In this document: piece by piece, positions 1 to 64,000 of the stretch
How positions within the stretch are numbered: the stretch's first letter is position 1
How the letters are laid out: the number at the start of each line of letters is the position of its first letter
Assembly (NCBI GenBank): GCA_902615625.1
Contig: CACMPM010000005.1
Span: 1-64,000 of the forward strand
Direction: 5' to 3'
Source of the DNA: an uncultured Alphaproteobacteria bacterium
GTDB taxonomy: Bacteria > Pseudomonadota > Alphaproteobacteria > HIMB59 > GCA-002718135
Length of the DNA stretch: 64,000 nucleotides
Notes under the pieces: generated by a model
What the model was told of the DNA's origin: nothing
What the model saw: only the letters and a program-made list of their open reading frames with translations
Database searches by the model: none
Made by a program: the position numbers and the translations under genes

Positions 1-923
1 ATAATTGCAGTTAAAGGTGCTGCAAGAAGCACTCCAATAAACCCCCAAATCATTCCCCAGAAAATTAAGGATAAAATAATCGTAATTGGATGTAATCCAA
101 AACTCTCACCAAATATTTTAGGTTCTACAAAATTTCCTACTATTTGATGAATAATCGTAGGCAAAATTATTATTAATACAACTAGTGTTGGGTCGTTATA
201 TTGAAGGAAAGCAATTGGTAGTGGAAGTAAAACAGCAATTACAGAACCAATAACTGGAATAAAATTTAAAATAAATGTTAAGCTACCAAAGATGAAGGCT
301 AATTCTAAACCTAAAAACCAATAAATTAATCCTGCAGCAATACCTGTAAAAGCTGATGTTAAAAATTTTGTAAATATATATTTTTTTACTAATCTAATAA
401 TGTCGTTCCATTCATCAGAGGTATTCTTAGGAGGAGTGCCAAGTAATAAAAAAAGTGTGATTATTACAACTAGAAGAAACTTTGAAATAAAATTTGCACT
501 GTTACTTAATATAGTACCAGCCCAATTAGTAATGGGTAACTCTGCAATTGTATTTCTAATTGTTTCTCTATCAATATCAATTTCAAATTGTTGAAGTTGT
601 ATTATGACTGCCTCAATCAAAATTATTACTTTTTGATTATAGTCATCTGCAGACTCCAAGAATGTAGCTACAGAAGAAACAATAAAAGGAACTATAATTG
701 AGAATAAAAGAACAATTAAACAAATACTAATAAAAACTGCTATAAATCTATGTACTCGAAGATTTAATGTCTGAAAATCAATTATTGGATCAATTAATAT
801 CCTTAAAAGAAGCGCTAAAACAAATGGAACCATTATAGGTTGAGAGAAATTTAAAATGAATGCGACAGCGATACTGGCCAATATAAAAAGAGAGCCAGAA
901 ATTACGCGATTATTTTCATTCAT
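1..923 (-). CDS. AI-2E family transporter (PerM/TqsA-like), partial
   Basis: This gene is missing from the ORF track because its stop lies beyond the left edge; I translated the minus strand by eye. The reading frame opens with ATG at 923 (MNENNRVISGSLFIL) and stays open to base 1, about 307 residues. It is rich in hydrophobic segments. Near the cut end it carries the family signature of the AI-2E/PerM permeases: FGESFGLHPITIILSLIFWG followed by an IWGFIGVLLAAPL run. Family members are polytopic inner-membrane proteins of about 350 residues that export small solutes or act as ion antiporters; the substrate cannot be told here. The start codon overlaps the stop of the MscS gene by one base (TAATG), so the two are probably cotranscribed and translationally coupled. 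Confidence 0.85.
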   Translation of the reverse strand, partial: MNENNRVISGSLFILASIAVAFILNFSQPIMVPFVLALLLRILIDPIIDFQTLNLRVHRFIAVFISICLIVLLFSIIVPFIVSSVATFLESADDYNQKVIILIEAVIIQLQQFEIDIDRETIRNTIAELPITNWAGTILSNSANFISKFLLVVIITLFLLLGTPPKNTSDEWNDIIRLVKKYIFTKFLTSAFTGIAAGLIYWFLGLELAFIFGSLTFILNFIPVIGSVIAVLLPLPIAFLQYNDPTLVVLIIILPTIIHQIVGNFVEPKIFGESFGLHPITIILSLIFWGMIWGFIGVLLAAPLTAI

Positions 924-2059
924 TATTTCTTAGTAGATTGAGGGTTAAAAATTTCTGTTTTTTCATCTGATAATTTTTCAACATAAAGTGATTGACTCGG
1001 AAAAGCAAAACCAGCTTCATTATTTTCAACTATTTCTATTATTTTGACAGCAAGGTTTTCTTTTATTTTTAAAAATTCTGCCCATTCATTCGTAACAGTA
1101 AATGTTTGTACTAACATATCGATAGAACTATCAGAAAAACTATCTATTCTAACGTAGAAACTTGCATTTTGATTTTTTGCAAAGTTATCATCTTTTTCAA
1201 TTAAATTATTTATCTCGTCTCTGATATTTTTTAATTGATCAATACTAGTTCTATATTCTAATCCAATTAGCCACCTTATACGTCTATGATGTCTTCTTGT
1301 GTAATTGGTTACAGACTGCTCTGCAAATTTATAATTTGGAACCATTACTGGAGTTGAATCAAATCTTCTAACAAGGGTTGATCTAAATCCAATTTGTTCA
1401 ACAACTCCCTCTACTTCGCCTGAAACTAATATAACATCACCAACAGTAAACCTCTTTTCCATTAGTATCATGATACCACTAATTAAATTTTTAAATAAAT
1501 CTTGAGCACCCAGTGCAACTGCTACACCAAATAAACCTAATCCTGCAATTACTGGTCCAACTCTTATTCCCCACAATTCTAAAATTGCTACTGCTCCGAG
1601 AACAATAACAAGAATCTTCAAACCTTTAAGCGTCCAATCAACTAAAGGTTTTGAAATTTTTGACTCAAAGTTTTTTATTACAAATGAAAACGGTATAATC
1701 AATTGATGCAGTAGCCAGAATATAAGAATTGTAATTAATGATCTGTTTAGTAAATCTAAAAAATCTTGATTGTTATCAGAAACATCTAAATATGAAGAAG
1801 CTATAAAAAAACCTAAAACGACAGGTAGAAATTTTAATGGCCCATCAAGTACTTCAATTACAGCATCATCAATTTGATTGGAAGTTTTTGAAACAATTCT
1901 TGATAATCGATTAAGAATAAATCTAGCTATAAGTCTTCTAAGTAAATAAAAAAGAAGGAAAATTACAAGGCTTACTATGATATCTGTAGAATTTATACCA
2001 AAAACACCATTATTCCAAACATCTAAAAAAAGGTAGGTAAAGCTATTGAATGTTTCCAT
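923..2059 (-). CDS. Mechanosensitive ion channel, MscS family
   Basis: Small-conductance mechanosensitive channel of the inner membrane, expected to release solutes on hypo-osmotic shock. The N-terminal ~150 residues hold several hydrophobic segments. They are followed by the pore-lining helix and beta domain typical of MscS: a glycine/alanine-rich VAVALGAQDLFKNLISG stretch, then GDVILVSGEVEGVVEQIGFRS and MVPNYKFAEQSVTNYTRR. The ORF track starts at a GTG (2077), which leaves only 8 bases to the divergent peroxidase start. I prefer the ATG at 2059 (METFNSFTYLF), six codons later, but neither has a clear ribosome-binding site. The stop overlaps the next gene's ATG. Medium-length member (about 378 residues) with no extra domains recognised. 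Confidence 0.88.
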   Translation of the reverse strand: METFNSFTYLFLDVWNNGVFGINSTDIIVSLVIFLLFYLLRRLIARFILNRLSRIVSKTSNQIDDAVIEVLDGPLKFLPVVLGFFIASSYLDVSDNNQDFLDLLNRSLITILIFWLLHQLIIPFSFVIKNFESKISKPLVDWTLKGLKILVIVLGAVAILELWGIRVGPVIAGLGLFGVAVALGAQDLFKNLISGIMILMEKRFTVGDVILVSGEVEGVVEQIGFRSTLVRRFDSTPVMVPNYKFAEQSVTNYTRRHHRRIRWLIGLEYRTSIDQLKNIRDEINNLIEKDDNFAKNQNASFYVRIDSFSDSSIDMLVQTFTVTNEWAEFLKIKENLAVKIIEIVENNEAGFAFPSQSLYVEKLSDEKTEIFNPQSTKK

Positions 2060-2085
2060 AAGCGATATATTTAACACTCACTAAC

Positions 2086-2622
2086 ATGAAATTAAAATTT
2101 TTACTTGTTTTTTTGATTATGCTTAACTTAAAGAATACATTATTAGCTAATGAGACAGTGAATTTATACGATTTTTCATTCGAAGATATAGACGGTAACC
2201 AAGTAAATTTAGAGAAGTTTGACGGTAAGCCAATTTTAATAGTGAACACAGCTTCTAGGTGTGGTTTCACTCCTCAGTATGCTGACCTCCAAAATTTATT
2301 TTTGAACTATAAAAATAGCGATTTAACAATAATAGCTACAACAAGCAATTCCTTCAATCAAGAGTACTTAGACACCGAGGATATAAAACAAATTTGTTTA
2401 GTTAATTATGGGGTAGGTTTTGTTACCTCATCACCAATGGATGTGAAAGGAAGCAATGCTCATCCAATTTATGCATGGATTGAGGAGGAGTATAACGAAA
2501 AACCAAAGTGGAATTTTTACAAATATTTATTTGATAGAAATGGAAAGCTTATTAAATCTTGGTCTTCTATGACAAAGCCAGACAGTTCGAAAATTACTAA
2601 TCAGATAGATCGTTTAATCTAA
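2086..2622 (+). CDS. Secreted glutathione peroxidase-like protein
   Basis: Thioredoxin-fold peroxidase of the glutathione peroxidase (BtuE/GPx) family, expected to reduce peroxides. Residues 1-21 look like a signal peptide ending LLAN, so it should act in the periplasm. The peroxidatic cysteine is Cys59 in NTASRCGFTPQY, and the catalytic Trp/Asn region is kept as KWNFYKYLFDRNGK. The block that is usually CNQFGGQEP reads SNSFNQEYL, so the canonical catalytic Gln position seems to be Ser. A further Cys sits in IKQICLVNYGV. At 178 residues it is normal length once the leader is removed. It is divergent from the MscS gene and convergent with groEL, with a shared terminator hairpin between. Confidence 0.88.
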   Translation: MKLKFLLVFLIMLNLKNTLLANETVNLYDFSFEDIDGNQVNLEKFDGKPILIVNTASRCGFTPQYADLQNLFLNYKNSDLTIIATTSNSFNQEYLDTEDIKQICLVNYGVGFVTSSPMDVKGSNAHPIYAWIEEEYNEKPKWNFYKYLFDRNGKLIKSWSSMTKPDSSKITNQIDRLI

Positions 2623-2629
2623 AAAAAAA

Positions 2630-2655
2630 GGGCAAATAAATTTGCCCCTTTCTTT
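2630..2655. terminator. Bidirectional Rho-independent terminator between gpx and groEL
   Basis: Perfect 7-bp stem GGGCAAA / TTTGCCC with a TAAA loop (2630-2647). On the minus strand the stem is followed by nine Ts (A9 at 2621-2629), a strong end for groESL. On the plus strand it is followed by CTTTCTTT, a weaker tract that can serve the peroxidase gene. Confidence 0.8.
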
Positions 2656-2672
2656 AAAAATTTATTTTATAA

Positions 2673-4355
<1,683 letters not shown>

Positions 4356-4361
4356 TTATTA

Positions 4362-4667
4362 TTATTTTTTTTTCTTACCTGAAGTTATAATTCCCATGAT
4401 GTCAGACTCTTTCATAATTAAAAAGTCATCACCATTCATTTTCACTTCAGTACCAGACCATTTGCCGAAAAGTATTTTATCTCCTTTTTTGACATCCAAA
4501 GGTACTAGTTTTCCTGTTTCATCTCTTGCTCCAGAACCAACTTCTAGTACTTCACCTTCCATTGGTTTTTCTTGAGCAGTGTCAGGGATGATTATTCCCC
4601 CTGCAGTTTTTTGATCAGAGTCTACTCTTTTGACTAGGACTCTATCATGTAAAGGTCTAAAATTCAT
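4362..4667 (-). CDS. groES: Co-chaperonin GroES
   Basis: Ten-kilodalton lid of the GroEL folding chamber. The 101-residue product has the expected start [15 protein letters not shown], the mobile-loop region [18 protein letters not shown], and the closing motif [14 protein letters not shown]. An AGAGGA ribosome-binding site precedes the ATG at 4667. It is the first gene of the groESL operon, 43 bases downstream of a CIRCE operator, so it is likely heat-inducible through HrcA. Confidence 0.99.
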
Positions 4668-4709
4668 ATATCCTCTTTTGTTAACTAATTGAAATTAAAT
4701 CATTTTTTA

Positions 4710-4736
4710 CTAGCACTCTCATTATAAGAGTGCTAG
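4710..4736 (-). promoter_or_regulatory. CIRCE operator (HrcA-binding) of groESL
   Basis: Perfect inverted repeat CTAGCACTC - 9 bases - GAGTGCTAG, which matches the CIRCE consensus (TTAGCACTC-N9-GAGTGCTAA) except for one symmetric outer position. Read on the minus strand the spacer contains TATAAT, so the operator probably covers the -10 box and HrcA binding would block polymerase directly. hrcA itself is not in this window. Confidence 0.95.
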
Positions 4737-4818
4737 TTATTTAAGCATTATTAAAGTCTATTCAAGAAGAAAACAAAAAAAAAATTCGAATTAATCAAAG
4801 TTATGATACTTTGAAAAA

Positions 4819-5841
4819 ATGGTTTTTTTTAGTGTTTTTTTAAGAACTCTAGGTTTTCTAAGTGCATTATTAATTTTTTTAATCATTATTAATATTTTGC
4901 TACATTTTAATAATGATTTACAAAAAAAATATTTTGTAATGACCGATGGTATCGAAAATTCCAATAACATCATAGCAAAAATTAACTTGAATGGACCAAT
5001 TTTTAATAACAATAGTAATTTTTTTGGAAATAATATTTATGACTATATAGATCCTGCTCAAGTAAAATTTTATTTGGAAGAATTAAAACTGCTAAGGATT
5101 AATACTTTAATTATAGTTATTAATACTCCTGGTGGAACTGTTAGTGCTACGGCTGAAATGGAGCAAATTATTAACGAATTTAAAAAAAACACTAATAGCA
5201 AGGTATATTTTTTTACAAAAGAAATTTTAGCATCTGGTGGATATTGGGTTGCAACTACAGGTGATAAGATATTTGCATCATACGGATCAATCATAGGTAG
5301 TATAGGAGTAAGTGGACCAAGTTGGTTTTATTATAATTCACCATTAAGTTTATCTTCTGGGGCTTTTGGTCAATCAATTGAAACTAAAGATGGGATAGAA
5401 GTATTTAACCAAAATGCTGGAGAAGGCAAAGATTTGTTTAATCCATATAGACGGCCTAAAAATAATGAAATTGAGCACTTACAAAATATTGTCGATGATG
5501 TTTATAATGACTTTATGACAAAAGTTTCTAAAAGTCGAAAGATTGAAATTTCCAATATACAAAATGATATTGGGGCTTTAATTTATAATAGTAATCAAGC
5601 AAAAAACAATTTTTTGATTGATGATATATTGAATTATGAAACACTTCTTGAATTAATCATTAAAGAGAACGAATTTGAAGATTATAAAATTTATGAAAAT
5701 AAAGTTGTTAATTCTTTTCTAGGAAATCTTTTAGCTAGATATAATGGTCAGCTTAGTAATAAATATATTTTCGAAAAAATTTGTAGTAGTTTAAAAACCA
5801 ATATCAATGTTGTAATTCCAATTTATTTAAAAGATTGCTGA
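4819..5841 (+). CDS. S49 family peptidase (SppA/SohB-like)
   Basis: Membrane-anchored serine peptidase of the ClpP-crotonase fold, the family that degrades cleaved signal peptides. Residues 9-30 form one transmembrane anchor. The INTPGGTVSATAEM strand-turn is followed by the nucleophile Ser139 in ILASGGYWVA. The SIIGSIGVSGPS segment comes next, and a candidate general-base lysine, Lys204, lies in GEGKDLFNPYR, which matches the SGKYKDxGSPFR block of SppA. At 340 residues it is the short, single-domain form rather than the double-length E. coli SppA. An upstream ATG at 4803 runs into a stop after three codons, which fixes the start at 4819. It ends one base from the convergent GT61 gene. Confidence 0.87.
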   Translation: MVFFSVFLRTLGFLSALLIFLIIINILLHFNNDLQKKYFVMTDGIENSNNIIAKINLNGPIFNNNSNFFGNNIYDYIDPAQVKFYLEELKLLRINTLIIVINTPGGTVSATAEMEQIINEFKKNTNSKVYFFTKEILASGGYWVATTGDKIFASYGSIIGSIGVSGPSWFYYNSPLSLSSGAFGQSIETKDGIEVFNQNAGEGKDLFNPYRRPKNNEIEHLQNIVDDVYNDFMTKVSKSRKIEISNIQNDIGALIYNSNQAKNNFLIDDILNYETLLELIIKENEFEDYKIYENKVVNSFLGNLLARYNGQLSNKYIFEKICSSLKTNINVVIPIYLKDC

Positions 5842-5842
5842 A

Positions 5843-6865
5843 TTAAATTAATTCACTGAGTTTATTGAGTTTAACAATTAGATTTTTATAGTAATTACTT
5901 TGATATAAAACATTAGTGTGAATATATTTTATTGATAGAGGTGAATGATTTTCAACATCAACAGTATCAGCAATGATTTTATTATGCTTAAGATCATTCA
6001 TTTGCGCTAAGTTTAAATATCTATTTTCAAGTGTTTTTTCATTATCATTAAAAAAAGGTGTGATCTCTAATATTTCTGTTCCAGGTTTACAAAAAATAAT
6101 ATTAGCTAAATTGGAACCATGTGGAGCAATTATTTTTTCAGCATTTGAAAAAATTTCTATTTGCTCTTCTATTTCATATAATTGAGGGTTAATAACTCTG
6201 TAACCTTTTTGTCTTAAAAGTGTTACAACATCACCTTCATTGATAATTTTTCTATAATTAGAATCTTCTCTAGTTACATATATTTTCTTACTTAATTCTA
6301 CATTGGTCTTTGGATTAAAAAAATTTTTTAGTATTTCAATAGAAGCATTCATATTTAAAAACTGAGGGAAATCTGAATCTATAAAGTAATAAAAATCATC
6401 ATCTAGAAACACAAATGTGAATTCAATATTTAAAGATTTTAAAATACTTTCAATGAAATTTCTATATTTGTTTGAGGAATTTCTATGAATTGCTAGTTTT
6501 AGATTTGTTTTTTTACTAAAGAAAATTCTTGGTAGAAAATGAAGTAAATTTGAATAATAATTATTACCTGCATTTGATCCAAGAACATAAATGTCTTTAA
6601 AATTTTTTAATGAATTTTTATTTTCTTTAAAATTATCAAAAAATTTTTGGGAATAAAAATGCGAAGTGTTGTTAAGATCTCTAGTAAATAATGATGAAAA
6701 TGTTTCATTAGTCTCAGTAATTGGAAAATAATAAAATGAATCAGAATAAAAATTACCTTTAAGTATATTGCAATTAATTGATAAATTACTAAAATTTGCG
6801 TTAACAAATAAATTTGATAAGCGTTTATCACTTTTTATTTTTGAGGAGTTTATATCAACAATCAT
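5843..6865 (-). CDS. Glycosyltransferase family 61 protein
   Basis: Predicted sugar transferase of family GT61 (DUF563), usually involved in building surface polysaccharide or lipopolysaccharide. The diagnostic stretch near residues 245-280 reads IFSNAEKIIAPHGSNLANII, followed by FCKPGTEILEITP; this is the conserved glycine/asparagine loop of the family. An earlier KKIYVTREDSNYRKIINE segment also fits. The N-terminal half is Asn/Phe/Ser-rich and little conserved. No transmembrane segment is obvious. It stands alone on the minus strand, convergent with the peptidase gene. A second surface-modification gene (FkbM) lies 2.6 kb away, but not in one operon. Acceptor and sugar are unknown. Confidence 0.8.
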   Translation of the reverse strand: MIVDINSSKIKSDKRLSNLFVNANFSNLSINCNILKGNFYSDSFYYFPITETNETFSSLFTRDLNNTSHFYSQKFFDNFKENKNSLKNFKDIYVLGSNAGNNYYSNLLHFLPRIFFSKKTNLKLAIHRNSSNKYRNFIESILKSLNIEFTFVFLDDDFYYFIDSDFPQFLNMNASIEILKNFFNPKTNVELSKKIYVTREDSNYRKIINEGDVVTLLRQKGYRVINPQLYEIEEQIEIFSNAEKIIAPHGSNLANIIFCKPGTEILEITPFFNDNEKTLENRYLNLAQMNDLKHNKIIADTVDVENHSPLSIKYIHTNVLYQSNYYKNLIVKLNKLSELI

Positions 6866-6919
6866 TATATTATCTTAATTAATACAGATTTCAGCAAATT
6901 TATATAATAACATTTTTTT

Positions 6920-6996
6920 TGGCGCGCCTGAGAAGAGTCGAACTCCTAACCTTATGATCCGTAGTCATACGCTCTATCCAATTGAGCTACAGGCGC
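6920..6996 (-). tRNA. tRNA-Arg (anticodon ACG)
   Basis: Read on the minus strand, the molecule starts GCGCCTGTAGCTCAATTGGA and ends CAGGCGC-G-CCA. The acceptor stem GCGCCTG/CAGGCGC is fully paired over 7 bp. The anticodon stem TATGA/TCATA frames the loop CTACGGA, which gives anticodon ACG (arginine CGN, presumably modified to ICG). The T arm contains GTTCGACTC. The CCA end is encoded. No terminator is evident directly downstream. Confidence 0.97.
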
Positions 6997-7030
6997 TTCT
7001 TATTTTTCAACCTTTTATCAACTTACTATT

Positions 7031-7066
7031 GAACATACAATGTTCATGGTACCACTATGGTACCAC
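7031..7066. repeat. Cluster of short palindromes and a 10-bp direct repeat
   Basis: GAACAT-ACA-ATGTTC (7031-7045) is a perfect inverted repeat. It abuts two copies of ATGGTACCAC (7046-7055 and 7057-7066), each centred on the palindrome GGTACC. The cluster sits 35 bases upstream of the tRNA-Arg 5' end and about 115 bases before the next gene. It could be an operator or a leftover integrase/recombinase site; the sequence alone does not decide. Confidence 0.6.
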
Positions 7067-7127
7067 GATTTATTTATTTTAACATATTCTAGATTGTTTT
7101 ACACTGATTAGAACTAAACAATCTCCT

Positions 7128-7155
7128 TTGTTGGTGGTAAAATAGTAACTATAAA
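7128..7155 (+). promoter_or_regulatory. Candidate sigma-70 promoter for the SnoaL-like gene
   Basis: TTGTTG (7128-7133) and TATAAA (7150-7155) are separated by 16 bases. They lie 27 bases before the start codon at 7182, with an AAAGGAAA ribosome-binding site in between. In AT-rich DNA such boxes are common, so this is only a suggestion. Confidence 0.35.
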
Positions 7156-7181
7156 AATTTTTAAACAGAAAAGGAAATTAA

Positions 7182-7520
7182 ATGAATTCAGGAGAGAGAT
7201 ATAAAAAAGCTTGGTTTGATTATATGAGCAATTTAGATCGTGAAACTTTACCAAGTTTAATGAATGATAAATTTGAAATGCGATCTCTTACCAAAGGCCC
7301 ACAAAAACCTATAGAATCAAAAATAGAAATTTTAGAAAGAATAAGTAACATAGGTACGTCAATAAAATTAACACCAGAAGTTCACTATTCATCAGATGAT
7401 TTACTTGTTATGAGTGTATTATAGGAATGGGATACTGGAAAACGTGTTGTTATGTGGTTTGTTAAATTTTTAAACGGAAAAGCGATTCAACATATAACAA
7501 CTAAAGGAGAGCCAGCTTAA
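7182..7520 (+). pseudogene. SnoaL/NTF2-like protein interrupted by an in-frame TAG
   Basis: The ORF track stops at 7424, giving an 80-residue product (MNSGERYKKAWFDYMSNL ... LLVMSVL). Past the TAG at 7422-7424 the same frame stays open for another 31 codons (EWDTGKRVVMWFVKFLNG, then KAIQHITTKGEPA) to a TAA ending at 7520. The joined 112-residue protein looks like a complete small SnoaL/NTF2-fold protein. The C-terminal EWDTGKRVV...FLNGKAIQHIT is the last two beta strands of that fold, so the stop removes the fold's core strands. There is no frameshift, only one nonsense codon. It could be a recent loss of function, a sequencing or assembly error, or readthrough. A good ribosome-binding site and promoter remain, suggesting the lesion is recent. 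Confidence 0.75.
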
Positions 7521-7525
7521 AGCGT

Positions 7526-8113
7526 ATGCTTGTTTATAAAAATATTAGAATACAATTTATAATTTTATTCATTGTAATTATAACTTTTACTCAAAACACT
7601 TTTGCAGAAATTGGAAGGGAAACTGGTCTAGAAATTCCTAGGTACGTATCTTTAAAATCTGATGATGCAAATATTCGAGTTGGTCCAAGTAAGAATTATC
7701 CTATATTCATTAAGTATATAATAAAGAATTATCCCTTAAAAATATTAGAAGAACATGAAGATTGGAGAAAAGTAGAAGATTTTAAAAAGAATATTGGATG
7801 GATTCATAAAAGTTTAATTTCTGGAACTAGAACTGGGATTGTTTTATCAAAAGATAATGAATATATTGAATTACTAAATACTTTAGATGGCAATGTTATA
7901 GGAGAAATAGGAAAACACAACATCGTAAATTTAAAAAAATGTAAAACTAATTGGTGCTTAGTTTCAGTAGGAAATTTCAAAGGCTGGATGTATAAAAAAA
8001 ATATTTGGGGTGTTAACCAAAAAGAAATTTTTAACATAAACCTTCTCCAAGAATTTGTACATTTATATTGGAAGAGTATTAACTCTCTGAGCAAAATACA
8101 AAAAAAGTTATAA
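7526..8113 (+). CDS. Secreted SH3-domain protein (bacterial SH3, SH3_4-like)
   Basis: Exported protein of 195 residues with an N-terminal signal peptide (hydrophobic residues 8-26, ending TFAE). Two SH3b-like modules follow. The first, about residues 38-90, contains ANIRVGPSKNYPI and EEHEDWRKVEDF...GWIHKSLI. The second, about residues 95-165, contains CKTNWCLVSVGNFKGWMYKKNIWGV. The paired cysteines KKCKTNWC may form a disulfide. Related alphaproteobacterial proteins are thought to bind cell wall or other envelope ligands, but no activity is established. It starts 5 bases after the interrupted SnoaL-like gene, so it probably shares its transcript. Confidence 0.75.
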   Translation: MLVYKNIRIQFIILFIVIITFTQNTFAEIGRETGLEIPRYVSLKSDDANIRVGPSKNYPIFIKYIIKNYPLKILEEHEDWRKVEDFKKNIGWIHKSLISGTRTGIVLSKDNEYIELLNTLDGNVIGEIGKHNIVNLKKCKTNWCLVSVGNFKGWMYKKNIWGVNQKEIFNINLLQEFVHLYWKSINSLSKIQKKL

Positions 8114-8117
8114 AAAT

Positions 8118-8192
8118 TGGCAGAGGTAATAATATTCAAACGTACAAATGCTAACTTCAAAAATCAGTATTTTACAGCTAGGCGACGAACGA
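8118..8192 (-). pseudogene. Decayed tRNA-Gln copy
   Basis: This stretch aligns along its length with the intact tRNA-Gln at 9468-9542. Over the 36 bases covering the anticodon arm, D arm and GGCGACG block, 26 are identical. The preceding AAAAATTGGC (the encoded CCA end plus flank) is the same in both. It carries a 3-base insertion in the T arm. The acceptor stem no longer pairs: 5' TCGTTCG against 3' CCTCTG. The anticodon region still reads TTTTTGAAG. It cannot fold as a functional tRNA. Confidence 0.65.
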
Positions 8193-8270
8193 AATATAGA
8201 AAATATGAAAAAAAAATTAGAGAATTGTAAATTCAATCATAAAGTATGCGAAGAATTTAACATAAAATAA
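8148..8270 (+). CDS. Possible 40-codon ORF overlapping the tRNA relic
   Basis: A short frame begins MLTSKISILQLGDERNIENM and ends in TAA at 8270. It has no ribosome-binding site, starts inside the tRNA-Gln relic, and matches no family I can name with confidence. It may be a chance ORF or a gene fragment. The surrounding 8114-8450 interval shows no other gene; it is AT-rich and apart from the tRNA relic looks like decaying DNA. Confidence 0.15.
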   Translation: MLTSKISILQLGDERNIENMKKKLENCKFNHKVCEEFNIK

Positions 8271-8450
8271 ACCAGCAAGTACAACCTTGGCGAAGTTAAT
8301 TGATACAAAATAGTTCAGATGAGCAAAAATACATAATTATTTTATTCTAAAAATAGTAGCCTAATTTAAACATATGTTGGGCATGAAGTTTTGATCTAGC
8401 AATTTTTGCAATTAATTAAAGAACAAGTAATATATAGTTTAAAAATACGG

Positions 8451-9242
8451 TTAGGAAAAATTTTTTTCAAAAAAATAATCTAAAATATTTTTTTGATGAG
8501 TAAATTGACTTTTGCTTATTAATTGAAAGTCTAAATTTTTTAAAAATTGGGTAACAACCATTGTATTCTGTGGAAAAATTTCTATTTGCAAAAACACTTT
8601 ATTATTATCAAGTAAATTTTTTATACCCTTAAGCACAAATAGTTCATGACCTTCTGTATCAATTTTTATAGCAATATGCTCATTTTTAATTTTTATTAAA
8701 TCATCACCTATTCGATATTTTATTTTTATATTACCTTTATCACTAATTTTAGCTCCTCCAGACTGACTAAGTCCAAATCTATTTTTCGCTTCAAGGAAAC
8801 TTTCTCCATTTTTATTTGATAATGCATAATCATATAGGAGAATTCTATTATTAAAGTTATTTAAATTAATATTTTCTTTTAATCTTTTGAAAGCATCTTT
8901 ATGTGGCTCAAATGCGTGAATAGTTAAATTTGAATGTTTTTTAGCCATTAATATAGAATAGATTCCTATATTTGATCCAATATCTATAAAGCTATTAATT
9001 GAATATTTTTTTATACTTTTTGAAAGAATATTAAGTTGTTTTTCCTCATAATAACCATTCATAAATAATTCTCTATCTATTGAATCTCTAATATTCAAAA
9101 AAAATTTTACATCTTTGAAATTATAGTAAAATTTATCTTTTTTAATCTTAAAAAGAATTCTTCTTAAAAGAGAGTTAGATAATCTTTTTACTATTGGTAA
9201 TCTTCTTAAAATATAAAATATTTTCAGAAATAAAGTTTTCAT
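8451..9242 (-). CDS. FkbM family methyltransferase
   Basis: S-adenosylmethionine-dependent methyltransferase of the FkbM (Methyltransf_21) family, which O-methylates sugars of surface glycans or secondary metabolites. SAM-binding motif I is at residues 87-95 (DIGSNIGIYS). HAFEPHKDAF gives the acidic residue that holds the ribose, and AIKIDTEGHELFVLKGI is the family's conserved IDxEGxE block. The N-terminal 50 residues are basic and may hold the protein near the membrane or its glycan substrate. Length (263 residues) is typical. It is monocistronic, placed between the decayed and intact tRNA-Gln copies. A role in surface polysaccharide decoration alongside the GT61 enzyme is plausible but not shown. 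Confidence 0.88.
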   Translation of the reverse strand: MKTLFLKIFYILRRLPIVKRLSNSLLRRILFKIKKDKFYYNFKDVKFFLNIRDSIDRELFMNGYYEEKQLNILSKSIKKYSINSFIDIGSNIGIYSILMAKKHSNLTIHAFEPHKDAFKRLKENINLNNFNNRILLYDYALSNKNGESFLEAKNRFGLSQSGGAKISDKGNIKIKYRIGDDLIKIKNEHIAIKIDTEGHELFVLKGIKNLLDNNKVFLQIEIFPQNTMVVTQFLKNLDFQLISKSQFTHQKNILDYFFEKNFS

Positions 9243-9372
9243 GGTTTATTAATAGCTATAATAATTTTTAAGTTATTAATCTATAATGTTTTTAAATATT
9301 AGATAAATAATGACTAAACTTTAACATAGGTTGCACACTGGATTTTTAATCGATTAAAATTCTAAGCTAGTG

Positions 9373-9396
9373 GAGCATTCAAATGCTCGATCTTTT
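9373..9396 (+). terminator. Orphan hairpin with T-rich tail
   Basis: GAGCAT-TCAA-ATGCTC followed by GATCTTTTTCTTT. It points along the plus strand, where no upstream gene is recognised, so it may end an unseen transcript or be chance. The rest of the 9243-9467 gap shows nothing I can identify. Confidence 0.25.
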
Positions 9397-9467
9397 TCTT
9401 TGCAAAATTACTGAGTGTGGCTAGAGAGTGAAAAGAATATGAATTAAGTAAATATTTTTAGAAAAAT

Positions 9468-9542
9468 TGGCTGGGGCGGTAGGATTCGAACCTACGAATG
9501 CCGACTCCAAAAACCGGTGCCTTACCGCTTGGCGACGCCCCA
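9468..9542 (-). tRNA. tRNA-Gln (anticodon TTG)
   Basis: On the minus strand it begins TGGGGCGTCGCCAAGCGGTA and ends CGCCCCA-G-CCA. The acceptor stem TGGGGCG/CGCCCCA pairs over 7 bp, and the T arm carries GGTTCGAATCC. The anticodon stem CCGGT/GTCGG (with wobble pairs) frames TTTTGGA, giving TTG for glutamine CAA. CCA is encoded. The 162-base gap from here to the next gene shows no further feature beyond the presumed promoter of this tRNA. Confidence 0.97.
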
Positions 9543-9704
9543 AATTATGATTACTCTCTAGTATTTAGCATAAAATAAGTCAAATTCTTCAAGTGCGACA
9601 TTACCATAAATAGGAACAAAAAGCAGAAAAAGTGATCAGTATTGATTCAAGATTAATTCATAGCAAGGGATTTACATTTTTAAGGCTAAAACTATTTAAT
9701 TTTT

Positions 9705-10394
9705 ATGAGAAAATTACTTGCTACAATTATATCTTTATCAATATTTCTACCTATTTTTCAGGTCAATGCAAATACAGAAAAATTGTATGAGAGACTTGTT
9801 AATGATTGGTCTATTATTTTTCCTGATGGTAATAGAAATGCAGCAGGGCCAAGATTTTTTAAATATATTTTAGATCAAAACTTAGAATATGAAGAGTTTA
9901 TGCAATTTAACAAGTTATATTGTGCTGTTTCAGGTTCTCTAATTCCCCCAGATGCACAGCCAGATGAAATTTTTCTTACAAATTTAGAAAATGATGAAAG
10001 AATTTGTGGTCAATATTATAAATGTTGTTGGCCTTGCTTATGCGATGTAATGAAATATTCAGAAACAAAAAAAATCAACATTGATTTTAAAGATCAATCA
10101 AAAGATATCTATACAATCGTTATTGATAATCCATGCAATAAAAATGATTTTCCCGAACTCGTTAATAGAGATTATTTTTGTGAAGGTAATGAATTAAATA
10201 AACAACATACATACTCAGTAGATAACAAACTTGTTATTGGTGTATTGCATAATGCAAAAATATGTGATGCTTACGATATAGATTATATAAAAAATGATCA
10301 GATAACTGGTCCTATGTGCGAAGCTAGAAATAGTATGCCTCTAGAAGAACTTAATTTTGGAATGGGTGACATTTTTATTAGATTGGCAAATTGA
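9705..10394 (+). CDS. Secreted cysteine-rich protein with CCWPC motif, unknown function
   Basis: I do not recognise a named family. The 229-residue product has a clear signal peptide (MRKLLATIISLSIFLPIFQVNA). The mature protein carries ten cysteines, densest around residues 105-115 in CGQYYKCCWPCLCDVMK. Single cysteines elsewhere (KLYCAVSG, DNPCNK, RDYFCEG, AKICDAY, GPMCEAR) could form disulfides in the periplasm or bind a metal. An early RNAAGPRFFKYIL segment and the CCWPC block look like real conserved cores rather than low-complexity sequence. It overlaps the next gene by four bases at its upstream TTG option, suggesting an operon with the FG-GAP protein and the DUF4396-like membrane protein. 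Function is unknown. Confidence 0.7.
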   Translation: MRKLLATIISLSIFLPIFQVNANTEKLYERLVNDWSIIFPDGNRNAAGPRFFKYILDQNLEYEEFMQFNKLYCAVSGSLIPPDAQPDEIFLTNLENDERICGQYYKCCWPCLCDVMKYSETKKINIDFKDQSKDIYTIVIDNPCNKNDFPELVNRDYFCEGNELNKQHTYSVDNKLVIGVLHNAKICDAYDIDYIKNDQITGPMCEARNSMPLEELNFGMGDIFIRLAN

Positions 10395-10405
10395 AAATAC
10401 TTGAA

Positions 10406-11821
10406 ATGAATAATTTTGTTTTTATTTTTATCTTATTAATATCTAATATGGTTAGGGCAGAATTTTTTTCTAATATTTCAAATATAATTGAAAATAATAA
10501 CGATAGATTAAGTTATGGGATTTCAGTAACTGACTTTGATAAAGATGGAAGTTATGAATTTGTTGTTGCAGGTTTTGGTTACTCTAATCTAGCTCTTGGT
10601 TATAAAAATGGTAAACTAATCAATACAATACAAGATCCTTTATTTATTGATGAAGATCGGAGTACCATTGGCGTATCAGCTTGCGATATAGATCAGGATG
10701 GTTTTGAGGAAATTTATTTCCTAAATACTGATACCTATAGTGGAGAAAAAAAATACTCTGATAGATTACTGGATAACAAAAACAAAATATTCGATTATTT
10801 TGAGTTAGAAAAAAATTTAGAAAATTTAAATTTAACCGCAGGCAGATCTGTTGTTTGTGTAGACAGAAATGGATCGGGAAAGTATGGTATATATGTTGCT
10901 AATTATGGAGGTCCTACTAGATTTTATGAAATTAAAGAAAATAAAGTTGAAGATTTAGCTCCAATACTTGGAATAGATCAAATAACAGGAGGAAGAGCTG
11001 TAATTTCAGGACATATAGTTTCTGATAACATGGATATATTCGCAGCTAATGAGAGAGGTCCAAATTTTTTATATAAAAATTCTAACGGTAGTTTTAATGA
11101 CATTGCGATTGAAAGGAATGTCCAAGATACTTTTCAAAATGGTCGAGGAACAGCATTAACGGACTTTTTATACAGAGGAGAACTTGATATTGTAACAAGT
11201 AACTGGGAAGGTTTTCATCGAATTTTTGTAAAACAAAAAGAATCTTTTCTGGATATGTCTTCATTGGACTTTAGATCACCAAGTAGAATACGGACAGTTA
11301 TATCAGCTGATTTTGATAATGATGGTTATGATGAAATTTTTTTAAATAATATAGGTCAACCAAATAAACTCTTTCGCATTATTGATGAAGGAAACCTAGA
11401 AGAAATTAAATTAGATGCAGCACTTGAAGCACAAGGTCTAGGAACAGGTGCTGCGGTTGCTGATATTGATGGAGATGGAATTTTAGAATTACTTATTTCT
11501 CATGGTGAATCAGGAGCTCAACCATTGAGCTTATTTAAGGCAAATGTTTCAAATACTAATTATATTAGAATCAAACCTCTCAACACCTTTGGTGCTCCAG
11601 CAAGAGGTGCAACAGTTACCTTACATACAAATTTAAGAAATCATGCCAAGACAATTGATGCTGGTTCAGGATATTTATGTCAAATGGAACCAGTAGCACA
11701 TTACGGTTTACGTGAAGGTGAAATCATTAAAAATGTATCAATCAAATGGACTAATGGTACAATTGAAAGTTATGAAATTAGTGATATAAATAATACATTT
11801 GAATTTAAACAAGGAGTATAA
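10406..11821 (+). CDS. Secreted FG-GAP repeat / ASPIC-UnbV (CRTAC1-like) protein
   Basis: Extracytoplasmic protein built from FG-GAP (VCBS-type) propeller repeats with Ca-binding-like DxDxDG loops: DFDKDGSYEF, DIDQDGFEEI, DFDNDGYDEI and DIDGDGILEL. It ends in an ASPIC/UnbV domain at about residues 390-470 (NTFGAPARGATVTLHTNLRN, then SIKWTNGTIESYEI). A signal peptide follows the ATG at 10406 (MNNFVFIFILLISNMVRAE). The track's start at 10391 is a TTG that adds five residues and overlaps the previous stop; both are possible. Such proteins are surface or secreted and often bind ligands or calcium, but their biochemical roles are mostly unknown. It follows the Cys-rich secreted gene and precedes the DUF4396-like gene by five bases. 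Confidence 0.82.
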   Translation: MNNFVFIFILLISNMVRAEFFSNISNIIENNNDRLSYGISVTDFDKDGSYEFVVAGFGYSNLALGYKNGKLINTIQDPLFIDEDRSTIGVSACDIDQDGFEEIYFLNTDTYSGEKKYSDRLLDNKNKIFDYFELEKNLENLNLTAGRSVVCVDRNGSGKYGIYVANYGGPTRFYEIKENKVEDLAPILGIDQITGGRAVISGHIVSDNMDIFAANERGPNFLYKNSNGSFNDIAIERNVQDTFQNGRGTALTDFLYRGELDIVTSNWEGFHRIFVKQKESFLDMSSLDFRSPSRIRTVISADFDNDGYDEIFLNNIGQPNKLFRIIDEGNLEEIKLDAALEAQGLGTGAAVADIDGDGILELLISHGESGAQPLSLFKANVSNTNYIRIKPLNTFGAPARGATVTLHTNLRNHAKTIDAGSGYLCQMEPVAHYGLREGEIIKNVSIKWTNGTIESYEISDINNTFEFKQGV

Positions 11822-11826
11822 TTTAA

Positions 11827-12285
11827 ATGTCTATTGCCGAAACACTAAAAAAACCAGCTCCACGTTTTCATTGGAAATGCAAACATACATGGAGAAGAAG
11901 TGCTAAAAATACTGCTTGGTGTTTGCTAGGATGTAGTATTGGTGATTTTGGAACCATACTCTATTTTCAATTAACTGGCATTCCTTGGCCTACTCTTTAT
12001 ATTATGATCCTTGCAATCATTAATGGTATTATTACCAGCATCATTTTAGAGACTGTCGTTTTATCAAGACAAATGATTATCAGCAAAGCTTTTAATACAG
12101 CCATAGGAATGAGTTTAATTTCAATGGTGTCTATGGAAATAGCCATGAATGCAGTTGACTGGATCATTATGGGTGGCGCTAAACTTGTATGGTGGGTAAT
12201 ACCTATAATGCTTCTTGCAGGCTTTCTAACACCGTGGCCATATAATTATTACAGATTAAAAAAATATAATATTGCCTGCCATTAA
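11827..12285 (+). CDS. DUF4396-like integral membrane protein
   Basis: A 152-residue protein with about four hydrophobic segments. The start FHWKCKHTWRRSAKNTAWCLLGCSIGDFG, the middle VSMEIAMNAVDWIIMGG and the end AGFLTPWPYNYYRLKKYNIACH resemble the DUF4396 family as I recall it, notably the cysteine-glycine-aspartate block and the glycine-phenylalanine...proline-tyrosine ending. The Cys, His and Met residues inside or next to membrane segments hint at metal handling, which is inference only. It starts five bases after the FG-GAP gene and is likely cotranscribed with it and the Cys-rich protein. Confidence 0.62.
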   Translation: MSIAETLKKPAPRFHWKCKHTWRRSAKNTAWCLLGCSIGDFGTILYFQLTGIPWPTLYIMILAIINGIITSIILETVVLSRQMIISKAFNTAIGMSLISMVSMEIAMNAVDWIIMGGAKLVWWVIPIMLLAGFLTPWPYNYYRLKKYNIACH

Positions 12286-12342
12286 TTAAATTAATTCATA
12301 AACGAATATTGAAATTGGTTTAATTGCACATATTTGCATTCC

Positions 12343-12810
12343 ATGATTAGAATATTACTTACATTACTATTTATAAGTTCCACTTCATTTGCCGCTGGTA
12401 CTAGCTACGATGATAGTGAAACTAGCATTTCAGCTAGTGATCAGGTTACAAAATTATACGACAAAGCTTATGAATTAGTTTATTATAAAAAATTTGATAA
12501 AGCTATTAAATTACTTGAAAAAATTGCTAAGCGTAAAGACCTAGGTGAAAAAAAAGCTGATGTATATAACCTACTTGGTTTTAGTTACAGAAAGCATAGT
12601 GAGCCAAATTTAGATAAAGCTTTAGATGCGTATCAAATTGCATTAGAAGTAAACCCTGAACATTTAGGAGCACACGAATATCTAGGTGAGCTTTACATCA
12701 CACTTGGAAAGATGAATAAAGCAAATGAAATGTTGTTAAAGTTAGAAACTTTAGCTGGAACTAATTCTATGGAATATAGAAAGTTAAAATCAGCAATTGA
12801 TAATTCATAA
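12343..12810 (+). CDS. Exported tetratricopeptide-repeat protein
   Basis: Small periplasmic TPR protein, 155 residues from the ATG at 12343 (MIRILLTLLFISSTSFAAG), which begins directly with a signal peptide. The track's start at 12334 is a TTG three codons earlier and less likely. The mature part holds about three TPR motifs: AYELVYYKKFDKAIKLLEKI, ADVYNLLGFSYRKHSEPN...KALDAYQIAL, and GAHEYLGELYITLGKMNKAN. TPR helices bind protein partners; none can be named here. It is separated from the DUF4396-like gene by 57 bases and may continue the same transcript. Confidence 0.82.
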   Translation: MIRILLTLLFISSTSFAAGTSYDDSETSISASDQVTKLYDKAYELVYYKKFDKAIKLLEKIAKRKDLGEKKADVYNLLGFSYRKHSEPNLDKALDAYQIALEVNPEHLGAHEYLGELYITLGKMNKANEMLLKLETLAGTNSMEYRKLKSAIDNS

Positions 12811-12817
12811 CTATTAC

Positions 12818-12841
12818 AATTGCTGTTTATAAAGAGCAATT
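12818..12841 (+). terminator. Weak AU-rich hairpin after the TPR gene
   Basis: AATTGCT - 10 bases - AGCAATT followed by only two further Ts. Too weak for a confident terminator; it may attenuate transcription into the downstream DUF4149-like gene. Confidence 0.25.
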
Positions 12842-12848
12842 TTAACTG

Positions 12849-13277
12849 ATGATAATTTATACTCTTAATTTTTTATTAGCAGCCTTAATAGGTTCTATGA
12901 TTTTCTTTATGACTGTTGTTTCACCCTCAGTCTTTGCCACATTAAGTACTAATGCCAGCAGTAAATTGTTAAGAACAATTTTTCCTCAAATGTTTTTATT
13001 TGGATTTTTAATAGCCATTTTATCTTTAGTCCTTTGTTATATTTCAGATAATATTTTAAATTCTATTTTATTAATAATAGTGGCTATGAGTTTTATTATT
13101 AATAGAAATTATTTAACACCTAAAATTAATGATTTTAGAGATAAAGAATTAGAAGGTGATAAAAAAGCATCTTCAAGTTTCAAATATATGCATTTGCTTT
13201 CAGTTTTATTATTTGTTTTGAATTTTATTATTTTAATTGGGATCGTGATTAATAACTACTTTAATTATAATTTATAA
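12849..13277 (+). CDS. DUF4149-like four-helix membrane protein
   Basis: Hydrophobic protein of 142 residues with four predicted membrane helices. The opening LAALIGSMIFFMTVVSPSVF and LLRTIFPQMFLFGFLIAI fit the DUF4149/TMEM205-like pattern of a small residue-rich first helix, an aromatic-rich end and a conserved Pro. The segment RNYLTPKINDFRDKELEGD faces an aqueous side before the last helix with MHLLSVLLFVLN. No biochemical role is known for the bacterial family. It overlaps the convergent PdeM gene by 13 bases at the 3' end. Confidence 0.68.
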   Translation: MIIYTLNFLLAALIGSMIFFMTVVSPSVFATLSTNASSKLLRTIFPQMFLFGFLIAILSLVLCYISDNILNSILLIIVAMSFIINRNYLTPKINDFRDKELEGDKKASSSFKYMHLLSVLLFVLNFIILIGIVINNYFNYNL

Positions 13278-13918
13278 ACTTTATCCTGTCCCACAGGATA
13301 AATATTCAAATTTTTCTTACCCAATACATCGATTATTTCCTTAGAATTGATGTCCAGCCCACCTGTTAAAATACCAAAACTTGGTAAAATGAATATTTTT
13401 TCATTATGCACGAAAGATGTTATAAAAATAGTTTTCCCTCTGTGAACAATTTTTACTTTTGGATGATAGTGACCACAAATTTGAAATAAAGATGTTTTGA
13501 TAGGTATGTGTGTAAATAAAATTTTTTCAATTTTGTAATTTGTAAAATTTTTAAAACCTTCAATTTGTATATTCTTATCATGATTACCCTTGATCCATAT
13601 GAAATCAGTATTATCCATATATTGATTAAGATTTTTATGATCTTGATGTTTTAAACTCAAAGTTGAAAAAACATCATGTAACAAATCTCCAACTATAATT
13701 AAATTACTTGGTTTAATCTTATCTAAACTAACAAAAAGTTCGTTTAATATTTCTTTGGTATCATATGGAGGTAAGAATTGCTTATTCTTTGCATAACTAA
13801 TAGATTTTCCAAGATGTAAATCTGATACAATCAGGGTATTTAGTCTTTTCCAATAAAGAGATTTATTTGGATAAGCATGAAATTCTTCATTACCAAAATT
13901 AATTAATTGATAGTACAT
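13265..13918 (-). CDS. pdeM: Ligase-associated metallophosphoesterase PdeM
   Basis: Calcineurin-like phosphoesterase of the ligase-associated DNA damage response set. Metal-binding motifs are in order: DLHLGKS (residues ~33-39), GDLLHD, GNHD, and GHYHPKV near the end. The combination of ISYAKNKQFLPPYDT after the first motif and the compact 217-residue length is typical of PdeM rather than generic phosphoesterases. Its start lies inside the 3' end of the helicase gene (20-base overlap), so both are probably made from one message. The family acts with a dedicated ATP-dependent ligase, exonuclease and helicase, all present here; the exact substrate is not known. Confidence 0.9.
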   Translation of the reverse strand: MYYQLINFGNEEFHAYPNKSLYWKRLNTLIVSDLHLGKSISYAKNKQFLPPYDTKEILNELFVSLDKIKPSNLIIVGDLLHDVFSTLSLKHQDHKNLNQYMDNTDFIWIKGNHDKNIQIEGFKNFTNYKIEKILFTHIPIKTSLFQICGHYHPKVKIVHRGKTIFITSFVHNEKIFILPSFGILTGGLDINSKEIIDVLGKKNLNIYPVGQDKVYKL

Positions 13919-16349
13919 TAGCCTCTTTTAAAATTTCATTTTCTAAATCCTCTAAAATATATTCATCAGTTTCCTTTTTTGATAAATTTTCTCTATTTAT
14001 TTCAAGAATAATCGGAACAGCCAATGGTGAAATACTTGTTAATTTCTTTAATATAATTTTTTTATCGATTTTTTTTAAGATTTCTCTTAGTCTATCATAA
14101 TCTATCATATTCTTTTTTGCATCTTCATATGATGATTTTAGAAGAATGTGATCTGGTTCATTTTTTTTGAGAACTGTATAAATTAGATCAGAACTAAATA
14201 AAACTTGCTTTCCAGTTTTTTCCATTCCTGGCAACCTTCTTTCTATTAAACAAGATATAATTGCATTATCTCTAAACAATCTTTTGACTATTGAAGTTTC
14301 TTCAAGATAATTATTTAAATGTTTATCTAACAATCCTAAATTTAGAATTGTTTTCATTTCTTTAACTTCTTTTAAAGACCATAAAACAATAGCATAATCA
14401 TTTGCAACAAAACCTAAAGGTTTATAGTTAAATTCCTTAAAGCCTCTAAGCAATAAAAATCCTAGTGTTTGATTGGCATGCCATCCTGCAAAAGTATAGA
14501 TAACAGTGTAAAAATTTTTTTTTCGGGGGAATTGTTCCACTAGATATTCATCTTTTTTAGGAATTTTAGATATATTTTTTTGTCTTTTTAACCATTCAGT
14601 AATTTGCTCTGGATATAAATCCCACATATTACTTTTTGCCAATAAAGCCCTAACTGAGTTAGCCAAATTTGTTGATAATGGCATTCTGCCTCCAGAATAT
14701 GATGGAATTTTTGAAATTAAAGATTTACTTCTTATAACTTGTACTAAATTATTTTTCATTGATTGAAATTCTAGTACTTGACCAGCAAATATAAATGAAT
14801 CGCCTTTAGAAAGATTTTGAATAAAAACTTCCTCTATATTACCTAACGTTTTTGTTCCAAGTTTAATTTTTAACATAGGATTTTCAATTATTGTTCCAAC
14901 ATTCATGCGGTATTTTCGTGTTTCTCTTCTATTTACTAGCTTATAAATATTTTTATTTTCTCTCAATTGGAAGATTCTCTTAAATTGATCATAATTTTTT
15001 AAAACATATCCGCCATCTTGTATGAGATTAATCAATTGCTTAAAATCGTTAAGTTTTAATTTTTTGTATGGATATGCTTTGATAATTTCTTTGTAGAGAT
15101 CATTAATATTAAATTGTCCCGCACAAGCCGTTGCAAAAATATGTTGAGCTACAACATCAAAACTTCCTTCTTTTAAATCTATATTATCTAAGTTATTTTT
15201 TTTTATTTCTTCAATAGCAGCTTTTGCTTCGATAAATTCAAAACGATTAGTGGGTACTAAAATTGCTTTTGAAGGTGTGTTTAAATTATGATTAGATCGT
15301 CCTACACGCTGTAATAATCTATTAATTCCTTTAGGAGCTCCAACTTGAATAATTTTTTCTACATCTCCATAATCTAATCCGAGTTCTAAAGAAGAAGTCG
15401 CAACAACACAGTTAACTAATCCTTTGCGAAGATTATTTTCTACTTTTAATCGTAAGTTTTTTTCTAATGAACCATGGTGAACAGCAATTTTTAATTTTTT
15501 CTTATTAATTAACCATAAGTTTTTAAACATATATTCGGCTTGCGCCCTCGTATTAACAAAAATAATAGTTAATTTTGATTTCGTTATTTCTTTATAGATT
15601 TCATTAATAGAATACGTAGCCATATGACCAGACCAAGGAATACGTTCCTTAGATTCTAGAATTTTAATCTTAGGTAAAACTGAATTTTCATAAGAAACTA
15701 TTTTTGGTTTTTTGCGGCAAAGCCATTTTTTGGCGTCTTGTTTATTCTTGAGAGTTGCTGACAACCCTATTCGTTGTAAATTTGGAGAGAAAGTTTGTAG
15801 TCTTTCAATATTTAAACTTAGAAGATCAGCTCTCTTATTATCCAAAAAAGTGTGTATCTCATCGATAATTATATATTTTAGATTTTGAAAATATTTTTTT
15901 GCATTTTCATACGAATTTAACAATGCAAGTGACTCTGGGGTTGTAATAAGGATATTAGGAGGTTTTTGTTTTTGTTTTTGTTTTTTATATGGTGTTGTGT
16001 CGCCTGTTCTCACTTCAAATGAAATATTTAAATCAAGGTCTTTAATAGGTTTCTCTAAATTTCTTATAATATCGTTTGCAAGGGATTTTAATGGAGAAAT
16101 ATAAAGGGTATGAAGTCCTCTAAATTTTTTTAATTTTATTAAATCGTCTATAGGATTAATAAACCCAGTTAATGTTTTGCCAGCACCAGTAGGAGCAAAT
16201 ACAACAACATCAGACCCAGTTCGAACATGATGAAACGCTTCAATTTGATGAGGAAACCAGGACCATTTTTTTTTCTTCATCCACTTGTTTAGGGGGTGTA
16301 ATAATAAGGGATTCGATTTATTTATATTCATATGGATTTCATTAATCAT
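13899..16349 (-). CDS. Ligase-associated DEXH-box DNA helicase (Lhr-type)
   Basis: Superfamily 2 helicase of the Lhr-like class, 816 residues, the normal size for the ligase-associated form. Walker A is APTGAGKTLTGF (about residues 53-64), motif II is the DEIH box, motif III is LSATL, and domain 2 shows FVNTRAQAEYMF and RVGRSNHN. The C-terminal half is the winged-helix and Lhr-specific domain region with WHANQTLGFLLLRG. It should unwind or remodel DNA ends for the partner nucleases and ligase. Start is unclear: ATG 16349 overlaps the divergent exonuclease gene by 18 bases, while ATG 16331 abuts it exactly. A TTTTTG triplet repeat inside gives a KQKQKQK stretch. Confidence 0.93.
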   Translation of the reverse strand: MINEIHMNINKSNPLLLHPLNKWMKKKKWSWFPHQIEAFHHVRTGSDVVVFAPTGAGKTLTGFINPIDDLIKLKKFRGLHTLYISPLKSLANDIIRNLEKPIKDLDLNISFEVRTGDTTPYKKQKQKQKPPNILITTPESLALLNSYENAKKYFQNLKYIIIDEIHTFLDNKRADLLSLNIERLQTFSPNLQRIGLSATLKNKQDAKKWLCRKKPKIVSYENSVLPKIKILESKERIPWSGHMATYSINEIYKEITKSKLTIIFVNTRAQAEYMFKNLWLINKKKLKIAVHHGSLEKNLRLKVENNLRKGLVNCVVATSSLELGLDYGDVEKIIQVGAPKGINRLLQRVGRSNHNLNTPSKAILVPTNRFEFIEAKAAIEEIKKNNLDNIDLKEGSFDVVAQHIFATACAGQFNINDLYKEIIKAYPYKKLKLNDFKQLINLIQDGGYVLKNYDQFKRIFQLRENKNIYKLVNRRETRKYRMNVGTIIENPMLKIKLGTKTLGNIEEVFIQNLSKGDSFIFAGQVLEFQSMKNNLVQVIRSKSLISKIPSYSGGRMPLSTNLANSVRALLAKSNMWDLYPEQITEWLKRQKNISKIPKKDEYLVEQFPRKKNFYTVIYTFAGWHANQTLGFLLLRGFKEFNYKPLGFVANDYAIVLWSLKEVKEMKTILNLGLLDKHLNNYLEETSIVKRLFRDNAIISCLIERRLPGMEKTGKQVLFSSDLIYTVLKKNEPDHILLKSSYEDAKKNMIDYDRLREILKKIDKKIILKKLTSISPLAVPIILEINRENLSKKETDEYILEDLENEILKEANVLSIN
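15963..15980 (-). repeat. Three tandem TTTTTG units inside the helicase gene
   Basis: TTTTTG x3 (plus strand), followed by a T6 run, encodes alternating Lys-Gln (KKQKQKQK) between motifs I and II. Unit gain or loss is in frame; slippage in the flanking T6 would not be. Confidence 0.7.
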
Positions 16350-17321
16350 CAGTTATTTATCAAAGATATAAATGTACATATAGATCCAATATTGCCGAAA
16401 AAAACAGCAATTATTACACATGGTCACGCAGATCATGCCCGATTTGGACATGATCATGTTATTGCTACTAGGCAAACAATAGACATAATGAAAATTCGCT
16501 ACGGAGATAAATGTGCGAAGAAATTTACTGCTCTTCGATACGGGGAAAAATACTCGATTAAAAACTATGATTTTACTCTTTACCCTGCAGGACATATTTT
16601 GGGGAGTGCTCAAGTTTTAATTGAAAAAAATAATCATCGTTTAGTCATCACAGGTGATTATAAAGTAGGAAAAGACGAAACATGTAAAAATTTCAAACTG
16701 GTTAAATGTGATACTTTAATTACCGAAGCAACATTTGGATTACCAATATTTCAACATCCAGATCCCAAAGATGAAATTCAAAAACTCATACAATCTGTAA
16801 AGATAAATATAAATAATTGTCATATTATTGGTGCGTATGCACTTGGCAAAGCACAAAGAGTAATGAATCTTTTACGCCAGCAGAATTATAATAAAACAAT
16901 TTATATTCATGGCTCTCTAGAAAAGTTATGCCAATATTATTCAAAAGAAAAAATTAATATTGGAAAGTTTGAAAAAGTTTCTTCAAAGGATAAAAGCTTT
17001 TATGTGGGTAAAATAATTATCGCCCCTCCTTCAGCATTAAAGGATCGTTGGTCAAGACGGTTTCCTAATCCTATTATTTGCATGGCTAGTGGATGGATGA
17101 CAGTTAAACAAAGAGCAAAACAACAAGGTATTGAATTACCTTTAGTTATTAGTGATCATAGCGATTGGAATGAATTACTAGATACAATTAAAAAATCAAA
17201 AGCAAAAAATATTCTTATTACACATGGTCTGGAAGATGCATTAGTTTATTATTGTAAGAAACAAAATCTTGTTTCAAAGCCCCTTTCCATCCAAGGAAGA
17301 AGTGATGAAGAAATAGAATGA
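16332..17321 (+). CDS. Ligase-associated DNA exonuclease (metallo-beta-lactamase fold)
   Basis: Beta-CASP/metallo-beta-lactamase nuclease of the ligase-associated DNA damage response group, 329 residues. The metal site is THGHADHARFG (His30, His32, Asp34, His35), followed by TLYPAGHILGSAQV, GDYKVGKDETCKNF and, near the end, SDHSDWNELLD with the terminal ITHGLED histidine. It is expected to trim single- or double-strand DNA ends before ligation. The start codon is part of the palindrome CATATG that also holds a start for the divergent helicase. The last four bases (ATGA) overlap the ligase start, so exonuclease and ligase are translationally coupled. Confidence 0.93.
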   Translation: MDFINHQLFIKDINVHIDPILPKKTAIITHGHADHARFGHDHVIATRQTIDIMKIRYGDKCAKKFTALRYGEKYSIKNYDFTLYPAGHILGSAQVLIEKNNHRLVITGDYKVGKDETCKNFKLVKCDTLITEATFGLPIFQHPDPKDEIQKLIQSVKININNCHIIGAYALGKAQRVMNLLRQQNYNKTIYIHGSLEKLCQYYSKEKINIGKFEKVSSKDKSFYVGKIIIAPPSALKDRWSRRFPNPIICMASGWMTVKQRAKQQGIELPLVISDHSDWNELLDTIKKSKAKNILITHGLEDALVYYCKKQNLVSKPLSIQGRSDEEIE

Positions 17322-18886
17322 AAAAATTTTCTTCCTTACTTCACAATTTGATTTTAACACCAAGTCGAAATACTAAAATTAAATTACTTCAAGATTATTT
17401 TAAAATACTTGATATCAACCGTGCATATGCGCTTGCAATTTTATCTGAACAACTTTCATTTCAATTTATTAAAGCATCTAAACTCAGAGAACTTGTCTAT
17501 CAACAAGTAGATCAACATTTGTTTGATTACTCATACGACTATGTTGGGGATTTAGCAGAAACAATATCATTAATTTGGCCAACAAATAAAGAGGGTAAAT
17601 CACGAAATTTATCTACCTTAATAGAAAATATAAAAAAAATTAAAAAGTCTGAAATTAATACAGAGTTTAGTAAAGTTTTGAGCGAACTATCTAATAAGGA
17701 AAGGTGGACTTTAATTAAAATTTGCACGGGTGGATTGCGAATTGGAGTCTCAGAAAGATTAGTCAAAACGGCCTTAGCTGATCTGTATAATAAATCTGTA
17801 AATGAGATTGAGGAAATTTGGCATGGTCTAGAATTTCCATATGAAAATTTATTTCAATGGTTAAAAAATGAAACATCAAAACCAAAAATAGATTTTAAAA
17901 AATTATTTCATCCTATGATGCTTGCTAATCCTATTGATGAGGAAAAAGATTTTAAAAGATTAAACGCTAGTGAGTTTCAAGCAGAATATAAATGGGATGG
18001 AATAAGGGTTCAGCTTATGGTGTCATCAAAAAGTGTATCACTATACTCAAGAACAGGTGATAATATTTCATCCACATTCCCAGAAATAATTGAAAATACT
18101 AAAGGTGATGCGGTTATTGACGGAGAATTACTTGTAGGAAGAAATTTTAAACCCTCTAGCTTTAATGATCTGCAACAAAGATTAAATAGAAAAAAAGTAT
18201 CAAAAGATCTTCAAGAAAAGTTTCCTGTTTTCATTCGAGCTTATGATATTCTTTTTTATAATGGAAAAGATCTTAGAAAAATGTTTCTTTACGAAAGAAG
18301 AAAATATTTAGAAAAATTTGAAAAAGAAAACAAAACTAATCAAATTGATTTGTCATCAATTATAAAATTCAAAACTTGGGAAGAATTAACAAAATATAAA
18401 AATAATGCTCATGATGATTTAAATGAAGGTGTAATGATAAAACTTAAAAATAGTCAGTATCTCCCTGGAAGAAAAAAGGGTTATTGGTACAAATGGAAAA
18501 AAAATCCAAAACTAGTTGATGCTATTTTAATGTATGCTCAAAGAGGACATGGTAAAAGATCATCGTATTATTCAGACTTTACGTTTGGTGTTTGGAAAGA
18601 AAATGAACTAGTTCCTATAGGAAAAGCTTATTCCGGTTACACAGACAAAGAGTTATTAATTTTAGATAAATTTATTAGAAATAATACTACCAATAAATTT
18701 GGTCCTGTAAGAGAAGTAAAAAAAGAAATTATTTTTGAAGTAGCCTTTGATGATGTCTTCCCAAGCAGTAGACATAAATCAGGTGTTGCTATGCGTTTTC
18801 CTCGAATTCATAGAATTAGGTGGGACAAGCCAACAAATGAAGTGCTTTCAATTGAAGAATTTAAGAAAGAATTTAAAATAGGTTAA
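17318..18886 (+). CDS. ATP-dependent DNA ligase (damage-response type)
   Basis: ATP-dependent ligase of the bacterial LigB/LigC-like class that travels with the exonuclease, helicase and PdeM. Residues 1-180 form the helical N-terminal domain. The adenylated lysine is Lys225 in AEYKWDGIR, followed by SRTGDNISSTFPEI and DGELLV. The later motif LNEGVMIKLKNSQYLPGRK and the OB-fold with VDAILMYAQRGHGKRSSYYS complete the core. The length of 522 residues is typical. It seals nicks in a repair process separate from the NAD-dependent replicative ligase. It overlaps the exonuclease by four bases and, at its 3' end, the convergent ispE by 14. Confidence 0.95.
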   Translation: MKKFSSLLHNLILTPSRNTKIKLLQDYFKILDINRAYALAILSEQLSFQFIKASKLRELVYQQVDQHLFDYSYDYVGDLAETISLIWPTNKEGKSRNLSTLIENIKKIKKSEINTEFSKVLSELSNKERWTLIKICTGGLRIGVSERLVKTALADLYNKSVNEIEEIWHGLEFPYENLFQWLKNETSKPKIDFKKLFHPMMLANPIDEEKDFKRLNASEFQAEYKWDGIRVQLMVSSKSVSLYSRTGDNISSTFPEIIENTKGDAVIDGELLVGRNFKPSSFNDLQQRLNRKKVSKDLQEKFPVFIRAYDILFYNGKDLRKMFLYERRKYLEKFEKENKTNQIDLSSIIKFKTWEELTKYKNNAHDDLNEGVMIKLKNSQYLPGRKKGYWYKWKKNPKLVDAILMYAQRGHGKRSSYYSDFTFGVWKENELVPIGKAYSGYTDKELLILDKFIRNNTTNKFGPVREVKKEIIFEVAFDDVFPSSRHKSGVAMRFPRIHRIRWDKPTNEVLSIEEFKKEFKIG

Positions 18887-19709
18887 CTAAATTATTTTCA
18901 CTTATATTTGTCCATAAATTTGAAAAGCTTTTTTGAAATTTTTTTTGTGCATTTTCAGCATGCTCTTTTTTTTCAAATACACTATAAATACAAGAACCAC
19001 TCCCAGTTAGTCTTGAAAATATAACATCATCAAAATCTTCTAAGAAATTTATTATGGATAAAAATTCAGGTTCATTTTTTTGAAGAATTTTCTCAAAATC
19101 ATTTCCAGAATCTTGATCATTAATTTCTTCTAAATCAAAGTCAGTATTATAATCAAAATCTGAAGGTTGAAATGAGTCATACATTTTTTTTGTTGAACAT
19201 TTGAATGATGGTCTAATTAGTAAGAAATAATATTTTGGAAAATGAATGTTAGCAATTAAATCTCCCCTACCCCTAACTAGAGCATCTCTTTGATTCAAAA
19301 AAATAGGAATATCAGAGCCGAGATCAACATAATCAAATATATTTTTCTTCTTTATTAATTCGAGGTTTTCTAAAATTTTAATAACACTTGCAACATTAGA
19401 TGAAGCAGAACCTAAGCCAGCTTCATAAGGAAAATTTTTTGATATAGTAAAAAGAAGTTTGGGTTTATCTACATGTATATAAGTAAATAATTTATCAATA
19501 ATACAATCGTCAAATAGATTATTTTTTGGGGCGAATTTACCTGTATAGATTACTTCAAATTTACTGTGAGGTTGAACGGTTATCTCATCGTAAAGATCAA
19601 TGAACGTTATACCAGTGCGGATATTATGATAGCCATCATCCCTTTTATTAATAATCTTTAAAAATAAATTAATTTTGGCAGGCGATTTTTCAATTATTTT
19701 ATCCGGCAT
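18873..19709 (-). CDS. ispE: 4-(cytidine 5'-diphospho)-2-C-methyl-D-erythritol kinase
   Basis: GHMP kinase of the methylerythritol-phosphate route to isoprenoids; it phosphorylates the 2-hydroxyl of CDP-methylerythritol with ATP. The substrate-site motif is KSPAKINLFLKIINKRDDGYH (residues 8-28, shown without its tail). The ATP loop reads PYEAGLGSASSNVASV, where most homologues have GLGGGSSDAA. DLGSDIPIFLNQRDALVRGRG and RLTGSGSCIYSVFE follow in the expected order. At 278 residues it is full length. The altered ATP loop is still glycine/serine-rich. Its start lies within the 3' end of the TPR gene (11-base overlap). ispH of the same pathway lies 30 kb away in this window. Confidence 0.93.
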   Translation of the reverse strand: MPDKIIEKSPAKINLFLKIINKRDDGYHNIRTGITFIDLYDEITVQPHSKFEVIYTGKFAPKNNLFDDCIIDKLFTYIHVDKPKLLFTISKNFPYEAGLGSASSNVASVIKILENLELIKKKNIFDYVDLGSDIPIFLNQRDALVRGRGDLIANIHFPKYYFLLIRPSFKCSTKKMYDSFQPSDFDYNTDFDLEEINDQDSGNDFEKILQKNEPEFLSIINFLEDFDDVIFSRLTGSGSCIYSVFEKKEHAENAQKKFQKSFSNLWTNISENNLVNLF

Positions 19710-21009
19710 TAATATTATCTAATTTGCTTTGAACATCTTTAGTTATTTCATCTTCTGGTTCAGCCAATTCTAAAGCTTGTTGCCAAAAATGAATTGCTTC
19801 TCTTTTTCTATTCATAGCATAATAAATATCGCCAAGATGGTCTAGAGATATTGCTTCACCAGGAGCAATATCTATTACCTTTTCCATTAACCTTGCAGCT
19901 TCTGAAAGATTATTTTTTTTAAAATGAGCCCACGCTAAGCTATCGATAATATAAAAACTATCAGGGTTAGCTTTATATGCCTCCTCTAACATTTTTAATG
20001 AACGATCTAGTTTGATATTTCTTTCAACCCAGCCATAAGCAAGATAATTTAATACATTTGGTGTACCTGGCTGTAGTTCTAATGATTTTAAAAAATCTTT
20101 TTCTGCAAGTTCCCAATTATCTTTTCTTTCATAACAAATACCTCGCATGTAATATATGTTCCAAAGATCATCTTGATTTTCTTTAATCATTTCATCATAA
20201 ATTTTTAATGCTAGTTCAAACTTTTTATTGTAACGATAAAAATCAGCAAGGACTCGTTTAAGTGAATAATTATTATTATTTTTTTTAACAATAGATCTTA
20301 TTTGTATTTCAGCTTCTTCGTAAGGACTATTAAACAAGTAATGACGAGCAAGATTATTCTGTGCATCAAGATAAAAAATATTATTTTTATTAACTTGTGT
20401 GTAAATATCTACTGCAACTTGATGCTGACCAACCTGATCAAATAACTCAGCTTTTATTATGATTGCTCTATCATTTTCAGGATCTATAATTTTTGCAAGA
20501 GATATATAAAATAACAAAAAATTATAATTTAAGCGTCTTTGTTCATTATTCGAATAAGAAGAAGATACAATCTCAACAAGTGCCCTACTTATAGTATCAA
20601 TATCTTTAAGTGTATTATTAGAAAAAAAAATAAATTCTAATACTTCATTGGGTTGTTCTAAATTTTTTCTAAGCTCAATAATTTTATTAAATTTTTCTTC
20701 TTTGTAAAATGATGCAGCTGTAATTATAAGAGCTTCGGCATTATTTTTATCCTCGGTTAAAATATTTTTAGCAATTTTTGATGCTAAATCTATATCTTCG
20801 GTAATTATTGCTGCGATAGCTTTATCCAAAAGACTATCTTCTGATAGATTTACCTCATCTATATCAAAATTAAGAAGAGACGAGCTATAATCATAATTTT
20901 CATAAGCAGATTGAGAAATTAGAAAGGATGAACTAGTTAGTGCAAAAGCGCTGGAATTAACTATTAAAATAATTGATATAATTTGTAGTTTTTTAATTAA
21001 ATTAATCAT
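19699..21009 (-). CDS. Exported tetratricopeptide-repeat protein
   Basis: TPR protein of 436 residues with an N-terminal signal peptide or anchor (about residues 8-24, IISIILIVNSSAFALT). At least eight TPR-like helix pairs run to the end, for example ELALKIYDEMIKENQDDLWN, WELAEKDFLKSLELQPGTPN and EAARLMEKVIDIAPGEAISL. Many alphaproteobacteria carry a similar TPR gene directly upstream of ispE, so the pairing is a conserved neighbourhood. It probably scaffolds envelope proteins; no partner can be assigned. It is divergent from the UDG gene across 47 bases, where both promoters must lie. Confidence 0.85.
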   Translation of the reverse strand: MINLIKKLQIISIILIVNSSAFALTSSSFLISQSAYENYDYSSSLLNFDIDEVNLSEDSLLDKAIAAIITEDIDLASKIAKNILTEDKNNAEALIITAASFYKEEKFNKIIELRKNLEQPNEVLEFIFFSNNTLKDIDTISRALVEIVSSSYSNNEQRRLNYNFLLFYISLAKIIDPENDRAIIIKAELFDQVGQHQVAVDIYTQVNKNNIFYLDAQNNLARHYLFNSPYEEAEIQIRSIVKKNNNNYSLKRVLADFYRYNKKFELALKIYDEMIKENQDDLWNIYYMRGICYERKDNWELAEKDFLKSLELQPGTPNVLNYLAYGWVERNIKLDRSLKMLEEAYKANPDSFYIIDSLAWAHFKKNNLSEAARLMEKVIDIAPGEAISLDHLGDIYYAMNRKREAIHFWQQALELAEPEDEITKDVQSKLDNINAG

Positions 21010-21056
21010 TTCAAAAGTAGCAGAGTTACACTATGAATAGATAATTGTAATTTTCC

Positions 21057-21764
21057 ATGAATCAATCAAATAAAAAAAATTTAGAATTTATAATTAATTC
21101 AGGGGTAAACTACTTCCTTCAGGATTCTCCTAGAAACTGGTTTGAAAATGAGAAAAAATTAGAGCAATCTGATTTTCACAGAGATACTGGGGATAAAAAA
21201 ACTCAAATTGAGGAAGTTATAAAAGATTTAAAGAATCATAAATCTTCTCTTCAAAAAACGGCAACTAAATTAGTAGTTTATGATGGTAACTTAAACGCAA
21301 AAGTAATGTTAATTGGTGAAGCGCCTGGCAGAGATGAGGATCAACAAGGAATTCCATTTGTTGGAAGAGCCGGGCAACTTTTAAATAAAATGCTTTTGGC
21401 CATTAATTTGCGAAGAGAAGACGTTTATATTACTAATGTGGTTAATTGGCGACCACCTGAAAATAGAACGCCTAATGATGATGAAATTTTAGAATTTTTA
21501 CCCTTTTTGCAAAGACAAATTGATATTATTAAACCAAAATTTATCTTCCTGTTAGGCGGAGTTGCTGCAAAAGCTATTTTATCAACACCTCTTGCACTTG
21601 GAAAACTCAGAGGCAAATGGCATGAATATAAATCGCTCAACTTAGCGCAAGGTATTCATACAATAGCTTCCTATCATCCAGCTTTTTTACTTCGTTCTCC
21701 ACAATATAAAAAACATTCTTGGGAAGATTTACAAATGTTACAAGAAAAATTGAAAAATGAATAA
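21057..21764 (+). CDS. Uracil-DNA glycosylase, family 4-like, without cysteines
   Basis: Removes uracil from DNA to start base-excision repair. The motif A block is IGEAPGRDEDQQGIPFVGRAG (about residues 84-104, last residues trimmed here), followed by YITNVVNWRPPENRTP and the C-terminal SYHPAFLLRSP motif B. The family is known for a 4Fe-4S cluster held by four cysteines, but this 235-residue protein contains no cysteine at all. Positions expected for the first pair read KSSLQKTA, and the later one reads EILEFLPFL. The fold core is otherwise intact, so it may work without a cluster. It overlaps the transglycosylase start by eight bases. Confidence 0.88.
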   Translation: MNQSNKKNLEFIINSGVNYFLQDSPRNWFENEKKLEQSDFHRDTGDKKTQIEEVIKDLKNHKSSLQKTATKLVVYDGNLNAKVMLIGEAPGRDEDQQGIPFVGRAGQLLNKMLLAINLRREDVYITNVVNWRPPENRTPNDDEILEFLPFLQRQIDIIKPKFIFLLGGVAAKAILSTPLALGKLRGKWHEYKSLNLAQGIHTIASYHPAFLLRSPQYKKHSWEDLQMLQEKLKNE

Positions 21765-23502
21765 GAAAAAATTTTTCCTTATTTGTTATTTTATATTCTT
21801 TATAATTTTTTCAAAGCAAATCTTCGCGTATCAACAAGATATTTTTACTAAATACGATAATATTTTTTCATCAAAAGTTCTCAGCGATGAAGATGTATAT
21901 AATTATCAACAAGCTTACAAATTTCAAGAAATATGCAAATGGAAAAGTGCAAATAATTTTATTTTAAAAATAAAAAATAAATCTTTACTTGGGCATATTT
22001 ATGCTCAGAAATTTTTGCATCCTAATTGTTATCGATCAAAGTATTTAGAATTATATTATTGGCTCAAAAAATATAACGACCATCCTCAAGCTAAGCAAAT
22101 TTATAAATTAGCTATTAGACGAATGCCAGCTGGTTATAAAAGCCCAACAAAACCATCTAATCCTATTGGTATAGAATCAGAACAGGTAATAAGTAAAAAA
22201 AATAATAATTATAAAAGTTCTAAGAAACTATCTAATAGTCAAAGAGTTGAAAAGGGGAAATTAATTAACGGAATTAAATCAAGAGTGAACAATGGTTGGC
22301 CAACAGGGGCAGTACAATTATTAAACCAGAGAGATGTAGATACATTATTAGATCAAGTTGAAATAGATCAACAAAAGGAATTAATAGCCAAAGGATATTT
22401 CTTAGCAAATAAAAATGACTTGGCGATCGAATATGCATCAGAGGCTCTTGTTAATTCAGCAAAATATGTCCCATATGCAGCTTGGACAGCCGGTCTATGT
22501 TCTTGGAGATTAGAAAAATATGAAGATGCTGCAAAATATTTTTCTCTTTTTTCGATTAGTTTAAAAGATGATACGTGGCATCAAACATCGGGTAGTTTTT
22601 GGACAGCTAGATCATATGCAAAACTTGGTCGCTATGATGATATTAATTTTTGGTTAAAAAGAGCATCTAATAATCCAAATAGTTTTTATGGAATGCTTGC
22701 ACTAGAGATATTAGGCGTCGATAAAAAAATAGAATGGGTAGAAGATACTGATCTTAATAAAAATAATAGCACTATTTTAAATATACCTGCAGGAAAAAGA
22801 ATACAGACATTGATACAAGTTGGATTTGCCGATGAATTAGAAAAGGAAATTGTTCATATTAATTCCATTTTTAATAAAGAAATAGCAAAGGAGTCTATTC
22901 AAATTGCTGAAAATTTCGATCTTGCCTATACACAATTAAAAATTGTTAATAAGCTCGAAAATTTTGGAATGGATGTTCCAACCTATCTCTACTACCCAAC
23001 AAGTATATGGAAACCAAGAAATGGTTTCAAATTAGAAAAAGAATTACTGCACGCCTTTATGCATCAAGAATCTATGTTTAATATAAAAGCAAAAAGTAAA
23101 GACGGTGCCATAGGTTTAATGCAGGTATTGCCTTCAACAGCTAAATTTATTACAAAAAGTAAAGACGTTAAACAAAGCAATAGTAATATTCTTAAAAATC
23201 CAGAAATAAATTTAGAGGTTGGGCAAGAATACCTTACTTATCTTCTTGATCTAGAACAAGTTTCAAGAAATCTTATATTTTTAGCAGCAGCTTACAATGG
23301 TGGTCCAGGGAATTTACAAAAATGGAAAAATGAAACAAACTATATGGAAGACTCACTCTTTTTTATGGAAAGTATTCCTTCAAGAGAAACACGGTGGTTC
23401 ATTGAAAAGATTTTAACAAAATATTGGATTTACCAAAATAAAAATAATATGGAAATGCGTTCCTTAAAAATGCTGGCAAATGGAAATGATCCACTCTATT
23501 AA
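21757..23502 (+). CDS. Lytic murein transglycosylase, Slt family
   Basis: Periplasmic enzyme that cuts peptidoglycan glycan strands to 1,6-anhydromuropeptides. A signal peptide occupies residues 5-24. A long alpha-helical superhelical (U-shaped) region runs to about 420. The catalytic SLT domain starts with LLHAFMHQESMFNIKAKS, where the Glu in HQES is the catalytic acid. It continues with GAIGLMQVLPSTAK and AAYNGGPGNLQKW, all hallmark motifs of family 1 transglycosylases. At 581 residues it is a normal soluble Slt. It is the second gene of a tight plus-strand run (UDG, slt, moaB, rnhB). Confidence 0.94.
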   Translation: MNKKKFFLICYFIFFIIFSKQIFAYQQDIFTKYDNIFSSKVLSDEDVYNYQQAYKFQEICKWKSANNFILKIKNKSLLGHIYAQKFLHPNCYRSKYLELYYWLKKYNDHPQAKQIYKLAIRRMPAGYKSPTKPSNPIGIESEQVISKKNNNYKSSKKLSNSQRVEKGKLINGIKSRVNNGWPTGAVQLLNQRDVDTLLDQVEIDQQKELIAKGYFLANKNDLAIEYASEALVNSAKYVPYAAWTAGLCSWRLEKYEDAAKYFSLFSISLKDDTWHQTSGSFWTARSYAKLGRYDDINFWLKRASNNPNSFYGMLALEILGVDKKIEWVEDTDLNKNNSTILNIPAGKRIQTLIQVGFADELEKEIVHINSIFNKEIAKESIQIAENFDLAYTQLKIVNKLENFGMDVPTYLYYPTSIWKPRNGFKLEKELLHAFMHQESMFNIKAKSKDGAIGLMQVLPSTAKFITKSKDVKQSNSNILKNPEINLEVGQEYLTYLLDLEQVSRNLIFLAAAYNGGPGNLQKWKNETNYMEDSLFFMESIPSRETRWFIEKILTKYWIYQNKNNMEMRSLKMLANGNDPLY

Positions 23503-23508
23503 TAAGTT

Positions 23509-24036
23509 ATGCCAATTGATACTTCTCTAGATTTTGTGCCTATAAATATTGCTGTAATTACAATTTCAGATTCAAGAACTAAAGAGAATGATACATCTGG
23601 AGATACATTAGAAAAGCGCATTACTGATGCTGGTCATAATATGATTAAAAGAATAATTATACCAGATGATGTTTCTCAAATAAAAGATACTTTAGATACA
23701 ATGTCAAAAGAAGAGGAAATTGATTGCATTATTACAACTGGTGGTACTGGTTTAACAGGAAGAGATACAACACCAGAAGCTGTTAATGCTATTGCCAGTA
23801 AACATATTGATGGATTTGGGGAATTATTTCGTCAAGTTAGTTTTGAAAAAATTGGTACATCGGCAATTCAATCACGAGCAGTTGCAGCTTTAATAAATAG
23901 TACCTATGTTTTTTGCTTACCTGGATCAACGGGTGCATGCAAAGACGGCTGGGACGAAATTTTACAATATCAATTAGACATTAGACATAAGCCCTGTAAT
24001 TTTGTTGAAATCATGCCAAGATTAAATGAGAAATAG
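23509..24036 (+). CDS. moaB: Molybdenum cofactor biosynthesis protein B
   Basis: MogA/MoaB-type protein of 175 residues, expected to adenylylate molybdopterin or bind it during cofactor assembly. The family core is intact: VITISDSRTKENDTSGDTL at residues 16-34, IDCIITTGGTGLTGRDTTPE at the pterin-binding loop, and FCLPGSTGACKDGWDEIL near the end. It follows slt by six bases. Its stop TAG overlaps the GTG start of rnhB by one base (TAGTG). Other molybdenum cofactor genes are not in the window. Confidence 0.95.
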   Translation: MPIDTSLDFVPINIAVITISDSRTKENDTSGDTLEKRITDAGHNMIKRIIIPDDVSQIKDTLDTMSKEEEIDCIITTGGTGLTGRDTTPEAVNAIASKHIDGFGELFRQVSFEKIGTSAIQSRAVAALINSTYVFCLPGSTGACKDGWDEILQYQLDIRHKPCNFVEIMPRLNEK

Positions 24037-24650
24037 TGACTGATTTTTCTATAGAGAAATCAATTAATGGACCTGTTATTGGTTTAGATGAAGTTGGCAG
24101 AGGTCCATTAGCAGGTCCGGTAGTCAGTTGTGGATGTTATTTTTCTAATTATGATGATTTAGAATCAGAAATACCCATAACTGATTCAAAAAAACATACG
24201 GCAAAACAGAGAGAAAAATTATTTATATTTTTTAAAAAATTACAAAAAGAAAGAAAACTTCAATATTATTTAGGCTATGCGAGTGTAGAAGAAATAGATA
24301 CAATTAATATTTTGGAAGCAACAAAACTATCGATGAAAAGAGTAATAAATAAATTTAATTTTGAAAATCCACATATTATTATTGATGGAAATTTTTCATT
24401 AAATTATCAAAATGAAAAATCTATTATAAGTGGTGATAAAAAATCTTTATCCATTGCAAGTGCATCTATCATAGCAAAAATTCACCGTGATCGATTGATG
24501 AGTATACTTGATGCTAAATTTAAAGTTTATGATTGGAAAAAAAATGTGGGATACGGAACTAAAAAACATATTGATGCAATACATAAACATGGAATAACTA
24601 ATTTTCATCGAAAATCTTTTGAACCAATTAAATCTCTTTTAAAAAAATAA
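24036..24650 (+). CDS. rnhB: Ribonuclease HII
   Basis: Removes ribonucleotides and RNA primers from DNA-RNA hybrids. Catalytic acidic residues are in GLDEVGRGPLAGPVVSCG (residues 16-33), HIIIDGN, and the conserved ASIIAKIHRDRLM block; the terminal GYGTKKHIDAIHKHG motif is also present. The product is 204 residues. It begins with GTG, one base into the moaB stop, an arrangement that implies translational coupling. It is the last gene of the UDG-slt-moaB-rnhB run; the next feature is a candidate small RNA and its terminator. Confidence 0.95.
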   Translation: MTDFSIEKSINGPVIGLDEVGRGPLAGPVVSCGCYFSNYDDLESEIPITDSKKHTAKQREKLFIFFKKLQKERKLQYYLGYASVEEIDTINILEATKLSMKRVINKFNFENPHIIIDGNFSLNYQNEKSIISGDKKSLSIASASIIAKIHRDRLMSILDAKFKVYDWKKNVGYGTKKHIDAIHKHGITNFHRKSFEPIKSLLKK

Positions 24651-24739
24651 ATTACTGAAATTTATCCATGCAAATACTGCATAACAAATATTATTTTATT
24701 ATGCTTCAAAAAGATGCGACAAATATTAAATATATATTA

Positions 24740-24800
24740 GTTTTCATCATTCCTCCCATTTGATGAACTATTTTAAGGGGTCTACGGACCCCTTTTTTTA
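24740..24800 (+). ncRNA. Candidate small RNA with CUCCC-loop hairpin
   Basis: Two hairpins in a row lie in the rnhB-ccrM gap. The first is TTCATCA - TTCCTCCCATT - TGATGAA (24743-24767), a perfect 7-bp stem presenting an anti-Shine-Dalgarno-like UUCCUCCC loop. Seven bases later comes a strong Rho-independent terminator. The layout, about 60 nt with an exposed CCUCCC followed by a terminator, resembles alphaproteobacterial trans-acting sRNAs such as the suhB/MmgR type. No clear promoter was fixed; the upstream 24651-24740 stretch is AT-rich and otherwise empty. Confidence 0.45.
24775..24800 (+). terminator. Rho-independent terminator before ccrM
   Basis: AAGGGGTC-TACG-GACCCCTT perfect 8-bp stem with a tetraloop, running into a T7 tract. 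It ends either the rnhB transcript or the candidate small RNA. Confidence 0.92.
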
Positions 24801-24833
24801 TGTTTTTAGCCAAATTTTATGGTTATCCCTGCC

Positions 24834-24892
24834 TAAAGATTCTCCCTGTTGATAACTCAATTGACCTGATTTCATATCTGATTAAAGATTCT
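24834..24892 (+). promoter_or_regulatory. Two GANTC sites in repeated TAAAGATTCT context upstream of ccrM
   Basis: TAAAGATTCT occurs at 24834-24843 and again at 24883-24892. Each contains GATTC, the expected CcrM target (GANTC). The second lies 12 bases before the ccrM start. In Caulobacter, methylation of GANTC sites in the ccrM leader switches the promoter off, so these are good candidates for autoregulation. Confidence 0.6.
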
Positions 24893-24903
24893 TTTTATCA
24901 ATT

Positions 24904-25974
24904 ATGAAGAAAAATCAGATCATTTTAGGCGATTCAATTAAGGAAATGAAAAAAATAAAAGATCATTCAGTCGATCTTATTTTTGCTGATCCGCCATACA
25001 ATCTTCAACTAAAAGATACATTATACAGACCAGATCAAACAACTGTCGAAGCGGTTACACAAGATTGGGATAAGTTTAATACATATAAAGAATATGATCA
25101 ATTTACCAACGCGTGGCTCAGTGAATGTAAAAGAATTTTAAAAAAAGGTGGTGCTCTTTGGGTTATAGGTAGTTATCATAATATTTTACGTGTAGGTTCA
25201 ACAATCCAAGATGAAGGATTATGGATTTTAAATGATATTATTTGGCATAAAACAAATCCCATGCCAAACTTTCGTGGCACACGTTTCACAAATGCCCATG
25301 AAACACTTTTATGGTGCACAACATCAAGAGAAGCAAAGTACACATTCAACTATCAAAATCTGAAAGAACTGAATGAAGGAAAACAAATGCGAAGTGACTG
25401 GTATATTCCTATTTGTTCAGGAAAAGAAAGATTACGTAAAGATAACAATCAACGATCACACCCAACACAAAAACCAGAAGCTCTACTCTACCGAATTTTA
25501 TTAGCATCAACAAACAAAGGTGACCTTGTTTTTGATCCCTTTTCCGGAAGTGGAACAACTGCGGTTGTTGCAAAAAAATTACAACGTAATTTTATTGGTA
25601 TTGAAAAAGATAAAGATTACGTCAAACTTTCAAAAGAACGATTAAAGAAAACCAAAGTATTGAAAGAAGATATTGTCACTATTGCAAAAAGTAGAAAAGA
25701 ATTACCAAAAGTTCCTTTTGGTGAATTAGTCGAGCAAGGAATTATTCCACCTGGTGCTGTATTAACTGATAAAAAAGAACGTTTTAAAGCAACGGTTAGT
25801 ATTGATGGAACACTTAAAATAAAAGATTTAACAGGTTCTATTCATCAAATGGGAGCAAAGATACAAGGACTCCCAAGTTGTAATGGCTGGGATTTTTGGC
25901 ATGTAAAAGATAAGTCTAAATCAATCCTACTAGATGAAATACGATCTAATTACCGTAAAGATAAACTGAATTAG
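24904..25974 (+). CDS. ccrM: Cell-cycle DNA adenine methyltransferase CcrM
   Basis: Solitary beta-class N6-adenine methyltransferase that methylates GANTC, important for cell-cycle gene control in alphaproteobacteria. The catalytic DPPY motif is at residues 29-32 (FADPPYNLQL) and precedes the SAM-binding FDPFSGSGTTAVVAKKL, the order expected for the class. The C-terminal ~85 residues form the CcrM-specific DNA-recognition domain with GSIHQMGAKIQGLPSCNGW. The length of 356 residues matches Caulobacter CcrM. No restriction endonuclease is adjacent. Its leader contains two GANTC sites. It is convergent with the autotransporter gene, five bases apart. Confidence 0.97.
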   Translation: MKKNQIILGDSIKEMKKIKDHSVDLIFADPPYNLQLKDTLYRPDQTTVEAVTQDWDKFNTYKEYDQFTNAWLSECKRILKKGGALWVIGSYHNILRVGSTIQDEGLWILNDIIWHKTNPMPNFRGTRFTNAHETLLWCTTSREAKYTFNYQNLKELNEGKQMRSDWYIPICSGKERLRKDNNQRSHPTQKPEALLYRILLASTNKGDLVFDPFSGSGTTAVVAKKLQRNFIGIEKDKDYVKLSKERLKKTKVLKEDIVTIAKSRKELPKVPFGELVEQGIIPPGAVLTDKKERFKATVSIDGTLKIKDLTGSIHQMGAKIQGLPSCNGWDFWHVKDKSKSILLDEIRSNYRKDKLN

Positions 25975-25979
25975 TATTC

Positions 25980-28421
25980 TTAAAAGTTATACGTCAGTAT
26001 TAATTCTGCTTCTTGATTTGGATTGGCACTAAAAGAGTCACTAGCACTAAATCCTAAATCAAGACCATATATATTTTTTGATATACCAAGTTTAGCCTCT
26101 GTATTTTCATCACCAACTAATGACATGCTGTATTGTGTTTCACGATTTGATGTAAAATTAATACTCAAATCTATAGTATCTCTACGTTCACTCGTGTTAC
26201 CTTGAGCCCTACTATAACTGGAGTTAATATTTAAATAATCTCCAGCAATAAATGTTAATCCAATCATAGAGCTGATTAAATGATCTGAATTAGTTTCTTG
26301 CGTATAGGTATAAATTGTTGAAGTATCTGTTACATAATTGATCTTGGCATCAGATTTGTTACTAAAATCAGTAATAAATTTAAGTGATCCAAATGGTTGT
26401 AATTTTTTTTCATTAAGTTGAATATTATCACTAAATTCAAAACCAAATGAAGCTAATCCACTTTTAATTCTCTGACTTGCATAATATAGAGCATTTATTC
26501 CACTCTCTTTGTAGTCATCAAGTTTAGTATAACCTAAATCAAGACGTCCAATTGGTGTTATATTAAAATCACCTCGGTCAATTTTTTTACCATAATTGAT
26601 GGAGCTAAATATTTGTGTTCCATCCCGCGTGCCTGTTAATACATTCGTAGAATTAATGAATCTTTTTAAATCACTTTCTATTAACCCAACACCTAACAAT
26701 GTTTCGATAAAATTATTATTATCAAGTGGCCTTGTTCGGTAAATAGAGAAATTCATATTTTCACTATCAACACTTGTTCCATTTGTTCCAATATCCGTAT
26801 CGCTTTGACCATATTGAATAGCAAAACCAAGAAAATCACTATCACTTAATTTTTTATCAAATCCTAATGCTACTGCTTGACCTTCAGTTTCTTGTGAAGA
26901 TGAATTTATACTATCACCAATTTTTGATGCATAAGTTGATCCAGATGTCCACGCAGACCAATTATCTGGCATGATGGAATTGGTATTTTTTTCTATATTA
27001 TCATTTACTAATGAGGCAAGAATTGTATTACCAAGATCTATTTGTAATCCTTGGCTCGATAAAGTATCACTCAATCTATTTTGTCTTAAAAATCGTAAAC
27101 GCTTTGAAACAGTATCAATAGACTGGCTAATATAGTTTTTTGCTAATTCACTTTGTGCATCTATTGAACCTATAACGTCCTTGTTTGTTGTTGGATCCAA
27201 TTTATCATCATTAACAGTAAAACTTAGAGCCGTTGTTAAGGATATACCTGCATAGTATCCACTTGTATTATCAACAAATGCTGTAGCAGGAATTAAAACA
27301 TAATATTCAATACCATATTCTAAATCATCAGTTGGATTAATAGTTATTTGAGAAGTTCCAGTTCCCGTAACATTACTACTTGTTACATTTATTGTTGCAA
27401 CTGTAGAGTCATCAGAAGTTTTATGAATGGTAATATTACCACTATCAACATTAACTTTTTCACTAAAGTTTAAAACTATATTAGCATCTACTGAAACACC
27501 TACAGCATTATCTGCTGGTGATGAAGAACTCAACGTTGGTAATTTTAAATTATAGTTTGATACTAGAGTATATTCATACACTGAATCATTTTCGTTTCCC
27601 AAAAAAAACATTTTGGAACCATCGTCATTAAATCCTATACCTTTAGGATGAACATCTTTATCGTTAATTGAAAAACTGCTAACGTGTGAGGCAGTTGTTA
27701 TATCAAAGCCAGTAGAAAGGTAAAACTCATTAACTGCTTTATCTTTTCTACCCAAAGTAAACATTACCGTACCATCGTCACTAAATGCAAATCCTGTTGC
27801 TTCATCTTCAAAGTCAGATACACTGACAGTGTCATCATGAGATGCTGTTGATATGTCAAAGGCAGTAGATAAAGTATAAACATAGATATTTGATGTATCA
27901 AAAATAAACATTTTGGTACCATCAGAATTAAATTCTAGATCCTTAGGTTTGAGATTTGTTATCTCTGTTAATGTTTTACTTTGTTCAAATGATGCCTCTG
28001 AGACATCAAAAGCAGGTAGAGAATACTCATGGATGTCTTGAGAAAATCCTAACATATACATTTTAGTTCCATCATTATTAAATTTAACACTTGTTGGCGC
28101 CCCCTCTTTGTCGTCCAAATCATAAGAATCACCTCTATCATAAGTTCTTGTTGATATATCGAAAGCAGTAGCAAGATTGAACTCATGGACATCATCGGAT
28201 TCGCTTCCTACAATATACATTTTGGTACCATCATTATTAAATGTTAAACCAGTAGGAAATTTTTCTGGAGCAGTATTAGCAACACCACCTTGATCATCAA
28301 TGACTGTGCCATCGACAAAAGCTGGTTCGGCTTTTAAAGAAGTAACTAAAAGACAATAAAAAAATAAAAATAAAAAAAGGTAAATTAAATTGTTTTTTAT
28401 TTTGACCAAACTTACAAACAT
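25980..28421 (-). CDS. Autotransporter-type surface protein with propeller repeats and Ig-like domain
   Basis: Large outer-membrane protein of 813 residues. A hydrophobic leader (residues ~10-31) is followed by five ~50-residue repeats built on FNNDGTKMYIVG...VHEFNLATAFDIST, a likely beta-propeller. Residues ~296-400 form an SbsA-type Ig-like domain (ADNAVGVSVDANIVLNFSE). The rest, from about 480, reads like an autotransporter beta-barrel (NWSAWTSGSTYASKIGD) and ends with the outer-membrane signature LILTYNF. The repeats probably face the outside. Ligand and function are unknown; adhesion or particle binding is a guess. It is a single gene downstream of the MATE gene on the same strand. Confidence 0.8.
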   Translation of the reverse strand: MFVSLVKIKNNLIYLFLFLFFYCLLVTSLKAEPAFVDGTVIDDQGGVANTAPEKFPTGLTFNNDGTKMYIVGSESDDVHEFNLATAFDISTRTYDRGDSYDLDDKEGAPTSVKFNNDGTKMYMLGFSQDIHEYSLPAFDVSEASFEQSKTLTEITNLKPKDLEFNSDGTKMFIFDTSNIYVYTLSTAFDISTASHDDTVSVSDFEDEATGFAFSDDGTVMFTLGRKDKAVNEFYLSTGFDITTASHVSSFSINDKDVHPKGIGFNDDGSKMFFLGNENDSVYEYTLVSNYNLKLPTLSSSSPADNAVGVSVDANIVLNFSEKVNVDSGNITIHKTSDDSTVATINVTSSNVTGTGTSQITINPTDDLEYGIEYYVLIPATAFVDNTSGYYAGISLTTALSFTVNDDKLDPTTNKDVIGSIDAQSELAKNYISQSIDTVSKRLRFLRQNRLSDTLSSQGLQIDLGNTILASLVNDNIEKNTNSIMPDNWSAWTSGSTYASKIGDSINSSSQETEGQAVALGFDKKLSDSDFLGFAIQYGQSDTDIGTNGTSVDSENMNFSIYRTRPLDNNNFIETLLGVGLIESDLKRFINSTNVLTGTRDGTQIFSSINYGKKIDRGDFNITPIGRLDLGYTKLDDYKESGINALYYASQRIKSGLASFGFEFSDNIQLNEKKLQPFGSLKFITDFSNKSDAKINYVTDTSTIYTYTQETNSDHLISSMIGLTFIAGDYLNINSSYSRAQGNTSERRDTIDLSINFTSNRETQYSMSLVGDENTEAKLGISKNIYGLDLGFSASDSFSANPNQEAELILTYNF

Positions 28422-28529
28422 AAAATACTTTTTGTTACTTTGGCCTTTTTTATTTTAAAATAGGGCTAGTGGCCGACCTATTTGTATAATTATGTGTCTT
28501 TTTAAGTATTTTTTTTTAATTTAATAGAT

Positions 28530-29846
28530 TTATTCTTGTATACGGCCATAAATTCTAGGCATATAGACAAACAGAGTGAGAGCTCTTGCAATAAAGAAAA
28601 GGCAAAGAGAAAGCCATAATCCTGTATTCCCTAAACTTGCTATTAAAAAGAAAGAGACAACAATATAGATGGCGACAGAGACGATCATCGCATTACGCAG
28701 TTCTGTTGTTTGGGATGCTCCAACAAAAATACCATCAAATTGAAAACAAAAAGAAGCTGCAAAAGGAATGATTATTACCCAGTAAGAAAAGGAAAAAGTA
28801 ATCTCTCGAATATCAGGTAAATCTGTCATCGTAATAATGAAATAATTTTTACTAAAGAAAAAGATTACACATATTACAAATCCAGTTGCCGTACTTAGGA
28901 TAAAGGAATTTTTTACGACATCTCTTAATAATTGTTTATTTTTTGATCCAATAGAATACCCAACAATACCCTCTGTAGAAAAGGCATAAGCATCAAGAAC
29001 ATAAGCTGATAACATAATAAAATTTAGCAAAATGGTATTTGCTGCTACTGTTTCTTCACTGATAGAATTACCAAGATAAGTAAAATATAAAAAGGCAAAA
29101 GCAAGAAGAAGAGATCGAATAAATATATTAAGATTAATATTAAAAATATTTTTTACTTTACTAAGATTAAAAATTTTTTTTGAATTAAATTCTAATTTAG
29201 TTATCTTGCTTAGATCATAGAATGTATAGAATAAAAAGATTATTGTTGTCAACATTGAAGCTACCAGAGTGCCTAAGGCAACACCCAAAACATTTAAATT
29301 AAAATATAAAACAAAGACTAAGCTTAAAATTATATTGGCAATAGAATAAAACCCGACAATAAGACTGGATGTTTTTGTTTTTTGTAAACCAATAAATAAT
29401 CCTGTAATTACAAAAATTGTTAACTCACCAAAAGAGGAGTAAATACGAAAGGTAAAATAATCCTTAAAATATATTTTTGTTTCTTGCGATAACTCAAAAA
29501 TAGATAGGGAAATATTATAGATGTATCTTTGAAGAATAACTAATAAGAAGGAAATAATAATAACAAAAGCAATATTACGTAAAAAAATATTTATTATTTC
29601 TTCATAATCTTTTGATCCATCTGCTTGTGCGATCATTCCAACCGTACCTGATCGTAAAAAACCAAAACTCCCAAAAAGAATGGAAAAGACACTTGCCGCA
29701 ATACTGGTCGCAACCAAGTAACTTGCATTATCAAGATTGCCCATTAAACCTGTATCAACAATAGCCACAAAAGGAATGACTAAATTTGCAAAGAAAATAG
29801 GAATAGATAATTTAAAAATATCTTGAATGGATGACTTTGATGACAT
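28530..29846 (-). CDS. MATE family efflux transporter (DinF-like)
   Basis: Twelve-helix cation-coupled multidrug exporter family member, 438 residues. The first helix LSIPIFFANLVIPFVAIVDT and the following GLMGNLDNASYLVATSIAAS carry the start motif of the family. The pseudo-symmetric second half has LLNFIMLSAYVLDAYAFSTEG followed by GYSIGSKNK, typical of the DinF subgroup. Its substrate is unknown. It runs divergent from the GNAT-like gene. The 108-base gap to the downstream autotransporter gene on the same strand has no clear terminator, only T-rich sequence. Confidence 0.9.
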   Translation of the reverse strand: MSSKSSIQDIFKLSIPIFFANLVIPFVAIVDTGLMGNLDNASYLVATSIAASVFSILFGSFGFLRSGTVGMIAQADGSKDYEEIINIFLRNIAFVIIISFLLVILQRYIYNISLSIFELSQETKIYFKDYFTFRIYSSFGELTIFVITGLFIGLQKTKTSSLIVGFYSIANIILSLVFVLYFNLNVLGVALGTLVASMLTTIIFLFYTFYDLSKITKLEFNSKKIFNLSKVKNIFNINLNIFIRSLLLAFAFLYFTYLGNSISEETVAANTILLNFIMLSAYVLDAYAFSTEGIVGYSIGSKNKQLLRDVVKNSFILSTATGFVICVIFFFSKNYFIITMTDLPDIREITFSFSYWVIIIPFAASFCFQFDGIFVGASQTTELRNAMIVSVAIYIVVSFFLIASLGNTGLWLSLCLFFIARALTLFVYMPRIYGRIQE

Positions 29847-29966
29847 TTTAAGTGTAGCAAGAATTTATATTAGTAAAATTTGACAGTAAGTAATTAGTGA
29901 TAACTTTCTTATCAAAATATTCACTATCTTTATTTATCAAATCTTATAAAGCTTTATATACTTTAA

Positions 29967-30446
29967 ATGAAAATTGGCAGATACAAATACGAGTTTGATT
30001 TCTTTAGTTGGATCAAAAAAACGGAGCTAGTAGAACTAGATGGTGTAAATCCATCCGACGATCCGGTACGACCAGAACTTGATAATGACTTTCGTACATC
30101 TAAAGGAAGAAAGATTTTTGGTCTGAAATATAAGGATGATATCGAGGGTATTGCCTGCTTTGCCTTTACAAATGAAATCCCAGCAACCATTAAAGAAATG
30201 GATTTGATGAGTGTTGAAGAAGATCAAGCATCTATTCCAATTGCCTATACGTTATGGTCTTTTAAAAAAGGAGCAGGAAAAAAAATTATGAAAGAATTGC
30301 TAAAATATATCAAATCAAAAGAGCAGTTTGAAAGTATAATTACCATTTCTCCTTTAACGCCTGTTGCTACCCATTATCATATTCGAAATGGTGCTAGATT
30401 AATTAAGATTAACCCAACAACACAGAATTTCGAATATAAAATTTAA
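29967..30446 (+). CDS. GNAT-like N-acyltransferase, unassigned
   Basis: A 159-residue soluble protein. The C-terminal half looks like a GNAT fold: IPIAYTLWSFKKGAGKKIMKELLKY could hold the acyl-CoA pyrophosphate loop, and ITISPLTPVATHYHIRNGARL is the typical penultimate strand with an (F/Y)xxNGA ending. The first half (EFDFFSWIKKTELVELDG) shows nothing recognisable. Several phage and bacterial proteins share this plan, but substrate and role are unknown. It lies alone between the MATE exporter (divergent) and guaB, with 72 bases to the latter. Confidence 0.5.
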   Translation: MKIGRYKYEFDFFSWIKKTELVELDGVNPSDDPVRPELDNDFRTSKGRKIFGLKYKDDIEGIACFAFTNEIPATIKEMDLMSVEEDQASIPIAYTLWSFKKGAGKKIMKELLKYIKSKEQFESIITISPLTPVATHYHIRNGARLIKINPTTQNFEYKI

Positions 30447-30518
30447 GAAGCAGGGGTTCAAAAAGTATTATTTGAACTATTTATTTTACAAATCGAAACA
30501 AAATAAATATTGTTGGAA

Positions 30519-31625
30519 ATGGCCTACCAGATAAATACCAATTATTCCGTTACTTTTGATGATGTTCTGCTCTCACCAGCGTATTCGGAGATCAAACCAA
30601 AAGATGTAGATACATCGATTACCATTGGAAAAGTCAAATTACATATTCCCATATTCTCCGCTGCTATGGATACCGTGACAGAGAATAAAATGGCAATCAA
30701 TCTCGCACTACATGGTGGTCTAGGTGTTATTCACCGTAATATGCCAATTTATAAACAAGCAAGCGAAGTAAAAAAAGTTCATAGCTTTAAAGTTAACGCT
30801 AAAAAATTTCAAAATGCTGTAATTAATTCTAATAGAAAGATTGCGGTGGGCGCTGCAATTGGTGTTGAAAATAATGCGTACTTACGACTATTGGAATTAT
30901 TAAAAGTCGGCGTTGATATAGTATTTATTGATGTTGCTCATGCACATACAAAAACAACTTTACAGTTTATTGAAAAAGCAAAAAAAGTTTTAAAGAAAAC
31001 ACCTCTCATAGTTGGAAACATTGCTACAAAAAAAGCTGCATCAGATTTAATTAGTGCTGGTGTAGATGCTATTAAAGTAGGTATTGGACCAGGATCAATT
31101 TGTACAACAAGGGTTGTGACTGGTGTTGGTATTCCTCAACTCTCCGCTATAATGGAAACATTTCAAGTTGCCAAAAAATTTAAAATTCCTGTGATTGCAG
31201 ATGGAGGAATAAAAACATCAGGTGATATTGCAAAAGCTATAGCAGGCGGTGCAAGTGCGTGTATGATAGGGTCTTTATTTGCTGGCACTGAAGAATCACC
31301 AGGAAAATTATTAACGATTAAAGGTAAAAAATTTAAATCCTATAGAGGTATGGGTTCAGTAGGAGCAATGCAAAAAGGTTCTTTTGATCGATACTCCCAA
31401 GAAGAAACAAAGAATGCCAAAAAATTAGTGGCAGAAGGTGTTGAAGGGATGGTTCCATATAAAGGTAAAATAGAAGATGTAGCGTATCAACTTGTTGGTG
31501 GCTTGAGATCTTCCATGGGTTACACTGGTCATAAAACGATTAAGAAAATGCAAGGCAATTGTAAATTTGTGTTTATTTCTAAAGCAGGAGCCCGCGAAAG
31601 TAATGTCCACGACGTCATTATGTAA
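30519..31625 (+). CDS. guaB: IMP dehydrogenase lacking the CBS domain pair
   Basis: NAD-dependent oxidation of IMP to XMP, the committed step to GMP. The catalytic barrel is complete: [16 protein letters not shown] at the start, [13 protein letters not shown], the active-site loop [17 protein letters not shown] (Cys198 counted from the track's TTG start), [15 protein letters not shown] and a terminal [10 protein letters not shown] flap region. The roughly 120-residue Bateman (CBS) module normally inserted after the IHRNM segment is absent; only a short linker ([16 protein letters not shown]) remains. I prefer the ATG at 30519 (MAYQINTN) to the TTG at 30510. It begins the purine block; purE follows after 42 bases. 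Confidence 0.93.
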
Positions 31626-31667
31626 TAATGTATCGAATCATCATTGAATTGATACAATAAAACAAAA

Positions 31668-32159
31668 ATGACCTCAGCATCAACAAAACATAAGGTAGCA
31701 ATTGTGATGGGAAGTAAGTCTGATTATGCTACCATGAAAAATTGTGAAAAAATTTTAAGATTACTGAAAGTTAAATTTGAAACCAAAATTGTTTCTGCAC
31801 ACCGTACACCAGAGAGAATGTTTAAATTTGCCAAAGCAGCTGAAGATAATAATATTTCTGTCATTATTGCTGGTGCAGGAGGCTCTGCACATTTACCAGG
31901 AATGATTGCATCATTAACAACTATACCTGTTATCGGTGTACCAGTAGAAAGTCGTAAATTAAAGGGATTGGATAGTTTGTTATCTATAGTACAAATGCCA
32001 AAAGGTATCCCTGTTGGTAGTGTTGCAATTGGTGAAGATGGAGCAATGAATGCTGGTTTATATGCAGCTTCCATTATTGCTCTTACTAATAAAGAAATTA
32101 AGAAAAATTTAAAAAATTACCGAACTAAACAATCAAAAGCTGTTAAACAAAAACTATAA
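31668..32159 (+). CDS. purE: N5-carboxyaminoimidazole ribonucleotide mutase
   Basis: Class I PurE; rearranges N5-CAIR (made by PurK) to CAIR in purine synthesis. Hallmarks are [28 protein letters not shown] and [19 protein letters not shown]. At 163 residues it is standard. It is followed by purK after three bases, which fits the class I enzyme that depends on PurK. Confidence 0.97.
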
Positions 32160-32162
32160 ATC

Positions 32163-33206
32163 ATGAATACACCCACACTTGGCATTATCGGTGGTGGACA
32201 ATTAGGAAGTCTTTTAGCAGATGCAGCAAAAAAAATAGATATACAAACCGTCATATTAAGTGATGATCCTGATGCGCCCGGGAAACACTTTGCGACTAAA
32301 TTTATTTTTGGTCAGTATGATGATGATGCAATAATAAATAATTTTATTGATGAAGTTGATCTTGTTACATATGAATTTGAAAATATTCCCTTCGCAATAC
32401 TAAAAAAGATTAATGAAAAGAAACAAGTTTTACCTAGACCAGAAATTAATCGACTCATTCAACACCGAGAAACAGAAAAAAAATTTCTCAATGATAATAA
32501 TATAACAACAACAAAATATGTAACTGTCAAAAATGAAAGGGATTTGAGTGAAAATGTAGACTTGCTTCCTGGTTTGTTAAAAACAACAACATTAGGATAC
32601 GATGGCAAAGGTCAGTATAAATTACACACTGAAGATGATATTACGAACGAAATTGATTTTACAAAAGAATATATTTTAGAAAAACTCATTCATCTTAAAA
32701 AAGAAATTTCAGTCGTCATTACTCGTTATGATCAAAATAGTTATGAGATCTATGACCCTATTGAGAATGTTCATGAAGAACAAATTTTAAAATATTCAAC
32801 AATACCAAGTGATATTTCTGATAACATACGAATAAAATCAATTGAGTGGGCAAAACACGTTGTAGAAAAACTAGATTATATTGGAACGTTATGTGTAGAA
32901 TTTTTTATTGATACTGATGATAATTTATATGCTAACGAAATTGCTCCTCGTGTTCATAATTCTGGGCATTTGACAATGAACTCTCATAATATTAGTCAAT
33001 TTGAAAATCATATACGAGCAGTATGTGGCTTAGAAAAGATTGAAACAAAAAAATTATATAATGCCAAAATGATTAATTTAATTGGTGATGAGATATCACC
33101 ATATCGAAATAAAACATTTAAGGATAACGAATTTTTTTACGATTATTTAAAAACAGAAATTAAGCAAAAAAGAAAAATGGGTCATTTAACGATTATAGAA
33201 AAATAA
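32163..33206 (+). CDS. purK: N5-carboxyaminoimidazole ribonucleotide synthase
   Basis: ATP-grasp ligase that carboxylates AIR with bicarbonate, feeding PurE. The N-terminal nucleotide-fold starts TLGIIGGGQLGSLLADAAKK. The ATP-grasp core has LLKTTTLGYDGKGQY and ends with CVEFFIDTDDNLYANEIAPR and HNSGHLTM. The length of 347 residues is normal. It is paired with purE on the plus strand and convergent with purC across ten bases, with no clear terminator between them. Confidence 0.96.
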   Translation: MNTPTLGIIGGGQLGSLLADAAKKIDIQTVILSDDPDAPGKHFATKFIFGQYDDDAIINNFIDEVDLVTYEFENIPFAILKKINEKKQVLPRPEINRLIQHRETEKKFLNDNNITTTKYVTVKNERDLSENVDLLPGLLKTTTLGYDGKGQYKLHTEDDITNEIDFTKEYILEKLIHLKKEISVVITRYDQNSYEIYDPIENVHEEQILKYSTIPSDISDNIRIKSIEWAKHVVEKLDYIGTLCVEFFIDTDDNLYANEIAPRVHNSGHLTMNSHNISQFENHIRAVCGLEKIETKKLYNAKMINLIGDEISPYRNKTFKDNEFFYDYLKTEIKQKRKMGHLTIIEK

Positions 33207-33216
33207 ATCATTAACT

Positions 33217-34113
33217 TTAATTAAATTGATCAGTTAACTTTGTTACCAGTTGATATTTATTGGCGACATTTACTAAATCTTCTCCTTCACGAAAAGATTG
33301 TTTATCTAATTGTTTAGTTGGATCTCCCCCAGGCCATATTCGCCAACTATCATTATCAACGACATCAGATAAAACTAAAGAATTATCCGATAATTTAAAA
33401 CCAAGCTCAAACTTAATATCAACCAAATGTATAGGACCATCAATTGTCTTAATAGTTTTCCATTTGTCTTCAATAAGCTCAAAACTTGGAAGAATAATTT
33501 TATTAATAGCTATTTCTAATTCTTGATCAGACAATAATTTTTTGGTTTTCATCAAGCTTTTGCTTGTTATAGGTTGTTTGGCAGAAAATAACTCCCATTC
33601 TTCTCCAGTTTTAACAAAAGGATCCGTAAATACACCCTCTTCCCATTTTCCATCTTTTAAAAATTGTCTTCTCGCTTCACTCTCATCCATTTGAACAGGT
33701 TCTGCAACATGAGGTGTAATCACAACCGCTTGTTTATGAAATATTTCCCAGACTAAGTTTTCAAATAGATGAGGATTGCTTTTATCTTTTTCAAATTGAG
33801 TGTTTCTACTTAAATAACTTCCCCATGCATAGCGTCTAACTACAAATTCTAAAGGAAGCATATTGCAGTTGTAACTTAAAAGACTATTTGGCGAATCTTG
33901 TTCAATAAATGATGTTGCAATACCTGCCTTGCTTAGCATATTAAACACATTACTTGTTTGCTTTGTCTTTTGTATTCCAATATCTTTAATTTCCTCTTTC
34001 TTCGCTGCATCTCCACCTGTTAAAAAATCTTTTGTTACAATTCGAATGATATTTTGATCATTTGTTTTCTCAATAATTTTTGTTTTTCCTTCAACTAAAA
34101 AAGAATTACTCAT
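33217..34113 (-). CDS. purC: Phosphoribosylaminoimidazole-succinocarboxamide synthase
   Basis: SAICAR synthase; joins CAIR and aspartate with ATP. Family motifs are FLVEGKTKIIEKT, VVRRYAWGSYL, and VDIKFELGFK with VLSDVVDNDSWRIWP. I place the start at ATG 34113 (MSNSFLVEG). The track's longer version adds 14 residues and would overlap purD by 50 bases; with this start the overlap is eight bases. It is the 3'-most gene of the minus-strand purM-purN-purF-purD-purC run. At 298 residues it belongs to the longer type seen in several proteobacteria. Confidence 0.95.
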   Translation of the reverse strand: MSNSFLVEGKTKIIEKTNDQNIIRIVTKDFLTGGDAAKKEEIKDIGIQKTKQTSNVFNMLSKAGIATSFIEQDSPNSLLSYNCNMLPLEFVVRRYAWGSYLSRNTQFEKDKSNPHLFENLVWEIFHKQAVVITPHVAEPVQMDESEARRQFLKDGKWEEGVFTDPFVKTGEEWELFSAKQPITSKSLMKTKKLLSDQELEIAINKIILPSFELIEDKWKTIKTIDGPIHLVDIKFELGFKLSDNSLVLSDVVDNDSWRIWPGGDPTKQLDKQSFREGEDLVNVANKYQLVTKLTDQFN

Positions 34114-35383
34114 CAATATATCTCCAACCAATATCTTTTCGATAATATCCCTCATCCCAATTAATTTGATTGATTATATTGTGAATAGTTTCTCTAATAG
34201 TTTTTAAATCCTTGCCCGTACTAGAGATATTTAAAACACGCCCACCATTAGAGAGCCATTTTTTTTCTTTAAGCATTGTTCCTGCATGAAATAAATAATC
34301 ATCCATTGTTAAAGTAAGATTTTCCAAATTATTAATTGGTGTCAATTTTTTATAATCCTCAGGATAACCATGAGCAGCCATTACTACTGTCATGGCGTAA
34401 TCATTTTTCCACTCAATTTTTTTTATTTCATTTAAGGTGCCTATCACTGATGCATGAAGGAGTTCTAATAAATCTGTTTCTAATAGTGGAATAATTGCTT
34501 GTGTTTCCGGATCGCCGAAACGAACATTAATTTCGAGTAAATTTGGACCCTTATCTGTTAGAATTAATCCTGCATAAAACATTCCTTGATACTTGATGCC
34601 TTGTTCAGCAAGATGTTGAACGATAGGCTCAACAAATGTTTTGGATAATTCATTCATTTTATTTGACGAAATAGAAGGAACAGGTGTGTAGGCTCCCATA
34701 CCACCAGTATTTAACCCTTTTTCTCCTTCTAAGATTTTTTTATGATCTTGTGCTGTTGTAAGTGGCAACACAAATCCATTTTTATCAACAAGTGAAAATA
34801 GGCTTACCTCTTCACCAACTAAAAATTCTTCAATAACAACAACTGAACCAGCATCACCAAAAGAATTATCTTTAAAACATTTAATCAGTGCATCTTTTGC
34901 ATCTTCCATTTTTTGACAAATAATAACTCCTTTTCCTGCTGCTAAACCATCAGCTTTAATAACAAGAGGATAGGATTGGTTTTGACAAAAAATGAAGGCT
35001 TCATCATAGTTGTCAAATACGTCATAGGCAGCTGTTGCAATATTTAAATTTTTACAAATATCTTTTGTAAACTTTTTTGATTTTTCTAGTTCAGCTCCCA
35101 TTTGATCAGGACCAAAAACTAATATAGCATTGTTCATTAAAAGGTTGGATAATCCTTTAGTTAAAGGTAGTTCTGGACCTATCACCACTAAATCAATTTT
35201 ATTTTCTAGACAAAATTGAAGAATGGCATCATGATCATCAATATCTATGATAATCGATGAAGCAATTTCACTGATAGAATCACTACCAGGAATACAATAT
35301 AAATTAGAACAATTAGGAGATTGTTTTATACCATAACATAGTGCGTGCTCTCTTCCACCATTACCAATGACAAGTACGTTCAT
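34106..35383 (-). CDS. purD: Phosphoribosylamine-glycine ligase
   Basis: GAR synthetase, second step of purine synthesis; ATP-grasp fold. Signatures are VLVIGNGGREHALCYGI at the start, VVIGPELPLTKGL, VIKADGLAAGKGVIIC, and EINVRFGDPETQAIIPLL. The length of 425 residues is standard. Stop TAA lies within the first codons of purC (eight-base overlap), so translation is likely coupled. purF is 20 bases upstream. Confidence 0.97.
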   Translation of the reverse strand: MNVLVIGNGGREHALCYGIKQSPNCSNLYCIPGSDSISEIASSIIIDIDDHDAILQFCLENKIDLVVIGPELPLTKGLSNLLMNNAILVFGPDQMGAELEKSKKFTKDICKNLNIATAAYDVFDNYDEAFIFCQNQSYPLVIKADGLAAGKGVIICQKMEDAKDALIKCFKDNSFGDAGSVVVIEEFLVGEEVSLFSLVDKNGFVLPLTTAQDHKKILEGEKGLNTGGMGAYTPVPSISSNKMNELSKTFVEPIVQHLAEQGIKYQGMFYAGLILTDKGPNLLEINVRFGDPETQAIIPLLETDLLELLHASVIGTLNEIKKIEWKNDYAMTVVMAAHGYPEDYKKLTPINNLENLTLTMDDYLFHAGTMLKEKKWLSNGGRVLNISSTGKDLKTIRETIHNIINQINWDEGYYRKDIGWRYIDE

Positions 35384-35403
35384 AAAAAAAAATAATTCAT
35401 TAA

Positions 35404-36891
35404 TTAGTTATTTGAAGCAAGACTTAAAAATGATAGTTTTTTTAAGCTTTCGTCATTCAAGTAATCTAAAGGTCTGACTGGATACTCTCCTGTAAAATAA
35501 TGATCAGTAAATTGAGGATTATCATTATCTCTCTCATCATAACCAAGAGCTTGATACAGACCATCTAATGATAAAAATTTTAATGATTTAGCTCCAATAT
35601 ATTTACACATTTCCTCTAAATTTTTGTTTGCAGCTAATAATTCTTCTTGGGTCGGAGTATCAACTCCATAAAAATCAGGATATTTAATTGCAGGTGAAGC
35701 AATACGCATATGGACTTCTTTTGCGCCAAAATCATAAAGCATTTTTATTATCTTAGTGGATGTTGTTCCTCGAACCAATGAGTCGTCAATTAAAACAACT
35801 TTCTTTTTTTTAATAGAACTTTGGTTAGGATTTAGTTTTAACTTTACACCTAAACTTCTAATTTGCTGAGTTGGCTCAATAAATGTCCTCCCCACATAAT
35901 GATTTCGTATTAATCCTAACTCAAAAGGAATACCAGACTCTTGACTAAAACCAAGCGCAGCAGGAACACCTGAGTCTGGAACTGGTACGACTACATCAGG
36001 TTTTATTTCGGTTTCTTTTGCTAAGTATGTACCTAAATTTTTTCTATATTCATAGGCGGTTTTATTTTTTAAAATACTATCTGGCCGCGAAAAATAAATA
36101 TATTCAAATATACATGGTTTGATTTGTTTTTTTGGAAAAGGTCTTCTACTTTCAACTTTATTATCTTTTATAACTACAACTTCTCCATTTTCAATTTCAC
36201 GGATAAATTTTGCACCTATAATGTCTAGCGCGCAAGTTTCAGAGGCAAGGATAAATGCATTTTTAAATTTACCTAAAACAAGTGGTCGAATACCTAATGG
36301 ATCTCTTGCACCAATCAACGTACCATTAGCAATAATTGATAAAGCATAACCACCTTGAATTTGCATTAAAGCATCAATAATTTTATTTAAAATATCTTTC
36401 TTTTTTGAACGAGCTACAAGCTGAACAATTGTTTCGGTATCTGATGTTGTTTGAAATATTGCACCTTCACGTACCATTTGCTCTCTTAAAAGTAGTGCAT
36501 TAGTTAAATTACCATTATGAGCAATACTAATAGCTCCACCATGAATGTCAGCATAAAAAGGTTGTATATTCCTTATTGTTTCACCGCCCGTTGTTGAATA
36601 GCGATTGTGTCCTATCGCAATTTTTCCCTTTAACTTGTCTAATGAGTGTTTTTTCGTAAAATTATCGCCAACCAATCCAAATTTTCTTTCTGAGTGATAT
36701 GAGTTGCCATCATAACTTACTATTCCACAACCTTCTTGACCACGATGTTGCAACGCATGCAAACCAAGAGCTGTTAAGGCAGCAGCATCCTTGGTTCCAC
36801 TAATTCCAAAAACTCCACACTCCTCATTAAATCTGGGAACATGAGATTGCCTTATCTCGAATTTTTTTAGGAAATTTTGCCGATTTTTCAT
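35404..36891 (-). CDS. purF: Amidophosphoribosyltransferase
   Basis: First committed enzyme of purine synthesis; moves ammonia from glutamine to PRPP. The Ntn glutaminase nucleophile is Cys25 in NEECGVFGISG, preceded by a 24-residue leader that should be a cleaved propeptide, as in the B. subtilis-type enzyme. The PRPP loop is VVLIDDSLVRGTTSTKI. Other blocks are IGHNRYSTTGG and PVPDSGVPAALGFSQESG. The length of 495 residues is normal. It is separated by one base from purN, which points to a single minus-strand transcript. Confidence 0.97.
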   Translation of the reverse strand: MKNRQNFLKKFEIRQSHVPRFNEECGVFGISGTKDAAALTALGLHALQHRGQEGCGIVSYDGNSYHSERKFGLVGDNFTKKHSLDKLKGKIAIGHNRYSTTGGETIRNIQPFYADIHGGAISIAHNGNLTNALLLREQMVREGAIFQTTSDTETIVQLVARSKKKDILNKIIDALMQIQGGYALSIIANGTLIGARDPLGIRPLVLGKFKNAFILASETCALDIIGAKFIREIENGEVVVIKDNKVESRRPFPKKQIKPCIFEYIYFSRPDSILKNKTAYEYRKNLGTYLAKETEIKPDVVVPVPDSGVPAALGFSQESGIPFELGLIRNHYVGRTFIEPTQQIRSLGVKLKLNPNQSSIKKKKVVLIDDSLVRGTTSTKIIKMLYDFGAKEVHMRIASPAIKYPDFYGVDTPTQEELLAANKNLEEMCKYIGAKSLKFLSLDGLYQALGYDERDNDNPQFTDHYFTGEYPVRPLDYLNDESLKKLSFLSLASNN

Positions 36892-36892
36892 C

Positions 36893-37462
36893 TTACTGTT
36901 GTCTTGTTAAAAGTGTTTTTGCAACCATCTGTAATGCTCTTGGATAAACCTTATGCTCTTCTATCAATATTTTCTTTGAGAGTGATTCGGTATTATCTTT
37001 CTTCAAAATCTTTACTTTTTTTTGCAAAATAATCTTTCCAGAGTCAATTTTAGCGCTTACGTAATGAACACTACAACCAGAATAGCTCGCTTTAGCCTTT
37101 ATGGCCTGATCCTGAGCATTTAAGCCTTTGAAAGCTGGAAGATAAGATGGATGAATATTGATTAATCGCGATCGCCACTGCCTGACAAATTTTGAGTCTA
37201 AAACTTGCATAAAACCAGCTAAACAAATGATATCTATATTTTTTAGATACATCATGACTTTGCTTTCGAAATTTTTTCTTGGAATAAAATGTATGAATGG
37301 AATTTTATTTTTTTTGGCAATAGTTAAACCTTTTGCTTTGGAATTATTAGAGATGACTAATTGAACCTCTACTAAACTTTGCTTTTTAAATGATGTTTGT
37401 ATTAGTGATTCTAAATTGGAACCTCTTCCCGATATGAAAATAGCAACTTGTAATTTTTTCAA
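36893..37462 (-). CDS. purN: Phosphoribosylglycinamide formyltransferase
   Basis: 10-formyl-THF-dependent GAR transformylase. Motifs are VAIFISGRGSNLESLIQ at the N-terminus, CLAGFMQVL, the catalytic INIHPSYLPAFKGLNAQ loop (Asn/His), and SGCSVHYVSAKIDSG with the essential Asp. At 189 residues it is typical. Its start overlaps the purM stop by four bases and its stop lies one base before the purF start. Confidence 0.95.
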   Translation of the reverse strand: MKKLQVAIFISGRGSNLESLIQTSFKKQSLVEVQLVISNNSKAKGLTIAKKNKIPFIHFIPRKNFESKVMMYLKNIDIICLAGFMQVLDSKFVRQWRSRLINIHPSYLPAFKGLNAQDQAIKAKASYSGCSVHYVSAKIDSGKIILQKKVKILKKDNTESLSKKILIEEHKVYPRALQMVAKTLLTRQQ

Positions 37463-38493
37463 CTAATTGTGCACCTTGATGATTTGTTAACTTCTATTTT
37501 CCCAATTTCAAAAATATCTAAATTTTCATCTTTTATTAATTGCTCAAATTCTTTGTAATTATTTTTTGAAATAGTCATTATCAAACCTAATCCACAATTA
37601 AAGGTCTTCAACATTTCTTCATCTGAAATGTTAGCTAAACTTTGAAACCATTGGAAAATTTCTTCATCACAAATAAATTTTTTATCAATCCTTGCTGATA
37701 AATTTTCAGAGAGCATTCTTGGTGCATTACCAATAATACCTCCGCCTGTTATATGCGAAATACCGTTGATAAGATTTGTTGTTAAAATTTTTTTTAAAAA
37801 AGGAAAATATAATTTTGTTGGAGCCATTAAGGCTGCTGCATTTGTTTCATAAGATGATTTAAATTCTGTTTCTTTATGTAGATCTATATTTTTATCTTTT
37901 AAAACTTTTCGAATGAGAGAATATCCATTTGAATGAAAGCCCGAAGATCTAATCCCATATAGAAGATCATCTTCTTTCATGACATCTCTTTTAGGTAGAA
38001 TTTTTTTTCTCTCTACTGCACCAACACAAAATCCAGCAAAATCAAAATCATCTTTTTTATAAAGCCCAGGCATCTCTGCTGTTTCACCACCAATAAGAGA
38101 GCAATTATTTATCTTGCAAGCTTCAGTGATGCTTTTCATAATTTTTAAAAAAGAATTTTTATCAATCTTCGAAGAAGCGTAGTAATCTAAAAAAAATAAT
38201 GGCTCTGCGCCGTGGCAAAGAATATCATTAAGGCACATACCAACGAGATCATGACCCAAACCATCTAAAATGTCAGTTTCAATCCCTAGTAATATTTTTG
38301 TCCCTATACCATCTGTTCCAGAGACCAATAAAGGATCATCATATCCACAATTTTTAAGATCAAAAATTCCACCAAATCCGCCAATTTTATCAAAATTTCC
38401 GTTTCTGTTTGTTGATTTACTTAGCTCAGAAATATCTTCAACAAGGGCATCTGTATTTTCTATATCAACACCTGCTTCTTTATATGTTGTCAT
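37459..38493 (-). CDS. purM: Phosphoribosylformylglycinamidine cyclo-ligase
   Basis: AIR synthetase; closes the imidazole ring using ATP. Diagnostic stretches are YKEAGVDIENTDALVEDI, VSGTDGIGTKILLG, LIGGETAEMPG and GISHITGGGIIGN. The length of 344 residues is standard. It is first in the minus-strand purM-N-F-D-C run and divergent from the fused purS-purL gene across 73 bases that hold an inverted repeat with two GANTC sites. Confidence 0.97.
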   Translation of the reverse strand: MTTYKEAGVDIENTDALVEDISELSKSTNRNGNFDKIGGFGGIFDLKNCGYDDPLLVSGTDGIGTKILLGIETDILDGLGHDLVGMCLNDILCHGAEPLFFLDYYASSKIDKNSFLKIMKSITEACKINNCSLIGGETAEMPGLYKKDDFDFAGFCVGAVERKKILPKRDVMKEDDLLYGIRSSGFHSNGYSLIRKVLKDKNIDLHKETEFKSSYETNAAALMAPTKLYFPFLKKILTTNLINGISHITGGGIIGNAPRMLSENLSARIDKKFICDEEIFQWFQSLANISDEEMLKTFNCGLGLIMTISKNNYKEFEQLIKDENLDIFEIGKIEVNKSSRCTIS

Positions 38494-38509
38494 ATTTAAT
38501 TAGTTTTAA

Positions 38510-38559
38510 ACGAATCGTTAACGAGTAAACTATTAATATAGTAAATTAAGTTGATTCGT
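38510..38559. promoter_or_regulatory. Divergent purM / purSL control region with ACGAATC...GATTCGT inverted repeat
   Basis: Perfect 7-bp arms ACGAATC (38510-38516) and GATTCGT (38553-38559) are separated by 36 bases and lie wholly inside the divergent promoter gap. Each arm contains a GANTC site. They could be half-sites of an operator shared by both purine transcripts or points of CcrM input. No known purine-repressor consensus or riboswitch is recognised. Confidence 0.4.
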
Positions 38560-38566
38560 ACTCATA

Positions 38567-41497
38567 ATGACAAATACAATTCAAATTCTCTCCATCGAGA
38601 AGACAGGGAAAGAAAGTTCACTACAAAAAGAACATAATAATAAATCTATCAAAATTATAGATGGATATTTCTTTTCGACAAATCTTGATGATCAAAAGTT
38701 TACTAAAATAAGTAAACTGATTTCTAATGACGTTTCTCAAACAATATTAACAAAAGAAAATGTAAATAAGGTTTTATCTAGTTATAGTAATTTTAACTGG
38801 GTTGTAGAAATAAAATTTTTACCAGGTGTAACCGATAATATTGCTACAACTGTAAAAGAGATAATCAAAGATAATCTTAAAAGTAGTTTTAAAAGCTTTG
38901 AGCTTGGTTCAACAAAAATTATTTTAATAAAAGGAAGAAAAGAAGATATTACCAAAATATCTAAAAATGAAGCAAATCCCTTAATTCAAACAATAAATAT
39001 TTATCCATTTAAAAAATATTTAAATAATTTTAAAAAAGATCAATTTAAAATAGAAAAAGTAAAATTACCGAAAAAAAAATATAGTAAAAAAGAAATTAAT
39101 TTAGATATTTCTGATTATCAACTCAGTCTTATTGGTAAACTTGGTATTGAAGAAAATGATAAATCTAGAAGAGGAACACTTGGCTTAGATCTAGAATCTT
39201 TAAAAGCTATAAGAAATTATTTTTCCACCATAAAACGTAAACCAACAGATGTAGAAATTGAAACATTAGCACAGACGTGGTCCGAGCACTGTAAACACAA
39301 AATATTTTCAGCTAAGATTGATGACATTCACGAAGGTATATTTAAAAAATATATTAAAGGTGCGACTGAAAAAATTATTCAATTAAGAAAAGATAATTTT
39401 TGTGTTTCTCTTTTTACGGATAATGCCGGTGGAATAGAATTTAATAAAGATTGGATTATTTGTCATAAAGTTGAAACACATAATACACCTTCAGCCTTAG
39501 ATCCATTTGGCGGTGCAATCACAGGAATTGTTGGTGTTAATAGGGATTGTCTTGGATTTGGAAAAGGGGCAAAACCCATAGCAAATACGTATGCATATTA
39601 TTTAGCAGACCCAAATAAAAATTATCAATTGTATCGACAAAAAAATAATAAGGATCCAATGCTTCCAGCAAATTTTATTGCGAAGGGTATTATAAGCGGT
39701 GTTAGAGTTGGAGGAAATTGTTCAGGTATTCCTACCCCTCAAGGTAATGTGTATTTTGATGATCGGTTTGCGGGAAAGCCTCTTGTATTTTGTGGAACTG
39801 TGGGGATTATTCCAAAAAAAATAAAAGGAAAATTATCACATAAGAAGAAAGCTAATCCAGGAGATATAATACTAATGGCTGGAGGTAGGGTTGGAAAAGA
39901 TGGTATTCACGGTGCAACATTTTCATCAGAGGAATTAGATCCTAATAGTCCAGTTTCTGCAGTACAAATTGGTGATCCGATAACACAAAAGAAAATGTCT
40001 GATGTCATCATTAGAGAATTGCGTGATGAAAATCTTTACTCAAGCATAACAGATAATGGGGCGGGAGGATTATCATCATCAATTGGAGAAATGGCAAAAG
40101 AGAGCGGTGGTTTTATAGTTAATCTTGAAAAGGTTCCCCTCAAATATAATGGTTTATATCCTTGGGAGATTTGGGTTTCTGAATCACAAGAAAGAATGAC
40201 ACTAGCAGTACCTCCAAAAAATGTAAAAAAAGTTACTAAGAGATTTAATGCAAGAGGTGTGGAAGCAACAATAATTGGTAAGTTTATTAAAAAAGAAAAA
40301 GCCATAGTAAAATACAATAAAACTGAAATTCTCAATTTAGATATGGAATTTCTTCATGAAGGTTATCCTAAATTAAATTTAAAAACATCTTTTCCAAAAA
40401 TTAAAAAAGAAAAGAAAAAAATAATTAAAAAAAGTTCCTTAATAGATAAATTACATAAACTTCTCTCTAGTCCAAATATTGTATCAAAAGAATTTATAGC
40501 CACACAATATGATCACGAAGTACAAGCAACCTCCATTATAAAACCATTACAAGGCGAAGGTAGAGTTTTTGGCAATGCAACTGCTATTAAACCTCTATTT
40601 GATGATGAAAAATCAATAGCTCTTTCTCAAGCTGCTTATCCTCAGTACGCCGAAACAAATCCTTATGATATGGCTGGTTGCTCTATTGATACAGCATTTA
40701 AAAATTTAATTGTAAGTGGTGCCAACTCAAAAAAAATTGCAATTCTTGATAACTTTTGTTGGTGTAGCTCCGATGAACCTGATCGCTTATATCAATTGAA
40801 AGAAGCGGCAAAAGCTTGTTATGATTATGCAGTTGCTTACCAAACACCTTTTATTTCAGGAAAAGATAGTATGTTTAATGATTTTAAAGGTTTTGATAAA
40901 ACTGGAAAATCAGTAAAAATTTCAATACCTCCAACATTGCTTATTTCTTCTATTGGAGTGGTAGATAAAATTTCACACTTAACCAAAATAACACCTGATG
41001 ATGGTGATATACTTTTAGTTTTAGGAAATACCCGTAATGAATTACAAGATAGTGTTTATTCCAAAATTATAGGTTATGAAAAATCACAAAATCCAGTTGT
41101 AAATAGCAAGGATGCACTTCGCACATATAGAAATTTTGAAAAAGCTAATAAACTTGGAATTATAAATTCTGCAATTGGAATAGATTTGGGTGGAATTGGA
41201 ATTGCAGTTACAAAGATGGCAATTGCTTCAAATAAAGGTTTAACTTTTGATTTAAAACTAAAAAATAAAATCTCAGTTAACCAATTTTTATTTTCTGAAA
41301 CACAAAGCAGAATTCTTGTTTCTCTTAAAAAAAATAAGTTACCCAATTTTAAAAAAATATTTAAAGCTTCTGATTATACAATTATTGGTAAATGTACGGG
41401 TTCAAATGTAATTGAGTTTAAAGATAACAAAAAAATTATGAGAGGTAAAATTTCAGATTTTGCTGAGTCATACAAACAAAATATTAAAGGGTTATGA
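38567..41497 (+). CDS. purL: Fused PurS-PurL, phosphoribosylformylglycinamidine synthase
   Basis: Synthetase part of FGAM synthase, which converts FGAR to FGAM with ammonia from PurQ. At 976 residues it is about 230 longer than ordinary small PurL. The N-terminal extension at about residues 70-155 holds a PurS-like segment (NWVVEIKFLPGVTDNIATTV), so it appears to be a PurS-PurL fusion. The PurL core begins with ETLAQTWSEHCKHKIFSAK and has HNTPSALDPFGGAITGIVG, GGRVGKDGIHGATFSSEEL and a second half with DMAGCSIDTAFKNLIVSGA. No separate purS is present. The gene leads the plus-strand pair with purQ (four-base overlap). Confidence 0.92.
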   Translation: MTNTIQILSIEKTGKESSLQKEHNNKSIKIIDGYFFSTNLDDQKFTKISKLISNDVSQTILTKENVNKVLSSYSNFNWVVEIKFLPGVTDNIATTVKEIIKDNLKSSFKSFELGSTKIILIKGRKEDITKISKNEANPLIQTINIYPFKKYLNNFKKDQFKIEKVKLPKKKYSKKEINLDISDYQLSLIGKLGIEENDKSRRGTLGLDLESLKAIRNYFSTIKRKPTDVEIETLAQTWSEHCKHKIFSAKIDDIHEGIFKKYIKGATEKIIQLRKDNFCVSLFTDNAGGIEFNKDWIICHKVETHNTPSALDPFGGAITGIVGVNRDCLGFGKGAKPIANTYAYYLADPNKNYQLYRQKNNKDPMLPANFIAKGIISGVRVGGNCSGIPTPQGNVYFDDRFAGKPLVFCGTVGIIPKKIKGKLSHKKKANPGDIILMAGGRVGKDGIHGATFSSEELDPNSPVSAVQIGDPITQKKMSDVIIRELRDENLYSSITDNGAGGLSSSIGEMAKESGGFIVNLEKVPLKYNGLYPWEIWVSESQERMTLAVPPKNVKKVTKRFNARGVEATIIGKFIKKEKAIVKYNKTEILNLDMEFLHEGYPKLNLKTSFPKIKKEKKKIIKKSSLIDKLHKLLSSPNIVSKEFIATQYDHEVQATSIIKPLQGEGRVFGNATAIKPLFDDEKSIALSQAAYPQYAETNPYDMAGCSIDTAFKNLIVSGANSKKIAILDNFCWCSSDEPDRLYQLKEAAKACYDYAVAYQTPFISGKDSMFNDFKGFDKTGKSVKISIPPTLLISSIGVVDKISHLTKITPDDGDILLVLGNTRNELQDSVYSKIIGYEKSQNPVVNSKDALRTYRNFEKANKLGIINSAIGIDLGGIGIAVTKMAIASNKGLTFDLKLKNKISVNQFLFSETQSRILVSLKKNKLPNFKKIFKASDYTIIGKCTGSNVIEFKDNKKIMRGKISDFAESYKQNIKGL

Positions 41498-42258
41498 ACG
41501 TATTAGTCCTGTCAGGTTATGGTATTAATTGTGAAAATGAAACACTACATGCATTTGAAGTAGTAGGATTTAAAGGAAAAATTATTCATATTAATGATCT
41601 GATTCAAAATCCTAAACAACTTAATAACTATCAAGTATTCGCTGTACCTGGTGGTTTTTCTTATGGTGATGATACAGGTTCAGGAAATGCAATGGCGAAA
41701 AAAATTATGACCAATTTATATGATCAACTAATAGATTTTTCATTAAAAGATAAATTAATCATAGGTATTTGTAATGGATGCCAAATATTAATTAATCTTG
41801 GATTAGTACCAAGCCTAAATAAAAAAGATCCAGAAGTAGCATTGATTGAAAATAAATCTGGTAGCTATGAGTGTCGATGGGTTGATGTAAAAGTAAGTAA
41901 TAATAAATCACCATGGCTAGAAAATATTAGTACGCTGAACTTGCCTGTTGCCCATCAAGAAGGGCAATTTATGATACCTATTAATTTACTAAAAAGTATC
42001 AAAGCTAATAACCTTATTGGTTTGCAATACATTGATCATCATAAAAAATTAGCAAAAGGTCAATTTCCTTTTAATCCGAATGGATCTAAAGATGATATCG
42101 CTGCGCTAACAAATCAAAATGGTAATGTTCTTGCAATGATGCCTCATCCTGAAAGAGCATTTTATCATTATCATATTCCCAATTGGCAAAGTAATACCTT
42201 AAAAAAATTTGGGGATGGATATAAAATTTTTATGAACGCAAAAAAATTCTTTGCATAA
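41494..42258 (+). CDS. purQ: FGAM synthase glutaminase subunit PurQ
   Basis: Class I glutamine amidotransferase that feeds ammonia to PurL. The nucleophile is Cys93 in IIGICNGCQILINLG. The oxyanion region is AVPGGFSYGDDTGSG, and the catalytic His/Glu pair is in MMPHPERAFYHYH. At 254 residues it is slightly longer than the usual PurQ. ATGA overlap with the purL fusion implies coupled synthesis of the complex. It ends one base from the convergent mutY. Confidence 0.95.
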   Translation: MNVLVLSGYGINCENETLHAFEVVGFKGKIIHINDLIQNPKQLNNYQVFAVPGGFSYGDDTGSGNAMAKKIMTNLYDQLIDFSLKDKLIIGICNGCQILINLGLVPSLNKKDPEVALIENKSGSYECRWVDVKVSNNKSPWLENISTLNLPVAHQEGQFMIPINLLKSIKANNLIGLQYIDHHKKLAKGQFPFNPNGSKDDIAALTNQNGNVLAMMPHPERAFYHYHIPNWQSNTLKKFGDGYKIFMNAKKFFA

Positions 42259-42259
42259 A

Positions 42260-43309
42260 TTATACGGCTATATCTACTATTTTTTTCATCACAGTTGGCA
42301 TTCTAGAGCTAGAATAAGAAGATTTCTTTATCCAATTACTTTTTGATAGTTTTGCTTTTTTAACATTGCCATAAAAAATTTCTGTTTCTAAATCAAAATG
42401 ACTAAATGAATATTCAAATGAGCCTTTAGATTGTAATTTTGTTTTTATTTTTTGTATATCTTGATCAGTGGTTAATAATTTCTTATTTTTAACCCAGACA
42501 TCATTTGGTACTTCAAGCATGGAAGCCAACATTCCTTTATTTGGTCTACTTCGCACAAGGATTTCATTTTTTTCATTCACAATTACATAAGCTCTTGTAT
42601 ACTTTATAGGCTTAGTAGTTTTCTTTTTTAGTTTTAAAGGAATTTTTTGCTGTAAATTTTTTTTATATGATTGGCAAAATTTATTAATTCCACAAATATT
42701 ACATTTAGGGTTTCTCGGAAGACAGATCTCTGATCCGTAATCCATAAAAGACTGAATTAAATTTGAAGAGTATTTATCCGAGATGAATTTTTTTCCCAAA
42801 TCTTTAAGTTTATTTTTGACTTTATTAATTGGTTTATCGATAGCATATAACCTCACCAAAATTCTCTCAATATTAGCATCAAGTGGCATAACTGGTTGAT
42901 TGAATCCTATTCCAAGAATTGCTTTTGCTGTGTAATCTCCAATACCAGGAAGTTGGATGAGTTCGTCATAAGTTTTTGGTATGTTATTTTTAAAATTTTT
43001 ATGAATTATTTTTGAAGACTTTAATAAATTTCTAGCTCTTGAATAATATCCAAGACCTGACCAGAACTTTAAAATATTTGGCTCTGAAGTTTGCGCTAAT
43101 TTATTTAGTGAAGGCCATTTTAAAATAAAATCATTAAATTTATTTTTTACTGTATTTACCGTTGTTTGTTGGAGCATATACTCACTCACAAACACAAAGT
43201 ATGGATCAGGTAAATTTAGATTGTTTTTCTTCCGCCATGGTAAATTTCTGGCATTTACAGAATACCATTGAAGCAAAAACTTTATTACTTGTGTTTCGTG
43301 TTTAAACAT
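42260..43309 (-). CDS. mutY: A/G-specific adenine glycosylase
   Basis: Removes adenine mispaired with 8-oxoguanine. The helix-hairpin-helix with catalytic Asp is ELIQLPGIGDYTAKAILG followed by MPLDANIERIL. The early FVSEYMLQQTTVNTV contains the catalytic Glu region. The iron-sulfur ligands are in the spacing C-x6-C-x2-C-x5-C (ICLPRNPKCNICGINKFC), and a NUDIX-like 8-oxoG domain closes the protein. Length 349. Divergent from the DciA-like gene; mutY-DUF721-dsbA-smc is a recurrent alphaproteobacterial order. Confidence 0.96.
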   Translation of the reverse strand: MFKHETQVIKFLLQWYSVNARNLPWRKKNNLNLPDPYFVFVSEYMLQQTTVNTVKNKFNDFILKWPSLNKLAQTSEPNILKFWSGLGYYSRARNLLKSSKIIHKNFKNNIPKTYDELIQLPGIGDYTAKAILGIGFNQPVMPLDANIERILVRLYAIDKPINKVKNKLKDLGKKFISDKYSSNLIQSFMDYGSEICLPRNPKCNICGINKFCQSYKKNLQQKIPLKLKKKTTKPIKYTRAYVIVNEKNEILVRSRPNKGMLASMLEVPNDVWVKNKKLLTTDQDIQKIKTKLQSKGSFEYSFSHFDLETEIFYGNVKKAKLSKSNWIKKSSYSSSRMPTVMKKIVDIAV

Positions 43310-43342
43310 ATTGCTTTCATATTTTGGTACTATAAATTATTT

Positions 43343-43864
43343 ATGCATATGGACAAAAAAAATATAAAGCAAAAAAGAACATTTGTTCCACAATCTATTG
43401 GCGATACTCTGAGGAAGGTTAATAGAAAATTTTCCTCTAAATATAATCGTACAGAATTTATAATTAACTCCAAATGGCCTGAAATTGCTGGTAGTTATTT
43501 TAAGGAATATTCAGAGCCATTAAATGTTTCAAGGGTGCGTGATTTTGAAAACGATGTAGGTGAGACAGTATATAAAAATTATCTAAATGTGAGTGTTGCC
43601 CCAGCCGCAGCCATTGAATTTCAACACTTTAAGGATACTATAATTGAAAAAATTAATACTTATTTTGGCTATAAAGCTATAATAGACTTGAGAATTCATC
43701 AAAATTACATACCTAAATATATTCATATGAAACAAAGTAAGAAAAAACAAATGGACAAAGAGGACATAGAATTTGTTAAGCAAAACGTTAAAGAATTTCA
43801 AAATTCCGATTTGAAAAAATCACTATTAAATTTAGGTAACAAAATTACAACTGAGGACAAATAA
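43343..43864 (+). CDS. DciA-like (DUF721) protein
   Basis: Small DUF721 protein; family member DciA loads the replicative helicase DnaB in bacteria without DnaC/DnaI. The domain spans about residues 15-110: PQSIGDTLRKVNRKFSSKYN, IINSKWPEIAGSYFKEYSEP, and LNVSVAPAAAIEFQHFKDTI. The helicase-loader role is inferred from the family. The track start at 43268 overlaps mutY and adds a hydrophobic stretch unlike the family; ATG 43343 or 43349 (MDKKNIKQ) is more likely. Its stop overlaps the DsbA-like start (TAATG). Confidence 0.75.
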   Translation: MHMDKKNIKQKRTFVPQSIGDTLRKVNRKFSSKYNRTEFIINSKWPEIAGSYFKEYSEPLNVSRVRDFENDVGETVYKNYLNVSVAPAAAIEFQHFKDTIIEKINTYFGYKAIIDLRIHQNYIPKYIHMKQSKKKQMDKEDIEFVKQNVKEFQNSDLKKSLLNLGNKITTEDK

Positions 43865-44475
43865 TGAAAATTAAAATTTTATTTATTTCTATTATACTTT
43901 CACTACTTTTTATTAATGCCAAAGCAGCTGAAAACTCAATACTAGACGTTAAAGATAGTGATTTTTACATTGGGGAAGAAAATGCCCCAATCACAATTAT
44001 AGGATATGAATCCATGTCTTGTAGTCACTGTGCAGATTTCCATAATAATACTCTAGAAAATTTAAAAAAAGAATTTATAGACACTGGTACAGTAAAGTTT
44101 GTTTTCCGTGATTTTCCCTTCAATTATCCTGCTCTTGCTGGAAGTATGATTTTAAGATGTGTTCCCGAAGATGTAAGATACGATTATATGAATGGGCTTT
44201 ATAAACTTCAAAATAGTTGGGTTAATAGAGATCATTCAAAAACAAGATCTGAGTTATACAAAATAATGCAAAGTGGTGGTATGCAGCAAGAGGACTTTGA
44301 TGCATGTTTAAGTAATGTTGAATTAGAGAATCAGTTGCTTGAGGGTGTAATGGAAGCTCAGAGAGAATATAAAATAGGTTCTACCCCTTCATTCATTATT
44401 AACGGAGTACTTTATTCTGGGAATAAAAACATAAAAGAGTTTAGACAAATCATAGATAAAATATTATCACAATAG
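43864..44475 (+). CDS. DsbA-family periplasmic thiol oxidoreductase
   Basis: Thioredoxin-fold protein with signal peptide (residues 1-21, ending KAAEN). The active-site CSHC is at Cys53-Cys56 in ESMSCSHCADFHN, then VKFVFRDFPFNYPAL. The cis-proline loop is IGSTPSFIINGVLYSG. At 203 residues it fits DsbA/DsbG-like disulfide enzymes (thioredoxin_4 type). Its likely role is disulfide formation or isomerisation in the periplasm, which would matter for cysteine-rich exports such as the protein at 9705. It sits between the DUF721 gene and smc, starting on the former's stop. Confidence 0.9.
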   Translation: MKIKILFISIILSLLFINAKAAENSILDVKDSDFYIGEENAPITIIGYESMSCSHCADFHNNTLENLKKEFIDTGTVKFVFRDFPFNYPALAGSMILRCVPEDVRYDYMNGLYKLQNSWVNRDHSKTRSELYKIMQSGGMQQEDFDACLSNVELENQLLEGVMEAQREYKIGSTPSFIINGVLYSGNKNIKEFRQIIDKILSQ

Positions 44476-44478
44476 TTG

Positions 44479-47124
44479 ATGATTAATTTTAGGACCCTTA
44501 AAGTCAAAGGCTTTAAGTCTTTTGTTGAGCCAACAGAAATTTTAATTGAAAATGGTTTAACAGGCATTGTGGGGCCAAATGGTTGTGGTAAATCCAATCT
44601 CGTTGAAGCTTTTAGATTCGTTATGGGTGAGCTTTCTCCTAAACAAATGAGAGGAAGCGAATTAGATGATGTTATCTTTAATGGCACTGATGATAGGCCA
44701 GCATGGGATATTGCAGAAGTATCTATAGATTTAGATAATAAAGCAAGAAAAGCACCAAGTATTTTTAATGAGAGTGATACCATTGAAGTCACTAGAAGAA
44801 TATGGCGAGGTGAAGGATCGGAATATAGAGTAAATGGAAAAGAGGTCCGGTTAAAAGATGTTCAATTATTATTTGCTGATGCTGCAACTGGAGCTAGATC
44901 AACTTCAATGGTTAGTCAAGGTAGAGTTAGTGCTATAATTGCTGCTAAGCCTGAACAAAGAAGAACGTTGCTTGAAGAAGCTGCAGGAATTACTGGTCTG
45001 CATTCAAGAAGACACGAAGCTGAATTACGATTGAATGCTACTGAAAATAACTTAGAGCGTGTTAAGGACGTATTGAAAGCACAAGATGAACAACTAATAA
45101 TATTAAAGAAACAATCTAAACAAGCTGAAAGATATAAGTACATCCAAAAAGATATTACAAAAGCAAGAGCTAGATTATTTTATAAAAAATGGATTGATGA
45201 AAAAGATAAATTAAAAAATGCTAATGAAAAAATTCAATCTGAAACAAATGTTGTAAATGACCAAACACAAGTTGTTGCACAAATAAATGTCGAATTTGAA
45301 AAAGTTCAAGAAAGCCTTCCAAACCTTAGACTCCAAGAAAGTAAGGTTGCAGCTGAACTGCAAAAATATTCTATTAGTTTAGAAAACCAAGAAAAAGAAA
45401 TTGAAAGAGCGAATATTGCAGTAGACGAAACAAAAGTCCGTATAGAACAAATTCAAAATGACATCGATAGAGAAAAATTTTTATTTGAAGATGCAAAACA
45501 AAATCTTGAAAGAGTACAAGAAGAAAAATCAATACTTTTAAAACAACAAGGAGATCTTTTTATTCAAAATGATGATGATCAAAATAATGAAAATGTTTCT
45601 AATAAAAAAAATAATAACCCAATAATTGATTATCTAGATTTTGAAGATGGTCTTGAACAAGCAATTGCAGCAGTTTTTTCAGATGAGTTAATTGCATCTA
45701 TTGATGAAGAACAAAGCATTTTTTGGAGAAAATTAGATGTGGAAGATTCTTCCTTTAACTCAGAAATTACAAAATTTTCTTCTCTAATCAAAGCACCAGA
45801 TAATTTGAAAAAGAAATTAGAATTTGTTGGATTAATAGAAAATAAGGAAAATATTTTAGAAATTCAAAAAACCTTAAAGTCAGGACAAATATTAGTTAGT
45901 AAACTAGGAGAAATTTGGAGATGGGATGGCTATGTATCTAAAGGTAAACAAAATAATTCTACTAAAGCCATATTAGAGCAATTAAAAAATAGAAGAATAA
46001 AGCAATTAAGTGCTGAAGAAAAACAATGGAATGATATTTCTTCAAAAGCAAATCAAAGAATAGAAGAGTTAAATTCAAGGCAAAATACATTAATTAGTGA
46101 ATTATCTAATCTCCAATCCGTTCCTGAAGATGTATCAAGTGAAAAATTAAAAATACAAAAGCTGATTGATGAAAATAAGACTTCTTATGAGCAAATAGCT
46201 GAGCAGCTTCGTCAAACTGAACAAAATTCTAATGAAATCAATAAGAAATTAAAATTAGAAGAAATTAAATTAAATGAACTAAGAGAAGAGAGAATCAGAA
46301 CTGAAGGTCTAATTAATACAATTAATGAAGCAATAAAGTTATTATCAACTCAGGTAAAAGAAAGATTAAGTATAGAACTAGAAGAGCTTTACAATATTGG
46401 AGAAATAGATCCAAATAAAATTTTGGGTGAGACTAATGATTTAGAAAAAAAATTAGAAAGACTAATTGCTGAACAAGAACGTTTAGGTGGTGTTAATCTT
46501 CTTGCAGAACAAGAATCCAAAGATTTAGAAGAAAAAGTAAATACAATAAAGAAAGATCAAAGTGACCTTTTAAGTGCAATTGCAAAACTGAGAGAAGCAA
46601 TTGATTCACTTAATACAGAAGGTAGACAACGTTTACTTGCTGCATATGGAATAGTAAATGAAAATTTTCAAAAATTATTTACAAGGTTGTTTGGAGGTGG
46701 CAAGGCTTATCTGAAATTTACAGATGAATCAGATCCCCTTCAAGCTGGTTTAGAAATATTTGCTAGTCCTCCTGGAAAAAAATTACAAAATCTAAATTTA
46801 CTTTCTGGTGGTGAGCAAGCTCTTACAGCATTATCATTATTATTTGCTGTATTTTTATCAAACCCAGCTCCAATTTGTGTACTCGATGAGGTTGATGCTC
46901 CATTAGATGATACTAATGTTGATAGATTTTGTTCATTAGTAGAGGAAATAGCTAAAACTTCTTCAACAAAATTCTTAGTTATAACTCATCATAGAATGAC
47001 AATGGCAAGAGTAAATAGATTATTTGGTGTTACCATGCCTGAGAAAGGTGTATCACAATTAGTTTCTGTTGATCTTGAAAAAGCAATCGAGATAAAAGAG
47101 CAAGATACTACAAATGAATTATAA
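44479..47124 (+). CDS. smc: Chromosome segregation ATPase SMC, short-armed
   Basis: Condensin ATPase for chromosome organisation. The N-terminal head has VGPNGCGKSNLVEAFRFVMG (Walker A about residues 32-40). The C-terminal head has the ABC signature NLLSGGEQALTALSLLF and Walker B ICVLDEVDAPLDDTNVDRF. Between them are a coiled coil, a hinge-like globule at about 365-480 (DFEDGLEQAIAAVFSDELI), and the return coil. At about 881 residues it is far shorter than the ~1150 usual in this class; the arms are roughly 200 residues each. Both heads and a hinge are present, so it is not truncated. The track start at 44476 is a TTG just before the ATG I use. Confidence 0.93.
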   Translation: MINFRTLKVKGFKSFVEPTEILIENGLTGIVGPNGCGKSNLVEAFRFVMGELSPKQMRGSELDDVIFNGTDDRPAWDIAEVSIDLDNKARKAPSIFNESDTIEVTRRIWRGEGSEYRVNGKEVRLKDVQLLFADAATGARSTSMVSQGRVSAIIAAKPEQRRTLLEEAAGITGLHSRRHEAELRLNATENNLERVKDVLKAQDEQLIILKKQSKQAERYKYIQKDITKARARLFYKKWIDEKDKLKNANEKIQSETNVVNDQTQVVAQINVEFEKVQESLPNLRLQESKVAAELQKYSISLENQEKEIERANIAVDETKVRIEQIQNDIDREKFLFEDAKQNLERVQEEKSILLKQQGDLFIQNDDDQNNENVSNKKNNNPIIDYLDFEDGLEQAIAAVFSDELIASIDEEQSIFWRKLDVEDSSFNSEITKFSSLIKAPDNLKKKLEFVGLIENKENILEIQKTLKSGQILVSKLGEIWRWDGYVSKGKQNNSTKAILEQLKNRRIKQLSAEEKQWNDISSKANQRIEELNSRQNTLISELSNLQSVPEDVSSEKLKIQKLIDENKTSYEQIAEQLRQTEQNSNEINKKLKLEEIKLNELREERIRTEGLINTINEAIKLLSTQVKERLSIELEELYNIGEIDPNKILGETNDLEKKLERLIAEQERLGGVNLLAEQESKDLEEKVNTIKKDQSDLLSAIAKLREAIDSLNTEGRQRLLAAYGIVNENFQKLFTRLFGGGKAYLKFTDESDPLQAGLEIFASPPGKKLQNLNLLSGGEQALTALSLLFAVFLSNPAPICVLDEVDAPLDDTNVDRFCSLVEEIAKTSSTKFLVITHHRMTMARVNRLFGVTMPEKGVSQLVSVDLEKAIEIKEQDTTNEL

Positions 47125-47401
47125 AAATAAAAATTTAGAAGAATTAGGTAAAAAAATTGATAATTTAGATAATCAAAATAAAGAGCCTAATATTAAAAAA
47201 AAAGAAAGCGGTGCTGGATTTGGTTTTAAAATTAGTACAGAAATTATCGCTGCACTAGTGGTTGGAGTTGGAATTGGGCTTATTGTGGATAATTACTTTA
47301 ATACTAAACCAATAGGGTTAATTATTTTTTTCATATTTGGCGCATTAGCTGGATTTTTGAACGTTTATCGTGTAATGCGTCGCATTGAAAAGCAAAGGTA
47401 A
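47114..47401 (+). CDS. atpI: ATP synthase protein I (AtpI)
   Basis: Small accessory membrane protein of the F0 operon, thought to help c-ring assembly or magnesium supply. It has 95 residues: a charged, Lys/Asn-rich N-terminus, then GAGFGFKISTEIIAALVVGV starting the first of two helices, and LIIFFIFGALAGFLNVYRVM in the second. This is the typical alphaproteobacterial form. It overlaps the smc 3' end by 11 bases and precedes atpB by 21. Confidence 0.9.
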   Translation: MNYKNKNLEELGKKIDNLDNQNKEPNIKKKESGAGFGFKISTEIIAALVVGVGIGLIVDNYFNTKPIGLIIFFIFGALAGFLNVYRVMRRIEKQR

Positions 47402-47422
47402 TTTCACTATTCAATAACTATT

Positions 47423-48157
47423 ATGGCCGCAAAAGACAGTCCGCTAAAACAGTTCGAAATAGATCCAATATCCAATATTGAGCTTGGTGGCTATAATATT
47501 TCATTTACAAATTCATCTTTTGCTATGCTAATTACTGTTTTAGTAATTACTCTTTTTTTAACTTTAACAGTGAATACAAGATCAATCATCCCTTCTAGGA
47601 TGCAGCTTATCTCAGAATTGATGTATAATTTTATAGCTCAGCTTCTCTCTGATACAGTTGGAGATAATGGAAAAAGGTATTTCCCATTTGTTTTCTCTTT
47701 ATTCATGTTTGTGTTAATTGGCAACATGGTAGGTATGATACCATACCAATTTACATTCACGAGTCATATTATTGTTACATTTGCATTAGCTGCAGTTGTA
47801 TTTATTGGTGTAACTATTCTTGGATTTATTAACCATGGCATTAAATTTTTTACATTCTTTTATATACCGGGTGTACCATTTTACATGCATCCACTGCTTA
47901 TTCCTATTGAGGTAATATCTTATTTATCAAGACCTATAAGTTTATCAGTTAGATTATTTGCAAACATGCTGGCTGGTCACACGCTACTAAAAGTATTTGC
48001 GGGCTTTGTTGTTTCCATGCCATTTTTTACAGGAGTTTTTCCTTTAGCTTTCATTGTAGCTTTAACAGGATTAGAAATTTTAATTGCTTTTTTGCAAGCA
48101 TATGTATTTGCAATACTGACGTGTTTATATATTAACGATGCTTATCATTTACATTAA
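47423..48157 (+). CDS. atpB: ATP synthase subunit a
   Basis: Membrane stator subunit with the proton half-channels. The essential Arg is in SRPISLSVRLFANMLAGH. The last helices hold LTGLEILIAFLQAYVFAIL with the conserved Glu and Gln. Length 244. The N-terminus MAAKDSPLKQFEIDPI is the standard alphaproteobacterial opening. Second gene of the F0 operon; atpE follows after 18 bases. Confidence 0.97.
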   Translation: MAAKDSPLKQFEIDPISNIELGGYNISFTNSSFAMLITVLVITLFLTLTVNTRSIIPSRMQLISELMYNFIAQLLSDTVGDNGKRYFPFVFSLFMFVLIGNMVGMIPYQFTFTSHIIVTFALAAVVFIGVTILGFINHGIKFFTFFYIPGVPFYMHPLLIPIEVISYLSRPISLSVRLFANMLAGHTLLKVFAGFVVSMPFFTGVFPLAFIVALTGLEILIAFLQAYVFAILTCLYINDAYHLH

Positions 48158-48164
48158 TTTAAAA

Positions 48165-48172
48165 TAGGAGGA
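48165..48172 (+). promoter_or_regulatory. Strong Shine-Dalgarno of atpE
   Basis: TAGGAGGA sits four bases before the ATG at 48176, by far the best ribosome-binding site I saw in this window. It fits the need for many c subunits (about 8-15) per enzyme relative to the single a subunit. Confidence 0.85.
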
Positions 48173-48175
48173 CTT

Positions 48176-48400
48176 ATGGAAATTGAAGCAGCAAAAGTAA
48201 TCGGAGCGGGTCTAGCCGTTATCGGTGTTATTGGATCAGGTATTGGAATTGGGAATATTTTCTCATCTTTTATTCAAGCAGTTGGAAGAAATCCAGCAGC
48301 AAGAGGTGAAGTTTTTACAATGACAATGTTAGGTTTCGCATTAGTTGAAGCGATTGCACTTTTCGCGTTAGTTATTGCGTTAGTTATTTTGTTTGGATAG
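48176..48400 (+). CDS. atpE: ATP synthase subunit c
   Basis: Proteolipid of the rotating c-ring. It is 74 residues in two helices: a glycine-rich first helix (GAGLAVIGVIGSGIGIGN), the polar loop RNPAARG, and a second helix with the proton-carrying Glu58 in GFALVEAIALFALVIAL. The residues around it do not resemble the sodium-binding pattern, so it is probably proton-driven. An unusually strong ribosome-binding site precedes it. Confidence 0.98.
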   Translation: MEIEAAKVIGAGLAVIGVIGSGIGIGNIFSSFIQAVGRNPAARGEVFTMTMLGFALVEAIALFALVIALVILFG

Positions 48401-48417
48401 AATACAATAATTAACTA

Positions 48418-48909
48418 ATGCCTCAATTAAATCCAGAGTTTTTTGTTTCACAGCTCTTTTGGTTAGCTGTATTCTTTACTTTTCTATTTGTGTTTTTATG
48501 GAGGGTATCTCTTCCAAGAATAGCTACAGTTTTAGAGAAAAGACAAAATAAAATAGATGAGAATTTATCTTCAGCAAAAGAGCTTCAAGAACAGGCAATG
48601 GAAATTGAAAAAAAAATTAATGATCAAATCAATAAGGCTAAAGTAGAAACAGATGAAAAAATTAAAGAAACAATCAATGCTTTACAAGAAGATGTTTCTT
48701 CTCAACTTTCTTCACTTGATAAAGACTTAGAAAAAAAAATTTCTGATGCAGAAAAAGAAATTTTAAAAAATAAAGATGATCAAATGAAAAATATTAACAA
48801 TGAAATAGCTAATATTACAAAACTGACTGTTGGCAAAATCACAGATATAGAATTGTCAGACAATGAAATTAATAAAGTTATTGAAATACATAAAGGTAGT
48901 TTTAATTAA
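48418..48909 (+). CDS. ATP synthase subunit b' (first b-type stator)
   Basis: Peripheral-stalk subunit. One membrane helix near the N-terminus (FFVSQLFWLAVFFTFLFVFLW) is followed by a long charged coiled coil to residue 163. Photosynthetic and alphaproteobacterial enzymes pair unlike b' and b subunits; position directly after atpE and the LPRIATVLEKRQNKIDENL sequence fit the b' type. The next gene starts at its final base. Confidence 0.9.
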   Translation: MPQLNPEFFVSQLFWLAVFFTFLFVFLWRVSLPRIATVLEKRQNKIDENLSSAKELQEQAMEIEKKINDQINKAKVETDEKIKETINALQEDVSSQLSSLDKDLEKKISDAEKEILKNKDDQMKNINNEIANITKLTVGKITDIELSDNEINKVIEIHKGSFN

Positions 48910-49394
48910 TGTTTTCTGATCCACAATTTTGGGTTGCAGTATCTTTTATTTTATTTATTGCAGCTATTTTTAATCCAGTACGAAAAATTCTTACATCTAG
49001 TTTAGATGTTCAAATAAAAGATATAAAAAATAAAATAGATGAAGTTGAGAATATAAAAAATGAGGCTCAAAAAGCTTTGGATGAATTAAAAGATAGAGAA
49101 ACTAAGGTAGAAAAAGAAATACAAAATCTAAATTTGGAATCTGAAAAAAGAATAGCTGAACTGAAAAATATATCTGCTTCTAAACTAACTGACCAAATTG
49201 AAAAAAGAAAAATATTAGCTGAAAATAAGATTGAACAACTAGTGAGAGATACCAATAACTCTATAAAAAATTATATTTCAAGTGTTGCAATAGAGGCTAC
49301 GAAAAATATTCTAATACAAAATCTCAATAAAGATAAAAAGTCTGCTTTAATTGAAGAATCTATTACTGAATTTAACTCTGTTTTAAAGAATTAA
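48909..49394 (+). CDS. atpF: ATP synthase subunit b
   Basis: Second stator subunit, 161 residues: N-terminal membrane helix (FWVAVSFILFIAAIFNPVRK) and a lysine/glutamate-rich coiled coil ending with ATKNILIQNLNKDKKSALIE. It forms a heterodimer with b'. Its ATG overlaps the b' stop by one base (TAATG). The F1 genes (atpHAGDC) are not in the window, so F0 and F1 form separate operons, as usual in alphaproteobacteria. Confidence 0.92.
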   Translation: MFSDPQFWVAVSFILFIAAIFNPVRKILTSSLDVQIKDIKNKIDEVENIKNEAQKALDELKDRETKVEKEIQNLNLESEKRIAELKNISASKLTDQIEKRKILAENKIEQLVRDTNNSIKNYISSVAIEATKNILIQNLNKDKKSALIEESITEFNSVLKN

Positions 49395-49506
49395 AAGTAA
49401 ATTAATCAGCCTAAATAATTGAGTATAATAATAAGAAATTAATATTAAAGGATTTGCAAAATCTATAGTATTATTAATTAACTGAAATTAAAATTAGCAA
49501 ATTTAA

Positions 49507-50448
49507 ATGACTAAAAAACTTAATATCTTTCTTGCAGGACCTCGAGGTTTTTGTGCAGGAGTAGATAGGGCGATTGAAATGGTTAAGGGTGCTCTAAAAA
49601 AATATGGGGCGCCAGTATATGTTCGTCATGAAATAGTTCATAATAAATTTGTTGTTGAAAATCTCAAATCACAGGGAGCTATTTTTGTAGAAGAATTAAA
49701 TGAGATTGAAGATAAAAGCAGGCCAGTTATCTTTTCTGCACATGGTGTTCCAAAAGCAGTACCCGAGGAAGCGTTAAGTTTAAATTTAATATATTATGAT
49801 GCCACATGTCCACTTGTTAGCAAAATTCATAAGGAGGTGGAAAATTTTGATAAAAAAAATCTCCCCGTAATTTTAATTGGTCATAGGAATCATCCTGAGG
49901 TTATTGGGACTATGGGTCAAACTAATAATGAAATTTATTTGGTAGAAAAAGTTGATGATGTAAAAAAGTTACCCTTTGAACAAAATGATAAGATTGCATA
50001 TGTAACTCAGACAACTCTATCAATAGACGATACGAAAGATATAATAAAAGAGATAAAATCACATTTTAAGAATGTTATAGAACCGAAAAAAAATGATATT
50101 TGTTATGCTACAACAAATAGACAGGAAGCTGTAAAAAAAATAGCTGATCAATGTGATTATTTTTTAGTAATTGGTGCAAGTAACTCATCAAATTCTTTAA
50201 GATTAGTTGAAGTAGCAAAAAATTATGGTTCAAAAAAAGCTATTTTAGTGGAAGATGTTGATTCCTTAAATTTAAATATATTTCAAGAATCTGAAAATAT
50301 AGGAATAACAGCAAGTGCATCATCACCGGAAATACTTGTAAGAAAACTTCTTGATAATTTGAAAAAAAATTTTGAAGTTCAAGTAAATGAAGGGCATTAT
50401 CAGAAAGAAGATGTATTTTTTAAAATTCCACAAAAGCTAAACGTATAA
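49507..50448 (+). CDS. ispH: 4-hydroxy-3-methylbut-2-enyl diphosphate reductase
   Basis: Iron-sulfur enzyme for the last step of the methylerythritol-phosphate pathway, giving IPP and DMAPP. The three cluster-binding cysteines lie in GPRGFCAGVDRAIEMV, DATCPLVSKIHKEV and KKNDICYATTNRQEAV. VIFSAHGVPKAVPEEA provides the conserved His. Length 313. The 112-base gap after atpF is AT-rich and presumably holds its promoter. It begins an ispH-thrB-rnhA run seen in many alphaproteobacteria. Confidence 0.97.
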   Translation: MTKKLNIFLAGPRGFCAGVDRAIEMVKGALKKYGAPVYVRHEIVHNKFVVENLKSQGAIFVEELNEIEDKSRPVIFSAHGVPKAVPEEALSLNLIYYDATCPLVSKIHKEVENFDKKNLPVILIGHRNHPEVIGTMGQTNNEIYLVEKVDDVKKLPFEQNDKIAYVTQTTLSIDDTKDIIKEIKSHFKNVIEPKKNDICYATTNRQEAVKKIADQCDYFLVIGASNSSNSLRLVEVAKNYGSKKAILVEDVDSLNLNIFQESENIGITASASSPEILVRKLLDNLKKNFEVQVNEGHYQKEDVFFKIPQKLNV

Positions 50449-50449
50449 A

Positions 50450-51400
50450 ATGGCGGTCTTTACTAAATTACTTAAGGAAGATATCAATAACTTTATCTCT
50501 GATTACGCAATTGGAAATCTAGAAAGATTTGAAGAAATTGTAGATGGTATAGAGAACTCAAATTTTAAAATTTTTTGTAACAATAAACCATATATTTTAA
50601 CAATTTTTGAAAAAAGAGTGACTGAAGAAGAATTACCATTTTTCATAAATTTAAAAAACTTTTTAAATAAAAATAATTTTAAATGCCCTAAAGCGATCCC
50701 AGATAAAAATGGAAAAACATTAAAAAAAATAAAAAATAAAACTGCTGTTATTATTTCTTTTCTAGAAGGTAAAAGTATTGAAAAAGCTAACTCTGAAATG
50801 TGTGGAGAAGTTGGGAAGATGGTTGCTAATTTACACAATCTTACTGTAAATTTTGATGAAAAAAGACCTAACAGTTTAGACTTAAAGGACTGGAAAAATA
50901 TTTACAAAAAGTGTCTTAATAAGAAATCTGAAGAATATAATGAAATAATGTATTTGTTAAAAAACGAAATAGATTATTTAGAAAATCATTGGCCAAGCAA
51001 TATTCCCTGTGGTGTTATTCACGCTGATTTGTTTAGAGATAATATTTTTTTTAAAAATGAAAAAATTTCAGGAGTAATAGATTTCTATTTTTCTTGTTAT
51101 TATTTTTATGTGTACGATATAGCGATTGTAATTAATGATTGGTGCTTTAGTGAAAATGGAAAAAATTTTCACAAACAAAACTGCCTTACAATTCTTGAGG
51201 AATATCAAAAATTGAGAAAATTGAGTGACCTTGAAAAGGAATCATTAAATATTTTATTAAGAGCTGCAGCTGTTAGAATATTATCTACAAGAGTACATGA
51301 CTATATTTTTCATCCACCTAATGCAATCGTTGTTAAAAAAGATCCATTTGAATATTTTAATATTTTAAAATGGCATCAACAAAATGGTATTTTTCAATAA
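50450..51400 (+). CDS. thrB: Homoserine kinase, ThrB2 (aminoglycoside-phosphotransferase fold)
   Basis: Phosphorylates homoserine on the way to threonine. This is the APH-fold type common in alphaproteobacteria rather than the GHMP type. Opening block VFTKLLKEDINNFISDYAIG; the catalytic loop is CGVIHADLFRDNIFF, and the metal-binding segment is ISGVIDFYFSCYYFYVYDIA. Length 316. It starts one base after the ispH stop and its own stop overlaps the rnhA start (TAATG), so the three are one unit. Confidence 0.93.
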   Translation: MAVFTKLLKEDINNFISDYAIGNLERFEEIVDGIENSNFKIFCNNKPYILTIFEKRVTEEELPFFINLKNFLNKNNFKCPKAIPDKNGKTLKKIKNKTAVIISFLEGKSIEKANSEMCGEVGKMVANLHNLTVNFDEKRPNSLDLKDWKNIYKKCLNKKSEEYNEIMYLLKNEIDYLENHWPSNIPCGVIHADLFRDNIFFKNEKISGVIDFYFSCYYFYVYDIAIVINDWCFSENGKNFHKQNCLTILEEYQKLRKLSDLEKESLNILLRAAAVRILSTRVHDYIFHPPNAIVVKKDPFEYFNILKWHQQNGIFQ

Positions 51401-51828
51401 TGATTAATATTTACACTGATGGTGCATGTTCTGGTAATCCTGGTAAAGGTGGATGGGGAGTTGTAATTTTAGATAATAACAATGAGATATTATTAAATGG
51501 TGGAGATCAACTTACAACGAATAATAAAATGGAACTTACAGCAGCAATAAAAGCACTAGAATATTTTAAGATAAAAAAAGATTTAATCATTTATACAGAC
51601 AGCAAATATGTAAAGGATGGAATTGAATCCTGGATTACAAATTGGAAAAAGAATGGATGGAAGACATCAACCAAAAAAATAGTGAAAAATAAAGAATTAT
51701 GGATGCAATTAGATAATCTAATAAATAAACATAATGTAACGTGGAAGTGGGTTAAGGGTCACGCAGGTTTCGAGTTTAATGAGAAAGCTGATGAACTAGC
51801 AAGGAAATATATTGAAAATAATATTTAG
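51400..51828 (+). CDS. rnhA: Ribonuclease HI
   Basis: Cuts the RNA strand of RNA-DNA hybrids. The DEDD residues are in IYTDGACSGNPGKGGWG, NNKMELTAAI, IIYTDSKYV and FNEKADELAR, with VKGHAGF supplying the catalytic His. I use ATG 51400 (MINIYTDG), which overlaps the thrB stop; the track start 30 bases earlier adds ten residues inside thrB. Length 142. Together with rnhB at 24036 the window encodes both RNase H types. Confidence 0.97.
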   Translation: MINIYTDGACSGNPGKGGWGVVILDNNNEILLNGGDQLTTNNKMELTAAIKALEYFKIKKDLIIYTDSKYVKDGIESWITNWKKNGWKTSTKKIVKNKELWMQLDNLINKHNVTWKWVKGHAGFEFNEKADELARKYIENNI

Positions 51829-52375
51829 TTTATTTTTTATTTTTCTATATTGTAAACAGAGTGTTGCAAATGATTTATGGACTATAGATAAGAATATTTC
51901 TAGTATAGAATTTGAAGTTCCAGTTTTGTTTGCAAAAAATGTTGCTGGTAAATTTAATACATTTGATGGTTTCGTTTCCTTAGATTTATCTAATCAAAGT
52001 AATAATAAAGCACTTATAAATGTTGGTATTGATAGTTTAGAGTTAAATTATAAACGATATAAGGATTTAGTACTCAGTGAGGTTTTCTTTGATGCTAAAA
52101 AATTTCCCTTAGGCCTTATTGACACAAATAATTTTAAATTTAATTACGAAGATAACAAAGTTAATTTAATAGGTGAATTAACGATAAAAGGTAAAAGTCA
52201 AAATATCCCTATTGATATTGAAATTATCAAATTGGCTAATGATTTGGTTCAGGTAAAAAGTGAAATTTTATTTTCTAGGAATGAGTTTAATATTGGTACA
52301 GGTAATTGGAAAAATACATCAATTCTTAAAGATGAAATAAAAATAAAAGCAAATATTTTTCTCTTCAAAGAATAG
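51812..52375 (+). CDS. Secreted YceI-family protein
   Basis: Lipocalin-like periplasmic protein that binds polyisoprenoid or other lipids. A signal peptide lies at residues 1-19 (IIFSLFFIFLYCKQSVAN). The family core is LWTIDKNISSIEFEVPVLFA, RYKDLVLSEVFFDAKKFPLG and LTIKGKSQNIPIDIEI. It starts with TTG at 51812, inside the end of rnhA (17-base overlap); no in-frame ATG is available to replace it and still keep the leader. 187 residues, normal for the family. Confidence 0.87.
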   Translation: MKIIFSLFFIFLYCKQSVANDLWTIDKNISSIEFEVPVLFAKNVAGKFNTFDGFVSLDLSNQSNNKALINVGIDSLELNYKRYKDLVLSEVFFDAKKFPLGLIDTNNFKFNYEDNKVNLIGELTIKGKSQNIPIDIEIIKLANDLVQVKSEILFSRNEFNIGTGNWKNTSILKDEIKIKANIFLFKE

Positions 52376-52380
52376 TTAGT

Positions 52381-53145
52381 TTATCTAAGTGTATATCCGC
52401 CGTCTATAACTAATACTTCACCTGTAATATAACTTGAGGCAGGGCTACATAAAAAAAGTGCTGCAGATGCAATTTCACTTGGTTTGCCCATTCTTTTAAG
52501 AGGTGTCATACTATTCCACGTTTCATACCAATGTTCGTTTTCTTTAGTTAACTTAGTCATTTCTGTATCAATATAACCAGGTGCAATAGCGTTCACACGG
52601 ATATTATTTTCAGCAAAATCACTTGCTAAACTTTTTGTTAACATATGTACTGCAGCTTTTGATGCGTTATAAGCTACTTGAGGTTGAGGAATATTTGATA
52701 CTAACCCAGATATTGAACCTATATTTAAAATCACTCCTTCACCTTGTTTTTTCATTTGTGGTAATACAGAACGACACATTCTAAAAACAGAATCAACATT
52801 TGTATTCATAATTTTATCTAATAATTTATCATCAAACTCTTCCATAGTACCATGTTGAGCAACACCAGCATTATTGACTAAGATATCAATTGAATTATAT
52901 TTTTCTAAAACAAAATTTATTATTTTTTGAGGTTCATTAGAATTAGTAATATCACCTTGAACAAAAGAAACATCATGATTTGCATCTTTAAGACTTTTTA
53001 GACCAGAATATTTATCTGTTCTACTTGTGACAATTATCTTTGCACCAGCCTCTCCAAGAGCATGTGCAATAGATAGGCCAATTCCTCTTGTTCCACCTGT
53101 TACAATAGCAACTTTATTAGTTAATTTAAAATTATCAAAAATCAT
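52381..53145 (-). CDS. SDR family NAD(P)-dependent oxidoreductase (polyol module)
   Basis: Classical short-chain dehydrogenase. The cofactor loop is AIVTGGTRGIGLSIAHALG, with NNAG, the catalytic Ser in ILNIGSISG, Tyr/Lys in QVAYNASKAAVH, and the C-terminal YITGEVLVIDGGY. I start at ATG 53145 (MIFDNFKL); the track's earlier start is a TTG. About 254 residues. It is divergent from a polyol dehydrogenase and is likely to oxidise or reduce a sugar or polyol (an arabinitol- or sorbitol-type substrate is plausible). The 86-base gap to the next gene is AT-rich and should hold both promoters. Confidence 0.9.
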   Translation of the reverse strand: MIFDNFKLTNKVAIVTGGTRGIGLSIAHALGEAGAKIIVTSRTDKYSGLKSLKDANHDVSFVQGDITNSNEPQKIINFVLEKYNSIDILVNNAGVAQHGTMEEFDDKLLDKIMNTNVDSVFRMCRSVLPQMKKQGEGVILNIGSISGLVSNIPQPQVAYNASKAAVHMLTKSLASDFAENNIRVNAIAPGYIDTEMTKLTKENEHWYETWNSMTPLKRMGKPSEIASAALFLCSPASSYITGEVLVIDGGYTLR

Positions 53146-53231
53146 CAATATATACAATATGTTAACAAAGTAGAAATTTCATTAAAAATTATAATAATTT
53201 ATATTTAAAAATATGCTATTTATTAACAAAC

Positions 53232-54269
53232 ATGAAAGCATTAGTTTTAGAAAAAAAACTTGAATTGAATTTAAGAGATATAGATTTACCAAACAAGGTT
53301 GATTCAAATGATGTAAAAATCAAAATGCATACTGTTGGAATATGTGGTTCAGATATTCACTATTATGAACATGGTAAAATTGGGCAATGGCATATTAATG
53401 CACCGATGGTTTTGGGACACGAAGGCTCAGGAACAATCATCGACGTAGGTATAAATGTAAAAAATTTAAAAGTGGGTGACAGAGTTTGTGTTGAACCTCA
53501 GATTGTTAGTAAAAGTACAAAAGAATATAGACTTGGTATTTACAATTATGATCAAAAAGTAAAATTTTGGGCTACACCACCTATTCATGGTTGTTTAACA
53601 CCTGAGGTTGTGTTTCCAAGTGATATGGTTTTTAAAATACCAGACAATCTCTCTTATGCTGAAGGAGCAATGGTTGAGCCTTTAGCAGTAGGTATGCAAG
53701 GAGTAACTAAAGCAAAAATAAAACCTGGTCAAATTGGATTAGTAATGGGATCTGGGCCAATTGGATTGGTTACAGCCCTTGCTGCTTTAGCTGGAGGATG
53801 TGCAAAAGTTTATATTGCTGACATTTTAAGTGAAAAATTAAAAATGTGTGATTATTATCCTGATCTTATTCCCATAGATATATCTAAAGAAAATTTAGAA
53901 ACAAAAATTATGGATGAAACCAATGGATGGGGAGTTGATAGGTTTTTTGAATGTAGCGGATCAGTAAAAGCGTATGAAGCTATTTTTACTTGCTGTTCAC
54001 CTGGCGCACATGTTGTCTTAATTGGAAATAATGCTGAACCAGTACCAATGAATTGGGCTATACTATTTTCTAAAGGTCTTGAGTTTCAAACTGTGCATAG
54101 GTATTCACATCAATATGAACCATCAATAAGACTACTTGAACGAGGAAAAATTGATGTTAAGCCAATGATTACACATACCTTTAAATTCGAAGAAAGTGTT
54201 GAAGCATTTTTAAGAGCAGCAGAACATAGGTCCACCGATGTAAAGCTTCAAATAAAAATTGATGAATAG
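53232..54269 (+). CDS. Zinc-dependent polyol dehydrogenase (sorbitol/xylitol type)
   Basis: Medium-chain dehydrogenase of the L-iditol/xylitol 2-dehydrogenase group, 345 residues. Catalytic zinc ligands are in VGICGSDIHYYEHG and VLGHEGSGTI. The nucleotide fold has GLVMGSGPIGLVTALAALAGG. The four structural-zinc cysteines typical of the wider family are missing: the lobe reads EPQIVSKSTKEYRLGIYNYD, then VKFWATPPIHGC. This matches animal-type sorbitol dehydrogenases, which lack that metal. The expected product is a ketose such as D-xylulose. Its end overlaps the mannitol-dehydrogenase-family gene by 11 bases. Confidence 0.9.
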   Translation: MKALVLEKKLELNLRDIDLPNKVDSNDVKIKMHTVGICGSDIHYYEHGKIGQWHINAPMVLGHEGSGTIIDVGINVKNLKVGDRVCVEPQIVSKSTKEYRLGIYNYDQKVKFWATPPIHGCLTPEVVFPSDMVFKIPDNLSYAEGAMVEPLAVGMQGVTKAKIKPGQIGLVMGSGPIGLVTALAALAGGCAKVYIADILSEKLKMCDYYPDLIPIDISKENLETKIMDETNGWGVDRFFECSGSVKAYEAIFTCCSPGAHVVLIGNNAEPVPMNWAILFSKGLEFQTVHRYSHQYEPSIRLLERGKIDVKPMITHTFKFEESVEAFLRAAEHRSTDVKLQIKIDE

Positions 54270-55665
54270 AGGTGAACTAGCTATTTCATCTTTTAATAGA
54301 GAAAATTGTAAAACAGGTGTTGTTCATCTTGGTGTAGGAAATTTTCATAGAGCTCATCAAGCAAACTATATAGATGAATATCTTAATACAACTAATAATT
54401 TGAATTGGGGAATATGTGGAATTAATTTAAGAAAAGAAGATAGCAAAAATTTTGAAAATCTAAAATTAAGAAAAGGGAAATATATTCTGAAAACAATTTC
54501 TACATCTGGAGATGAAAAATATAAAGATATCAATTCAATTATAAAATTAATAGACTGGAGTAAGGAAAAAGATGAAGCTGAGGCTATTCTTTCAAATCCA
54601 GATATAAAATTAGTTACAATGACAATTACCGAAAGCGGTTACTATATAAATGAAAAAAATAAACTAAATCTAAATTTAGAACTTATTAAGAATAATATTC
54701 AAGGAAAAGAAAACAATATAATTTACTCTTTTCTTATGGCAGCTTTAAAAAAAAGAATGCTATCTATAAATGAAAAAATCACATTGCTATGCTGTGATAA
54801 TATAAGAGAAAATGGAAAAATGTTACAAGACTGTTTAAAAGAATATTTATCAGCATCTAAAGAATATGAACTTTTAGAATGGATAGAAGAAAATGTTAGT
54901 TTTCCCTCTTGTGTTGTTGATCGAATTACTCCTAGAACACCAGAATTTTTAAAGTCTGATATAATGGAAAAATTTAATTTAAAGGAAAATTGCGGCGTGA
55001 TGGCTGAACCCTTTATTCAATGGATAGTAGAGGATAACTTCATAAATGAAAGACCAAAGCTTGAAGATGTTGGTGTGAAGTTTGTGAAGGATGTTTTTCC
55101 CTACGAAGAAGCTAAAATTAGAATTCTAAATGGAGCTCACTTAGCATTAAGTTATTTTGGAGCACTTAAAGGTTATACAACTTATGATGAGGCAATATCA
55201 GATAAAAATTTAGAACAATTTTTCTTTGAAATTCAACAAAAGGAAATATTACCAGCGCTTGTTCACGAACCCTTTGATTTAGAAGAATATATGATCACAA
55301 TTTATGAAAGATTTAAAAATAAAAATATTGCTGATAAATTAGAGAGAATTGCAATGGATGGTGTAGGTAAATTTCCTATATTTATATTACCGACTATACA
55401 TAATTGCTTTGAAAAAAATATTATTCCTGAAAATTGTATTGATGCAATTGCGAGCTGGTATGTTTTTATGTTGAAAATCAAAGATAAAAAATTAAGTTTT
55501 GAATACTATGAACCAAGTTGGGAATGGGTCAAATATTATCTAGAAGAAGATAAAATTGTTGAATTTATAAATTGTATAGAACTATGGGGAAACACACCAA
55601 AACAATTTCCTTCATTTTCTAAAATTTTGAAAAAAAAAATAAATTTCTTAAAGGATATTTATTAA
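54259..55665 (+). CDS. Mannitol dehydrogenase family protein
   Basis: Long-chain NAD-dependent polyol dehydrogenase of 468 residues (mannitol, arabinitol or fructuronate substrates in the family). The N-terminal TGVVHLGVGNFHRAHQANYI, VDRITPRTPEF in the middle and the catalytic RILNGAHLALSYFGALKGY block are conserved. It begins inside the end of the zinc polyol dehydrogenase, so they are cotranslated. Next to a xylulokinase, D-arabinitol to D-xylulose is a plausible reaction, but mannitol to fructose cannot be excluded. Convergent with xylB (four-base overlap). Confidence 0.9.
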   Translation: MMNRGELAISSFNRENCKTGVVHLGVGNFHRAHQANYIDEYLNTTNNLNWGICGINLRKEDSKNFENLKLRKGKYILKTISTSGDEKYKDINSIIKLIDWSKEKDEAEAILSNPDIKLVTMTITESGYYINEKNKLNLNLELIKNNIQGKENNIIYSFLMAALKKRMLSINEKITLLCCDNIRENGKMLQDCLKEYLSASKEYELLEWIEENVSFPSCVVDRITPRTPEFLKSDIMEKFNLKENCGVMAEPFIQWIVEDNFINERPKLEDVGVKFVKDVFPYEEAKIRILNGAHLALSYFGALKGYTTYDEAISDKNLEQFFFEIQQKEILPALVHEPFDLEEYMITIYERFKNKNIADKLERIAMDGVGKFPIFILPTIHNCFEKNIIPENCIDAIASWYVFMLKIKDKKLSFEYYEPSWEWVKYYLEEDKIVEFINCIELWGNTPKQFPSFSKILKKKINFLKDIY

Positions 55666-57146
55666 AAATTTAAATTTTGAGCAATTTTGTTATTACTATT
55701 ATATAAATCTTTCCAAATAGCATACCTTCGTAACAAGATATCTATATTATTTTTCTTTGGTTCATAAATTTTACTTATTTTTATTTCACTAACAATTTTT
55801 TCTTTTTTATTTATTGTATCATCCTGAAACATTGCTAATCTTGCAACACCAAGTGCCGCACCAAATTCACTTTGATCACAAACACTTAATTTTCTATTTA
55901 ATAGCGATGCAAGCAATTCAATCCAGAATGAACTTTTTGAACCTCCTCCAACCATGTAAATGTTATCAAAGTTATCGTTAACTTTTAAAATAGAATTTAC
56001 TCCATCTAATATACCAAAACTAACACCTTCAATTACTGCATACTGTAAATCAGTTGCATTTGTTGTTGTTTTTATAGAGTGGAATGAGCCTCTAATATGT
56101 GGATCATTATGAGGAGTCCTCTCTCCAGAAAGATAAGGCAAAAAGTAAGAAGAATTATTTATAGTATCTTCATCTGTATAAAATTTTTCTACATTATTAA
56201 ATGTTTCTGCAATTGAAGTGCTTGTAACAGCACAGATCCAATCCAAACAATTACTTGTACTTAACATAACTGACATCAAGTGCCATTTATTTGGTAAACA
56301 ATGACAAAATGAATGTACTGCATCTCCAGTATTACTTAAAAAACTTTCAGTAGGAGTGAAAAAAACCCCTGAAGTACCAAGAGATATAAATGATTGATTT
56401 TTATTTGTTATACCCATACCAGTTGCTGCAGCCGCATTATCACCTGCTCCACCAACAACTTTCACATTATTATTAAAATTAAATTTATCTTTTAACTCTT
56501 TTTTTAAATAACCTGTCAGCTCATTGCCTTCCACAAGATTTGGCATATGTTTTTCTTCTAAAAACGAGCATGATAAAAGTTTATTAGACCATTTTCTATG
56601 TTTTATGTCTAACCACAATGTGCCAGATGCATCTGACATTTCAGAAAAAAATTCACCGGTAAGAATAAATCTTAAATAATCTTTTGGTAATAAAACTTTA
56701 AAAATTTTTCGAAAATTATCTATTTCATTATTTTTAATCCAATTTATTTTTGGAGCAGTGAAGCCGGGCATAGTGATATTTCCTGAGATTGATCGTACAT
56801 CAAAATTTTGTTTTTCAAATTCTTCACACTCTTGATGTGATCTAGTATCATTCCAAAGAATACATGGTCTAATAACATTTCCATCCTTATCTATTAAAGT
56901 AGCTCCATGCATATGTCCTGATATGCCTAGAGAGACGGTTTGCGAAAACTCATTTGGTTTTTTTAGCTTCAAAGCTTCAAAACAATTCATTGTTGAGTCA
57001 ATCCATTCTTGTGGATTTTGCTCACTAAAACCATTTTTTGGAGATTGTACTGTGAGACTTGAAGTAGCTGTAGCAAGAATTTTTTGGTTTTGATCAATTA
57101 AAATCATTTTAATTGAAGAAGTACCAAGATCTATTCCAATAAACAT
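55662..57146 (-). CDS. xylB: Xylulokinase
   Basis: FGGY-family kinase that makes D-xylulose 5-phosphate. MFIGIDLGTSSIKMILID starts the N-terminal ATPase lobe. GISGHMHGATLID carries the xylulose-specific MHG motif. GGAGDNAAAATGMG and MVGGGSKSSFWIELLASLL are in the second lobe. The length of 494 residues is standard. It stands on the opposite strand from the two polyol dehydrogenases but fits as the step after them. Confidence 0.93.
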   Translation of the reverse strand: MFIGIDLGTSSIKMILIDQNQKILATATSSLTVQSPKNGFSEQNPQEWIDSTMNCFEALKLKKPNEFSQTVSLGISGHMHGATLIDKDGNVIRPCILWNDTRSHQECEEFEKQNFDVRSISGNITMPGFTAPKINWIKNNEIDNFRKIFKVLLPKDYLRFILTGEFFSEMSDASGTLWLDIKHRKWSNKLLSCSFLEEKHMPNLVEGNELTGYLKKELKDKFNFNNNVKVVGGAGDNAAAATGMGITNKNQSFISLGTSGVFFTPTESFLSNTGDAVHSFCHCLPNKWHLMSVMLSTSNCLDWICAVTSTSIAETFNNVEKFYTDEDTINNSSYFLPYLSGERTPHNDPHIRGSFHSIKTTTNATDLQYAVIEGVSFGILDGVNSILKVNDNFDNIYMVGGGSKSSFWIELLASLLNRKLSVCDQSEFGAALGVARLAMFQDDTINKKEKIVSEIKISKIYEPKKNNIDILLRRYAIWKDLYNSNNKIAQNLNF

Positions 57147-57194
57147 TTTAAAATTATAACATTAATATTTTAAATCATACAAAAAAAATTAGGG

Positions 57195-58055
57195 TTACTT
57201 GTAAGAATACCTAAATATAAATACACCAGATGCGACAATAATAATTGCTCCAATAATTGTAAATATATCTGGTATTTCTTTATATACAATTAGACCAAAT
57301 AATATTGCCCAAACTATTATTGTATAATTATAGGGTGCTAATACACTTGCGGGAGTAATACTTAATGCCTTAATTTGTAAAAATAAACCCATACAAAAAA
57401 AGAAGCCTAAAAATATAAAAAATATAAAAGAAAATGAATGAAGAGGTTGCCAAAAAAATATTGATAATATTGAAGTAATTATGACACCTACAAGACCATT
57501 GTAGAATAACATAGTTTCATTATCATCGTACTGAGCGTTTAATCTTGTTGCTATTTGAAAAAGTGAATAAAAAAAAGCAGCGAGTAAAGGAATGACAAGG
57601 TAGGGATTAAATATTGTTAAGCCAGGGCGCATAATAAGAATAACACCAAAAAAACTAAAACCAATTGCTACCCAAGTAGCTAAGTTTATTTTTTCCTTTA
57701 GAATTAAATAAGAAAAAAAAACAACTAAAACTGGTGATAAAGATCCAATTGTGTGTGCATCTGCAAGAGCTAAATACCTAAATGATAATACAAAAAAACA
57801 AGCCTCACAAACAGATAGGATACATCTAGTAATTTGTATTTTATAATTATTTGATAGATAATAATTTTTTACATTATTTTTTTTTGCAATAAAAAAAGAA
57901 AATATAAGACAAAAAGTATATTTAACAAATAATAGCACAAAAACTGAATGATACTGCACAGCTGTTTTTTGAATTGTGTCTAAGATACCAAAAGATAAAT
58001 AAGTTAAAAGTATTAAAATAATTCCATAGTTATATGGGTTTGATTTATTTTTCAT
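57195..58055 (-). CDS. DMT superfamily transporter (EamA type)
   Basis: Ten-helix inner-membrane transporter with two EamA repeats, 286 residues. The first repeat includes LSFRYLALADAHTIGSLSPV and VVFFSYLILKEKIN; the second ends in YNYTIIVWAILFGLIVYKEIP with GAIIIVASGVFIF. Substrates of the family are metabolites such as amino acids or nucleosides; it may export or import a compound linked with the neighbouring catabolic genes. It starts at the last base of the serine hydrolase gene (TAATG-type overlap). Confidence 0.9.
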   Translation of the reverse strand: MKNKSNPYNYGIILILLTYLSFGILDTIQKTAVQYHSVFVLLFVKYTFCLIFSFFIAKKNNVKNYYLSNNYKIQITRCILSVCEACFFVLSFRYLALADAHTIGSLSPVLVVFFSYLILKEKINLATWVAIGFSFFGVILIMRPGLTIFNPYLVIPLLAAFFYSLFQIATRLNAQYDDNETMLFYNGLVGVIITSILSIFFWQPLHSFSFIFFIFLGFFFCMGLFLQIKALSITPASVLAPYNYTIIVWAILFGLIVYKEIPDIFTIIGAIIIVASGVFIFRYSYK

Positions 58056-59245
58056 TAAAGATTTTTGAAAATATTATTATAGAAGTCTTTTTTAATATTT
58101 TTTTCAGCATCTAAAATTTGCATCATTACAACTGCTGATAAATCATTAATTGGATCAACCAAGAAATACGTAGCAGCATAACCTGACCAGCCAAATTCAC
58201 CAATAACACCAAATTTGTTTTGAGATGTATTATTCATCAAAACTCTAAATCCAAGACCCCATCCATAACCATCTAAATCATTTTCATAATTTTCATCTTT
58301 AATTGTATTCGTTGATGTTATTTCGATGGGCAATAAGTTTAAATCTAATGAATTACAACGCATAGATTGAAGAGTTTCCTTATTTACCAGTGGCTTAGCA
58401 TTTTTACCTTTACCATTAATTAGCATAGTGGCAAATTTAATGTAGTCTGCAGCTGTTGAAAATAAACCATGTCCACCTCTAGAGTAATTTACATTGTTTG
58501 CAGGGTATCCATATAAAATTAATTTTCTTGTAGCCAAAGTTAAGTTAGTTAACTTTGATTTGACACTATTATATTCAAAAGTTTCAACTAAATTTTGGTT
58601 TTTATCTTCACTAATAAAAAAATTTGTTTCATTCATTTCTAATGGATTAAATATATTTTCATTTAAAATATTTATTAACTTATCTTTTGTTACAATTTCT
58701 AGAATTCTTGCTAAAATATCTATAGAGATTGAATAATGCCATTCTGATCCTGGCTCATAGAGTAATGGTAAACTGGAGATACTTTCAATTTCCTCTTCTA
58801 AGCTTCTAGTAGATGAATGAAACAACTTCTTTTCTTCATAACCTTCAGCTAAAAAATTGTTACTACTATTGTAAGTAAAGCCAGCTGTATGTTGCAAAAG
58901 TTGTCTAACTGTGGGAATGTTATCTACTTTAATAGTATCGTCTAATTTACTTGTTAACGATTTAAGTTTTTTTAGATTTTTGAAATTTGGTAAATATTTT
59001 TCTATAGTATCATCAAGAGATAAAAAATTTTTTTCTATTAGTTGCATTGCCGCAAAACCAACAATTGGTTTAGTCATAGACCAGATTCTGTAATATGAAT
59101 TTTTATTAAGTTTATTATTTTTAACTAGATCATTATATCCAATTACCTCATGATAAGTATTATTTTTGTAATTTATTATCCATTCAGCACCATTACATCT
59201 TCCAGCATCAATATGTTTTTGAAAATCTAATCTAATGTTATCCAT
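58055..59245 (-). CDS. Serine hydrolase, beta-lactamase class C / esterase family
   Basis: Penicillin-binding-protein-fold serine hydrolase of 396 residues. The nucleophile is in the SxxK motif RIWSMTKPIVGFAA. The tyrosine motif appears as EWHYSISIDILARIL, and the closing strand as FGWSGYAATYFLVDP. There is no signal peptide, so it is more likely a cytoplasmic esterase or lactonase than a beta-lactamase. Given its place among sugar genes, hydrolysis of a sugar ester or lactone is a reasonable guess. Adjacent to the transporter and the Ldh-family gene on the same strand. Confidence 0.85.
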   Translation of the reverse strand: MDNIRLDFQKHIDAGRCNGAEWIINYKNNTYHEVIGYNDLVKNNKLNKNSYYRIWSMTKPIVGFAAMQLIEKNFLSLDDTIEKYLPNFKNLKKLKSLTSKLDDTIKVDNIPTVRQLLQHTAGFTYNSSNNFLAEGYEEKKLFHSSTRSLEEEIESISSLPLLYEPGSEWHYSISIDILARILEIVTKDKLINILNENIFNPLEMNETNFFISEDKNQNLVETFEYNSVKSKLTNLTLATRKLILYGYPANNVNYSRGGHGLFSTAADYIKFATMLINGKGKNAKPLVNKETLQSMRCNSLDLNLLPIEITSTNTIKDENYENDLDGYGWGLGFRVLMNNTSQNKFGVIGEFGWSGYAATYFLVDPINDLSAVVMMQILDAEKNIKKDFYNNIFKNL

Positions 59246-59252
59246 AAATGGA

Positions 59253-60251
59253 TTAGATTAGACTCTTTATTTTTTCTATGAGCTCGGTATTGATATGTCT
59301 TGTACCTTTATCTTCTCTATTAGTATGTCTTCTTTGACCAGGTAACCGGACGCCGTCTAAGGATGTCATTTGTTCAAAAAATTTTTCAGCATGTTCATTC
59401 CAATTTTTTCCTGCAATAAGCTCAGGAGATAAAGCCATAATAAACTCACCTCCTCGTGCTGGACCTCCATCGTTATTGTCCTCTTGTTTTGCCTCAAAAC
59501 TAAACAAATCTCCAACTAGACCGGCAGCCAGTAATTCAATCATCATAGCTATAGCAGAACCCTTATAATCACCAAAAGTCAAAAGCACTCCTCCATTTGC
59601 TATTTGATTTGGATCATCAGTTTTTTCACCATCTTTATTTAAGCCAGTTCCAAAGGGTACTTTATGACCATCACGCGCTGCAACTTGTACTTCGCCCATT
59701 GCCATCGTTGAAGTTGCCATATCATAAACAACGGGGGTATTATTTTTTCTAGGCCAAGCAAATGATATTGGATTAGTTCCAAATAATGGTTTTTTTGCAC
59801 CAGCTGGAGCTACACATGGTTTGTATGCTGTGCAAGCAATACCAATTAAATTATTTTCTGCTAATTCTTCTGTCTCATGCCATAACGCAGCAAAGTGATG
59901 GGTATTAGTTATTGTTAAAACCCCTACGCCATGCTTACTTGTTGTTTTTATTAATTCTGGTAATCCAACTTTAATTGAAACTGGAGCGAAACCAAAATCA
60001 CCCTCTACACGAATTGCATTTTGGGTAAGATAGTTGTTCGATGGTCGAGAAGTTCCATTTACTTTCTTACTTTTGAGAGATGCTACATAACCAGGAATAC
60101 GAAATAATCCGTGAGATACACTTCCATCTCTTTCAGCATGTGTGACCGTAGTAGCTACAGAATCAGAATTGTAATGGTCACATCCATGTTTTGATAAGGC
60201 TTTATAAGCTAAATTATATATGTTTTCTAATTCGAGGGACGTTGTATTCAT
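59253..60251 (-). CDS. Ldh family NAD(P)-dependent 2-hydroxyacid dehydrogenase
   Basis: Malate/L-lactate dehydrogenase type II (Ldh_2) family, 332 residues. The N-terminal HAERDGSVSHGLFRIPGYV and the middle VLTITNTHHFAALWHETEEL are signature blocks, along with NPISFAWPRKNNTPVVYDMA and the GVLLTFGDYKGSAIAMMIEL cofactor region. Relatives oxidise L-lactate, malate, sulfolactate, ureidoglycolate or reduce cyclic imino acids. Divergent from the FAD-linked oxidase by 33 bases; the pair may handle both stereoisomers or both ends of a 2-hydroxyacid pathway. Confidence 0.9.
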   Translation of the reverse strand: MNTTSLELENIYNLAYKALSKHGCDHYNSDSVATTVTHAERDGSVSHGLFRIPGYVASLKSKKVNGTSRPSNNYLTQNAIRVEGDFGFAPVSIKVGLPELIKTTSKHGVGVLTITNTHHFAALWHETEELAENNLIGIACTAYKPCVAPAGAKKPLFGTNPISFAWPRKNNTPVVYDMATSTMAMGEVQVAARDGHKVPFGTGLNKDGEKTDDPNQIANGGVLLTFGDYKGSAIAMMIELLAAGLVGDLFSFEAKQEDNNDGGPARGGEFIMALSPELIAGKNWNEHAEKFFEQMTSLDGVRLPGQRRHTNREDKGTRHINTELIEKIKSLI

Positions 60252-60284
60252 TTACTTTTATCAAATAATTAATATTATTGAGCA

Positions 60285-61652
60285 ATGGATAGAGGATTAT
60301 TAGACAATTTGAAAGAGATTTTGCAAGAAAGAATATCATTTTCAGAAAGTGTAAGAAATAATCATGCTAAAGGAGAAGATGCTTATGATCCTGTGTTACC
60401 AAGAGCTGTTTTGTTCCCAAAAAATAATGATGAGCTTTCTAAAATATTAAAAATTTGTAATGAATTTAAAGTACCTGTAACTGCTTATGGTACTGGCACA
60501 TCTTTAGAAGGGCATGTTGTTGGAAATAATGAAGGTTTTACAATTTCAATGGAAAATTTTAACAACATTATTTCTATTAATGAGGCAGATTTTGATTGTC
60601 GTGTACAAGCAAATGTTTCTCGTGAACAGCTTAATGAGACATTAAAAGACAAAGGTGTTTTTTTTCCAATTGATCCAGGTGCAAATGCTGCATTAGGCGG
60701 TATGGCAGCTTGCTCAGCTTCGGGGACTATGGCAGTAAGATATGGAACAATGAAAACAGCTGTACTAGGCCTTACAGTTGTTCTTGCAAATGGTGATATA
60801 ATTAAAACAGGCACGCGAGCAAAAAAAACTTCTGCGGGTTACAATCTTACTAACCTATTTGTTGGTTCAGAGGGCACACTTGGCATTATAACAGAAGTGC
60901 ACTTAAGACTATCTCCAATTCCTGAGAGCATAATGAGTGCTGTCTGTCAATTTCCAGATCTTGACTCTGCAGTTGTAACGGCTCAAGAAATAATTCAATA
61001 TGGAGTTCCAATTGCAAGAGTTGAACTATTAAATAAAGACCAAATGGATATAAGTATTAAATATTCAAAATTAGAAAATTTAGAAAGTTTACCAACACTT
61101 TTTTATGAATTTCATGGTAGTGAAATTTCAAATAAAGAATCAATAGACGTTGTTGAAGAGATATCTAAAAATAACAATGGTAGTGAATTTAAATGGGCAT
61201 CTAACACAGAAGAAAGAAACAAGATATGGAAAGCAAGACATAATGTTTATTATTCAGTTAAAGCACAAGGAGATGATGTGAGAGTTTATGCTACAGATGT
61301 TTGTGTTCCTATTTCAAACATTGTTGAATGTATTATGTTTGCAGAAAATGAACTTCAGGGTACAGGATTGAAAGCTCCAATGGTTGGTCATGTAGGAGAT
61401 GGAAATTTTCATGTAACTATTGTCTATGATCCAAATAAAGAGAATGAATATAAATACATAAGAGAATTTAGTAATAAATTAATTGATAAAGCACTAGAAA
61501 TGGATGGAACTATTACTGGTGAGCACGGTATCGGCCTTCAAAAAAAAGAGTATCTACTGAAACAGCATCCAGATAATGTTCCTTTGATGAAATTGATTAA
61601 AAAAAGTTTTGATCCAAATAATATTATGAACCCTGGCAAAATTTTTGATTAG
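60285..61652 (+). CDS. FAD-linked oxidase, D-lactate dehydrogenase/GlcD-like
   Basis: Flavoprotein of the VAO fold, 455 residues. The FAD-binding loop is VTAYGTGTSLEGHVVG, followed by GVFFPIDPGANAALGGMAA and TSAGYNLTNLFVGSEGTLGI. The C-terminal cap has VGHVGDGNFHVTI, TGEHGIGLQKKEYL and NIMNPGKIF, as in D-lactate dehydrogenase (cytochrome) and glycolate oxidase subunit GlcD. No GlcE/GlcF partner lies next to it, so the single-subunit D-lactate or D-2-hydroxyacid dehydrogenase type is more likely. It ends three bases from the convergent Gfo/Idh/MocA gene. Confidence 0.9.
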   Translation: MDRGLLDNLKEILQERISFSESVRNNHAKGEDAYDPVLPRAVLFPKNNDELSKILKICNEFKVPVTAYGTGTSLEGHVVGNNEGFTISMENFNNIISINEADFDCRVQANVSREQLNETLKDKGVFFPIDPGANAALGGMAACSASGTMAVRYGTMKTAVLGLTVVLANGDIIKTGTRAKKTSAGYNLTNLFVGSEGTLGIITEVHLRLSPIPESIMSAVCQFPDLDSAVVTAQEIIQYGVPIARVELLNKDQMDISIKYSKLENLESLPTLFYEFHGSEISNKESIDVVEEISKNNNGSEFKWASNTEERNKIWKARHNVYYSVKAQGDDVRVYATDVCVPISNIVECIMFAENELQGTGLKAPMVGHVGDGNFHVTIVYDPNKENEYKYIREFSNKLIDKALEMDGTITGEHGIGLQKKEYLLKQHPDNVPLMKLIKKSFDPNNIMNPGKIFD

Positions 61653-61655
61653 AAA

Positions 61656-62711
61656 TTATACTTGCTCGACTTTTTCACTTTTAATTGATCTATAGACCGC
61701 ATCTAATACTTTGACTGTTTTCATACCAATATCGGAGTTTGCATGATTAATAAAATTTTTATTTAAGCAAATATCAACAAACGTATTTATAGGAGACTCT
61801 GTACTATAAGCCATAGTTCCTTGACCTTCTTTAATCTGATCCTGAATATCATTACCATCATTCAATCTAATTAATAATCTTTCTCTTTTTATTTCCATAT
61901 CTAAATAAAGTGTTCCTTTAGTTCCGTGAACATTTATATAAAAAGTGCCTCCAAAATCTTTTGGAACATATGCACATCCAGAAAATGATCCGGTTGCACC
62001 ATTCGAAAATTTTATAGAAATTGCATCTGTATAATCAACATTTGTTGGGGAAGGAACTGAAAAACAAAAAGCTTTTTCAGCTGTTAATTGAGTTATCTTA
62101 AAAACTCCTCCAAACATATGTGATAATTGACCCCATCCATAACCTCCCCCTTTACTAGGATCAGACCAAGTTGATGCTAAAGGTTGGAAAGTGTGGTCAT
62201 TAGACTCACTTAAAGGTATTCCCTGAAATAAATCTACTAAAGAGGATGAAAAAGCAGCATCTATATGTTTTATTTCACCAATGACTCCATCCTGTATATA
62301 TTTTTCAGCCTTTGGCATAAAGTGTGTAAAATTAAATCCATTTGGAACTAAAATTTCCTTCTTTACTTCTTTTGCTAAATTGTAAAGTTTTTCTGCATCT
62401 GAGGAATTTGTTGTCATTGGTTTTTCAATTAAAACGTGACACCCCTTTTCAAGAGAAGCTTTTGCATTTTCGTAATGTGCAAAATGAGGTGATGCAATTA
62501 CAACACCATCTAAAGGGCTAAGACTTAACATTTCATGAAAATCTGTTGAAGCATGTTGAAAATTGAATTTGTTTTTTACAAAATTCAATTGATCTTCTTC
62601 TAATTTACAAACACTTACAAGCTCAACATCTTCTCTTTTTTTTAAATTTGGAATATGATATTCAGTTGCCCACCAGCCTGCACCGATAACTCCTATTCTA
62701 GCTTTATTCAT
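61656..62711 (-). CDS. Gfo/Idh/MocA family sugar oxidoreductase
   Basis: NAD(P)-dependent sugar or inositol dehydrogenase of 351 residues. The Rossmann start is RIGVIGAGWWATEYHIPNL; the lysine motif is CHVLIEKPMTTNSSDAEKL (EKP). The C-terminal half is the dimerising substrate domain with GGGYGWGQLSHMFGGVF, including the conserved His. Which sugar is used cannot be told. It starts one base after the mutarotase stop and belongs to the run mutarotase, SDR and ABC permease on the minus strand. Confidence 0.9.
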   Translation of the reverse strand: MNKARIGVIGAGWWATEYHIPNLKKREDVELVSVCKLEEDQLNFVKNKFNFQHASTDFHEMLSLSPLDGVVIASPHFAHYENAKASLEKGCHVLIEKPMTTNSSDAEKLYNLAKEVKKEILVPNGFNFTHFMPKAEKYIQDGVIGEIKHIDAAFSSSLVDLFQGIPLSESNDHTFQPLASTWSDPSKGGGYGWGQLSHMFGGVFKITQLTAEKAFCFSVPSPTNVDYTDAISIKFSNGATGSFSGCAYVPKDFGGTFYINVHGTKGTLYLDMEIKRERLLIRLNDGNDIQDQIKEGQGTMAYSTESPINTFVDICLNKNFINHANSDIGMKTVKVLDAVYRSIKSEKVEQV

Positions 62712-62712
62712 T

Positions 62713-63027
62713 TTAATCTAAATGCATTTGAATAGGTAATAAATATGGAAAATTAGTTTTTGGATCGACTTCTGCTTTTAAAATATCAGACATATACTCG
62801 CCCCACTTTTTATTAACTTCACTTTTTACAATATGATCAATTGATTTTTTCAAGTCATCAGTCTCAAAGTAACCAAACAAAGTTAATCCATGACGAAAAA
62901 TATTATAATTTCTTAGTCCTGCATCACTGAGCATTTGAACCATCTCTGGCCAAATTTCATCATGTCTTTTTTTATACTCATCTTCATAACCAGGTCTTAC
63001 TTCTAAAACCCATGCATAATTACTCAT
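62713..63027 (-). CDS. rhaM: L-rhamnose mutarotase
   Basis: Interconverts anomers of L-rhamnose (or a related 6-deoxyhexose). The 104-residue protein has the family core YKKRHDEIWPEMVQMLSDAG, with the catalytic His, then NIFRHGLTLFGYFETDD, and the closing YLLPIQMHLD. It sits between an SDR and a Gfo/Idh/MocA enzyme, downstream of a sugar ABC permease, which supports a deoxysugar uptake and oxidation operon. Confidence 0.92.
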   Translation of the reverse strand: MSNYAWVLEVRPGYEDEYKKRHDEIWPEMVQMLSDAGLRNYNIFRHGLTLFGYFETDDLKKSIDHIVKSEVNKKWGEYMSDILKAEVDPKTNFPYLLPIQMHLD

Positions 63028-63041
63028 ATTATTTTTCCTTT

Positions 63042-63782
63042 CTAGTAAGTTGCTCTTCCTCCACTAAGATCAAATACTGCTCCAGTTGTATAAGAATTCT
63101 CCTCAGAAACCAACCATGAAACCATAGAGGCTAGTTCATCAACTTTGATAAATCTTCCACGTGGTATTTTTGATAACATATAATCAATATGTTCCTGGCT
63201 GATTTGATCAAATATTCTTGTTTTTGCTGCAGCTGGTGTAACACAATTTACGGCTATATTTTTATCTGCTAATTCCTTACCTAATGATTTTGTAAGAGCA
63301 ATCACTCCTGCTTTAGCAGCACTGTATGGCATGGCATTTGGATTGCCTTCTTTACCAGCAATAGAAGCAATATTCACTATTCGTCCATAATTGGATTTAA
63401 TCATGTGAGGTACTATAGATTTGCAACAATAAAACAAACCCGTTAAATCAATATCAATAACATTCTGCCATTGATCAATTGGATACTCCCAAGTTTTAAA
63501 ACTTGGTCCAGCAATTCCTGCATTATTAATAAGAATATCAATTTTATTATTTTTATCTAAATTGGAAATGGTTGCTTTTTGAACACTATCATAAGATGTA
63601 ATATCAACAAGTTCATAGTTTACATTTTCAGGCAATGTTAAACTTTTTAAAAGTTCTTCATCTTTATCCCAGATAACAACTTTTGCTCCAGATTTAGAAA
63701 ATCTCTCAACCATTGAATAACCAAAACCTTGCGCCCCTCCGGTTATAATGGCAACTTTATCTTTTAAATCTATTTGATTCAT
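63042..63782 (-). CDS. SDR family dehydrogenase (sugar oxidation)
   Basis: Classical short-chain dehydrogenase of 246 residues. AIITGGAQGFGYSMVERF is the cofactor loop, then NNAG, IVNIASIAGKEG with the catalytic Ser, and AMPYSAAKAGVIALTKSLGK with Tyr and Lys. Position between a sugar ABC permease and the rhamnose mutarotase suggests oxidation of L-rhamnose, L-fucose or a similar sugar to the lactone, which is inference from context. It differs from the SDR at 52381, so the region carries two such enzymes. Confidence 0.9.
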   Translation of the reverse strand: MNQIDLKDKVAIITGGAQGFGYSMVERFSKSGAKVVIWDKDEELLKSLTLPENVNYELVDITSYDSVQKATISNLDKNNKIDILINNAGIAGPSFKTWEYPIDQWQNVIDIDLTGLFYCCKSIVPHMIKSNYGRIVNIASIAGKEGNPNAMPYSAAKAGVIALTKSLGKELADKNIAVNCVTPAAAKTRIFDQISQEHIDYMLSKIPRGRFIKVDELASMVSWLVSEENSYTTGAVFDLSGGRATY

Positions 63783-63792
63783 TGTTATCTCC

Positions 63793-64000
63793 TTACTTTT
63801 GTGATTTGGAATAAATGTAATTAGTTAAAATAATTGCAATTATTAACATAGCACCAAGTATGGTTAATTGTGATTCGATTTTTATTCTTGCAACATTTAG
63901 ACCTGCTCTTAAAATTACAACAATCCAAAAGGCAACAAAAGTGCCAAAAATATTTCCTCTGCCACCAAAAATATATGTGCCACCTAGCATAACCATAAGG
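63793..64000 (-). CDS. Sugar ABC transporter permease, C-terminal part
   Basis: C-terminal end of an RbsC/XylH-type inner-membrane permease, cut by the right edge. The frame is open to base 64000; the Met at 63996 used by the ORF track is internal. The visible segment GGTYIFGGRGNIFGTFVAFW is the conserved end region of carbohydrate-uptake permeases, followed by ILRAGLNVARIKIESQLTIL and a last hydrophobic helix. The ATPase and binding protein should lie beyond the edge. Ten bases separate it from the SDR gene, so it heads the deoxysugar run seen here. Confidence 0.85.
   Translation of the reverse strand, partial: LMVMLGGTYIFGGRGNIFGTFVAFWIVVILRAGLNVARIKIESQLTILGAMLIIAIILTNYIYSKSQK

Follow-up and report, generated by a model that had tools for sequence, protein, structure and literature searches.

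A predicted small RNA (sRNA) of about 60 nt is encoded in the genome of an uncultured alphaproteobacterium, is conserved in its close relatives at either of two unrelated chromosomal positions, and has counterparts on phage contigs. We are highly confident that it is an independent conserved gene, and neither an untranslated region (UTR) of the upstream rnhB gene nor a leader of the downstream ccrM-like gene. By analogy with characterized sRNAs it is probably (about 0.6) an anti-Shine-Dalgarno (anti-SD) repressor of transporter mRNAs. The stretch of DNA analysed, referred to here as the window (64,000 nucleotides), corresponds to contig C5, one of the 32 contigs that make up an assembly of 1.31 Mb; the relatives used for comparison are single-cell marine genomes (uncultured Alphaproteobacteria), Pelagibacteraceae bacterium AG-337-I02 and MarineAlpha5 bins.

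Organization of the RNA gene

The RNA gene lies between rnhB and a gene for a CcrM-like DNA methyltransferase, and all three are on the same strand (Table 1). Its 5' hairpin (hairpin 1) is formed by pairing of TTCATCA (24743-24749) with TGATGAA (24761-24767) in a 7 bp stem, which leaves an unpaired loop of 11 nt, UUCCUCCCAUU in the RNA and TTCCTCCCATT in the DNA (24750-24760). A 7 nt spacer separates it from the terminator, AAGGGGTC-TACG-GACCCCTT (24775-24794), whose T-run continues to 24799. A perfect 7-bp stem displaying an SD-complementary loop had been described in the original prediction, with coordinates that match the window sequence exactly, and the strong terminator placed 7 nt after it is recovered at 24775-24799 by a terminator scan of the window region, compared with a mean of 0.2 terminator-like sites in the shuffled 1-kb region. 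The segment 24735-24800 folds with -21.5 kcal/mol (z = -5.0), a value equalled by none of the shuffles, and hairpin 1 is the sole copy in the window when three mismatches are allowed.

Table 1. Coordinates in the window of the RNA gene, its upstream elements and its neighbours.
Feature	Position	Strand	Basis
rnhB (ribonuclease HII), upstream neighbour	24036..24650	+	Pfam RNase_HII
ATGCA-N5-TGCAT palindrome, candidate operator/activator site	24668..24682	+	71/75 loci
Promoter block, near-invariant TTTATTATGCTTCAAAAAGATGCGACAAA	24695..24732	+	column conservation
Weak candidate -35, TTCAAA	24705-24710	+	hexamer read by eye
Candidate -10, TAAATA	24727-24732	+	hexamer read by eye
Predicted sRNA, about 60 nt	24738..24799	+	5' end inferred from promoter spacing
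Hairpin 1, stem TTCATCA/TGATGAA, loop TTCCTCCCATT	24743..24767	+	sequence, fold, alignment
Loop core UUCCUCCCA, complement UGGGAGGAA, proposed anti-SD seed	24750..24758	+	contains CUCCCA = AbcR motif M1
Intrinsic terminator	24775..24799	+	terminator scan; compensatory changes among relatives
CcrM-like DNA methyltransferase with RAMA domain, downstream neighbour	24904..25974	+	Pfam N6_N4_Mtase, RAMA

Transcription of the sRNA and its 5' end are predicted from the upstream sequence. In an alignment of 50 sequences, columns between about -48 and -22, counted from the hairpin, are conserved at near 2 bits; conservation dips just 5' of the hairpin and is near maximal again within it, a profile that a promoter followed by a free start region and then a functional RNA would be expected to give. 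The candidate hexamers TTCAAA and TAAATA of the RNA gene were not called by a sigma-70 scan. Of 75 loci, 71 have an ATGCA-N5-TGCAT palindrome 58-68 nt 5' of the hairpin core; they come from both host clades and from two unrelated chromosomal positions of the RNA gene. We considered whether the palindrome is a VtlR box and rejected this, as the published box (GCAT-N3-TG-N3-T) has a different spacing; an OxyR query detected no protein of the LysR type across the 1.2 Mb examined of the window genome. The extended form ATGCA-N5-TGCATA is also present 5' of a circularly permuted ATP-grasp gene (G000:C2:54177; L286) and of a short ORF (G000:C20:8855; L321). Chance alone would give about one ATGCA-N5-TGCAT site per 1.2 Mb, and a small regulon under this palindrome is possible.

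Among other features of the region, we note two GATTC sites (GANTC, CcrM-type) at 24838-24842 and 24887-24891, in a conserved region before the ccrM-like gene, where relatives have a third GATTC in place of GATTT in the window. Self-regulation of the ccrM-like gene by methylation at these sites is possible. The gene is convergent with one encoding an 813-aa autotransporter with a Big_5 domain (25980-28421, minus strand).

Conservation among relatives

The hairpin is present in the rnhB-ccrM gap of more than 60 public genome-contig loci, with a near-invariant TCATCA/UUCCUCCCA. The loop core UCCUCCCA is invariant over two host clades and a further genus (g5) and is present in the phage forms too, with the longer UUCCUCCCA found in almost all loci. 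When 21 distinct sequences are aligned, the TCATCA-(U)UCCUCCCA-UGAUG core is nearly unvarying, and the terminator stem carries compensatory changes.

A covariance model of the RNA gives one strong match per genome in about 80 genomes of genus g1 and in G108 of genus g5. Model R1 represents the window-type form and matches the sister clade and g5 more weakly, and model R2 was built from both host forms and g5. R2 scores are 57-82 bits, with one strong match in nearly every positive genome, although G055 is weaker at 39 bits. R2 found nothing strong outside the family: the order's other family and a set of 385 class genomes yielded terminators only, and the weak matches inspected in family f2, g4 and other class members are terminators that lack the loop. 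About 20 genomes of the genus have no covariance match, some perhaps through incompleteness. A stricter pattern fixed to TGATGA matched just three genomes and was too narrow. Stem and loop, the conservation of which in close relatives was named as a check in the original prediction, are both kept in about 80 genomes. The stem covariation it had also proposed is nearly silent inside the window clade, where it is uninformative because the stem hardly varies, and is positive between clades.

A second chromosomal location

In the sister clade and in g5 the RNA gene adjoins an acyltransferase gene and is not in the rnhB-ccrM gap; the far-side flank is an ETF-QO-like gene in the sister-clade loci read and another gene in g5, and in the loci examined the RNA gene is flanked by a divergent gene upstream and a convergent one downstream. 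A promoter-like block and the palindrome are again present at the sister-clade locus. The stem there is GAUUUAAUAUU/AAUAUUUAAAUC, as opposed to UUCAUCA/UGAUGAA in the window form, with two pairs changed from C-G to U-A between the host forms, and the loop core UUCCUCCCA is the same. The acyltransferase/ETF-QO gap in the window genome is about 29 bp and contains no RNA, and the rnhB-ccrM gap in most loci of the sister-clade type is 62-65 bp; these short gaps at the alternative sites indicate that the RNA gene occupies one place or the other. Two insertions are also informative: in L077 about 0.7 kb is inserted between rnhB and the RNA, and in L342 an insertion lies between the RNA and ccrM. The RNA is intact in both.

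The relocation and these insertions indicate that the RNA is its own gene and not a UTR, and the original description of a stand-alone RNA of about 60 nt is borne out in so far as the sequence provides a putative promoter block and a terminator belonging to it, conservation, and a position at two chromosomal loci that does not depend on the neighbours. Because rnhB is upstream on the same strand, with no other obvious terminator before the ccrM-like gene, the element could be read instead as the place where the rnhB transcript ends, a standard terminator accompanied by a hairpin and possibly the source of a 3'-UTR-derived RNA. We regard this as quite improbable, since rnhB is absent from the locus that holds the RNA in the sister clade and in g5, about 0.7 kb separates the two in L077, a conserved block and an operator-like palindrome precede the hairpin at both loci, and plain terminators keep no invariant upstream loop. 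Its position 5' of the ccrM-like gene on the same strand might equally suggest a leader or attenuator controlling that gene, which we judge the least credible of the alternatives: the sister-clade RNA is not near ccrM, and relocation already contradicts a leader; in G055 the RNA is followed by a different gene, of opposite strand; no alternative conserved antiterminator was seen with the terminator; and the ccrM-like gene has its own conserved promoter-like region 3' of the terminator.

Complementarity to Shine-Dalgarno sequences

The loop is the complement of (U)GGGAGGAA. In the 1.20 of 1.31 Mb of the window genome that was examined, a simple gene caller gave 1189 ORFs, of which 29 have GGAGG 20-4 nt before the chosen start. 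Thirteen of these encode solute-binding proteins (SBPs) by Pfam or close similarity, and one further ORF encodes a Tat-signal protein that was counted as SBP-like though it lacks a Pfam match. GGAGG sites therefore precede 14 of about 24 SBP genes versus 15 of about 1165 other genes (Fisher p about 1e-18, approximate), a value that overstates the precision because the SBP list was partly seeded from GGAGG genes before extension by phmmer and then by eye, and because start codons were picked by a rule rewarding SD-like sequence. The best pairings are with the SBP genes C6-20636 and C9+26727 (UGGGAGGAU) and the TRAP SBP gene C1-77842; some other top-ranked pairings are with non-SBP genes, and the GGAGG genes also include ilvC, a bactofilin gene and others. 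A conserved second match, TTTGAAGGACAAAATAGCG..., was discarded; the start tested there opens no long ORF.

When the perfect 8-mer is sought ahead of start codons in other genomes, the genes it precedes are again mostly those of SBPs, joined by a PhyH gene. The TTTTGGGAGGA ribosome-binding site of this PhyH-family dioxygenase gene (L351-L353, L214) recurs in many genomes of the genus and is altered in the window genome. Genome-wide counts were also compared between family f1 and its sister family f2, the 25 f2 genomes used having no strong match to the RNA. The mean number of TGGGAGGA-N3-8-ATG sites is 5.0 in f1 (n=34 genomes) versus 4.8 in f2 (n=25), with controls at 0.8 and 1.8, in subsets hand-picked from 162 genomes and with the f1 count including the reverse complement of the RNA itself; this comparison revealed no enrichment attributable to the RNA, and neither did GGGAGGAA genome counts set against reversed-pattern controls. 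Strong SDs are expected on highly expressed genes, and any anti-SD loop would match strong SDs. The complementarity to SBP start regions is established at the sequence level; it could stem from selection for targeting or just from the strong SDs that highly expressed genes carry.

A search for Hfq (PF17209) gave no match in 162 genomes of the order, with positive controls matched in 5 of 14 named genomes, including Caulobacter. Any pairing by the loop is therefore probably Hfq-independent.

Relationship to known small RNAs

No Rfam family matches the window or its relatives at gathering score. The kinship with suhB/MmgR originally proposed finds no support: neither suhB nor any alphaproteobacterial sRNA family is matched at E<=10 in 24600-24950, and the likeness is just the general one of a small alphaproteobacterial RNA. 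The best weak Rfam matches at the locus (E<=10), to a fungal snoRNA, MicF and similar families, were dismissed as chance.

Closer parallels are found among anti-SD sRNAs. In the AbcR1/AbcR2 sRNAs of Rhizobiales (alpha-r15), CUCCUCCC or CUCCCA in the 5' hairpin loop silences ABC-transporter mRNAs, many of them encoding SBPs (PMC8844928, PMC5461406), and CUCCCA is motif M1 in Brucella (PMC5461406). The loop UUCCUCCCA contains M1. The RNA described here differs from AbcR in its length (about 60 nt versus 114-121 nt), in the absence of the three-hairpin layout, with just 7 nt between hairpin and terminator and hence neither the middle hairpin nor the second seed (GUUCCC/UUCCCCUC), in its gene neighbourhood, and in Hfq, which AbcR1/2 bind and which was not found here. 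No Rfam match links it to AbcR, in an Rfam copy for which presence of the alpha-r15 model is unconfirmed. NfeR1/alpha-r14 and the cuckoo RNAs have an ultraconserved CCUCCUCCC aSD loop on stems of highly different sequence, SBP mRNAs are validated targets of NfeR1, and NfeR1 does not need Hfq as AbcR does (PMC10746234, PMC8844928). A conserved loop on variable stems is common to these and our RNA, whereas the CCUCCUCCC motif is replaced here by UUCCUCCCA, there is one aSD hairpin and not three, and the lineage is different. Yfr1 and Yfr10 of marine cyanobacteria are short RNAs with a conserved UCCU-containing motif, in a loop on a poorly conserved stem in Yfr10 and between two stem-loops in Yfr1 (PMC6778093); they too are short RNAs of streamlined marine bacteria with a conserved motif, and differ in motif, phylum and targets. 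We have not assigned the RNA to AbcR or NfeR1 because it has no family-model match and no second seed and is half the length, and take the AbcR/NfeR1/Yfr kind of anti-SD sRNA as the closest working model by analogy.

Phage copies of the hairpin

When viral contigs were scanned for exact matches to the sister-clade hairpin, five were positive; L361 and a variant, L439/L440, were recovered by additional scans and by searching for terminase. This form (form i, the sister-clade hairpin or a close variant) is thus on at least eight phage contigs (L354-L358, L361, L439 and L440), which carry terminase, portal, endolysin and head genes. The hairpin is directly 5' of the terminase large-subunit gene (terL); in L356 it is located between terS-like and terL genes, and 46 nt are identical to host locus L181. 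Upstream of the phage copies is TTGACA, followed 17-18 nt on by TATAAA. Downstream, a second hairpin unlike that of the host stops immediately short of the start of terL; its T-run is weak in several contigs, such that termination there is uncertain.

A second form (form ii), UCAUAAUUCCUCCCAAAUUAUGA, is at the same place in six contigs (L365-L368, L471 and L485) and has the loop and part of the 5' arm in common with the window form. Three copies score 36-40 bits with R2 and the other three about 23 bits, the latter similar to unrelated terminator matches. Form ii is likely homologous to the host RNA, on weaker grounds than form i. More distant terL relatives are without the hairpin, the window-type stem was found on no viral contig in the scan, and an INPHARED search with the phage hairpin gave chance-level matches only. 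On an unrelated viral contig, L459 (4130-4200), a TTTTCCTCCCA loop on a 9-bp stem precedes a hairpin that resembles a terminator, and the pair may mark a further anti-SD RNA.

The phage ORFs inspected, a small sample, have GGAG-type SDs and not GGAGG. A tentative scenario, which we consider possible and somewhat unlikely, is that phages captured the host anti-SD hairpin, with putative transfer from host to phage, and express it from a strong promoter between the terminase genes for translational take-over. During infection the phage hairpin would damp translation of strong-SD host mRNAs, chiefly those of transporter SBPs, and phage mRNAs would be spared through their GGAG-type SDs. The phage-encoded anti-sRNA AgvB, which mimics targets of a host sRNA (PMC12197685), is similarly a phage-borne small RNA touching the host post-transcriptional network; unlike AgvB, these phages carry the host sRNA's own hairpin.

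Discussion

We propose that a promoter regulated from upstream would make a trans-acting RNA of about 60 nt, consisting of the 5' hairpin and terminator, and that the hairpin would present UUCCUCCCA for pairing, without Hfq, to strong SDs of the (U)GGGAGGA or AGGAGGA type. Pairing would keep translation from starting on a group of mRNAs, chiefly those for SBPs of ABC and TRAP transporters. Copies of the hairpin are carried by phages that most likely infect this host group. Pairing in the cell, repression, dispensability of Hfq and the phage host are what we infer from sequence. The anti-SD role is the best reading because it is proven for AbcR1/2 and NfeR1, which have nearly the same loop and the same class of mRNAs.

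A different use of the loop is the main competitor and, while not likely, has appreciable weight: the RNA would be a real conserved sRNA whose loop binds a protein, serves another RNA as its sponge or target, or pairs with mRNA sites outside the transporter SDs, and the match to SBPs would reflect just strong SDs on highly expressed genes. SD-complementarity is indeed similar in genomes with and without the RNA, and GGAGG genes such as ilvC and the bactofilin gene lie outside the SBP class; against this, the loop core is invariant while stems are replaced, and it is exactly an SD complement that equals the proven AbcR seed. It is very improbable that the RNA gene is primarily a phage element with the host chromosomal copies domesticated, as might be suggested by phage hairpins between terS and terL and host copies at two unrelated loci, given that hosts carry one ordered copy each, present in nearly the whole genus and provided with its own operator. 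The phage promoters and second hairpins differ from those of the host, which fits better with capture of the hairpin by phage.

Should the anti-SD reading hold, this would be a minimal AbcR-like regulator, made up of a terminator and one seed hairpin, from a streamlined marine lineage for which the Hfq search came back negative, and the phage contigs would present a rare case of phage carrying a host regulatory RNA itself and not an antagonist. Two host loci with swapped stems and the same loop provide a clean natural test of the loop as the working part. The RNA would then reveal post-transcriptional control of the uptake systems that set what such bacteria eat.
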